The notes under the pieces are model-generated. The model was given only the letters and a program-made list of their open reading frames with translations, made no database searches and was not told the DNA's origin. From assembly GCA_026417135.1 (NCBI GenBank), contig JAOADV010000018.1:1-38164 (forward strand): a stretch of 38,164 bases of DNA. The letters are read 5' to 3'. This document shows positions 1-38,164 of the stretch, piece by piece. A program made the translations under genes and the position numbers. The number at the start of each line of letters is the position of its first letter. Within the stretch, counting starts at the first letter, position 1. The DNA comes from Ignavibacteria bacterium. Lineage in GTDB: Bacteria > Bacteroidota > Ignavibacteria > Kapaibacteriales > UBA2268.

Positions 1-529
1 GGTCTGGGTCGAGAAATGGTGGATTATAGAGCGTCCCACCACCAACCATTATATTGTTCAGTGAATCGATTATCTCTTGTTTATTATCTGTGAATTTGCA
101 ACGAAGATAAGCAAAATTTCCAAAAGAAATCAAAGCAACTTTTGTCCCCGTTCGGAAATTAATCGTATTGACGAATGCATTTACCCCAATCTTAACCCAG
201 CTCCAACGAGTTTCTTTAGCTTCGTTTTCCAAAAGCATAGAGCTACTTTGGTCGACTATGAGGATAATACTAACAGCAGGCTCGACATTAGTGTCCCTAC
301 AATGGACATTTAACGTAGGGTTCATACTCCTGCCACGCTCGAATACCTCAAAATCCGCAGGGACTAAGTTTTTATAACTTTGTCCAGTTGCATCGAGAGC
401 TACAAATGAACAACGAATAAGTGGAAACTGCTCTGTATTTACTTCTGATATAGAAAAAACAGCTTCCGAAGCAAATGTAATTTCTAACTTAAATAGTAGA
501 AGAATAGTAATAAAAAGGAGCCGTTTCAT
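1..529 (-). CDS. VWA-domain secreted protein, 3' part missing
   Basis: The gene runs off the left edge; about 176 codons are visible. The start is an ATG whose complement is at 527-529. It is followed by a lysine/arginine-poor hydrophobic stretch (MKRLLFITILLLF) ending near FASEA, which looks like a signal peptide. A short beta-rich segment follows (phrases DATGQSYKNLVPADFEVFE), typical of the region before the VWA fold in VWFA-related bacterial proteins. The VWA domain then begins with the metal-site (MIDAS) motif DQSSSM, and a downstream GGGTLYNP could supply the MIDAS threonine. Family knowledge says such domains bind protein ligands through a divalent metal; the partner is unknown. It lies 12 nt after the LD-carboxypeptidase gene and is probably co-transcribed with it. 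No clear Shine-Dalgarno is seen. Confidence 0.8.
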   Translation of the reverse strand, partial: MKRLLFITILLLFKLEITFASEAVFSISEVNTEQFPLIRCSFVALDATGQSYKNLVPADFEVFERGRSMNPTLNVHCRDTNVEPAVSIILIVDQSSSMLLENEAKETRWSWVKIGVNAFVNTINFRTGTKVALISFGNFAYLRCKFTDNKQEIIDSLNNIMVGGGTLYNPPFLDPD

Positions 530-541
530 TTTACAACCCAT

Positions 542-1609
542 TTATTTTTTTAACATATTTTCATTTTTGGAAACATCCCAATGCAAATATAATAAAAATT
601 CGTTATTGGTCGCATCAATTTTTGCATATAAACCTAATGGAAAACTAAAAAATTTAGCTGAATGGCCAAATGGAAAATTCAAGACCACTGGGAAATTTGA
701 ATCCTTGAAATTTTTTTCAAAAATCTCTCGGAGTGTGAAAGAATAGTCGGGATAAAAATTTCTACGAGAATCGAGTTTCCCGAAATTGCCCAAAATCAGC
801 CCTTTGCAATCAGCAAATTTACCAGCAAGTTGCAACTGTTTCAGCATTCTATCAACTTTATACGGATGCTCAGAAATTTCTTCGAGAAATATTATATGAC
901 CTGTCGTATTGAAATCATAAGGTGTCCCAAGCAAAGAAACTAAACTTGTAAGATTACCCCCTACCAATCTACCTATTGATTGCCCTCCGACAAGAAAATC
1001 TTTCGCAGGTATCTTATACGACAAGACCCCTTCAAAATCATCATTATGGAAAAGGATATTTTGTAAAATTTCTTTCGTAAAATTATCTAATGGAAAATTT
1101 CCAGTGGGTCCGTGGAAAGTAACAAGTTTCGACTTTGAATAAATAGCGTTTAAAAGTACAGTAACATCCGAGAAGCCAAGAAATATTTTGGGATTACTCG
1201 AAATAAGTTCATAATCAATCAAATTAAGAATTCGAATCGAACCATAACCACCGCGGGCAGCGATAATTGCATTTATCGTGTTATCGGCAAAAAAGGAGTT
1301 CAGTTCCTTTGCACGAAAATTGTCGTCGTTCGAAAGAAAACGAAATCTTTTATCCCTTTTTGTTATTGTTTCCCCATAAATAACCTTGCACCCTCGTTTG
1401 ATAAAAAAATTCGCCATATTATGTATTTCCCAAGCATTGCTTGGGCTTGCAGGTGCAACAAAAGCAACTGTATCGCCTTTGCGTAATTTTGGAGGCAAAA
1501 TAATCCCATCTGTATCAATAACAGCATTATTACAAAGGCTTCGTTGTTCGACAAGCCAAACAGATGCAGTAGCAAGCAAAATACTTTCTACAAATGCTCT
1601 TCTATCCAT
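542..1609 (-). CDS. S66-family LD-carboxypeptidase (muramoyltetrapeptide carboxypeptidase)
   Basis: A 355-residue protein of the serine peptidase S66 family. Family members cleave the L,D bond that releases the terminal D-Ala from cytoplasmic murein tetrapeptides during peptidoglycan recycling. The N domain begins at about residue 40 (LRKGDTVAFVAPASP). It carries the ARGGYG loop and the nucleophile motif GFSDVT with the expected serine. The C domain has the catalytic Glu region (LEEISEHPYKVDRML) and the His region (FPFGHSAKFFSFPLG), so the Ser-Glu-His triad appears intact. The N-terminus MDRRAFVESILLATASVWL is a twin-arginine-like, hydrophobic leader that many cytoplasmic LdcA proteins lack, so an exported version is possible. 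It is the first gene of a two-gene minus-strand unit with the VWA gene. A microcin C resistance (MccF-like) role is an alternative within this family. Confidence 0.88.
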   Translation of the reverse strand: MDRRAFVESILLATASVWLVEQRSLCNNAVIDTDGIILPPKLRKGDTVAFVAPASPSNAWEIHNMANFFIKRGCKVIYGETITKRDKRFRFLSNDDNFRAKELNSFFADNTINAIIAARGGYGSIRILNLIDYELISSNPKIFLGFSDVTVLLNAIYSKSKLVTFHGPTGNFPLDNFTKEILQNILFHNDDFEGVLSYKIPAKDFLVGGQSIGRLVGGNLTSLVSLLGTPYDFNTTGHIIFLEEISEHPYKVDRMLKQLQLAGKFADCKGLILGNFGKLDSRRNFYPDYSFTLREIFEKNFKDSNFPVVLNFPFGHSAKFFSFPLGLYAKIDATNNEFLLYLHWDVSKNENMLKK

Positions 1610-1654
1610 ACGAACTTACCAATCTTAATTCAAAACAAAATTCGAGCCAAAAAG

Positions 1655-1683
1655 TTACAATAAACGATTTTTTCGTAATTTTG
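1655..1683 (+). promoter_or_regulatory. Promoter of tRNA-Ser, Bacteroidota type
   Basis: TTA at 1655-1657, an 18-nt spacer, then TAATTTTG at 1676-1683. This exactly fits the -7 consensus TAnnTTTG of the Bacteroidota primary sigma factor. The box ends 7 nt before the first base of the mature tRNA, the right distance for transcription to begin at or just before the tRNA. Confidence 0.6.
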
Positions 1684-1690
1684 TATCGAC

Positions 1691-1780
1691 GGAAAGGTGC
1701 AGGAGTGGCTGAACTGGCACGACTGGAAATCGTGTGTACGGTCACAAGCCGTACCGAGGGTTCGAATCCCTCCCTTTCCG
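1691..1780 (+). tRNA. tRNA-Ser (anticodon GGA)
   Basis: The acceptor stem GGAAAGG (1691-1697) pairs with CCTTTCC (1773-1779), with discriminator G at 1780. The anticodon stem CACGA/TCGTG encloses loop CTGGAAA, giving anticodon GGA, which reads UCC/UCU. A long variable arm with a GTACGG/CCGTAC stem follows, as expected for the class II tRNA-Ser. The T arm GGGTTCGAATCCC is canonical. CCA is not fully encoded (only CA follows). Confidence 0.96.
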
Positions 1781-1924
1781 CAAAGTTTAACATAAATTCT
1801 ATAATCCCCACATTTTTGTTCTATTCGTTTTATTAAAATCGTAACAATCAAAATATATTCTTGAATTTAAGAGAGGCAAGGAAAAAGCAAAGATTAATTT
1901 TTAGTTATAAAATGGAAAATTTTG

Positions 1925-1998
1925 TCGGCGCGGCCAGATTTGAACTGGCGACCCCTACTACCCCAAAGTAGTGCGCTACCAGGCTGCGCTACGCGCCG
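1925..1998 (-). tRNA. tRNA-Pro (anticodon GGG)
   Basis: On the minus strand the acceptor CGGCGCG pairs with CGCGCCG, with discriminator A. The anticodon stem CTACT/AGTAG encloses loop TTGGGGT, giving anticodon GGG, which reads CCC/CCU. The D arm (GCGC...GCGC) and T arm (GCCAG-TTCAAAT-CTGGC) are complete. It is 74 nt long and transcribed away from the tRNA-Ser gene's downstream genes; CCA is not encoded in full. Confidence 0.96.
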
Positions 1999-2005
1999 TT
2001 GTATA

Positions 2006-2035
2006 CGAAATTATAAAAACTTAGGGAAATAACAA
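2006..2035 (-). promoter_or_regulatory. Putative promoter of tRNA-Pro
   Basis: On the minus strand, TTG (complement of 2033-2035), a 19-nt spacer, and TAATTTCG (complement of 2006-2013) match the Bacteroidota layout TTG-N17-23-TAnnTTTG with one mismatch. The -7 box ends 7 nt before the tRNA 5' end, the same geometry as at the tRNA-Ser promoter. Confidence 0.5.
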
Positions 2036-2097
2036 ACCCCACAAAAAACTGTTTTAGAATATACAACACGCAAGTAAATATTAAATCATAAAATATT

Positions 2098-2105
2098 TAA
2101 TTTTG
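2098..2105 (+). promoter_or_regulatory. -7 promoter element upstream of yebC-ruvC
   Basis: TAATTTTG at 2098-2105 fits TAnnTTTG exactly and lies 33 nt before the yebC ATG. No TTG/TTA was found at the usual upstream spacing, so only the -7 part is supported. Confidence 0.4.
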
Positions 2106-2138
2106 CATTATTAGTATTCAACAAATATTCAAAAAAAG

Positions 2139-2900
2139 ATGTCGGGACATAGTAAATGGGCTAATATTAAACACAAAAAGGCAGCAAAAGATGCTCGTCG
2201 TGGTAAGCTTTTCACAAAATTAGCAAAGGAAATAACAATTTCTGCTCGCGAAGGAGGCGGCGACCCCGAGGCAAATCCTCGACTCCGACTTGCTATACAA
2301 AACGCTAGGGCTATGAATATGCCTATGGAAAACATAAAACGCGCTATACAACGAGGAACAGGGGAAATTCAAGGTGAAAACTACGAAGAAGTTATCTACG
2401 AGGGCTATGCTCCGTTGGGAGTTGCTGTCGTAATCGAAGCCGTAACAGATAATCGAAATAGAACCTTTCCTCTCATCCGTTCCGAAGTAAACAAACTCGG
2501 CGGCAGTATAGGCGAACCTGGTTCAGTTATGTGGAACTTCGAGCGTAAATCAGTTATATATATCGACCCAGAGGGTAGGTCCGAGGAAGAAATGTTAGAA
2601 CACATTGTCGAAACTGGGTGCGACGATATGGAATACGACGAGGAACGGACCAGAATTATCTGTCCTTTCGACGCCCTATCCTTTGTCCAAAAGTATTTCG
2701 AGGAAAAAAATTTTAAAATACTCGAAACCCGATACGAGTATATTCCCAAAAACATAATTACAATTGAGAAAATCGAAGAGGCAAAGAAAATTGTTAAATT
2801 TTTCGATACACTCGAAGAAATCGACGATGTTCAAAATGTTTATGGAAACTACGAATTTACCGACGAAATTCTCAAAATCTTGGAAAAGGAGCAAAACTAG
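2139..2900 (+). CDS. yebC: YebC/PmpR family protein
   Basis: A 253-residue protein opening with the family signature MSGHSKWANIKHKK. The RRGKLFTKLAKEI and EGGGDPEANPRLR segments that follow are equally diagnostic. Three-domain proteins of this family were long described as transcriptional regulators. More recent work on YebC assigns a role in relieving ribosome stalling during translation of proline-rich or difficult motifs, so a translational role is at least as likely as DNA binding. Length is near the usual 240-250, with a slightly long acidic and lysine-rich C-terminus. The ATG sits after AAAAAAAG with no strong Shine-Dalgarno. It overlaps the ruvC start by one base, the classic yebC-ruvC pairing. 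Confidence 0.95.
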   Translation: MSGHSKWANIKHKKAAKDARRGKLFTKLAKEITISAREGGGDPEANPRLRLAIQNARAMNMPMENIKRAIQRGTGEIQGENYEEVIYEGYAPLGVAVVIEAVTDNRNRTFPLIRSEVNKLGGSIGEPGSVMWNFERKSVIYIDPEGRSEEEMLEHIVETGCDDMEYDEERTRIICPFDALSFVQKYFEEKNFKILETRYEYIPKNIITIEKIEEAKKIVKFFDTLEEIDDVQNVYGNYEFTDEILKILEKEQN

Positions 2901-3469
2901 TGTATGTTATTGGTATAGACCCAGGCTCGGTTCGATGTGGCTTTGCAGTGCTTAAAAATGAACTTTTTAACGGAAAACTTATAGTGGTCGATTTAGGCTT
3001 AGTTAAACCAAATGCAAAGGTGTTTGACTTTCTTAATAGAATTAAAATCTTATACGACAAGTTTTCCGAGGTGTTCGAATATTATCGAATCGAAGAAACT
3101 GCTATCGAATCACAGTTTTATCACAAAAACGTGCAAACCTTGATGAAACTCACTCAAGCTAAAACCGCTATTGAATTAGTTTCTCTAAACAAAGGAATAC
3201 CAATCTACGAGTACTCTCCACGAGAAATAAAATTGTCCGTTACTGGAACAGGCGCATCTTCGAAAAACAGCGTCAAGTATATGCTCGAAAAAATTCTGAA
3301 TATTAATTTAAAAAGTGAAGCGAACGATGTTACCGATGCATTGGCAACCGCTGTTTGCCATTTAATTAAAAAAACTAATCCTCTACCACACAACAACAAA
3401 TCTTTAAGTTGGGAAGCATTTATAAAAAAACACCCAGAAAAAGTATTAGAGAGCTTTTATTCCAAATAA
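2900..3469 (+). CDS. ruvC: Holliday junction endodeoxyribonuclease RuvC
   Basis: A 189-residue nuclease that cleaves four-way junctions during recombination, acting with RuvAB (not in this window). The four acidic metal ligands expected of RuvC are visible: Asp in IGIDPGS, Glu in the IEETAIESQF segment, and the two Asp of ANDVTDALA near residue 140. The start is GTG at 2900-2902, sharing one base with the yebC stop codon, preceded by AAGGAG at about 2886-2891. The nearby ATG at 2904 is out of frame. The overlap suggests translational coupling with yebC. No terminator is obvious after the stop. Confidence 0.95.
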   Translation: MYVIGIDPGSVRCGFAVLKNELFNGKLIVVDLGLVKPNAKVFDFLNRIKILYDKFSEVFEYYRIEETAIESQFYHKNVQTLMKLTQAKTAIELVSLNKGIPIYEYSPREIKLSVTGTGASSKNSVKYMLEKILNINLKSEANDVTDALATAVCHLIKKTNPLPHNNKSLSWEAFIKKHPEKVLESFYSK

Positions 3470-3683
3470 ATCTAAAATATATAGTGTCATATCAAAAGAA
3501 TTCGGAAAATTTTAAGAAAAGTATTCTTTAAAAACAAAATTATACACAAAATAAAAATTTGATTTACATTAATTAACCCACACTTTTATTGAAAATATTT
3601 TTATTATTCACGAAAGGCAAAAATCTTGCTGTTTTACCATCTTAAGGTTTTTACTTTTTAAAATCAAAGCAATCTCGTTTCGA

Positions 3684-3711
3684 TTATTCAACAAGTTTTT
3701 TTGTAAATTTG
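3684..3711 (+). promoter_or_regulatory. Promoter of the nuoGHI unit
   Basis: TTA at 3684-3686, a 17-nt spacer, and TAAATTTG at 3704-3711, an exact TAnnTTTG match. Transcription would start near 3718-3720. This argues that the in-frame TTG at 3717 is not the start codon and that the ATG at 3738 is. The 270-nt gap between ruvC and nuoG otherwise shows only AT-rich sequence. Confidence 0.55.
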
Positions 3712-3737
3712 CCATTTTGTTTTTGTTTAGGTATTTT

Positions 3738-5504
3738 ATGCCAATCTTATACATCGACGGAAGGGAATACGAGGCAAGGAAAGGTCAGACAATTATCGAA
3801 GTTGCTTTTGAAAACGGAATAAACATTCCTCATTTTTGCTGGCATCCAGAACTTTCGGTAGCGGGAAACTGCCGTATGTGTCTTGTAGAAGTAGGATTAG
3901 TAAAACGGCTTGCCGACGGCTCGATACAATTCGACGACAACAAAAAACCGATTGTTAATTACTTCCCAAAACTACAAATTGCTTGTGCCACCGAGGCTGT
4001 CGATGGAATGTTTGTTCGTACAAATTCTCCACGAGTCGTAAAAGCCCAAGAATCGGTTATGGAATTCTTATTAATCAACCATCCTTTGGATTGCCCTATA
4101 TGCGACGAAGCTGGGCAATGTAAACTTCAAGAGTATGCTTTCAAACACTCTACTGGGTTTAGTAGATTCGACGAACAAAAGGTCCACAAACCTAAACGTG
4201 TTATATGGGGTCCGAACATAATCTTCGATGCAGAAAGGTGTATTTCTTGTTCACGATGTATTAGGTTTGCTAAAGAGATAGCAAAACAAGATGTATTGAC
4301 ATTTGTCCAACGAGGGGACCACGTTACTATTCAACTTCACGAAGGAACACAATTCGACAGCCCATATTCAATGAACGTAATTGATATTTGTCCAGTCGGT
4401 GCTTTAACAAGCAGAGACTTCCGCTTCAAATCCAGAGTTTGGGATATGAGCTTCAACGACTCCATTTGTGAAGGTTGTGCAAGAGGATGCAATATCAAAA
4501 TTGGGGTTCGCAACAACGAAATTCTTAGAGTTGAACCAAGAACTAACCCTTATGTCAACCGTTTCTGGATGTGTGATTATGGTCGACTTCATTACCAATA
4601 TGTAAACAACAACAGAGTAATCCATCCATACTCTCGTGTAGAAAATAAGTTAGAAAAAATAAGTTTGACAGATGCTATCGAATTAGCTTTTCAGCGATTG
4701 CGAGCCTTTCATCCATCGGAAATAATGTTCATTGGTTCAGCAAAAACCACAAACGAAAACAATTACCTTTTGGTCAAACTCGCCACCGAAGTATTTAATA
4801 CTCAAAACATTGACTTATTCGAGCACTACGACGAAAAGTTCGGAGACGATTTCCTTCGATGTTCCGACAAAACTCCAAATCTTCGTGGAGCTCGGCTCGT
4901 TGGTGTTTATCCTTCTGAAACGAGCATCTCGGTGAATAAATTGCCCGAAGCAATTAAATCGGGGAAAATAAAAGCTTTATACATTATAGAAGACGATTTC
5001 ACTGAATTTCCTGAAATATACGAGCTTTTAGATGAATTGGACTTAATTATAACCCATCAATACAATTTCAATCTACTTACAGAAAATGCCGATATAATCT
5101 TCCCAGTTACAACATTTGCCGAAATGGAAGGTACGTTTGTAAATATCGATAATCGCGTTCAGCACTTTGCCCCGGCACTTGTTACCAAAAACAATCTTCG
5201 CTATATGGGAATGAAAATGAGTCGACTCGACAAATTCGGAGCTCACAACGATAGATGGACAAAATTCGAGCTTAGAGATATTCATCCATCGTGGTACGTA
5301 TTTAAGTTGCTGGCTAACCGATTTGGTTCGAATTGGAATTATAGAAAAGCCGAAGAAGTCTTTATGGATATATCTATGAATATCGAAGGATTCAATGGAA
5401 TGACCTATAAGCTTCTTGATGAATATTATGGAATTATTCTGGGTCGGGCACAAAATCCAGAGCCAAAAGTCCCAATATATGAATCACACTATATGAAACC
5501 ATAA
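3738..5504 (+). CDS. nuoG: NADH-quinone oxidoreductase subunit G, short form
   Basis: A 588-residue iron-sulfur subunit of the peripheral arm of respiratory complex I. In order: a ferredoxin-like 2Fe-2S domain (IPHFCWHPELSVAGNCRMC, then a fourth Cys in ACATEA); the His/Cys cluster region (HPLDCPICDEAGQC); and a cluster ligand set CISCSRC...ICPVGA. Last comes a molybdopterin-type 4Fe-4S segment (CEGCARGC ... WMCDYGR). The remaining 300 residues are a reduced molybdopterin-like domain, still recognisable by NADIIFPVTTFAEMEG and the adjacent VNIDNRVQ. Many NuoG proteins are 700-900 residues, so the C-terminal part is clearly shortened. ATG 3738 was chosen because the upstream TTG lies within the promoter-proximal region. 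nuoH follows after 15 nt. Confidence 0.92.
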   Translation: MPILYIDGREYEARKGQTIIEVAFENGINIPHFCWHPELSVAGNCRMCLVEVGLVKRLADGSIQFDDNKKPIVNYFPKLQIACATEAVDGMFVRTNSPRVVKAQESVMEFLLINHPLDCPICDEAGQCKLQEYAFKHSTGFSRFDEQKVHKPKRVIWGPNIIFDAERCISCSRCIRFAKEIAKQDVLTFVQRGDHVTIQLHEGTQFDSPYSMNVIDICPVGALTSRDFRFKSRVWDMSFNDSICEGCARGCNIKIGVRNNEILRVEPRTNPYVNRFWMCDYGRLHYQYVNNNRVIHPYSRVENKLEKISLTDAIELAFQRLRAFHPSEIMFIGSAKTTNENNYLLVKLATEVFNTQNIDLFEHYDEKFGDDFLRCSDKTPNLRGARLVGVYPSETSISVNKLPEAIKSGKIKALYIIEDDFTEFPEIYELLDELDLIITHQYNFNLLTENADIIFPVTTFAEMEGTFVNIDNRVQHFAPALVTKNNLRYMGMKMSRLDKFGAHNDRWTKFELRDIHPSWYVFKLLANRFGSNWNYRKAEEVFMDISMNIEGFNGMTYKLLDEYYGIILGRAQNPEPKVPIYESHYMKP

Positions 5505-5519
5505 AACTAAGGTATAGAA

Positions 5520-6572
5520 ATGAGCCAATTGCTCCCAATAATAATCGAATTTTCAATTAAGGCACTGATTATTCTAACGATGGTAATGCTAATTGCAGCA
5601 GCTTTTGGAGTCTATTTGGAACGAAAGGTTTCTGCTTGGATACAAAACCGAATAGGACCAAATCGTGTTGGTCCGTTTGGGCTACTACAACCATTTGCCG
5701 ATGTAATTAAACTATTTCTTAAGGAAGACATAATTCCGTTCGCAGCCGACAAGTTTTTTCACCGAATTGCCCCAATAATTTCTCTCGGGGTAGCTTTTTC
5801 CGTTTACGCTGTAATTCCCTTCGCCGAACCTTTTTACTTCGGTAACCAAAAAATTTACTTTTCCATAACTTCACCAGATGTAAACATCGGCATTCTCTTC
5901 ATACTCGCAATGACTTCAATTGGAGTTTATGGTATTACTTTCGCTGGCTGGTCTTCGAACAACAAGTATTCACTTCTCGGAGGGTTACGTTCTTCGGCGC
6001 AAATGATTTCCTACGAATTATCTATGGGAGTTTCTGTTGTTGGAGTAATCATTATTGCTGGGTCGTTATCGTTGCAAGAAATTGTAGAAAAGCAAGCTAA
6101 CTGGAATTGGAACATACTATATCAACCGCTTGGATTTATAATTTTCCTTGTTTCAGCTTTTGCGGAAACAAATCGCTCGCCATTCGACCTCCCCGAAACA
6201 GAAACCGAGCTTGTCGGAGGGTATAACACCGAGTATTCTGGGATGAAATTCGGAATGTTTTTCCTTGCCGAATATGCTAATATGTTTACCTCATCGATGT
6301 TAATTGTTTTGCTTTACTTCGGGGGCTGGAATTTACCTTTTTCGCTGGAATTCTTAGGATTAAAATCTGGAACATTTTGGCTTTCCTTTGCTCAATTTTG
6401 TGTTTTGCTTGCAAAAACAATGATATTCGTTTTCATTTTCATTTGGGTTCGTTGGTCAATTCCTCGATTTCGTTACGACCAACTTATGTACCTCGGATGG
6501 AAAGTTTTGCTACCATTAGGTTTACTAAACTTAATTATAACTTCTTTCGTTGTTTACTTTTTAAAACCATAA
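5520..6572 (+). CDS. nuoH: NADH-quinone oxidoreductase subunit H
   Basis: A 350-residue, multi-pass membrane subunit that sits at the junction of the peripheral and membrane arms of complex I and helps form the quinone site. Diagnostic blocks are present: ERKVSAWIQNRIGPNRVGP, GLLQPFADVIKLFLKED, and the acidic loop ETNRSPFDLPETETELVGG followed by YNTEYSGMKFGMFFLAEY. Around eight hydrophobic helices can be traced, consistent with the family. It lies 15 nt after nuoG and 9 nt before nuoI, so the three genes form one unit. No unusual residues were noticed. Confidence 0.96.
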   Translation: MSQLLPIIIEFSIKALIILTMVMLIAAAFGVYLERKVSAWIQNRIGPNRVGPFGLLQPFADVIKLFLKEDIIPFAADKFFHRIAPIISLGVAFSVYAVIPFAEPFYFGNQKIYFSITSPDVNIGILFILAMTSIGVYGITFAGWSSNNKYSLLGGLRSSAQMISYELSMGVSVVGVIIIAGSLSLQEIVEKQANWNWNILYQPLGFIIFLVSAFAETNRSPFDLPETETELVGGYNTEYSGMKFGMFFLAEYANMFTSSMLIVLLYFGGWNLPFSLEFLGLKSGTFWLSFAQFCVLLAKTMIFVFIFIWVRWSIPRFRYDQLMYLGWKVLLPLGLLNLIITSFVVYFLKP

Positions 6573-6581
6573 GGAAAATCT

Positions 6582-7079
6582 ATGAATAGAATAAATAATA
6601 CAGAACACGAAAGACTCACATTTTGGGAAAAACTTTACCTACCAGAAATTGCCAAAGGTATGGGAATCACCTTTAGGCAGCTTTTCAAACCCAAATTCAC
6701 TCGGCAATATCCCGAAGAACGATGGGAACCAACTGGCTCCTATCGTGGTCGACCAGTACTTGTGCTCGACGAAGATGGGGAACGATGCGTAGCTTGTGGA
6801 TTATGTTCCCGAGTTTGTCCAGCGCTTGCTATCGAAGTTCAAGCGGGGGAAACCGAACGCGAAAAAGAACGATATCCAGTCAAATTCGAAATTAATATGC
6901 TCCGATGTATATTTTGTGGCTTCTGCGAAGAAGTTTGCCCAGAAGAAGCAATTGTTATGAGTAAAGACTATGAATTGGTCTTCACAAGCCAAGAAGATGC
7001 AATTTTGGGAAAGGATAAACTGCTTGTTCCAATTCATAAGCTCCAAGATAGACTGGAATTCTTAAGAGAATATAAATGA
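6582..7079 (+). CDS. nuoI: NADH-quinone oxidoreductase subunit I
   Basis: A 165-residue subunit carrying the two 4Fe-4S clusters (N6a/N6b) that pass electrons toward the quinone site. The two ferredoxin motifs are intact: [12 protein letters not shown] and [12 protein letters not shown], each with the reciprocal CP. The N-terminal amphipathic region ([19 protein letters not shown]) that docks on the membrane arm is also typical. It follows nuoH by 9 nt. Its stop codon overlaps a small downstream ORF by 4 nt (ATGA). The genes nuoJ to nuoN, normally next, are not here, so the complex I genes are split in this genome. Confidence 0.96.
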
Positions 7080-7255
7080 CTCGGTATAAGGAAGGCACCT
7101 TTAGAAATCAGATTTTATTTGAGATTATTCAAATCTGTAAAGTTAACGGCGGACAAGTAGCCCGTAAAACAATCAAACACGAACCAGACTATTCTTCGGT
7201 AAATAGTTATATTACCAAACTTACTGAAGGTCAGAAACAAACACTCTTTGCTTAA
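7076..7255 (+). CDS. Small unknown protein, 59 residues
   Basis: The ATG overlaps the nuoI stop in an ATGA arrangement, which suggests translational coupling. The product begins [17 protein letters not shown] and ends GQKQTLFA. It is basic, without signal peptide or membrane helix. The pattern of a first helix ([13 protein letters not shown]), a turn with GG, and a later helix ([12 protein letters not shown]) is reminiscent of a helix-turn-helix fragment, but that is weak. It could be the remnant of a longer gene. I do not recognise a family, and being coding at all is uncertain. Confidence 0.4.
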
Positions 7256-7350
7256 TTTTTATTATTATCCTCCTATTGACTAAATTTGAAATGTTAAGTG
7301 GTTACTAATTTGGGAAAAATTCTTTTTTTTCTTTTGTTTGTCTTGCTTTT

Positions 7351-7357
7351 AGGAGGG
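7351..7357 (+). promoter_or_regulatory. Ribosome binding site that sets the PEBP gene start
   Basis: AGGAGGG at 7351-7357 lies 6 nt before the ATG at 7364. It is one of the strongest Shine-Dalgarno matches in the window and supports the 7364 start over the GTG at 7298, which would add a T-rich-encoded hydrophobic leader. Confidence 0.6.
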
Positions 7358-7363
7358 CAAAAA

Positions 7364-7828
7364 ATGCAAATTAAAATTTCAAGTACTGCTTTCGAACACG
7401 AAGGCTTTATTCCCGCGAAATATACTTGCGATGGGGAAAATATTTCCCCACCTTTGAAATGGAGTAATCCCCCAGAAGGAACAAAATCATTTGTCATTAT
7501 CAACGACGACCCAGATGCCCCAGTTGGAACTTGGGTTCACTGGGTAATTTACAATATACCCCCAACTACTACAAGTCTGCCAGAAAATATTAAACCTATT
7601 CCCAAACTCCCTGATGGAACTCTTCAAGGAAAAAATAGCTGGGGTAAAATTGGCTACGGTGGTCCTTGCCCACCAAGCGGAATTCATAGGTACTTTTTCA
7701 AAATTTACGCTTTAAATACAATTTTGGAAATAGGTTCCGGGGCAACAAAAGAACAAGTTTTAAAGGCGATGCAAGGACACATCCTCGCAGAAGGGTCCTT
7801 CTTTGGCAAATACAAAAGAAAAGGCTGA
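7364..7828 (+). CDS. YbhB/YbcL-like phosphatidylethanolamine-binding family protein (PEBP)
   Basis: A 154-residue protein with the two PEBP signature regions: DDPDAP followed by WVHWVIYNIP, and GYGGPCPPSGIHRY. The early motif YTCDGENISPPLKW is also typical of bacterial YbhB-like members. The fold forms a small anion-binding pocket. In bacteria the role is unclear, with Raf-kinase-inhibitor-like naming only by homology. The chosen ATG follows a strong AGGAGGG site and gives the usual length of bacterial members (about 155-160). An in-frame GTG at 7298 would add 22 residues including LFFLLFVLLLGG, which could be read as an export signal; that version cannot be excluded. The 3' end overlaps the next gene by 26 nt. 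Confidence 0.88.
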   Translation: MQIKISSTAFEHEGFIPAKYTCDGENISPPLKWSNPPEGTKSFVIINDDPDAPVGTWVHWVIYNIPPTTTSLPENIKPIPKLPDGTLQGKNSWGKIGYGGPCPPSGIHRYFFKIYALNTILEIGSGATKEQVLKAMQGHILAEGSFFGKYKRKG

Positions 7829-8225
7829 CTTGAAATCAAAGAAAAAAACGCAACAAATACTAATTCTTTCTGCTTGGGTCATTCTCCGCTCGATTGCCTT
7901 GATACTTTTTGGGTTAATGCTTCTCTTCCTAACAACAGAAGATTTTTACGATATTAACAAATGGAATTTAAGTCTCGGCTTGAGAATTCTTTTATTCTTG
8001 GGATTAATGTTCAGTCTTGTTTTCTCATTTTTCAAACCTCGCTTGTCTGGATATCTTATAGTTGTTTTCTCCCTTTCATTTTGGCTTGCTTCATTCATTT
8101 TGATAAAAAAAGTTTGGTTAGGTTGGTTATTTCTAATTTTTCCACTTTTGGGCTTTATGTTTATAATTTTTTCCAAAATTATTTCGTTGAATAATACGAA
8201 AAAGTTACAAAGAAGTTCGAAATAA
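7803..8225 (+). CDS. Four-helix inner-membrane protein, unknown function
   Basis: Up to 140 residues, with a lysine-rich start (KADLKSKKKTQQ) followed by four hydrophobic segments, roughly residues 18-45, 58-76, 81-102 and 107-130, and a basic tail (NNTKKLQRSSK). The positive ends suggest N-in, C-in topology. Only TTG starts are available in frame: 7803, inside the PEBP gene, or 7830, just after its stop. Both imply translation coupled to the upstream gene; I list the longer. No family motif was recognised. It ends 117 nt before the inverted repeat that separates it from the convergent PD40/OmpA gene. Confidence 0.6.
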   Translation: MANTKEKADLKSKKKTQQILILSAWVILRSIALILFGLMLLFLTTEDFYDINKWNLSLGLRILLFLGLMFSLVFSFFKPRLSGYLIVVFSLSFWLASFILIKKVWLGWLFLIFPLLGFMFIIFSKIISLNNTKKLQRSSK

Positions 8226-8341
8226 AGTCCTGCAAATTAGAACAAATCGATTTCTTCGCAATTAGACCTTCTGCAAATAAAAGCCTTGAAAATCAAATTA
8301 TTTTGGAATACTTATGCTTAACTGCAACTTTGTTTAAACAA

Positions 8342-8382
8342 AATTCGCGCCAAATTAAACGACTATAATTTTGGCGCGAATT
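8342..8382. terminator. Perfect 13-bp inverted repeat between convergent genes, probable bidirectional terminator
   Basis: The left arm AATTCGCGCCAAA (8342-8354) is an exact reverse complement of 8370-8382, with a 15-nt loop. It lies between the stops of two converging genes (8225 and 8423). A U-run is only partial on either side (TTAATAATTT on plus; AATTTTGTTT on minus), so it is not a textbook intrinsic terminator. A protein-binding palindrome is the alternative. Confidence 0.5.
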
Positions 8383-8422
8383 AATAATTTAAGCCTTTCT
8401 CTTTCTACCTTCTCTTAAGTGG

Positions 8423-11116
8423 TTATTGGCCGATACCCATCCAAGCTTCGATTGGGGTTTTAATCATAACTTGAACGGTACGATTATAGAAACGACCCTC
8501 GGGTAAAGAATTATCGTACAATGGTTCGTCTTCTCCAACACCACGTTTGATAATAAACCCAACTTTACCACCAGTTTGTTTCATAATTCCATTAAATACT
8601 GTCGTTGCTCGACGTTCGGACAGTTTTTGATTATGTTCATAAAGACCAACAATATCGGTATGGCCAACCACTTCTACGAATGAAGATGGAAGAACACGAT
8701 TATAAACATATTCGCGCATAATGCGTTCGTTGATTGGTCCAGCGTCGGCGCGGTCGAACGGGAATAGAATCAAGTTGTATCTTTCGATTGTACTATCTCT
8801 TGCACCTTTTTGGATATCAACTTTCTTTTGTTCAGTTGTTACTTGCATAACCGGTACCAAGACTGGGTCGGAGGCACATTCTCTACCAGTAACTGTGGTC
8901 AAAATCAACTGAGCTGTATATGGAACTTCATCTTTGGGATATTCATCTTCTTTATCCTTCCAATCCCAAAGCACCTTTGTTTCAGTTATACCAATATCCC
9001 TAAGAACGTTCCACTCTTTACCGCCTCTTTTAACTTCGATTCTTCTCGATTTAATCAATTCTTCTTCGATACCATTTCGTAGAACAAAATTCATAGTTTC
9101 TGGTTGTGGAAAAGTCTTTGGATCTTTATCGAACACTGGCTTCATAATATTCCAATCATTGCAAATAATTTCGACACGGCGATTTTCTACAATTCCAAGA
9201 GAGTCGTTCAGATTCGAAACGACAGCTGGTTGGTTTCTTACGGTTATTTTCATTCTCTTTTCGTCGATACCCCAAACGTTTTTAAAATACTGGAATACAG
9301 CTTCGGCACGCTCTCGCGAAAGATTGGGTCTTTTTTCTTCGGGTGTTTTACCATCGTTACAACCAACAATTTCAATTTTAGCATCTGGGAACTTCGAAAG
9401 TCTATATCCATAAATATTCAGAATATGGTAGTATTTTTCGAGCGTACCACCACGAATAGTTGTATCTGTAAAGGCTAATTTAAATCTATCATCTGGAGAT
9501 TTGAAAAGAATATACCTATCGGGAATTTTCGAAGAACCTAAGTCGAAGAACACGTAATTCAACAAAGGATAAAGGTCCCAAGTTTGAAATTGCTCCATAA
9601 CTAAACCGCGGAACTTAGCTAATTCTGGTTTAATCGATTTGTTTTCGGCAACATACTTAGCCTCGTCAATTTCAGTACTAATGGAAGGCAATTGTCCAAG
9701 TGGAAGAACAACTTTAATTTCGTCGGCATATTTTTTTGCTTCTTCGGGGTCAGTCGTTGGCTTTGGCTTATTTATCGTAACGGTTTTGGTAACCTTACCA
9801 TATTTCGGATTTTCTGCTGTTATTTCCAAATTAATAGCCATAATCGAATCTCGGGGGTCGCCATAGTCTGTGCTGGTAACTACAAAGTCCATTTCAACTC
9901 TTGGGGAACGAAGCGAGTCGATAGCAACACGCTTCGTAATAGGATTTCTTATTGTTACATAAGCTGGAAGATTATCGCCACTACATTCATCGATAACTCT
10001 AACTTTTACAACAACAGCACGGAAATAAGCTGGAACAAAAGCCATAAAGATGTCGAAATCACCTTGGTAACCGGGAATGTCCTTTCGTCTGGAAGAAAAA
10101 TACAAGACATCCCCAGAAGCAGGCAAAGTGATAAATTGGTCGTCTTGTGGAGTATTTAATGGCTCGCCAAGATTTTCTGGGGTCGACCACTTTTTGGTTT
10201 CAGGGTCGTAACGAGTTACATAAAAGTCCAACCCACCTAAATTTGGTTTATGCCCTTTCGATGAGAAAAAGAAAGTTTGATTATCGGCAGCAATGAATGG
10301 ACCTGCATCTTGAACAGGAGTGTTAATTTCGGAAAAATTCTTCGCGGGCAACCATTCCTCGTTTATGGGGTCCCAGTCGCAGTACCAAATATCCATATTG
10401 TCCCACTTTTCGTTATTGCCATCGGAATTTGGTCCTGGCCGAGTAGAAACAAAATACAACCGACTTTGGTCAGGAGCAATCGAAGGTTGTGCATCAAAAT
10501 ACTTAGAATTTACATTGGGACCCAAGTTATAAGGGCGACTCCAACGGTCACCCTCTATCGTGGAACGATAAATATCGCAATCACCAAGCCCATCGGGTCG
10601 CATACAAGCGGTAAAATACAAGGTTTGACCATCGGCGGCAATTGAGGCAACTCCTTCGTTTTCTGGGGTATTAACACCTTGATAACCATACAAACGGGTT
10701 GTATCTATATTGAAAGGGCGGAAGAAAATCGTATCCAACCTTTCATTTTTCTTCGATGCCCAAAAATCGTGGCTGGGCTTGTCTATTTTAGGATTAATCA
10801 TACTCCCTGGCCTATTAGATACAAAATATAGAGTACGGCCATCTGCACTGATTGAAGGAGCATAGTCAAGCCCTCGCCAATTTACAACTGAGCCAAGATT
10901 GATAATTCTAATTTTTGCTTTATCAAAAATTTGTGGCTGGTCCTGCGTCGGAATCTGTGGCGATTCCGGTTTATTAGCTTCTTCGATAACTACTCCATAC
11001 AAATAATATTCAGATTCTCTATTTGAAGAACTATTCAGCTCTTCGGCAAATACTGAAATTCTAACAATAAGCAAGAAAAGAATAAAACCACAAATTGTTC
11101 TTTCGATATAATTCAT
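8423..11116 (-). CDS. PD40 beta-propeller / OmpA-family outer-membrane-associated protein (PorE-like)
   Basis: An 897-residue secreted protein. The start chosen is the ATG at 11116, preceded by GGGTGGGTG and followed by a signal peptide (IERTICGFILFLLIVRIS then FAEE). About residues 80-345 hold five PD40-type blades, each with a phrase like SADGRTLYFVSNRPG. Next comes a carboxypeptidase-regulatory-like beta domain (VRVIDECSGDNLPAYVTI, about 370-460). Two OmpA-like domains follow, about 515-650 and 780-890. The second has the peptidoglycan-binding residues GHTD and LSERRA; the first is divergent (GCNDG, LSRERA). PD40-CRD-OmpA is the order found in the T9SS protein PorE, though the PorE N-terminal TPRs are not seen. 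Anchoring an envelope machine to peptidoglycan is the likely role. T9SS membership is an inference. Confidence 0.8.
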   Translation of the reverse strand: MNYIERTICGFILFLLIVRISVFAEELNSSSNRESEYYLYGVVIEEANKPESPQIPTQDQPQIFDKAKIRIINLGSVVNWRGLDYAPSISADGRTLYFVSNRPGSMINPKIDKPSHDFWASKKNERLDTIFFRPFNIDTTRLYGYQGVNTPENEGVASIAADGQTLYFTACMRPDGLGDCDIYRSTIEGDRWSRPYNLGPNVNSKYFDAQPSIAPDQSRLYFVSTRPGPNSDGNNEKWDNMDIWYCDWDPINEEWLPAKNFSEINTPVQDAGPFIAADNQTFFFSSKGHKPNLGGLDFYVTRYDPETKKWSTPENLGEPLNTPQDDQFITLPASGDVLYFSSRRKDIPGYQGDFDIFMAFVPAYFRAVVVKVRVIDECSGDNLPAYVTIRNPITKRVAIDSLRSPRVEMDFVVTSTDYGDPRDSIMAINLEITAENPKYGKVTKTVTINKPKPTTDPEEAKKYADEIKVVLPLGQLPSISTEIDEAKYVAENKSIKPELAKFRGLVMEQFQTWDLYPLLNYVFFDLGSSKIPDRYILFKSPDDRFKLAFTDTTIRGGTLEKYYHILNIYGYRLSKFPDAKIEIVGCNDGKTPEEKRPNLSRERAEAVFQYFKNVWGIDEKRMKITVRNQPAVVSNLNDSLGIVENRRVEIICNDWNIMKPVFDKDPKTFPQPETMNFVLRNGIEEELIKSRRIEVKRGGKEWNVLRDIGITETKVLWDWKDKEDEYPKDEVPYTAQLILTTVTGRECASDPVLVPVMQVTTEQKKVDIQKGARDSTIERYNLILFPFDRADAGPINERIMREYVYNRVLPSSFVEVVGHTDIVGLYEHNQKLSERRATTVFNGIMKQTGGKVGFIIKRGVGEDEPLYDNSLPEGRFYNRTVQVMIKTPIEAWMGIGQ

Positions 11117-11300
11117 TTCACCCACCCTTTTATTGAACATTTTATTTAAAACAAATAAACTCCTTAACAAAAATTTAATTATCTAATATAAAAATTTAAA
11201 ATTAAAAAATATATGTAACTTTGAACATAAAATGTAAAAAAAACATTAGAAAAATTGTCAATATTTTACCTACATAAATCAAACACCAAATCTTAAGTTT

Positions 11301-13850
11301 TTAGCAAATAATATTCAATAATTTGTTTGGCACGAACACAATTTTTTTGACCTCCTTGCCATTTAAGTATTTTTTAACATTTGGCTCCGAAAGAGCAATC
11401 TTTACAACTTCTTCTTGACTTGTATCGAACTCAACATAAATCCTAGCTCTTATTTTACTATTAACTTGAACGACTATTTCGACAATTTTCTTTGTAGCTT
11501 TTTTTTCATCATATTCGGGAAATTTTTCCAAAGCTATCGAACGAGACTTACCCATTTTGGACCAAATCTCTTCGCAGATATGAGGGGCAAATGGTGCAAG
11601 GCAAAGAAGAAACTTCTCCAAAGCACAGAGAGGCTTTTCGTCGTATTTTGAAATCTCATTTACAAATATCATCAACTGAGATATTGCTGTATTAAACTTT
11701 AAATTTTCAATATCTTCGGCAACTTTCTTTATTGTAGAATGGAGCAGATACTCTTGCTCGGATGTTAATGGTAAATCCTTTATTTCTGGATTAATTTGTC
11801 CATCGCCGTTTACGAATAATCTCCATACTCGATTCAAAAACCGATGAACTCCTTCAATTCCAGTTGTCGACCAAGGTTTGGAATCTTGCAGAGGTCCAAG
11901 AAACATTTCGAAAAGTCTCAAAGAATCGGCTCCATACTTTTTCACAACATCATCGGGATTGATGACATTGCCTAAGGATTTGGACATCTTTCGGCCATCT
12001 TCACCAAGGATTAATCCTTGATGAAAAAGTTTATAGAATGGTTCGGGAGTCGAAACATAGCCATAATCGTAAAGCACCTTGTGCCAAAACCTTGCATAGA
12101 GTAAATGCAGAACTGCATGTTCAGCGCCACCGACGTATAAATCTACACCATTGGGGGACATCCAATATTTCTCCTTTTCGGGGTCGCAAAACCAAGCTTC
12201 ATTATGGGGGTCGATATACCTAAGATAATACCAGCAAGAACCTGCCCACTGTGGCATAGTATTAGTCTCGTATCCCCCTACTTTCCCTGTTTTTCTATCG
12301 ATAAACCTAACCCAACCTGGAACTGTTGCAAGTGGTGATTCACCAGTCCCAGATGGTTTGAATTCAGCAATTTCTGGCAACAATAATGGCAACTCGTCTA
12401 AATCCAATGCCCTTTTTGTCCCATCTTCAAAAAAAATTATTGGTATAGGTTCGCCCCAATACCTTTGTCGTGAAAAGAGCCAGTCGCGTAATTTGTACTG
12501 TATCTTTTTCCTTCCAATTCCCTTTTTTTCAAGCCAATCTGTTATTTTCTCTTTGGCTAAACGAGTTGGTAAACCATCAATCGATATTTCTTCGTTGGAT
12601 GAATTAACATTTATCCCTTCATCAACAAAAGCAGAACTGTTTATATCCCAATCATTAGAACCTTCGGGAACAACAACAAGCCTAATTGGTAACCCAAAAG
12701 TCTTAGCAAAGTCGAAATCCCGTTCGTCGTGCCCGGGAACTGCCATTATGGCTCCAGTTCCGTATTGCATCAATACATAATCTGCAATCCATATTGGAAT
12801 TTTTTCGCCAGTCGCTGGGTTAATCGAAAATGCACCAGTAGGAACTCCCGACTTAACTTTTACAATCTCGGTTCTTTCCCTATCAGTTTTAAGACTTGTT
12901 TGTCGAATATAGTCTTCGACTAAATCTCGGTTTGCTTCGGTTGTTATCTCCGAAACCAAAGGATGCTCTGGGGCCAAGACTAAATAAGTTGCACCAAAAA
13001 GAGTATCGGGCCGAGTTGTATAAACTTTAATCCTTTTAGGATTACCTATTATCTCGAATTCAATTTCTGCTCCTTCGCTTCTTCCTATCCAATTCTTCTG
13101 CATTTCCTTAGTTGAATCGGGCCAATCGACAAGTTCAAGGTCTTCGAGCAATCTTTGCGCATACTTTGTAATTCTTAACATCCATTGTCGCATCGGTTTT
13201 CTTACAACGCTATACCCTTTTTCTCGCCATTCGTCAATCTCTTCGTTTGCTAAAACAGTTCCAAGTTCCTCGCACCAATTCACTGGTACGTAATCAATAT
13301 ATGCAAGTCGATGAGCATCTAAATATTGTTCGACTTCTAAAGGGTCCTTTAAATTATCGGGGATTGGTAGTTCAGAAATTGGTCGAGCTTTTTGGAGCTC
13401 GTCGTCGAACCATGAATTGTAAATCAAAATAAACATCCATTGTGTCCATTTAAAATATTTTGGGTCGGTAGTATTTATTTCTCTCGACCAATCATAATCG
13501 AAACCTAACATTTTCAGTTGTTCTCGAAAGACTTTTATATTTCGTTCAGTTGCATCCTTGGGGTGAATTCCGGATACCATCGAAAATCTTTCGGTGGGTA
13601 ACCCAAAAGCATCGAATCCCATTGGGTGAAGCACATTATACCCTTTCATCCTCTTGTATCGCGAAATGATATCGGTTGCAGTATAACCTTCTGGATGACC
13701 AATATGTAAACCAGCCCCGCTGGGATAGGGAAACATATCCAAAACATAAAATTTAGGGTTTCCAATATTTTCGCTGGTTTTGTAAATCTCGTTTGCTTCC
13801 CAAAACTTTTGCCACTTCTTCTCAATCTCGTTAAATGGATACGAATTCAT
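11301..13850 (-). CDS. leuS: Leucyl-tRNA synthetase
   Basis: An 849-residue class I aminoacyl-tRNA synthetase that charges tRNA-Leu with leucine. The HIGH motif is in [19 protein letters not shown] and the KMSKS motif in [10 protein letters not shown]. Between them lies the CP1 editing domain ([20 protein letters not shown] and [17 protein letters not shown]), so post-transfer editing of mischarged tRNA should be intact. The end resembles a normal anticodon-binding and C-terminal domain, and length is normal for bacteria. ATG 13850 ([17 protein letters not shown]) was chosen; an in-frame TTG at 13877 falls inside the promoter element. No T-box leader is seen. It ends 184 nt before the PD40/OmpA start on the same strand. 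Confidence 0.97.
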
Positions 13851-13874
13851 AAAAGAGTAAAAATTTATGTAAAA

Positions 13875-13890
13875 CAAATTTACAAATTTA
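13875..13890 (-). promoter_or_regulatory. Tandem -7 elements upstream of leuS
   Basis: On the minus strand the octamer TAAATTTG occurs twice in direct succession (complement of 13883-13890 and 13875-13882). Each copy matches TAnnTTTG exactly. Start sites would fall about 18-26 nt before the leuS ATG. No TTG was found at standard upstream spacing for either copy. Confidence 0.5.
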
Positions 13891-14064
13891 AGAATTCTTC
13901 GGTTAGACTTTTAGTTGTAGATAATCTAAGTACTGAACTATCAATACAAAATTCAATTTGAACAATAAAGTTTGTCTGTTTTTGTCTATTGAATTGAATT
14001 ATGGAAAATAAATTCATTATGCCTATCGTTATTTCTACTTGATTCTTTTACAACGGATTATTAA

Positions 14065-17000
14065 ATGCCAAGGAGAAAGTATTTCTTATTTCTTGTATTT
14101 TTCCTAATTCTTTATTTCCAAATAAGACCGCAAAGTCTTTTCACAAGGTCTATAGAGATAATCGAAGAAACCGAATCAACACTTAAAATTGTTTGCAAGC
14201 CTTATATTATTAAAATAGATACTATTAATATAGATGATATTCACTTTTTACGCCCTAATTTTTCTGAATCGACATTTGAACTGGGTAATCTGAGCGAACC
14301 CACAACTTTTGCCATTCGAAAATTATTATCAGTTCCCGATTCCACCTCGTTTAAACTTACCAGTGTTGTCGTTAAAAAATTTAAAATAATCGAAGGGAAA
14401 ATTCTACCTCGTTGTAACCCAAGCTTACCTTGTTCATATCTGGAACAAATCTATGCATCAAAACGAATTGAGCAATGGGTTAATCTATCCTATGCTGGAA
14501 TTGGAAGATATCTCCATATTGCTTATTTGGATATTATTTTAGCACAACAAGATGTTCGAAACAATCAAATATTAGTTCCCGAAGAGATAGAAATCGAAAT
14601 TTCTTTCGAAAGAAAAAATACCTCCAACTTTTCAGAATTCGTTGAAAGGGATTTATTTCAAAAAGTTTTGAACTCTAAACAAGCTGAAAAATGGATTGTA
14701 AATTTTGCCAGAACTGGTCTTGCCAAAAAAACTCCCGAGACTCCGCTTTCGACCCCAAGAACCGTTGTAAAAATCAAAATCGAAAAGGAAGGAATTTACC
14801 GAATTGACGCCGGAATGTTAGCAAGTATTGGAGTTAATATTTCACCACAAGAAGTAACTACAATAAAACTATATGGAAGAGAAGGTAAACCTTTAGACGA
14901 AGATGTTTCCAGTTCGAAGAATAACGCTTGGATAGAGATACCAATAATTGTTCAAACTAAAGAGAATAGTGAGCTCGACCACATTCTTTTCTATGGAACT
15001 GGAACTCAAGGTTTCGAATATTCAAAAGAAGAATTTCGAAATTTCAATAATCCTTACTCCAACTTCAATTATTATTTTCTCACTTGGGGCGGGTCTCCTG
15101 GCTCGAGAATACAACCGTCAGAAAATGTAATCTGCACGAGGTACGAAATTCCAAAATTTTACATAGAAAGAATACTTTACCGAGAAGAAATAATAAATCC
15201 ATTCAATAGCGGTTCTGGTCGTACTTGGTTTGGAAATAGTATATTTCCAAAAACCTTTGTAAATCAACTACCCGACTTATATCGAGATGAAAAAATCCTT
15301 TATAGATTCTACGTTGCCCACAATTTTGCAAGTTCCAATAACGCTAACGGGTCGTTCGTTTTTTACGAAGGAGCAAATAAAATCGCCGATACAACTTTAC
15401 CACCTTGCTATTCCTATGACGAAGCTACTGCCATAGTGGTTCCAAAGACAATATCATCCAACATAATTTCGAGCGATAATAGAAGTTACTTGAAAATTGA
15501 GTATAAAAATCCGCTAATTTCGCAAGCAATACCATATTTCAATTGGTACGAAATACACTACCCAAGAAGCTTCGTTGCAATCGACAACAACATAATCTTT
15601 TTCACTGACCCGATTGATACAAATTGCACCGAATATCATATTTCGGGCTTTACTGGTTCAATTTTAGGATTAGAAGTAAGTAATCCACTAAAACCAACAA
15701 GACTGCAAAACATATCACCAGTAGCAAATACATTTATTTTCCGAACAAAGCATATTTTGGGTTCTCCAAAAAAGTTCGCTGTTTCATCCAAATTTTTCAA
15801 GCCAGAAATCTCGAAAATCGAATTAACAAACCTTCGAGAAAACGAACTAAATTCCGAGATAGTAGTTATTACTCATCGTTCTTTGCTGAACAGCGCAACA
15901 AAATATAAAGAATACCGCGAACAAACAACCAAGTTCAAAGTTGCTGTCGTAACAACAGAAGACATCTTCAACGAGTTTTCTTTCGGAATACCCGACCCAA
16001 CAGCTATTAGGGATTTCTTATCTTATGCTTTCGAAAATTGGGAAATTAAGCCACGATACGTCTTGCTGTGGGGGGATGGTCATTACGACTACCGTAATAT
16101 TTCCACCAAAAACACAAACTTTATCCCCGCCTACCAAGACGGAGAAAATACTTTTGTTTACAATTCTACAAGAAGTTTTACCACCGACGACTTCTTTGCT
16201 TGCATCGTCGGGAACGATAGAATAATCGACCTTTCAATCGGACGCATCCCAATTTACGATGACGCAACTGGTATGCTTTATTTAGACAAAATTAAGCGTT
16301 ACGAAAATCGCTCGTTGAAAACAGATTGGAGAATTAGATTACTTTTCGCTGCCGATGATAGCCAAACTTCGTCCCCAAACCATCCCGACGGAAACCAACA
16401 CACCCGCGACTCCGAAGCAATCGCCAATTCCTCTGTTCCGAAACACTTTGATATCACAAAACTTTACCTTGCGGAATTTCCTACCGAAAATGTTGTTGGG
16501 GGACGCCGTAAACCACTTGCAACAGCAGACTTAATCCAAAAAATAAATAAAGGTGTGCTACTTGTTAATTGGCTCGGACATGGTAATCCACGAGTTTGGG
16601 CACACGAAGAACTTTTCGACCGCGACAAGACAATAAGTCTTTTGACCAATATCGATAATCTTTTCTTCGGTATTGCTGGAACTTGCGACTTTGGCCGTTT
16701 CGATATGACTGAAATTAAAAGCGGCACCGAGGAATTAATTTTTTATCCAAAAGGCGGAGCAGTTGGATTTTTCACAGCTACCAGAGCTGTTTATGTATCG
16801 GGCAATTACTACATCACCCGAGAATTCATTTCTGAACTTTTCCAAAGAGATAGAGATGGAAAATATCCCCGTTTAGGGGATGTGTATTTTCAAGTGAAAC
16901 AAAATAAATTCACAGAAAACGACCAAAAATATGTACTTTTTTGCGACCCTCTTCTAAGTTTAAATATCCCAGAAAATGTAGTTAAATTTAATGTTGTTAA

Positions 17001-18063
17001 TGGTATAAACGTTGAAAGTCTCCCTCCCGATTCCAACATCAAAATCAAAGCACTATCTGAACTAAATTTAGGAGGCTGTATTTACGAGCCTAACGGTGGA
17101 AAAGTTCTAAATAATTTCAATGGAACTATTGAAATTGTAATTCACGATGTCGAATACACAAAAGTTGTTAAAGATATAGACCAAACTATCCATTTGATAA
17201 AAAAAGAAGGAGGAATAATAGCCAAAGGTACTTTTCCAGTTGAAAATGGTTGTTTTTCGGCTAAATTTTACATAACAGACGAATTGAGTTACTTAAAAGG
17301 AAACATCATAATTCGTACCTTTGCTAAAGACACACTTAACAACCTTTTCGCAAAAGGCAGCGAAAGGCGGTTGGTAGTTGCTGGTATCGATACTACCTTA
17401 AGTATATTCGACAACGAACCACCGATTATTAAACTTTACATCAACGACACAAGTTTCGCCGAAGGGGACATAGTCAGTAATCCTCCAACTTTAATTGTTC
17501 GTCTCTACGACAATACTGCGATAAATTCAACAGGTGCTGGAATAGGCCATCTTATTGAAGCTTGGATAGACGATAATCCTAATTCTATCGATTTAACAGA
17601 TAAATACGAAAGCTCCCCATTCAATCCAAGGGAAGGTTTTGCGAAAGCAACCCTTTATAACTTACAGCCCGGACTCCATACCGTTAAAGTTCGAGCTTGG
17701 GATATTTTCAACAACTACTCCATTGCAACAACTAAATTTAGAATTCTCGACCCAGCCGATGGTATTAAACTTTATAACAGTCAAGTTCGTCCAAATCCAA
17801 TCGTTTCTAACTCCGCAGTCTTTCGGGTTCAACACAATGCAAACCCACCATTTACAATAAAACTTGAAATTTTCAACAGTTTTGGCGAACTACTTTTTTC
17901 TAATTCCTACGATATGTTTACACCCTTGACAAGTACAATAAATTGGAATTGCATCGATAACAATAACAACCAACTCCCAACGGGTGTTTACCTTTACAAA
18001 ATAACTATTGAATCTCAAAACAAAATAAATTGGATAACTGATAAATTTGCAATTATTAGATAA
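14065..18063 (+). CDS. porU: Type IX secretion system C25 peptidase / sortase PorU
   Basis: A 1332-residue secreted protein with a signal peptide (MPRRKYFLFLVFFLILYFQI). The N-terminal third is beta-rich. The gingipain-like C25 peptidase domain spans roughly residues 615-960. The caspase-type catalytic pair is visible: His839 in WLGHGNPRVW and Cys874 in AGTCDFGRF, about the His-to-Cys spacing expected for this fold. A conserved WGDGHYDYRN lies before it. The C-terminus has the sorting-domain pattern (RPNPI, NSFGELLF, LPTGVYLYKI). PorU removes the C-terminal signal from T9SS cargo at the cell surface and attaches the cargo to lipopolysaccharide; PorU keeps its own uncleaved C-terminal domain. 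porV follows after 35 nt, as expected for the PorU-PorV attachment complex. Confidence 0.92.
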   Translation: MPRRKYFLFLVFFLILYFQIRPQSLFTRSIEIIEETESTLKIVCKPYIIKIDTINIDDIHFLRPNFSESTFELGNLSEPTTFAIRKLLSVPDSTSFKLTSVVVKKFKIIEGKILPRCNPSLPCSYLEQIYASKRIEQWVNLSYAGIGRYLHIAYLDIILAQQDVRNNQILVPEEIEIEISFERKNTSNFSEFVERDLFQKVLNSKQAEKWIVNFARTGLAKKTPETPLSTPRTVVKIKIEKEGIYRIDAGMLASIGVNISPQEVTTIKLYGREGKPLDEDVSSSKNNAWIEIPIIVQTKENSELDHILFYGTGTQGFEYSKEEFRNFNNPYSNFNYYFLTWGGSPGSRIQPSENVICTRYEIPKFYIERILYREEIINPFNSGSGRTWFGNSIFPKTFVNQLPDLYRDEKILYRFYVAHNFASSNNANGSFVFYEGANKIADTTLPPCYSYDEATAIVVPKTISSNIISSDNRSYLKIEYKNPLISQAIPYFNWYEIHYPRSFVAIDNNIIFFTDPIDTNCTEYHISGFTGSILGLEVSNPLKPTRLQNISPVANTFIFRTKHILGSPKKFAVSSKFFKPEISKIELTNLRENELNSEIVVITHRSLLNSATKYKEYREQTTKFKVAVVTTEDIFNEFSFGIPDPTAIRDFLSYAFENWEIKPRYVLLWGDGHYDYRNISTKNTNFIPAYQDGENTFVYNSTRSFTTDDFFACIVGNDRIIDLSIGRIPIYDDATGMLYLDKIKRYENRSLKTDWRIRLLFAADDSQTSSPNHPDGNQHTRDSEAIANSSVPKHFDITKLYLAEFPTENVVGGRRKPLATADLIQKINKGVLLVNWLGHGNPRVWAHEELFDRDKTISLLTNIDNLFFGIAGTCDFGRFDMTEIKSGTEELIFYPKGGAVGFFTATRAVYVSGNYYITREFISELFQRDRDGKYPRLGDVYFQVKQNKFTENDQKYVLFCDPLLSLNIPENVVKFNVVNGINVESLPPDSNIKIKALSELNLGGCIYEPNGGKVLNNFNGTIEIVIHDVEYTKVVKDIDQTIHLIKKEGGIIAKGTFPVENGCFSAKFYITDELSYLKGNIIIRTFAKDTLNNLFAKGSERRLVVAGIDTTLSIFDNEPPIIKLYINDTSFAEGDIVSNPPTLIVRLYDNTAINSTGAGIGHLIEAWIDDNPNSIDLTDKYESSPFNPREGFAKATLYNLQPGLHTVKVRAWDIFNNYSIATTKFRILDPADGIKLYNSQVRPNPIVSNSAVFRVQHNANPPFTIKLEIFNSFGELLFSNSYDMFTPLTSTINWNCIDNNNNQLPTGVYLYKITIESQNKINWITDKFAIIR

Positions 18064-18098
18064 ATATTTCGTTAATTAAAAGGAATTTGGAGGAATTT

Positions 18099-19205
18099 AT
18101 GGCGAAAAAAGGCATTAAAAGGATTTTAATTTTAATAACACTATTATTTCTAAACTTCACGAATTTATTTTCTCAAGCTGGTGGAGCTTCGGTTTTGTTT
18201 ATTTCAATACCTCCAGACGCTCGTGCAAGCGGAATGGGAGAAGTTGGGACTGCAATCGCCGACGATATAAATGCAGTATTTTGGAACCCCGCTGGTTTAG
18301 GCTTTAAAAGATATGTACAAAAAGGGTTCGACCCCGAAGACGTAGTCCCATACCGGCAAATTTCCCTTTCTTTCTCTAAGTGGCTACCACAATTCAACGC
18401 CGACTTGTATTATAGCTACGGAACCGTTGGGCAATTCTTCGAAGCTTTAGATGGTACCGTTGCTTTTAATTTTGTCTTTATGCATCTTGGTGAATTTACA
18501 AGAACCAACGAAAGAGGCGACCCACTTGGTAAGTTTCGCTCGAACGAATTTGCTTTCGGTTTGTCTTACGGCACGATGGTGGCAAAAGACTTTAGCATCG
18601 GCTTTCAACTCAGATTTATCCAATCCAATTTAGCTCCAGCAAGCGCCTTGGCTGGTGGAGATGCTGGTGTGGGCCGTTCCGCCTCGTTCGACCTTGGTTT
18701 ACTCTGGAAACCCACTGAATTAAATGCTTTTGGTTTAGATTTGGGGAATATTTTCTCCCTTGGTTTTAATTTACAAAATGTTGGTCCGAAAATAACTTAT
18801 CGGAAAGAATCCGACCCAATTCCAACAACATTGAGATTAGGAACTGCAATTAACATATATAAGGATGAATACAACGACTTAAAATTTGCTGTTGATATGT
18901 CGAAATTATTAGTATATCGAGACACTCTAACAAGCGACCCCGTACCAAAGTCCTTTATTACTGGCTGGAAAAACCCGGGTGTCGAACTTGCCTTTGGCGC
19001 CGAATACTGGTACGAAAATCTTTTAGCACTTCGAGCTGGCTATTTCAACGAACCTTCAGCACTTGGTAACCGAAAATACTGGAACTTTGGGGCAGGACTC
19101 CGTTACGATATATTCCGACTTGATTTCAGCTTTATCAACACAATCGAAGAGAACCACCCATTAGCAAATACAATGCGATTCTCATTGCTAATCGATTGGA
19201 AGTAA
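18099..19205 (+). CDS. porV: Type IX secretion outer-membrane protein PorV (LptO)
   Basis: A 368-residue FadL-like beta-barrel with a signal peptide ending near FSQAGG. The conserved opening follows: FISIPPDARASGMGE, then WNPAGL, the PorV/PorQ signature. The barrel strands end in a terminal aromatic-containing strand (MRFSLLIDWK), as usual for outer-membrane barrels. PorV shuttles T9SS cargo from the translocon to PorU. ATG 18099 is preceded by GGAGGA with about 4 nt spacing; an upstream TTG at 18087 overlaps that site and is less likely. It forms a two-gene operon with porU. Confidence 0.92.
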   Translation: MAKKGIKRILILITLLFLNFTNLFSQAGGASVLFISIPPDARASGMGEVGTAIADDINAVFWNPAGLGFKRYVQKGFDPEDVVPYRQISLSFSKWLPQFNADLYYSYGTVGQFFEALDGTVAFNFVFMHLGEFTRTNERGDPLGKFRSNEFAFGLSYGTMVAKDFSIGFQLRFIQSNLAPASALAGGDAGVGRSASFDLGLLWKPTELNAFGLDLGNIFSLGFNLQNVGPKITYRKESDPIPTTLRLGTAINIYKDEYNDLKFAVDMSKLLVYRDTLTSDPVPKSFITGWKNPGVELAFGAEYWYENLLALRAGYFNEPSALGNRKYWNFGAGLRYDIFRLDFSFINTIEENHPLANTMRFSLLIDWK

Positions 19206-19414
19206 ACCCAAATACCTTAAGAAAACGACCCCAACTATAACCTTTTACATTAATTAATATTTTTTAAAAAATAAGACTAACCGATTGATTAAAAAACTTA
19301 ATTATTCGAGTTCCCTTTGCAAAAATTTTTTTTCTAATGTTTTATTTATTACTCATTTTTCAAACAATTTAACAGGTTTGTATTAAAAAACTTTCCAAAA
19401 AGTCCTTATTCTTT

Positions 19415-19422
19415 TATTTTTG
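19415..19422 (+). promoter_or_regulatory. -7 element upstream of the symporter gene
   Basis: TATTTTTG at 19415-19422 matches TAnnTTTG exactly and ends 17 nt before the ATG at 19440. The 234-nt gap after porV is AT-rich and shows no hairpin that I could identify. No clear -33 element. Confidence 0.35.
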
Positions 19423-19439
19423 ATTTTTTGCTATGTTGA

Positions 19440-20867
19440 ATGGTTTCGTTCGATTTAAATTTTACGGACTACTTTGTGATTTCTTTATATTACTTATTCA
19501 CCTTTGCAATTGCTTTTATATTCCCGAAATTAAAAGGTAGGATTGACGAAATTGATTACATTAGTGCAGGGAGAAAAGTTACCCTTCCTTTCTTTGTTGC
19601 ATCGCTTGTTGCTACTTGGTACGGCAATATTCTTGGAGTCGGCGAATTTGTCTATCGTTACGGTATTCTTGCTTGGTTTTGTTTTGGGATAGTTTACTAT
19701 ATTAGCGCATTCGCATATTCACTTCTTTTAACTAAACTTATTCGAAATGCACCAGCAAACACAATCCCAGAACAAATTGGTCTTAAATTCGGCGAGACCG
19801 CAAGAATTGTTTCTACAATCATTCTTTCGACAATAACCTTTCCAGCTGTATATGTATTAATGGTTGGAGTTATCTTCCAAATGATTCTCCAGATACCTTT
19901 CTTTTTTGCAATAGTGCTTGGAACAATTCTTACATTTATTTATATTTCTGCTGGGGGTTTTAAATCTAATTTACTTTCAAATTCCTTGCAATTTGTCCTT
20001 ATGTATGCTGGATTTATTGTTCTTTCTATCTTTGCTCTGCAATCGATTAATTTCGACTTCATTAAGTTCAGCAACCTTCCCCAAAGTCATTTATCTTTGC
20101 TTGGCAATGCATCTTGGCAATTTATAGTTTCGTGGATAATTATCTCGTTCCAAACTTTTATAGACCCAAGTTTCTTTCAGCGATGTATCTCGGCAAAATC
20201 TATTAAAGTTGCCCGCAAAGGAATACTTATTTCGATACTTTTTTGGCTCCTTTTCGATACAATGACCGTAACAACTGGTCTAATTGCAAAAATTCATTTT
20301 CCAGACATTAACCCATTACTAACTTACCCAATATTGAGCAACGAGTTTTTACCACACTTTTGGAAAGGCTTCTTCATTGTCGCAATGCTTGCAACGATTG
20401 TTTCCACTCTTGAAAGTTATACTTTTTTATCCGCTTTGATGATTGGAAACGATTTATTTAGTAAAGTAAGACTCTTGGAAAACAAATCATTAAAAGCTCG
20501 GATACGAATTGGACTTGTAGTAACAGCTATTTTTTCAATATTTCTATCTGTTGCTATTCCTTCGGCAATAGATTTAATATATCGAACAAGTGCAATAGCA
20601 TTCCCTGCACTATTTTACCCGCTAATGATTAGCTTCACAAAGAAAAAACTTATATCGAACAGACAATCGATTTGGTTGATGAGCATTTCTGCACTTGCAA
20701 CCATCTTTTTCATAGTAGTAAAATATTACGTAGTTTTAGACAATTCCTTTGTAAAGAACCTAACTTCGCTCGAACCAATGTTTTTTGGATTTATTTGCTC
20801 AACATTACTTTTTTTAATTTTTGTTTCTATCAAAAAACCTCGAGCTACCACCACCACTCGGGTTTAG
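19440..20867 (+). CDS. Sodium:solute symporter family transporter
   Basis: A 475-residue polytopic membrane protein with about thirteen hydrophobic segments. The sodium:solute symporter (SSS) pattern is visible. An early DYISAGRKVTLPFFVASLVATWYG segment carries the unwound helix 1 region, followed by GEFVYRYGI. A central block (SWIIISFQTFIDPSFFQRCISAK) matches the conserved signature where SSS proteins coordinate substrate and sodium. The substrate cannot be told from sequence; proline, pantothenate, sugars and others occur in this family. The gene is single, with its own promoter element, and its last 23 nt overlap the 3' end of gpsA on the opposite strand. Confidence 0.88.
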   Translation: MVSFDLNFTDYFVISLYYLFTFAIAFIFPKLKGRIDEIDYISAGRKVTLPFFVASLVATWYGNILGVGEFVYRYGILAWFCFGIVYYISAFAYSLLLTKLIRNAPANTIPEQIGLKFGETARIVSTIILSTITFPAVYVLMVGVIFQMILQIPFFFAIVLGTILTFIYISAGGFKSNLLSNSLQFVLMYAGFIVLSIFALQSINFDFIKFSNLPQSHLSLLGNASWQFIVSWIIISFQTFIDPSFFQRCISAKSIKVARKGILISILFWLLFDTMTVTTGLIAKIHFPDINPLLTYPILSNEFLPHFWKGFFIVAMLATIVSTLESYTFLSALMIGNDLFSKVRLLENKSLKARIRIGLVVTAIFSIFLSVAIPSAIDLIYRTSAIAFPALFYPLMISFTKKKLISNRQSIWLMSISALATIFFIVVKYYVVLDNSFVKNLTSLEPMFFGFICSTLLFLIFVSIKKPRATTTTRV

Positions 20868-21840
20868 TCTGTCGAATCATTAAATCCGAAATCGCTGCGA
20901 GTGGATTTAGCCCTTCGAACATTATTTCGTAAACTTTTTCTGTAATCGGAATTTCAACCGATATTGCTTTCGAAATATTTAGTGCAGAAATAGTTGTATC
21001 GACACCTTCGGCAACAGCATTCATTGTTGAAACTATATCGGCGAGCTTTCTACCTTTTGCAAGCTCCTCGCCAACGAAGCGATTACGACTATGGCGACTT
21101 GAACAAGTAGCAACAAGGTCGCCTAACCCAGAAAGACCAGAAAACGTAATGGGGTCCGCACCTAAAGCAACTCCAAGACGAGTAATTTCCGCCAAACCCC
21201 GTGTAATCAAAGCAGCCTTTGCATTGTCGCCAAGTTTAAGCCCATCAACAATTCCAGATGCAATAGCAATAACATTTTTCAAGGCTCCGCCAAGTTCGCA
21301 ACCAACAACATCGGAATTCGTATAGACACGGAAATATCTATTGGTAAAAACTTTTTGAACAAAATTAGCAAATTCCTTATTGGACGAAGCAACAACCAAC
21401 GCAGTTGGAATCTTTAAAACAACTTCTTCGGCGTGACTTGGTCCGGTCAAGATTGCATAATTGCTTGCTTTTAGTCCAAAATCATTTAAAATTTCAGAAA
21501 TCCTTTTATTTGTCTGCTTTTCGATTCCTTTAGCTACATTTACAACTAAGCGACCCTCCAATTTGATTTTATAAGTATCGAGTAACGACCGGATGAACTG
21601 GGTTGGAATTGCTTGAACAATTAAATCTGTTTCGGATAAAAATTCAATTTCTTTTGAAAACTCAATACTTTCGTGAATTTTTATATTTTTAAGATATTTT
21701 TCGTTCTCTCTTTTGAGGCTAATTTCATCGAGCAAACTACTTTCGTGCGACCAAACAACAACACGATAACCATTTTCCGAAAGCAAATTTGCAATTGCAG
21801 TGGCCCAAGCCCCAATCCCAAGAATCCCAATCTTTATCAT
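20845..21840 (-). CDS. gpsA: NAD(P)-dependent glycerol-3-phosphate dehydrogenase
   Basis: A 331-residue enzyme that reduces dihydroxyacetone phosphate to sn-glycerol 3-phosphate for phospholipid synthesis. The Rossmann motif near the start is GILGIGAWATAIA, where many GpsA have GAGSWGTA, so two positions are swapped to alanine-type residues. The catalytic region is typical (VNVAKGIE, TGPSHAEEV, GGALKNVIAIASG with the conserved Lys, and GLSGLGDLVATC). ATGA overlap (21837-21840) couples it to plsY upstream. The next two steps are therefore adjacent: gpsA makes the substrate that PlsY acylates. The tail overlaps the symporter gene convergently by 23 nt. Confidence 0.95.
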   Translation of the reverse strand: MIKIGILGIGAWATAIANLLSENGYRVVVWSHESSLLDEISLKRENEKYLKNIKIHESIEFSKEIEFLSETDLIVQAIPTQFIRSLLDTYKIKLEGRLVVNVAKGIEKQTNKRISEILNDFGLKASNYAILTGPSHAEEVVLKIPTALVVASSNKEFANFVQKVFTNRYFRVYTNSDVVGCELGGALKNVIAIASGIVDGLKLGDNAKAALITRGLAEITRLGVALGADPITFSGLSGLGDLVATCSSRHSRNRFVGEELAKGRKLADIVSTMNAVAEGVDTTISALNISKAISVEIPITEKVYEIMFEGLNPLAAISDLMIRQTKPEWWW

Positions 21841-22526
21841 TTGTTTTTCCTCGAAAATTTAAAAATTTGAAGCTTATCGAATTTATTTTCAGTCCCCGAT
21901 AGCAAACGTTTAATATTACTGCGATGAGTAAATAAGATAAGTAGCAATAAAAACAAGGAAAATACCGCAAGAATTGAAAAGTTCTGGTATTCATACCCCA
22001 AAACATAGTAACGGAAGAAAATAGTAGATGGATAGAAAATTACTGCGATAATTGAACCAAGCGACACATACCCAGAAGCGAAGAAAACCAAAAGAAAAAC
22101 CCCAACGCAAATAAATACTTCGAGCGGAGTAATCGCAAGAAGCATACCCATTGCAGTGTTTATTCCTTTTCCGCCACGGAAGCCAACAAACACAGAAAAT
22201 ATGTGTCCGCCAACGGCAACCAGACCATAAATTATTTTCAAGCCAGTTTCTCCCAAAAACGCCGGTAAAAAATTATTGTTATACAGCCAATAAATCTCGG
22301 AGGCAATGAAAGCAACGGGAATAAAGCCTTTGGCAATATCAACAACTTGAACAACAATACCCCAGAATGCACCTAACTCACGGAAAACATTTGTGCTTCC
22401 CATATTCCCACTTCCACGAGTGCGAATATCGAAGCCAAAGAAGAATTTGCTCACTATTACAGCCGTCGGAATTGAACCAAGAAGGTAGCTAATTATAAGA
22501 CCAATGAAAAACCAAGAAGCTTCCAT
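21837..22526 (-). CDS. plsY: Glycerol-3-phosphate acyltransferase PlsY
   Basis: A 229-residue, multi-helix membrane enzyme that transfers an acyl group from acyl-phosphate to glycerol 3-phosphate. The three PlsY motifs are present: LGSIPTAVIV, SGNMGSTNVFR and GHIFSVFVGFRGGKGINTA. It is slightly longer than many relatives because of a basic C-terminal tail (KLQIFKFSRKNK). It is the first gene of a two-gene operon with gpsA, overlapping it by 4 nt. Its partner PlsX is not in this window. The ATG at 22526 has no strong Shine-Dalgarno. Confidence 0.95.
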   Translation of the reverse strand: MEASWFFIGLIISYLLGSIPTAVIVSKFFFGFDIRTRGSGNMGSTNVFRELGAFWGIVVQVVDIAKGFIPVAFIASEIYWLYNNNFLPAFLGETGLKIIYGLVAVGGHIFSVFVGFRGGKGINTAMGMLLAITPLEVFICVGVFLLVFFASGYVSLGSIIAVIFYPSTIFFRYYVLGYEYQNFSILAVFSLFLLLLILFTHRSNIKRLLSGTENKFDKLQIFKFSRKNK

Positions 22527-22552
22527 AATTCAAGTTTGTAATTGCAAAATTG

Positions 22553-22560
22553 CAAAAATA
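22553..22560 (-). promoter_or_regulatory. -7 element of plsY-gpsA, next to a doubled octamer
   Basis: On the minus strand TATTTTTG (complement of 22553-22560) fits TAnnTTTG and lies 26 nt before the plsY ATG. The adjacent plus-strand octamer ATTGCAAA is repeated directly at 22541-22548 and 22549-22556. The nearest TTA is 23 nt upstream, slightly far. Confidence 0.4.
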
Positions 22561-22766
22561 ATCCCAAAATTGCCATTGAATGATAAATAAATTCTATTTC
22601 AAAAGGTTGGAGCAAGGAATTCTTAAAACACAAAATTCGTTTTATTAGTAACTTTCAGCAAACATTGAAACTCTAAGTTCAACTTAACACTGCACAAAAC
22701 ATCTTTATTAAAGCGATAGCCTATTGGTAAAAAATTTTTAATTTGCTTCTTTATTCAAGGGGAAAA

Positions 22767-23678
22767 ATGAAAATTCTAATCACTGATGGTATCGACAAAA
22801 AAGGCGAAGAAATTCTTCGCAGCGCTGGTTTCGACTTAACAATAAAAAAACTAACACCGGACGAATTAGTCGCTCAAATCGTTGACTACGACGGAATTAT
22901 TGTTCGCTCTGCAACAAAAGTTACCAAGCAAGTCATCGAATCTGGTAAAAATCTCAAAGTTATCGCTCGAGGCGGTGTCGGATTGGACAACATCGATGTC
23001 GAAACAGCAAAAAGCAAAGGAATTCAAGTTCTTAACACACCGGGTGCTTCTTCAATTTCCGTTGCCGAACTTGCAATTGCTCATATGTTTGCTCTTGCAA
23101 GGTTCTTAAATTTGAGTAATATTGAAATGCGACAAGGAAAGTGGCCCAAAAAGGAATATTCGGAGGGTTTTGAACTAACTGGAAAGACATTGGGAATTAT
23201 TGGAATTGGAAATATTGGCCGCGAAGTTGCAAAACGAGCTCTTGGACTCGAAATGAAAGTTATAGCATACGACCCTTATGTTACAAGTGTTAACTTAGAC
23301 GTTGAGTTAGTTTCGAAAGAAGAACTTTTAGCTCGCTCCGATATAATTACGCTACATTTGCCAAAGGTTGAAGGCGAACCGCCAGCCCTTTCTTCAATCG
23401 AATTTTCCAAAGTGAAGAAAGGCGTTGTTATCATAAACTGTGCTCGGGGTGGTGTTGTGGACGAAAAAGCTCTTCTCGAAGCTTTAAATAATGGAACTGT
23501 TCGTGCCGCTGGCATTGATGTTTTCGAAAGTGAACCACCAACAGAAGCACAGAAAGAATTAATTAATCATCCTCGTGTTTCTGTAACTCCGCATATTGGT
23601 GCATCAACAATCGAGGCACAAGAGCGTGTGGGTATTGAAATCGCACAAAAAGTTGTCGAAGCCTTTTCAAAATTGTAA
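22767..23678 (+). CDS. serA: D-3-phosphoglycerate dehydrogenase, short form without ACT domain
   Basis: A 303-residue D-2-hydroxyacid dehydrogenase. The substrate region ARGGVGLDNIDVETAK with NTPGASSISVAELA is characteristic of SerA rather than lactate or glycerate dehydrogenases. The NAD motif is GIGNIGRE. The catalytic set is intact: Arg in NCARGGVVDE, Glu in FESEPP and His in TPHIGAST. It ends right after the catalytic domain, so the ACT/ASB regulatory domains that give serine feedback inhibition in long SerA proteins are absent. ATG 22767 follows AAGGGG; a TTG at 22743 is less likely. The DUF1015 gene starts 11 nt after its stop. Confidence 0.88.
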   Translation: MKILITDGIDKKGEEILRSAGFDLTIKKLTPDELVAQIVDYDGIIVRSATKVTKQVIESGKNLKVIARGGVGLDNIDVETAKSKGIQVLNTPGASSISVAELAIAHMFALARFLNLSNIEMRQGKWPKKEYSEGFELTGKTLGIIGIGNIGREVAKRALGLEMKVIAYDPYVTSVNLDVELVSKEELLARSDIITLHLPKVEGEPPALSSIEFSKVKKGVVIINCARGGVVDEKALLEALNNGTVRAAGIDVFESEPPTEAQKELINHPRVSVTPHIGASTIEAQERVGIEIAQKVVEAFSKL

Positions 23679-23689
23679 TCGGAGGACTT

Positions 23690-24934
23690 ATGCCAGTATT
23701 TAAGCCTTTCCAAGCATACAGACCGAAACGGGAGTTTGCCCACCTTGTTGCTTCAAAACCCTACGACGTTCTATCGACCGAAGAAGCAAGAGAAGAAGCA
23801 AAGGATAATCCACTTTCTTTCCTTCACGTTGGTAAATCCGAGATTGACCTCGACCCTTCGATTGACATTTATGACCAAAGAGTTTACTTAAAAGCTAAAG
23901 AAAACCTTTGGAAACTAATTAATGATGGTATTTTGGAGAAAGACCCCGAACCATATTATTACCTTTGGTTACAATCTATGGGAACTCGCACTCAAATTGG
24001 GCTTGTCGGCTGTGCCTCTGTCGAAGACTATTGGAAAGACATAATTAAAAAACACGAAAAAACCCGAAAAGACAAAGAAGAAGACAGAGCCAATCATATC
24101 AGAGTAACAAATGCTCATACCGGACCTATTTTCCTTACCTTTCGAAGCGACCCCGATTACGAAAATATTGTAAGCAAAGTTCAAAAAAATGAACCTATCT
24201 ACGATTTCATTTCCGAAGACAATGTTCATCAGAAAATTTGGATAATCAAGGACCCAATATTGATAAACGAAATTAGAAACTTTTTCGAAAAGAGCATAGA
24301 TACTTTATATGTCGCCGACGGCCATCATCGCTCCGCTGCTGCCGCCATTGTCGGCAGAGAACGAGCCGAAAATAATCCAAATCATCAAGGAACGGAAGAG
24401 TATAATTTTTTCTTGGCTGTTGCTTTTCCAGAAAATCATCTGCACATTTTAGATTACAATCGAGTAATAAAAGATTTAAATGAATTAACAAAAGAGGAAT
24501 TTTTTGAAAAACTTGGTGAAGTCGTCGAAATATCTAAAAGCGATACCCAATTTAAACCAACAAAAAAAGGCGAAATTGGTATGTATTTAGATGGCGCTTG
24601 GTATAAACTCGAAATAAAACCACGATTCTATTTGATCGACGACCCAGTAGAAAAATTAGACATTTCGATACTACAAAACCATATTCTTGCTCCGATTCTT
24701 GGTATCGACGACCCGAGAACATCCAAAAGAATAGACTTTGTTGGCGGAATTCGTGGCCTTTCAGAGTTAGAAAAAAGAGTAAACAGCGGGGAAATGAGAA
24801 TTGCATTCGCTATGTATCCAACTTCGATAGATGAATTACTTTCAATTGCCGATGCTGGAAAGATTATGCCCCCCAAATCGACTTGGTTCGAGCCAAAATT
24901 GAAAGACGGATTGTTCGTCCATTTTCTCGATTAA
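23690..24934 (+). CDS. DUF1015 family protein, probably linked to serine metabolism
   Basis: A 414-residue soluble protein. It opens with FKPFQAYRPKREFAHLVASKPYDVLS, split across MPVFKPFQAYRPKR and the following phrase, as usual for DUF1015. The most striking motif is ADGHHRSAAA (Asp210, His212, His213, Arg214). It resembles the G-x-H-R type loops of the ParB/sulfiredoxin/SerK superfamily, some of which bind ATP or ADP. No signal peptide or membrane segment is seen. It lies 11 nt after serA and is very probably co-transcribed. DUF1015 genes beside serine-pathway genes are a known arrangement, but I know of no settled function, so a kinase-like role remains an inference. Confidence 0.85.
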   Translation: MPVFKPFQAYRPKREFAHLVASKPYDVLSTEEAREEAKDNPLSFLHVGKSEIDLDPSIDIYDQRVYLKAKENLWKLINDGILEKDPEPYYYLWLQSMGTRTQIGLVGCASVEDYWKDIIKKHEKTRKDKEEDRANHIRVTNAHTGPIFLTFRSDPDYENIVSKVQKNEPIYDFISEDNVHQKIWIIKDPILINEIRNFFEKSIDTLYVADGHHRSAAAAIVGRERAENNPNHQGTEEYNFFLAVAFPENHLHILDYNRVIKDLNELTKEEFFEKLGEVVEISKSDTQFKPTKKGEIGMYLDGAWYKLEIKPRFYLIDDPVEKLDISILQNHILAPILGIDDPRTSKRIDFVGGIRGLSELEKRVNSGEMRIAFAMYPTSIDELLSIADAGKIMPPKSTWFEPKLKDGLFVHFLD

Positions 24935-25021
24935 GTTTATAAGTTCTATAAAACTGTTATATTTTTTCAAAGACAAAAAGCAACGAATGTTTAACATAAG
25001 TTTTAAACAATCAGATTACTT

Positions 25022-25029
25022 TATTTTTG
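25022..25029 (+). promoter_or_regulatory. -7 element upstream of the clpS-like gene
   Basis: TATTTTTG at 25022-25029 matches TAnnTTTG exactly and ends 39 nt before the ATG at 25069. A TTA at 25003-25005 is 16 nt upstream, one short of the usual spacing. Confidence 0.35.
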
Positions 25030-25068
25030 TGAATTTCAAATTTCTTTAATCAAATTTTGTTTTTACTT

Positions 25069-25371
25069 ATGAAAGTTTTTTGGATTAAAAACCAATCCAC
25101 AGACGAAAAGGAAGAAACATTAACAATCGATACAACTGGAACAACTTTTCCAGCTAGGGTAATTCTGTTTAACGACGATATTCATACTTTCGAAGAGGTT
25201 GCGTTACAATTAGTTAAAGCTATCCATTGCACATACGAACAAGGTTTAGATATCGCCTGGGAAGTACATACAAAGGGCAAAGCTTGCGTATACGAAGGAG
25301 ATATTGCTGATTGCCTAAGAGTTAGTGCAATACTCGAAGAAATTGCACTCCACACCCAAATAGAAACTTAG
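25069..25371 (+). CDS. clpS: ATP-dependent Clp protease adaptor ClpS
   Basis: A 100-residue protein with the ClpS core: ARVILFNDDIHTFEEVA contains the NDD of the N-degron pocket, and WEVHTKGKACVYEGDI contains the VHTKG segment that lines it. The family delivers proteins with destabilising N-terminal residues to ClpAP or ClpC-type unfoldases. The N-terminal extension before the core is about 27 residues, acid- and threonine-rich, and could be the flexible arm that engages the unfoldase. ATG 25069 was chosen over an in-frame TTG 12 nt earlier. It converges with the last gene of the chemotaxis array, with only 4 nt between stops. Confidence 0.85.
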   Translation: MKVFWIKNQSTDEKEETLTIDTTGTTFPARVILFNDDIHTFEEVALQLVKAIHCTYEQGLDIAWEVHTKGKACVYEGDIADCLRVSAILEEIALHTQIET

Positions 25372-25375
25372 CTAC

Positions 25376-25879
25376 TTATTCAAACTCCAATTCTATTCTG
25401 ATTAATTCACCACATTTACACTTAACTTCGATTGCCTTTACATCCCCATTTTCATCTCGTATAATTCGATGCAAAAGATTAGAATCATTATTTTCGCGTG
25501 AAATCGACCCCTCAAGTATTTGTTGTTGACTTTCTTGATTCTTCGATAAATTCGAATTTGCTGGACTTGAACTTGTAGCGATGGGCTTACCAATTATATA
25601 ATCGACAAATTTCGAGGACAAGGTTGTGGTTCTTTCCTTTTTAAATTCATCATCGAAAAAATCGACAAACTTTGTTCGTAATTCCCTTTGTTCATCCCGA
25701 TAAAGGAAATATTGGTCCAGAGCAGTATTTATTCTCTTTAATTCTTCCAAATTAATCTCGGAAGTGTTTAATTCCAAAGACTTGGGTAGTAAAGAAGTTG
25801 AAAAAACTTCATAATAGGTAAAAGCTGGTTCTATTTTCAAATTTTCGGCAATTTCTTTAGAAATTACATTTCTTTTCAT
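25376..25879 (-). CDS. Unknown protein at the end of the chemotaxis array
   Basis: A 167-residue protein with no recognised domain. Residues 1-90 are mainly charged and helical, including a Glu/Arg/Asp-rich stretch (YFLYRDEQRELRTKFVDFF). Residues 100-130 are low-complexity (Ser, Asn, Gln). The last 30 residues form a short conserved-looking beta module with Cys154-x-Cys156-Gly (CKCGELIRIELEFE). These are its only cysteines, so any metal site would need a partner or a dimer. ATGA overlap couples it to cheB. Position implies a role in the chemosensory pathway or its output. There is no signal peptide or membrane helix. Confidence 0.7.
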   Translation of the reverse strand: MKRNVISKEIAENLKIEPAFTYYEVFSTSLLPKSLELNTSEINLEELKRINTALDQYFLYRDEQRELRTKFVDFFDDEFKKERTTTLSSKFVDYIIGKPIATSSSPANSNLSKNQESQQQILEGSISRENNDSNLLHRIIRDENGDVKAIEVKCKCGELIRIELEFE

Positions 25880-26982
25880 TTGACTTTTCCTCCAAGTTCA
25901 CAAATCACTCGAGGAATATTATCTAAATGGACAACTTCATTAGCTATTTTATGGTTTATGACGGAATTTGGCATACTCGCAATCACGCAGCTATCTGGAC
26001 TTTGGGCAATCACGTACCCACCCTTACTACTAACTTGTTTTAAACCTTCGGTTCCATCGCTACCCATTCCAGTCATAATTAAACCAACCACCTTCTTTCC
26101 GAAAACATTCGCAAGCGAGTCAAACATAACATCCGCAGAAGGTTTGAAAGTTGTTTGTGGCTCTTGCGAGATTACAATTTTCCCATACCTACTTACTGTC
26201 ATTTGCAATCCACCTGGAGCAATATATGCAAACCCATTTTGCAATGTTTCGTTATTTTCGGCTTCTTTAACCGTAAGAGGAGAAATTGAATTCAATCGAT
26301 TAGCAAGGGATTGAGTAAAAACTGGGGGCATATGTTGAACTATGAGTATTGGGAATGGCAAGTCCGGACATAAATTCTCGAACACTTTTTGCAAAGAAGC
26401 TGGTCCCCCAGTTGAAATGGCAATTCCAACAACATCGATTTCACTTGGGCTGGGTCGATGTCTAATAGTTACGAAATCTCGGTCAATTGTAGGTTCTTTT
26501 GGTTCAAGTTCGACTTGTACCTTATCCTTCGAAGATTGGTGAAATTTTTGCAATAGTCTTCGACGATGTAATCTATTTCGTAGCTCGGAATTTCTTGCGA
26601 TATTACGAACCTTATTTAACAGCTCGGCTTTTATCGTAGCCATTTCAGTATAATTGCCCTTTTTAGCGATGAAATCAACCGCACCAAGTTCTAAAGCTTC
26701 GAGTGTTGCATTTGCACCATCAGTTGTCAACGAACTTACCATAATTACTGGAATGGGGTTACTCTTCATTATTTCGCCAAGAGCTTCCAATCCATTCATA
26801 ACGGGCATTTCAATATCCATTGTAATTACGTCTGGAGAGAGATTTGCAGCCATATCTACTGCTTCTTTCCCATTCCTAGCTAAACCGACAATTTCAATAT
26901 CTGGTTCTGTAAAGATTTTAGCTAAGGCTTGTCGCATAAATACAGAATCATCGACTATCAAAAGTTTAATTTTGTTGGTCAT
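25876..26982 (-). CDS. cheB: Chemotaxis response regulator protein-glutamate methylesterase CheB
   Basis: A 368-residue two-domain enzyme that demethylates and deamidates chemoreceptors during adaptation. The receiver domain is residues 1-125, with phosphoacceptor Asp56 (MDIEMPVMNG). A basic linker of about 50 residues follows. The esterase domain has the full triad: Ser190 in AISTGGP, His217 in IVQHMPP and Asp309 in GMGSDG. Its substrate receptors are not in this window, so they must be encoded elsewhere. It follows cheA by 9 nt and overlaps the terminal unknown gene by 4 nt. Confidence 0.96.
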   Translation of the reverse strand: MTNKIKLLIVDDSVFMRQALAKIFTEPDIEIVGLARNGKEAVDMAANLSPDVITMDIEMPVMNGLEALGEIMKSNPIPVIMVSSLTTDGANATLEALELGAVDFIAKKGNYTEMATIKAELLNKVRNIARNSELRNRLHRRRLLQKFHQSSKDKVQVELEPKEPTIDRDFVTIRHRPSPSEIDVVGIAISTGGPASLQKVFENLCPDLPFPILIVQHMPPVFTQSLANRLNSISPLTVKEAENNETLQNGFAYIAPGGLQMTVSRYGKIVISQEPQTTFKPSADVMFDSLANVFGKKVVGLIMTGMGSDGTEGLKQVSSKGGYVIAQSPDSCVIASMPNSVINHKIANEVVHLDNIPRVICELGGKVK

Positions 26983-26991
26983 AAAGCAAAC

Positions 26992-28941
26992 TTAATTTCT
27001 TGTGTAAACTAATGCTCCAACATCCAATATAACAACAACCGAGCCATCGCCGAGAATTGTTACTCCAGCAATCCCTTCGATATGACCCAGAAAATTGCCA
27101 AGTGGTTTTATAACTATTTCCTGTTGTCCTAACAACTCGTCGACAACTAAACCTACACGAAATTCGCCAACCCCAACAACAACTATATATTTATTCTCCA
27201 AAGTTTCCTCTTCACCATCAACATTTAGAACATTATTCAACCTAAACAAAGGCAAGATATCGGAACGAATTCGTATAACCTCTCGCTTGTTTATTGTTGT
27301 TACCATCGATACATCGCAGCTAACAACTTCGAGCACCGAAGACAATGGAATAGCATATATTTCAGACTTAACGCGAACAAGTAAGCCCTGGATTATGGCA
27401 AGTGTTAATGGAAGTTTTATAGTAAAAGTTGTTCCCATTCCTATCTCGGAATCAATATCTATCATACCTTTGAGCTTCAATATATTTGTCCGAACAACAT
27501 CCATTCCGACGCCTCTTCCAGAAACGCTGGACACACTCTGTGCGGTACTAAAACCGGGATAGAAAATAAGTTGAAATACCTGTCGATTTGAAAGTTGCAA
27601 AGCTTCTTCTTGTGAAATTAAACCCCGTTGTAAAGCTTTTTCCTTAATTTTTTCTGGGTTCAAACCACGCCCATCGTCGGAAACACGAATCACGATATTA
27701 TTCCCTTCTTGCAAAGCACCAAGATAGACTGTCCCAACTTCAGGCTTACCTAATTTAATCCTCTCTTCGGGGGGTTCGATACCGTGGTCGCAAGCATTGC
27801 GCAACATATGAACAAGTGGGTCGCTTAACTCTTCGATTATCCCTTTATCAATCTCAGTTTCTTCGCCATCCATTATTAACTGTATCTTTTTATTGAATTG
27901 CTTAGCTAAATCGCGAACAATACGTGGTGCTTTTTGGAATAATTTCCCGATTGGCACCATCCTCATTCTCATAACAGAAGCTTGTATTTCAGAGGTAATA
28001 AAATCGAGCTGCGAGGCAGTCTCTTCAAGTTCCTTCAATTTTGTTTTTGTAATATCGCCAGCCAAAAATTTTTCGACAACTTGCTCCAATCTGTTGCGAC
28101 CCAAGACCAATTCACCAGAAAGGTCCATTAAGTGTTCAACTCTGGAAACATCTACACGAATAGATTCAGTAGCCAAAGCTGATGGTGCCGCCGTTTTAGA
28201 CGAAACTTTAGTCTTTGCCTCTCCTTCGATATTTTTTTCTTCTTGCAATTCACTTCCTTTGCTATGCTCTGGTTCATCGGTCTTACTAATTACTTCTTCA
28301 GCGGAAGAATCTTCCTTCGACGAGAAAATTTTTTCGACATCGAAATCTAATTTTACTTTCGACATTAATTGCCTATTCTGTTCCGCGAAAGCAGATTCAA
28401 TAAAAGAGTACTCTTCGGGAGTAAAATCGCCTTTTTTTGAAATTAATTCATTAGCCATTTGCAAAACTGCTTCGACACTCGAATGCTTTTCTTCGGTCCT
28501 TATTTCTCCTTGCTCTTGTTGAACTTCCTTTTCTGTATCTAACCTACCACCAACCTTTAAAACTTCGATTTTGTTAAGTATATCTTTTAAGTCAATCTGA
28601 GTAAGGTCTTCCCCGCCCCTAACCTTACCCAACATTAAAGTTAGAACATCTTGAACCTCCAAAAGAACATCGACAATATCTTGATTAAGTTCCAACTCGA
28701 ACTTTCTCAATCGATTAAGAATTTCTTCCGCAGAATGTGTAAGAGTTGCAATTTTTTCGAAACCCATAAACGAAGAAGTACCTTTCAAAGTATGAAAAGT
28801 GCGAAAAATCCGATTTAAAAGCTCTTCGTCTTTTGGGTTTTCTTCAATTAGCATTAAATCTTGCGAAAGAAGGTCCAACAATTCTGTGGACTCTACAATA
28901 TACGACTCGAAAATTTCTTGCATTTCCTGGTCAATTTCCAT
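26992..28941 (-). CDS. cheA: Chemotaxis histidine kinase CheA
   Basis: A 649-residue kinase that phosphorylates CheY and CheB in response to receptors. In order: an HPt domain with His50 (FHTLKGTSSFMGF); an acidic, low-complexity linker (about 130-258); and a dimerisation helix pair (from about 260, RVDVSRVEHLMDLSGELVLG). Then comes the ATPase with its N box (LRNACDHGIEPPEER), G1 (SDDGRGL) and G2 (GRGVGMDVV), and last a CheW-like domain (about 510-645). I see no recognisable P2 domain, the CheY/CheB docking module, in the linker. The partner CheW is also not encoded in this window. It sits 6 nt after the cheZ-like gene and 9 nt before cheB. Confidence 0.95.
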   Translation of the reverse strand: MEIDQEMQEIFESYIVESTELLDLLSQDLMLIEENPKDEELLNRIFRTFHTLKGTSSFMGFEKIATLTHSAEEILNRLRKFELELNQDIVDVLLEVQDVLTLMLGKVRGGEDLTQIDLKDILNKIEVLKVGGRLDTEKEVQQEQGEIRTEEKHSSVEAVLQMANELISKKGDFTPEEYSFIESAFAEQNRQLMSKVKLDFDVEKIFSSKEDSSAEEVISKTDEPEHSKGSELQEEKNIEGEAKTKVSSKTAAPSALATESIRVDVSRVEHLMDLSGELVLGRNRLEQVVEKFLAGDITKTKLKELEETASQLDFITSEIQASVMRMRMVPIGKLFQKAPRIVRDLAKQFNKKIQLIMDGEETEIDKGIIEELSDPLVHMLRNACDHGIEPPEERIKLGKPEVGTVYLGALQEGNNIVIRVSDDGRGLNPEKIKEKALQRGLISQEEALQLSNRQVFQLIFYPGFSTAQSVSSVSGRGVGMDVVRTNILKLKGMIDIDSEIGMGTTFTIKLPLTLAIIQGLLVRVKSEIYAIPLSSVLEVVSCDVSMVTTINKREVIRIRSDILPLFRLNNVLNVDGEEETLENKYIVVVGVGEFRVGLVVDELLGQQEIVIKPLGNFLGHIEGIAGVTILGDGSVVVILDVGALVYTRN

Positions 28942-28947
28942 ACGAAA

Positions 28948-29865
28948 TCAATTATTATTTTTTTCTTCCTTAAACAATTTATCTATATCTTCTTGAGAAA
29001 TAGCTTCGTTAGAATTCTCATCCAAAGCCCCAGCAATTTCATTAGGAACTAAATCCTCATTCAACGGTTGTGAAATTACGGGGGTTTCGACGGAACTCTC
29101 GTTAAACAGTTTGTCTATTTCTTCTTGTCTTGTAGTACTTTTCGATAAAGAATCGACAGCGTCGGGGTCGAAAGCAATCTTCTTGTGTAAGAGATTTATA
29201 TTGCTTTCATTTATATCCTCTTTTTGTTCAAATTTTTCTTCGGTAAAGAAAGGGAATTTAGCCAGTAAAACATTTAAGCGTGTCTGAACTATATTTAAAA
29301 GGTGATTTACAGCAGCAATTTGTTGTGCGGTAATGTCTTGTATCTGTAATGCAAGCATTATCGAAGAGGCGTCGTTTCGAATATTATCCAAAATTTCACG
29401 AGTCGAGTTCAACAAGGACGACAAATCTTTCAACTCGGCAAAAAAATTTTCATTGGACAATTTTTGAGATTCCCCAGAAATTTCGGTAAATAAAAATTTC
29501 GTTTCAGTAGTTTCGGAGGAAAACTTATTAGCCAAACGAGTCGAAATTTCTGAATGAACCTTTTCGATTTGCGATAAATTTGAATTTGCAATATCTATCT
29601 TGTAAAAAACTCCATCTATAATATCTAAAATTTCATTTGTTGCAAGCTCGGTTGCTTCTGTAACTTTTGCCAGCTGCTTCGAAAGATTAGGCATTTTGGT
29701 TAAATTCTCTTTTATAGAGGTATTAATCTCTTCGAGTAAAGGTTGTGTTTCGCTAACGAAAGCAAAAAGTTCTTCCAAAAGTGGAATCACTCTTTGACCC
29801 AATACAAACAAAGCCCGAAGTTCTTCGACCTTACTTATAAAACTTTCAAGACTTTTCTCTTTCAT
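28948..29865 (-). CDS. cheZ: CheZ-like CheY-P phosphatase with two FliM-type CheY-binding peptides
   Basis: A 305-residue, mostly helical protein. Residues 1-205 form long amphipathic helices, ending in the key motif QIQDITAQQI (Asp177, Gln181). This matches the DLTGQ core of CheZ, where Asp143 and Gln147 of the enteric enzyme do the chemistry; the four-residue spacing is kept. The tail (about 206-305) is acidic and disordered in appearance. It holds two copies of a short motif, RQEEIDKLF (246-254) and SQEDIDKLF (290-298). These resemble the CheY-P-binding peptide at the FliM N-terminus (LSQxEIDxLL) and play the part of the single C-terminal CheY-binding peptide of enteric CheZ. Gene order between cheY and cheA fits. 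The assignment rests on motifs, not a search. Confidence 0.75.
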   Translation of the reverse strand: MKEKSLESFISKVEELRALFVLGQRVIPLLEELFAFVSETQPLLEEINTSIKENLTKMPNLSKQLAKVTEATELATNEILDIIDGVFYKIDIANSNLSQIEKVHSEISTRLANKFSSETTETKFLFTEISGESQKLSNENFFAELKDLSSLLNSTREILDNIRNDASSIMLALQIQDITAQQIAAVNHLLNIVQTRLNVLLAKFPFFTEEKFEQKEDINESNINLLHKKIAFDPDAVDSLSKSTTRQEEIDKLFNESSVETPVISQPLNEDLVPNEIAGALDENSNEAISQEDIDKLFKEEKNNN

Positions 29866-29870
29866 TTTTA

Positions 29871-30242
29871 CTAAACATTTGTCTTTAATATTGATAAAAT
29901 TTTTTCTTTCAAGACCTGCGGGGTAAATGGTTTCACAATGTAATTGTTTACCTTAGCTTGTAATGCTTGTATAATATCTTCTTTAAGTCCGCGAGTTGTT
30001 ACCATCAATATGGGCAAATCTTTCCACTGGTCAGAATTACGAATAGCCTTGGTCAAATCCAAACCAGTCATATTTGGCATATTCCAATCGGTTATAATAA
30101 AATCAATCTTATTACTTTGAAGTTTAGCAAGGGCATCTTGCCCATCTTCTGCTTCGACAATATCATCGATGCCAAATGATTTAAGAGCATTTACTACGAT
30201 TCTTCGCATTGTAGGCGAATCGTCGACGACAAGAAATTTCAT
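29871..30242 (-). CDS. cheY: CheY response regulator (chemotaxis type)
   Basis: A 123-residue single receiver domain. Phosphoacceptor Asp52 lies in TDWNMPNMTG, nearly identical to the enteric CheY signature. The conserved acidic pair (VVDDS), the switch threonine (MVTTRG) and the lysine (YIVKPF) are all present. No output domain, so signalling is by protein contact. It is 5 nt upstream of the cheZ-like gene, which makes it the most probable substrate of that phosphatase. Confidence 0.93.
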   Translation of the reverse strand: MKFLVVDDSPTMRRIVVNALKSFGIDDIVEAEDGQDALAKLQSNKIDFIITDWNMPNMTGLDLTKAIRNSDQWKDLPILMVTTRGLKEDIIQALQAKVNNYIVKPFTPQVLKEKILSILKTNV

Positions 30243-30266
30243 TTTACCTCGTTATTTGTCCAACAT

Positions 30267-30644
30267 TTACTCATTTTTCAAAGGAATGTACTTTGAAACT
30301 TCATAAAGAATTCGTTTCGAATTAAAAGGTTTAATTAAATACGAATTTGCTCCGCTTTCGAAACCACGCTTGATATCTTCGTCTTTTCCAAGCGAGGAAA
30401 GTATAATTATAGGCAATTCCTTGTACTCTGGATTTTCCCTAATTGTCTTAATTAGTAAAAATCCATCCAAATTGGGCATATTCAAGTCGGTTATGAGTAA
30501 ATCGATTTTATGCAAAGGCAACTTCTCCAATGCATCCATTCCATCAATTGCTTCGATAACTTCGAATCCGGTAATTTTTAATGCCATAGCAATAAATTTT
30601 CTAATGGTCTCGGAATCTTCTACGATTAATATTGTCTTTTTCAT
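30267..30644 (-). CDS. Second CheY-like single-domain response regulator
   Basis: A 125-residue receiver with phosphoacceptor Asp53 (TDLNMPNLDG), acidic pair VEDS, switch serine (LSSLGKDED) and lysine (LIKPF). Compared with the neighbouring CheY it lacks the tryptophan after the phospho-Asp and the TR of the switch region. It may therefore be a phosphate sink or have another target rather than being the motor regulator. It is 15 nt from cheR and 24 nt from the second cheY. It contains no DNA-binding domain. Confidence 0.9.
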   Translation of the reverse strand: MKKTILIVEDSETIRKFIAMALKITGFEVIEAIDGMDALEKLPLHKIDLLITDLNMPNLDGFLLIKTIRENPEYKELPIIILSSLGKDEDIKRGFESGANSYLIKPFNSKRILYEVSKYIPLKNE

Positions 30645-30659
30645 TCTATAAAACTTTAA

Positions 30660-31514
30660 TTATTCTTTCTTATATGCAATTGCCCTTGGTAAATGCACAA
30701 GTTTAAACGCTTTCGAAACCCCGTGCAAAGACTCAGAATATCCAATAAACAAATAACCTCCGGGATTAAGTACTTCGTAAAGCAAAGAAACCACTTTTTG
30801 TTTGGCAACAATATCAAAATAAATCAGAACGTTCGCACAAAAAATCACATCGCAACTACCTACCATTCGAACTTGCGAAGGCTCGAAAAGATTAATATTT
30901 GTAAAACGGACAATACTTTTTACTTCATCTTTCAAATAATAAAGTCCATCTTTTACTACAAAATATTTTTTAAGATAATTTTCGGGCATATTTCGTACGG
31001 AGTAATCTTTGTAAACTCCATTGCGAGCAGCCTCCAAAACTTGGTTACTAATATCACTACCAAGTATTTGAAATTGAACCTTAGGATACAAAGGTTTAAC
31101 TTTTTCGAGGATTATCATAGCAATTGTATAAGGTTCTTCGCCAGTAGAAGAAGCGGCACTCCAAATCTTTACAATAGGAGAAGAAAGCGAATCTTTGTTC
31201 CTTATTATCTCTGGGAAAACTATTTTCTCAAGAGCCTCGAATTGTTGTTCAGCGCGGAAGAAATAAGTCTCGTTAATAGTAATAACATCAAACAAAAGCT
31301 TTAATTCATCTTTATTCAAAGGATTTTTAATGTATTCCACATAATCGTGGAAAGTTCTAAGTTTCAAAGTTACCAGCCGCTTTTGTATTCTACTTTCGAG
31401 CAAATATTTTTTGCTTTCACTATAAAAGATACCGCTTGCTTTATAAATTATATCACGAAGCTCAATAAAAGCCTCATCCGAAAAGCATTCTTTTTGTTCT
31501 ACACCTTGTGCCAT
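30660..31514 (-). CDS. cheR: Chemotaxis protein methyltransferase CheR
   Basis: A 284-residue SAM-dependent enzyme that methylates glutamates of chemoreceptors. The N-terminal helical domain covers about residues 12-85, with the receptor-facing region (RIQKRLVTLKLRTFHDYVEYI). Then comes ITINETYFFRAEQQFEAL, the classical CheR linker motif. The SAM-binding block is KIWSAASSTGEEPYTIAM, and CDVIFCANVLIYFD is the typical motif of the same fold. No C-terminal pentapeptide-binding beta-subdomain or TPR extension is seen. ATG 31514 was chosen; an in-frame TTG 18 nt upstream would add six residues. It ends 15 nt before the cheY-like gene. Confidence 0.95.
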   Translation of the reverse strand: MAQGVEQKECFSDEAFIELRDIIYKASGIFYSESKKYLLESRIQKRLVTLKLRTFHDYVEYIKNPLNKDELKLLFDVITINETYFFRAEQQFEALEKIVFPEIIRNKDSLSSPIVKIWSAASSTGEEPYTIAMIILEKVKPLYPKVQFQILGSDISNQVLEAARNGVYKDYSVRNMPENYLKKYFVVKDGLYYLKDEVKSIVRFTNINLFEPSQVRMVGSCDVIFCANVLIYFDIVAKQKVVSLLYEVLNPGGYLFIGYSESLHGVSKAFKLVHLPRAIAYKKE

Positions 31515-31556
31515 TTTACAGTGGAATCCCAAAACAAACTAACAAAAAAAAATTTA

Positions 31557-32837
31557 TTATAACAATCCATACCTTAAACCTACCTCTTTTAATTTGCTTT
31601 TTCCTTCGAAATTCAACTCGGAATAAGATTTCCTAAAAGCATCGGTAAACAAATTAGAATCGTACCTACTGAACCTATCGCAATAATCGGTTAAAACCAT
31701 TTCAGAAAAATTGTCGACCAAGCTTAAAAAGCTCTTCATAAAATTCAAACGATTTTCGCGGGGGAATTTTTCCCAACCTTTGAACAAGACCTCGAAAATG
31801 AAATTAAAAACATCAGATGCATCCTTTTGCAATGCAATTTTTTCTACAAAACAAGAAATCAAGTTATAGTCTTCGCTGTGCATAAGATTAGTAATTATGG
31901 TTTCTGTCGTAGAATCTTCGAAACGATTCAACTCGAACACCAAAAATTCGATATCGGCTGGTTGGTAAGTTTTCCCTAATGCCATCAAAGCAGATTGTCG
32001 GATTTCGAGTTCCTCTTCTTTTAAAGCCGCTCTTGCTATTTCTCTTAAATGTTCGGGCAATCTCTTTCCCGGACAATACCTTTTTCCAATATTACATATA
32101 ACCTTTAAAAAATAAGGTTGAATTTGTTTTGGCACATTTGGCAACTTTTCCAACAAAAAATCGACGAAATCGCTATCGACGGGGAAATTGCTTAATGCAT
32201 CTATTGCGGTGAATTGAATAAATTGGTCTGTTTCGGTATTTAAAAGACTTAAAACAAAATCCTTTGCAGATTCGCTACCAATTTTACCTAAGGCATTGAG
32301 AACAAATGGAATGTATTCTTCGTCGGCTTTAAATTTTACGATTAAATCATTGACAACTTCAATCTGACGCATATTACCCAAAGCTATAATCGCCGAAACC
32401 ACAACATTTTTATCCTCATCATTTAGCAAATTTTGGACCAAAACCCAATCTTTTTGACTTCCTATGTTACCCCAAATATCCAAAGCAAACTGCCTTATTT
32501 CACCATTTGGATGACTTAAATAAGGCTTTAGATAATCGTAGCAAACATCTCCATACTTAGTAAGAATCTCTGCAACAATATTGCGTAAAACGATATTTTG
32601 ACTGGCAATTAAATGTACAATCTCTTGCGAAGCAGTTTGTTTAAATTCACCGGGTAAAGTCATTAAACAATCTATTGCTAAATCGCGAATACCTTTGTCG
32701 GGATTAGTCAAAAACTTTGCCACAAGTTTTACTATATCTTCGTCGTAAGTCCTTTGGTCTAATAGATAATACAATGCGTCCTTGACTGTCGAAGTCTCTG
32801 GACTAACTAAAAAACCTTTGATTTCAGAAAATGTCAT
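31557..32837 (-). CDS. HEAT-repeat protein in the chemotaxis array
   Basis: A 426-residue, all-helical soluble protein. Tandem repeats of about 30-35 residues can be traced along the first 300 residues, with phrases such as EIRQFALDIWGNIG, VVSAIIALGNM, VLNALGKIGSESAKD and IRQSALMALGKTYQPAD, the HEAT/PBS-lyase pattern. The final 110 residues are less regular (FPRENRLNFMKSFLSLVDNF). HEAT proteins scaffold other proteins, and there is no catalytic motif. Located between the sigma-54 activator (10 nt) and cheR (42 nt), it may organise the kinase or receptors. There is no signal peptide. Function is otherwise unknown. Confidence 0.82.
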   Translation of the reverse strand: MTFSEIKGFLVSPETSTVKDALYYLLDQRTYDEDIVKLVAKFLTNPDKGIRDLAIDCLMTLPGEFKQTASQEIVHLIASQNIVLRNIVAEILTKYGDVCYDYLKPYLSHPNGEIRQFALDIWGNIGSQKDWVLVQNLLNDEDKNVVVSAIIALGNMRQIEVVNDLIVKFKADEEYIPFVLNALGKIGSESAKDFVLSLLNTETDQFIQFTAIDALSNFPVDSDFVDFLLEKLPNVPKQIQPYFLKVICNIGKRYCPGKRLPEHLREIARAALKEEELEIRQSALMALGKTYQPADIEFLVFELNRFEDSTTETIITNLMHSEDYNLISCFVEKIALQKDASDVFNFIFEVLFKGWEKFPRENRLNFMKSFLSLVDNFSEMVLTDYCDRFSRYDSNLFTDAFRKSYSELNFEGKSKLKEVGLRYGLL

Positions 32838-32847
32838 AAATCGGAAC

Positions 32848-34272
32848 CTAATTAATTATTTTACCAGAAATATTTATGCCAAGTTGTTCAATGCGATATC
32901 TCAATTTAGCACGCGAAATACCTAAAACTTTTGCTGCTTTAATCTGATTTCCATTCACAAGTCGTAATGTCTGAATAATCAAATCTTTAACAACGTTGTT
33001 CATCGATGCACCTTGCTTTGAAACAATTAGCCGATGTTCCCCGGGTTTCAACTCTTGGACCGAACTTTCGACTGTATTGGAAACTTGTGGCTCGACAATT
33101 TTAAGAAATCCCAAAGATTCTTTCGTAATTACATTGTCTGCTTCGAGCAGAATTACCCTTTCGATAACATTACGGAGTTCCCTAATGTTTCCTTTCCATT
33201 GATAATTACGAAGAATATTTACTGCTTCGGGAGTAAAGCCAGTTACCTTTTTCCCAAATTTTTTATTAAACTCTTTTACAAAAGCTGTTGCTAACAACAT
33301 AATATCGTCGCCACGTTCGCGCAAAGGTGCAAGCTCGAGACGGGCAACATTCAAGCGATAGAAAAGGTCCTCTCGAAATTTTCCTTGCTCGACAAGCTCT
33401 TCCAAATTCCTATTTGTCGAGGCAATTATACGAACATCGACAGATATTTCTCTTTCGCCACCTAAACGAAAGAACTTCTTTTCTTGCAAAACGCGAAGAA
33501 GTTTAACTTGTAAATCGAGACTTAATTCCGAAACCTCGTCGAGGAAAATTGTTCCGTGGTTTGCCAATTCAAATCTACCTTGTTTAATCTTTGCAACTGC
33601 TCCTGTAAATGCCCCTTTGTCGTAGCCGAAGAACTCACTTTCGGCAAGGTCCTTCGGGATTGCCCCACAATTAATAGCAATAAAAGGTCCCTTTGAACGA
33701 ATAGAATTTTTATGAATAAATTTTGCCAAAAGTTCTTTACCGGTCCCAGTTTCTCCAACTATCAAAACAGTTGAATCTGTCCCAGCAACAATTTTTGCAA
33801 GGTGAAGGACTTTTTTCAATTGTTCGCTTTCGCCGATTATTTCGCTTGGTTGTTCTTCTTTTAGTTTATCCGACAAAATTTCTACTTGTCTTCGCAAATC
33901 ATAATTTTGTAATGCTTTCTCGACAGCAATCTCAAGTTGTTCAAGGTCTAATGGTTTTACAATAAAATCTTCGGCACCCAGCTTAATCGCGCGAACAGCC
34001 ATCTTGATATCCGACGAAGCAGTCATTATGATAACGGGTGTGTTATATCCTTGGTTACGCAATTGTTCAAGTATTTCCAAACCATTATGCGGACCAAGGA
34101 ATATATCTAACAAAATTAAATCGGGGGAAAGCAAACCAAGGTCGTTTAAAGCTTCGGTTGGATTTAGATAAGCAAAAACCCGATTGTATCTCTTTGTTAA
34201 GGCATCTTTCAAGGCTTTGTTTACCAGCGGGTCGTCCTCTATTATTAATATAGTGTAATTTTGTAAAGTCAT
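32848..34272 (-). CDS. NtrC-type sigma-54-dependent response regulator
   Basis: A 474-residue protein in the standard order. The receiver domain (1-125) has phosphoacceptor Asp56. The AAA+ domain (about 143-375) has Walker A GETGTGKE (173-180), the sigma-54-contacting loop GAFTGA (220-225), and an arginine-containing FRLGGEREISVDVRIIAST segment. The C-terminal Fis-type helix-turn-helix reads VNGNQIKAAKVLGISRAKLRYRIEQ. The intact GAFTGA means it should activate RNA polymerase with sigma-54, implying rpoN elsewhere. It is 53 nt downstream of the histidine kinase gene and is its likely partner. Its target promoters were not found in the window. Confidence 0.96.
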   Translation of the reverse strand: MTLQNYTILIIEDDPLVNKALKDALTKRYNRVFAYLNPTEALNDLGLLSPDLILLDIFLGPHNGLEILEQLRNQGYNTPVIIMTASSDIKMAVRAIKLGAEDFIVKPLDLEQLEIAVEKALQNYDLRRQVEILSDKLKEEQPSEIIGESEQLKKVLHLAKIVAGTDSTVLIVGETGTGKELLAKFIHKNSIRSKGPFIAINCGAIPKDLAESEFFGYDKGAFTGAVAKIKQGRFELANHGTIFLDEVSELSLDLQVKLLRVLQEKKFFRLGGEREISVDVRIIASTNRNLEELVEQGKFREDLFYRLNVARLELAPLRERGDDIMLLATAFVKEFNKKFGKKVTGFTPEAVNILRNYQWKGNIRELRNVIERVILLEADNVITKESLGFLKIVEPQVSNTVESSVQELKPGEHRLIVSKQGASMNNVVKDLIIQTLRLVNGNQIKAAKVLGISRAKLRYRIEQLGINISGKIIN

Positions 34273-34325
34273 CTTCCTATCATTAAATGTTACTTCCTTC
34301 CAAAATTACAATTTTTTCGATAAAA

Positions 34326-35369
34326 TTAGACTATTTGTGGAAATTTTGTCGTTATTTTCGTTCCGACCCCCACTTGACTGGATATTTCAATAGTTCCATT
34401 GTATTGATACAAAAGTTTCTGAGTTATCGAAAGACCCAGTCCAGTGCCGTGAGGTTTTTTGGTAAAGAAAGGATTGAAAATCTTACTTAAGTCCTCTTCG
34501 GATATACCAACCCCATTGTCTTCAATTGTTACACATACAAACTTCCCTTCGGTTTCGGGGTCCTCTTCGGTAAAAGTTTTAATAGAAATACAACCAAGCT
34601 CGTCGATTGCATCATATGCATTTGTAATAAGATTAATCAAAATTTGTTGAAGCTGTTTCGAATCGGCAGAAATTTCTGGCAAATCGTTTTGAAGGTTCAA
34701 GTTTAGCCGAACATTTTTTTTCTTGAATAAATGATTAAGCAACTCGATTGTCTTTGCAATTAATTCATTGACTTTTATCCTTTCTTCCTGAGTTGGAGTT
34801 GCTCTCGAAAAACTCAAAGTTACATCAATAATTCTCGAGATACGTTCCACACCTTGCAATGCGTTATTAATATAAGTGAACAAGTCGCTACTAACAGATA
34901 TGTTTCTTTGTAATAATTGCAAGTTAAGGTTGACAGCTGCAAGTGGGTTCCTTATTTCGTGAACCAACGAAGCACTTAGTTGACCAAGAAGAACCAACTT
35001 GTCTGTTTGCACAAGCTTTTCGGTCATCAAATACTGGTCGACCGTATTTCTACAAGTAGCAATAATTATTTTCTTACCTTCGAATTCAGTTAATTTTGCG
35101 TGCACCTCTATCAAAACTTCACCATAAACTTCGGAATCTAAATAAAGTTCGGAAAATACAGTTGGAGAATTTTCTTTGCGAGCTAATTTTACAATTCGAC
35201 GAAATTGAGGGAAAGAAATGTCGTGAAAATTATCGTTTGTTATTCCAAGAAGCTTTTTTGCATACCTATTCGCAGCGAGCAACTTCCAAGTCTCTGCATC
35301 AACGACAATAATGGCATCGTTTGCTTCTTCAAAAAATATTTGATACCAATCGTTGGATATTTTTTCCAT
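34326..35369 (-). CDS. Soluble PAS-domain sensor histidine kinase
   Basis: A 347-residue kinase with no membrane helix and therefore cytoplasmic. Residues 1-115 form a PAS-like domain (FFEEANDAIIVVDAETWKLL). The HisKA helix pair has His137 in SLVHEIRNPLAA. The ATPase has N box (LINLITNAYDAIDEL), G1 (EDNGVGIS) and G2 (GTGLGLSITQKL). It lies just 2 nt downstream of the stop codon of the PorW-like gene, so the two should be co-translated. The NtrC-type regulator follows. Such NtrB-like kinases sense intracellular signals, but the ligand here is unknown. Confidence 0.94.
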   Translation of the reverse strand: MEKISNDWYQIFFEEANDAIIVVDAETWKLLAANRYAKKLLGITNDNFHDISFPQFRRIVKLARKENSPTVFSELYLDSEVYGEVLIEVHAKLTEFEGKKIIIATCRNTVDQYLMTEKLVQTDKLVLLGQLSASLVHEIRNPLAAVNLNLQLLQRNISVSSDLFTYINNALQGVERISRIIDVTLSFSRATPTQEERIKVNELIAKTIELLNHLFKKKNVRLNLNLQNDLPEISADSKQLQQILINLITNAYDAIDELGCISIKTFTEEDPETEGKFVCVTIEDNGVGISEEDLSKIFNPFFTKKPHGTGLGLSITQKLLYQYNGTIEISSQVGVGTKITTKFPQIV

Positions 35370-35371
35370 AT

Positions 35372-37486
35372 TTATTTTTTGGGTTGCTCAATTTCTTCTT
35401 CGAGCTGTGGTACATTCTTCTTTTTCTCCAAAGAATCGGTCTTTGGTTTAAACTCATCAAGAGGATTTTTGGGTAAATTGATGTCTGGTTGAAGATTTTC
35501 TGGCTTAAAAATTTCACGAACATCTTTGATTATTTTACTTGGGTCTTTGAAATAATCTAAAGGATTAAAACCATCCTTGTCCACTTCATCCTTTTGAGTT
35601 GGCTCTGAAAGGGACGGTAGTGGTTCGATTCCTTTAATTTGCCCGACGGGATGTCTGGGTATCACTTGCCTTTCCTTCAAGGAATCGGGGATTGGTTCAC
35701 CTTTTCGGACGATGTCGAAAAAGGTAACACTTATTCTAACATCATTTGCATAAACACTTTCGGGATATTCGTCGACTAATATCTTGTAATAAAAATATGC
35801 ACTATCGTAGTGCTTAATGTCCCTTTCAAATGTGTAACCAATTAAAAAGAGCGAGCGAGGAGCAAGCGAAGATTTAGGATACCTTATATACACCTCCCGA
35901 AGTTGGTTTAAGCCAAATTTAAATTCTTTGTTCCTAATTAATCTCAATCCCGAAGTGAAAAGCTCAGCTGTTGTATCTATCAAATAATTTTTTGTAAAAC
36001 CAAGTTCAGCAAGAACTTCTTTCCCAAATATAGTATTTGGATATTTCTCTACTAAGATTTCTTTCAAACTATCAGATAAAAATAAATTTCTATCTTGAAT
36101 AATTCTTGCAAAAGAATAAATATATCTTGCGGTATTAGTATCGCTCGGAGGCGAAACTTCGTATGCCAATCGATAATAACGAATGGTTGAATCTATAAAA
36201 CCAAGGCGTTCGAAAATTGCTCCAATCTCGAAAAGAGTCGTCGCAAGAAGCGTTCTCGAGCTATCGGGAATTTCTGCTTTAAAATATTCAGCCAAAAGTG
36301 GTTCGGCTAATCTATACTTCTGTTCCCAATTATTAAGTAAATTGAACATCTTATCGGCACTAGCTAAAACAGGAGTTCGGACATTTCTCGCACGAGCAAA
36401 ATATTTGCGCGCCTCGTTATAATTTCCAGAGTTATATTCGTTTATTGCTTTTTCGTAGAATACCGGAATAAAAGCTGGAGAGACTTTATAAGCGGAATCC
36501 GCATAAGTTTCGAGTTTACGAAATTCCTTCGCGTCATTCTTCAATATAGCAGAAAGCATAAAACCAGAATGGGTAAAATCGTTCCATTCCTGAAACTTTG
36601 CATCTTTTTTCAACTGTGTCAAAATTTTCTCGCCCTCGCCAAAATTTCCAAGCCGTATATTGGATAATGCTTCGTAGAAGTAAGATTCGTAAAGAGTTAA
36701 ATAGTCGGGATTGTAATTCCTTACTTTTCTAAATGCCAAAAGAGCATCTTCCCAATTGCCTAAACGATAATAAATCGAAGCCAAATCGAATTGCCAGCGT
36801 GCTCGAAGTTTGTTGTCGTCGGTTTGTGCAATAGCTTGTCTATATGGACGAAGTGCCCCATCGATGTTATTTTCGAACAAGGAAAGTTCGGCTTGCAATC
36901 GAAATGCTTCGGAAAGAATATCGTATCGTTCTTTTTGCCAAGCGATATCAACTGTTCTGGAAAGTAAAACTTTACCAGAATGGAACTTCCTTTGAACCAA
37001 TAAATTCTTCGAAAGCAATAAATGAGCATCGGGCGAAAGGTCTCCGGCTGGGAATTTATCGACTAACTCACTGCATTTAATTTGCGAAGGTAAATACTCA
37101 CTTTTGTAGAAGTATGATTTAGCCATCAAATAAAGAGAACCCTCGACAAAGTCGCTTTTCGCATATCGCGAAAGTATTTTCGAACCTTTGATAACAATGG
37201 AATCTAACTTTGTCTTTACAGGTTGTAATTTAACGGGCGAAATAATGAACTCTTGCATAAAAGGTGGTGGTCCAGAAGGAATATTTTCAACAGGTTGAAG
37301 GTCTTTCAGAGGAACTACAAGACGAGGTTTTGCTTTGAGCTTAATATCTTGATATTCAAACTCGTCTTCGGCTTCTTTCATCAACCGTTGACAATTGTAA
37401 TAAGTATTAAAATAAGTTGTAAAGTTCGTATACTGCCCACATCCTGCAACAAACAGGAGAAAGATAAGTGCAAAGAAAATTTTCAT
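35372..37486 (-). CDS. TPR lipoprotein resembling PorW/SprE of type IX secretion and gliding
   Basis: A 704-residue lipoprotein with signal sequence MKIFFALIFLLFVAGC and lipobox VAGC. After FTTYFNTYYNCQRLMKEAE, a phrase common at the start of Bacteroidota TPR lipoproteins of the SprE/PorW kind, the body (about 90-590) is a chain of tetratricopeptide helices (RWQFDLASIYYRLGNWEDAL, VFYEKAINEYNSGNYNEARK, SLFLIGYTFERDIKHYDSA). The last 110 residues are proline/glutamate rich and probably disordered. PorW/SprE proteins are needed for T9SS function and, in gliders, for motility. The assignment is by architecture and length (known examples about 600-870) and not certain. It is the first gene of the eleven-gene array. 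Confidence 0.65.
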   Translation of the reverse strand: MKIFFALIFLLFVAGCGQYTNFTTYFNTYYNCQRLMKEAEDEFEYQDIKLKAKPRLVVPLKDLQPVENIPSGPPPFMQEFIISPVKLQPVKTKLDSIVIKGSKILSRYAKSDFVEGSLYLMAKSYFYKSEYLPSQIKCSELVDKFPAGDLSPDAHLLLSKNLLVQRKFHSGKVLLSRTVDIAWQKERYDILSEAFRLQAELSLFENNIDGALRPYRQAIAQTDDNKLRARWQFDLASIYYRLGNWEDALLAFRKVRNYNPDYLTLYESYFYEALSNIRLGNFGEGEKILTQLKKDAKFQEWNDFTHSGFMLSAILKNDAKEFRKLETYADSAYKVSPAFIPVFYEKAINEYNSGNYNEARKYFARARNVRTPVLASADKMFNLLNNWEQKYRLAEPLLAEYFKAEIPDSSRTLLATTLFEIGAIFERLGFIDSTIRYYRLAYEVSPPSDTNTARYIYSFARIIQDRNLFLSDSLKEILVEKYPNTIFGKEVLAELGFTKNYLIDTTAELFTSGLRLIRNKEFKFGLNQLREVYIRYPKSSLAPRSLFLIGYTFERDIKHYDSAYFYYKILVDEYPESVYANDVRISVTFFDIVRKGEPIPDSLKERQVIPRHPVGQIKGIEPLPSLSEPTQKDEVDKDGFNPLDYFKDPSKIIKDVREIFKPENLQPDINLPKNPLDEFKPKTDSLEKKKNVPQLEEEIEQPKK

Positions 37487-37521
37487 TACATCAAACAAAA
37501 TACAACATTAGATAACGCCTA

Positions 37522-37552
37522 CAAAATTAAAATATTGCCAAAAATTACACAA
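37522..37552 (-). promoter_or_regulatory. Putative promoter of the eleven-gene chemotaxis/lipoprotein array
   Basis: On the minus strand TTG (complement of 37550-37552), a 20-nt spacer and TAATTTTG (complement of 37522-37529) match TTG-N17-23-TAnnTTTG. It ends 36 nt before the lipoprotein start codon. No sigma-54 -24/-12 pattern was seen here. Confidence 0.5.
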
Positions 37553-37714
37553 TAAAATTATTTGTACTTAGAATTCCAAAATAACTATCGTTTTTCAATT
37601 AAAATAGTTGTTTTTTTAAAAATTTCTCAACTTTCGGAATTGAATTTTCGTGAGAAAAGATTATATTTCTTAAAAAAATTATAATTTCCTTTTTTTAAAT
37701 TTAGAATTGTAAAG

Positions 37715-38164
37715 ATGAAAATAAGAACACTTGGAATGCTTTTCCTATCTCTTTTTATTCTCTCTTCTTGCTCACTTTTCAAACCAAAGGAGCAGCCACA
37801 ACCTGAACTACCGCCACCCCCTAATTATTATCCAACTTTTATAAAAAGTCCCCAACCGTTGGTCCCCAATGTCGATAAGGAACTGAAATTAGAAATTTCG
37901 CGGTTTCGCATTATCGATGACGAAAGTGTCGAACTATTTTTCCATCTCATCAATAAAAGCTACTTTTTTGCCACTGGTGCAACTGCACAAGCAATATTAC
38001 ATCGATGGTGCGGTGGTGAAATTATTACAGCAGAAACTACAATTCCAATTTCAAAATTAACAATTAAAGAAGTTGTCCAAACGAAAAGAGAACCTTACGC
38101 AATTGCATTTGTTCTCGACCATAGCGGCTCGATGGGCGACGAACGCGCTTACGAAATTCAAGAA
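37715..38164 (+). CDS. VWA-domain lipoprotein, 3' part missing
   Basis: About 150 codons are visible before the right edge. The protein begins MKIRTLGMLFLSLFILSSCS, a lipoprotein signal with lipobox LSSC. A proline-rich tether (PKEQPQPELPPPPNYY) and a beta-rich segment containing ISRFRIIDDESVELFFHLIN follow. The VWA domain starts with MIDAS motif DHSGSM, so metal-dependent protein binding is expected. TAAATTTA at 37696-37703 is a near match to the -7 element. The gene is divergent from the chemotaxis array across a 228-nt gap. In related bacteria such VWA lipoproteins are often fused to an OmpA domain, which could lie beyond the edge. Confidence 0.8.
   Translation, partial: MKIRTLGMLFLSLFILSSCSLFKPKEQPQPELPPPPNYYPTFIKSPQPLVPNVDKELKLEISRFRIIDDESVELFFHLINKSYFFATGATAQAILHRWCGGEIITAETTIPISKLTIKEVVQTKREPYAIAFVLDHSGSMGDERAYEIQE

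Follow-up and report, generated by a model that had tools for sequence, protein, structure and literature searches.

A CheZ protein from an Ignavibacteria bacterium with two putative FliM-type CheY-docking peptides in its tail, and the labile number of such peptides in its relatives

The window, by which we mean the whole 38,164-nucleotide stretch of Ignavibacteria DNA that was analysed, contains a block of chemotaxis genes that all run in one direction, on the minus strand, and encode a HEAT-repeat protein, CheR, a receiver of 125 amino acids, CheY, CheZ, CheA and CheB. The HEAT-repeat gene (31557..32837) heads the conserved block and is followed by cheR (30660..31532, whose start is listed as TTG and is uncertain), by the second single receiver (30267..30644) and by cheY (29871..30242, 123 aa). 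The cheZ frame starts with ATG and runs from 29865 down to 28948, encoding 305 amino acids; beyond it lie cheA (26992..28941, 649 aa, with Hpt, dimer, ATPase and CheW domains) and cheB (25876..26982, 368 aa). The HEAT-repeat protein, CheR, CheA and CheB were all recognised by Pfam. A preliminary description of this DNA had placed two CheY-type receivers just upstream of cheZ, and both are there. The same neighbours recur in relatives: among the best 80 of 235 loci, some of which stop at contig borders, we found matches to CheY in 77, to CheA in 75, to CheR in 72, to the second receiver in 69 and to the HEAT-repeat gene in 62. The gene after cheB (25376-25879) encodes a 167-aa protein with no Pfam match and was refound in 6 of these 80 loci. 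Elsewhere in the window, the TPR-type protein encoded at 35372-37498 weakly matches PorW/SprE of type IX secretion (82.6/250 bits).

The Pfam matches listed for the window's CheA at an E-value of 0.01 include no CheY-binding domain, and Pfam likewise found none in 20 of 20 CheA relatives chosen from the 75 CheA-matched loci. As a control, E. coli CheA matches the model for this domain, PF09078, with 61.4 bits. P2 domains, to which this model belongs, evolve fast.

The protein encoded by cheZ is a CheZ phosphatase, with a predicted activity on CheY-P through Asp177 and Gln181. It matches Pfam PF04344 over residues 47-253 with 34.4 bits, above the curated cut-off of 30.7, and is the only CheZ match in its 2.24 Mb genome. 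D177 and Q181 (D-I-T-A-Q, 29323..29337, minus strand) sit within QIQDITAQQI, where alignment with the QDLTGQ of E. coli CheZ pairs them with D143 and Q147, and the D-x3-Q pair is invariant in all of the best 30 aligned relatives. The preliminary description had named the protein CheZ-like and pointed to the spacing of these two residues, and both the identity and the catalytic spacing are borne out by the Pfam match, the invariant pair and the che operon. According to PMC7750401, proteobacterial CheZ has an AXXF(Y)Q motif beside D-x3-Q; the equivalent in the window's CheZ is A-L-Q-I-Q, so that the aromatic residue is replaced.

It had also been supposed that automatic annotation would probably miss this combination of features. 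Since the Pfam match exceeds its cut-off, the gene is not hidden, and to that extent the supposition fails. The window's CheZ does not, however, reach the NCBI E. coli-type equivalog NF008368 (24.6 bits against a cut-off of 257), and two scanned relatives fall below the Pfam cut-off of 30.7 with 24.8 and 27.7 bits. The NF008368 score thus indicates that the window protein is a CheZ, but not one of the E. coli type. The closest named record, RCNO01000068, is a metagenome-assembled genome (MAG) of the Bacteroidetes/Chlorobi group with a CheZ that is 55-57% identical, and the names of the relatives' records point to Candidatus Kapabacteria and their neighbours. No relatives were found in the viral contigs that were scanned.

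In an AlphaFold2 model (mean pLDDT 71, pTM 0.41), residues 1-203 (29257..29865, minus strand) form a predicted helical core with helices at 2-117, 122-135 and 139-203. Block means of pLDDT in this core are 78-92, except for 52-65 at residues 111-140. The two long helices, 2-117 and 139-203, could form a hairpin core of the kind that the preliminary description had expected of a CheZ, with a pTM of only 0.41. A fold comparison placed the E. coli CheZ chain 1kmi_Z at rank 29 (E 0.11, prob 0.97, TM (target) 0.46), amid unrelated coiled coils, and in a second comparison 1kmi_Z was not among the 50 matches listed, where unrelated coiled coils were again found. Because unrelated long helices swamp such searches, their outcome speaks neither for nor against a CheZ fold. 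When solved structures were searched by sequence, the window protein as sole query gave just two poor matches, both to XaxA (E 0.7 and 0.78); with an alignment as query, 1kmi_Z appeared with an E-value of 0.86, ranking after designed coiled coils and other entries.

The C-terminal tail of the window's CheZ carries two peptides that are of FliM type and are putative docks for CheY-P, as had been noticed at the outset. Docking motif 1, RQEEIDKLF (residues 246-254; 29104..29130, minus strand), lies in a predicted helix at 244-257 with a pLDDT of just 58-59. Docking motif 2, the terminal peptide SQEDIDKLF (residues 290-298; 28972..28998, minus strand), lies in a predicted helix at 291-303 with a pLDDT of 77 at 291-300. 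They are joined by an acidic and probably disordered linker (residues 259-287; 29005..29091, minus strand): pLDDT is below 50 at residues 258-287, and residues 255-289 include eight D/E and no K/R. The N-terminus of FliM from the same genome, SQSEIDKLL, resembles both motifs. In the contact table for E. coli FliM and CheY in a Vibrio study (PMC3774744), FliM Q8 is paired with CheY V108, D12 with K119, and I11 and L14 with I95, A99 and Y106. Both tail motifs carry Q, I, D and hydrophobic residues at the positions of the FliM contacts Q8, I11, D12, L14 and L15, with Phe in place of L15 in both.

Chance does not readily produce such a pair. A search of the whole 2.24 Mb genome with degenerate codons for Q-x-[DE]-[IVM]-D-x-[LF]-[LF] gave four matches, namely the two tail motifs, the N-terminus of FliM and a further site; a reversed control pattern matched once. 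The fourth site lies inside a 560-residue frame that resembles a metabolic enzyme, presumably a B12-dependent mutase, and looks like a chance match. Shuffling the 96-aa tail of the window's CheZ 200,000 times never yielded two copies of the strict motif, defined as Q-x-[DENSQ]-[IV]-D-x-[LMIF]-[FLM]. Furthermore, both motifs are present in all five genomes of the genus (that of the window and four others), in which pairwise identity is 69% in motif 1 and 83% in motif 2, against 14% in the linker between them.

Motif 1 would appear to be the ancestral docking helix, standing at the docking position of E. coli CheZ, and motif 2 an addition. The Pfam CheZ profile ends at the E. coli docking peptide, with E. 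coli residue 214 at profile position 203, and residue 253 of the window's protein is at profile position 197, so that, provided the alignment stays ungapped towards its end, motif 1 would correspond to E. coli residues 202-209. A profile alignment with hhalign also pairs motif 1 with the E. coli docking helix, but it scores poorly (E 0.0087, probability 4.6). Counted from the catalytic Asp to the Gln of the motif, the distance is 59 residues in E. coli CheZ; in the window's protein it is 70 to motif 1 and 114 to motif 2, and this distance, together with the profile position, points to motif 2 as the added copy. Across the lineage it is the terminal motif, and not motif 1, that is better conserved; outside the genus the motif-1 region is often degenerate (for example, RQDMADTLV).

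The CheY encoded next to cheZ is 54% identical to E. coli CheY and keeps K92, I95, Y106, V108 and K119 (E. coli numbering), with K91 and K122 not kept. This pattern extends to the 77 CheY relatives found among the best 80 of 235 loci: K119 is present in 77 of 77, Y106 in 76 and K92 in 75, and all 77 have Ile or Val at position 95; K91, A99 and K122 are mostly not kept across the loci. The face to which FliM and CheZ dock is therefore largely kept in the adjacent CheY, which is the likely partner of this CheZ judging from these residues.

To see how common such tails are, we assembled 139 CheZ proteins (30 plus 109 frames from loci). Since many of these frames are the same gene under two locus identifiers, all counts were made on 106 distinct tails. 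Two frames with long runs of unread letters (L076 and L115) were left out, as were two classical CheZ (L062 and L063) that the family profile did not match and that were read apart. The sample consists of the best 80 of 235 loci and the best 30 matches in other searches and leans towards relatives of the window's protein, so the share of multi-motif tails in it does not carry over to CheZ as a whole. Among these 106 tails of best matches, 12 have no strict motif, 54 have one, 21 have two, 8 have three, 8 have four, 2 have five and 1 has seven. The 169 strict motifs seen, against 0.04 expected from shuffled tails, exclude chance as their source. Two or more strict motifs occur in 40 of the 106; under a looser definition, which drops the Gln requirement and counts weak forms too, two or more occur in 48, against 1.48 single matches expected overall. 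The looser motif gives one apparent chance match in a classical tail (L176). A strict motif lies within the last 25 amino acids in 89 of the 106 distinct tails, and the terminal motif ends in Phe in all of the best 30 aligned relatives. Of the 12 tails without a strict motif, 4 retain looser forms and 8 have none.

The preliminary description had held that known CheZ proteins have a single docking peptide. This is right for the nine classical CheZ, seven from Pseudomonadota and two from the window's own order, which all have exactly one strict motif, but it does not extend to the present lineage, in which 40 of the 106 best-matching tails have at least two. Its expectation that homologues would conserve both the Asp/Gln pair and the two tail motifs was likewise borne out in part: the pair is invariant in the best 30 relatives and both motifs persist throughout the genus, but the number of motifs is labile outside it. 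On a tree of 106 rows built from the core only, excluding the tail, by a quick method and with several long branches, looser copy number (with five as the maximum state) changes at least 35 times, and the state none, one or several at least 18 times. Thus, expansion and loss of motifs are frequent. As copy number turns over so fast and 54 of the 106 best-matching tails have one strict motif, the extra copies are not essential.

The longest tails show different kinds of expansion. Seven copies are found in the CheZ of a Candidatus Kapaibacterium (L125, JANQRB010000018). In its predicted structure, the stretches with pLDDT under 50 are interrupted at all seven motifs; these rises are mostly small, and the last motif alone is confident. 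Tandem Repeats Finder, at its default threshold, reported no array in this locus, and seven strict motifs in the absence of a tandem array suggest that the motifs there are kept better than their surroundings. Two Rhodothermus MAGs (L141 and L152) have four motifs each, and two further genomes of the same phylum with Rhodothermus-like tails (L068 and L071) have five each; in L068 the motifs form a tandem array of 48-bp units with 80% matches. In three other expanded tails (L018, L020 and L026), the repeat unit takes in linker as well as motif, which points to recent duplication. A CheZ from Gemmatimonadales (L158, 5001-5909) has three docking motifs; the window's other che genes were unmatched in the stretch around it.

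Some relatives carry these motifs in genomes where no flagellar switch was found. In three genomes of the window's order that are recorded as 99% complete (G041, G049 and G056), we found no match to FliM, FliMN_C or FlhA and, over cut-off, none to T2SSE/PilT-type ATPase families. Matches to the chemoreceptor signalling domain number 51 in G041, 49 in G049 and 25 in G056; the window's own genome carries flagellar genes and a single receptor match. The CheZ loci concerned are L022 and L127 in G041, L120 in G049 and L031 in G056, and under the looser definition the CheZ tails of the three genomes carry three or four motifs. In the two genomes that were read, G041 and G049, the che block is present, and cheY stands next to cheZ in L127 and L120. 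The picture in the three genomes is of a large chemosensory system for which we found no motor. A search for gliding motor proteins in the genomes without flagellar genes gave no match, and its controls were likewise unmatched. Since the motifs are kept without a FliM match, their role does not depend on competing with FliM, and the docking motif seems to be useful even without a flagellar switch, as far as these genomes indicate.

The window's CheZ shares with CheZ of E. coli and other Pseudomonadota (PF04344, PDB 1kmi) the D-x3-Q pair, a long helical core, a tether and a che operon, and E. coli CheZ has its docking helix at the position that matches motif 1. In contrast, the chain of the Pseudomonadota proteins (7 of 7) ends in a single peptide, VDDLL-x2-LGF or LGI, and the two classical CheZ of the window's order also have one, VDALLESLGF, whereas the chain of the window's CheZ goes on past motif 1 to a linker and then to a FliM-like terminal peptide. 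In their letters the tail motifs are nearly the same as the N-terminal CheY-P-binding peptide of FliM (EIDALL motif). However, the FliM peptide is N-terminal and feeds the switch, whereas the CheZ copies are in the tail and, where present, number from one to seven. Among the open-licence papers listed, we found nothing that appears to describe a CheZ with several docking peptides. The multi-peptide CheZ is a variant of CheZ and is part of a wider pattern in this lineage.

PMC1447658 describes E. coli CheZ as a dimer in which a C-terminal helix holds the main affinity for CheY-P and a flexible tether connects that helix to the bundle that bears the active sites, and it proposes active CheZ oligomers that are bridged by CheY-P through tail and active site. 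The model as described there has one docking helix per chain; two to seven would raise the valence. With this as a guide, we think it likely that the two peptides of the window's tail, and the multiple peptides of its relatives, give multivalent capture of a single CheY species; for the window's protein this is the bivalent capture that the preliminary description had put forward. D177 and Q181, on the long helical core, would remove the phosphate from CheY-P, and the flexible tail would offer two FliM-type docking helices, each a probable ligand of CheY-P at its alpha4-beta5-alpha5 face. The docked partner would be the CheY-P from the gene just upstream of cheZ. Motif 1 would be the ancestral dock, since its distance from the active site is close to that in E. 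coli (70 versus 59 residues), and each added helix would supply one more site for CheY-P. If this CheZ is a dimer, as in E. coli, as many as four CheY-P could sit on its tails and two at its active sites, and a dimer of the seven-copy protein L125 would have fourteen tail sites. Such extra sites should raise avidity and the local amount of CheY-P, and one CheY-P may bridge two CheZ dimers, in the manner that PMC1447658 proposes for a single helix. Among the relatives, the tail has repeatedly gained and lost copies, reaching as many as seven. The sequence features, their conservation, the operon and the match of the CheY face are direct observations; the binding, stoichiometry and kinetic effect in this account are what we infer from them.

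A bolder extension, which we regard as unlikely, is that the tails are tunable multivalent scaffolds in which rising CheY-P cross-links CheZ into more active clusters, the number of repeats sets the threshold, and the device works in relatives without a flagellar switch too. Each CheY-P, held by a single helix out of the two to seven in a tail, would then offer its phosphate to the active site of the same dimer or of another.

Because copy number is so labile, the strongest alternative to multivalent capture is that one motif alone, either the terminal or the ancestral one, docks CheY, and that the others are redundant products of repeat expansion and decay. The minimum of 35 changes on the core tree, the 48-bp tandem units of L068, the repeated linkers of L018, L020 and L026, and the poor conservation of motif 1 in many relatives, against a terminal motif in 89 of the 106 best-matching tails, are what one would expect of such redundancy. 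However, it sits badly with the conservation of both motifs in the window's genus amid a linker that is 14% identical, and with the seven strict motifs of L125, for which no tandem array was reported at the default threshold. We hold it to be rather doubtful. It had also been suggested that the two motifs let one protein serve two receivers, CheY and the adjacent second single-domain receiver. Both are encoded just upstream and travel with cheZ (77 and 69 of the best 80 of 235 loci), and among the 69 relatives of the second receiver from these loci, Y106 is kept in 68 and Ile or Val at position 95 in 64. Yet the docking face of this receiver is not kept. In the window it has Glu at 119 and Leu in place of W58; Glu119 recurs in 69 of 69 relatives, as does replacement of W58 by Leu or Ile, and at least 62 of the 69 have E, D, A, S, N or T at position 92. 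Position 119 is where, in the contact table of PMC3774744, FliM D12 pairs with Lys119 of E. coli CheY, a Lys that the CheY relatives have in 77 of 77. The charge is thus reversed at the very residue that pairs with the motif's Asp, which makes the second receiver an unlikely partner. Moreover, at three loci (L104, L114 and L155) CheZ carries several motifs and the second receiver is unmatched in the surrounding stretch, but may be encoded elsewhere in their genomes. The suggestion that one CheZ serves both receivers has accordingly become highly improbable.

Two further readings concern the purpose or the partner of the tail rather than its valence. The tail could act as a buffer or sink for CheY-P, or place CheY near the kinase, in which case CheZ may replace the P2 domain of CheA in recruitment. 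That Pfam finds no CheY-binding domain in the window's CheA or in the 20 chosen relatives would fit, but with a domain that evolves as fast as P2 a missing Pfam match is weak evidence; P2 is missing beside ten single-motif CheZ too, and nothing here indicates binding between CheZ and CheA. This leaves a buffering or recruiting role improbable in our judgement. Alternatively, the motifs might bind a protein other than a receiver, such as a flagellar or polar localisation partner, and the three or four motifs (looser count) that are kept in G041, G049 and G056 without a match to FliM, FliMN_C or FlhA could be read in this way. Against such a partner, L127 and L120 in two of these genomes have CheY next to cheZ, the docking Lys of CheY is present in 77 of 77 loci, and no other protein with a recurrent motif appeared among the codon-pattern matches that were read. 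We give this possibility very little weight.

The varying number of docking helices matters beyond this locus. In nature, CheZ tails range from zero to seven docking helices while their cores are similar, and they offer a copy-number test of the idea of CheY-P-driven oligomers, as put forward in PMC1447658 for E. coli. They also show how a short linear motif multiplies within a phosphatase. Finally, they carry a warning, as CheZ keeps FliM-type CheY-docking peptides even in genomes in which we found no gene for a flagellar switch.

Several minor observations arose from the same searches. A link between the missing P2 domain of CheA and a large number of motifs was considered and dropped, since the domain is absent beside ten single-motif CheZ as well. 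Locus L205 (373-837, genome G012) contains short tandem repeats of coding length. Two loci, L157 (5001-6241) and L165 (5001-6221), each have two adjoining cheZ-like genes with D-x3-Q in both and no docking motif. The two CheZ of the window's order that were read apart, G053:C125 (L063) and G370:C42 (L062), are of the classical, E. coli-like kind, with 183 and 195 bits, respectively, and were perhaps acquired from Pseudomonadota.
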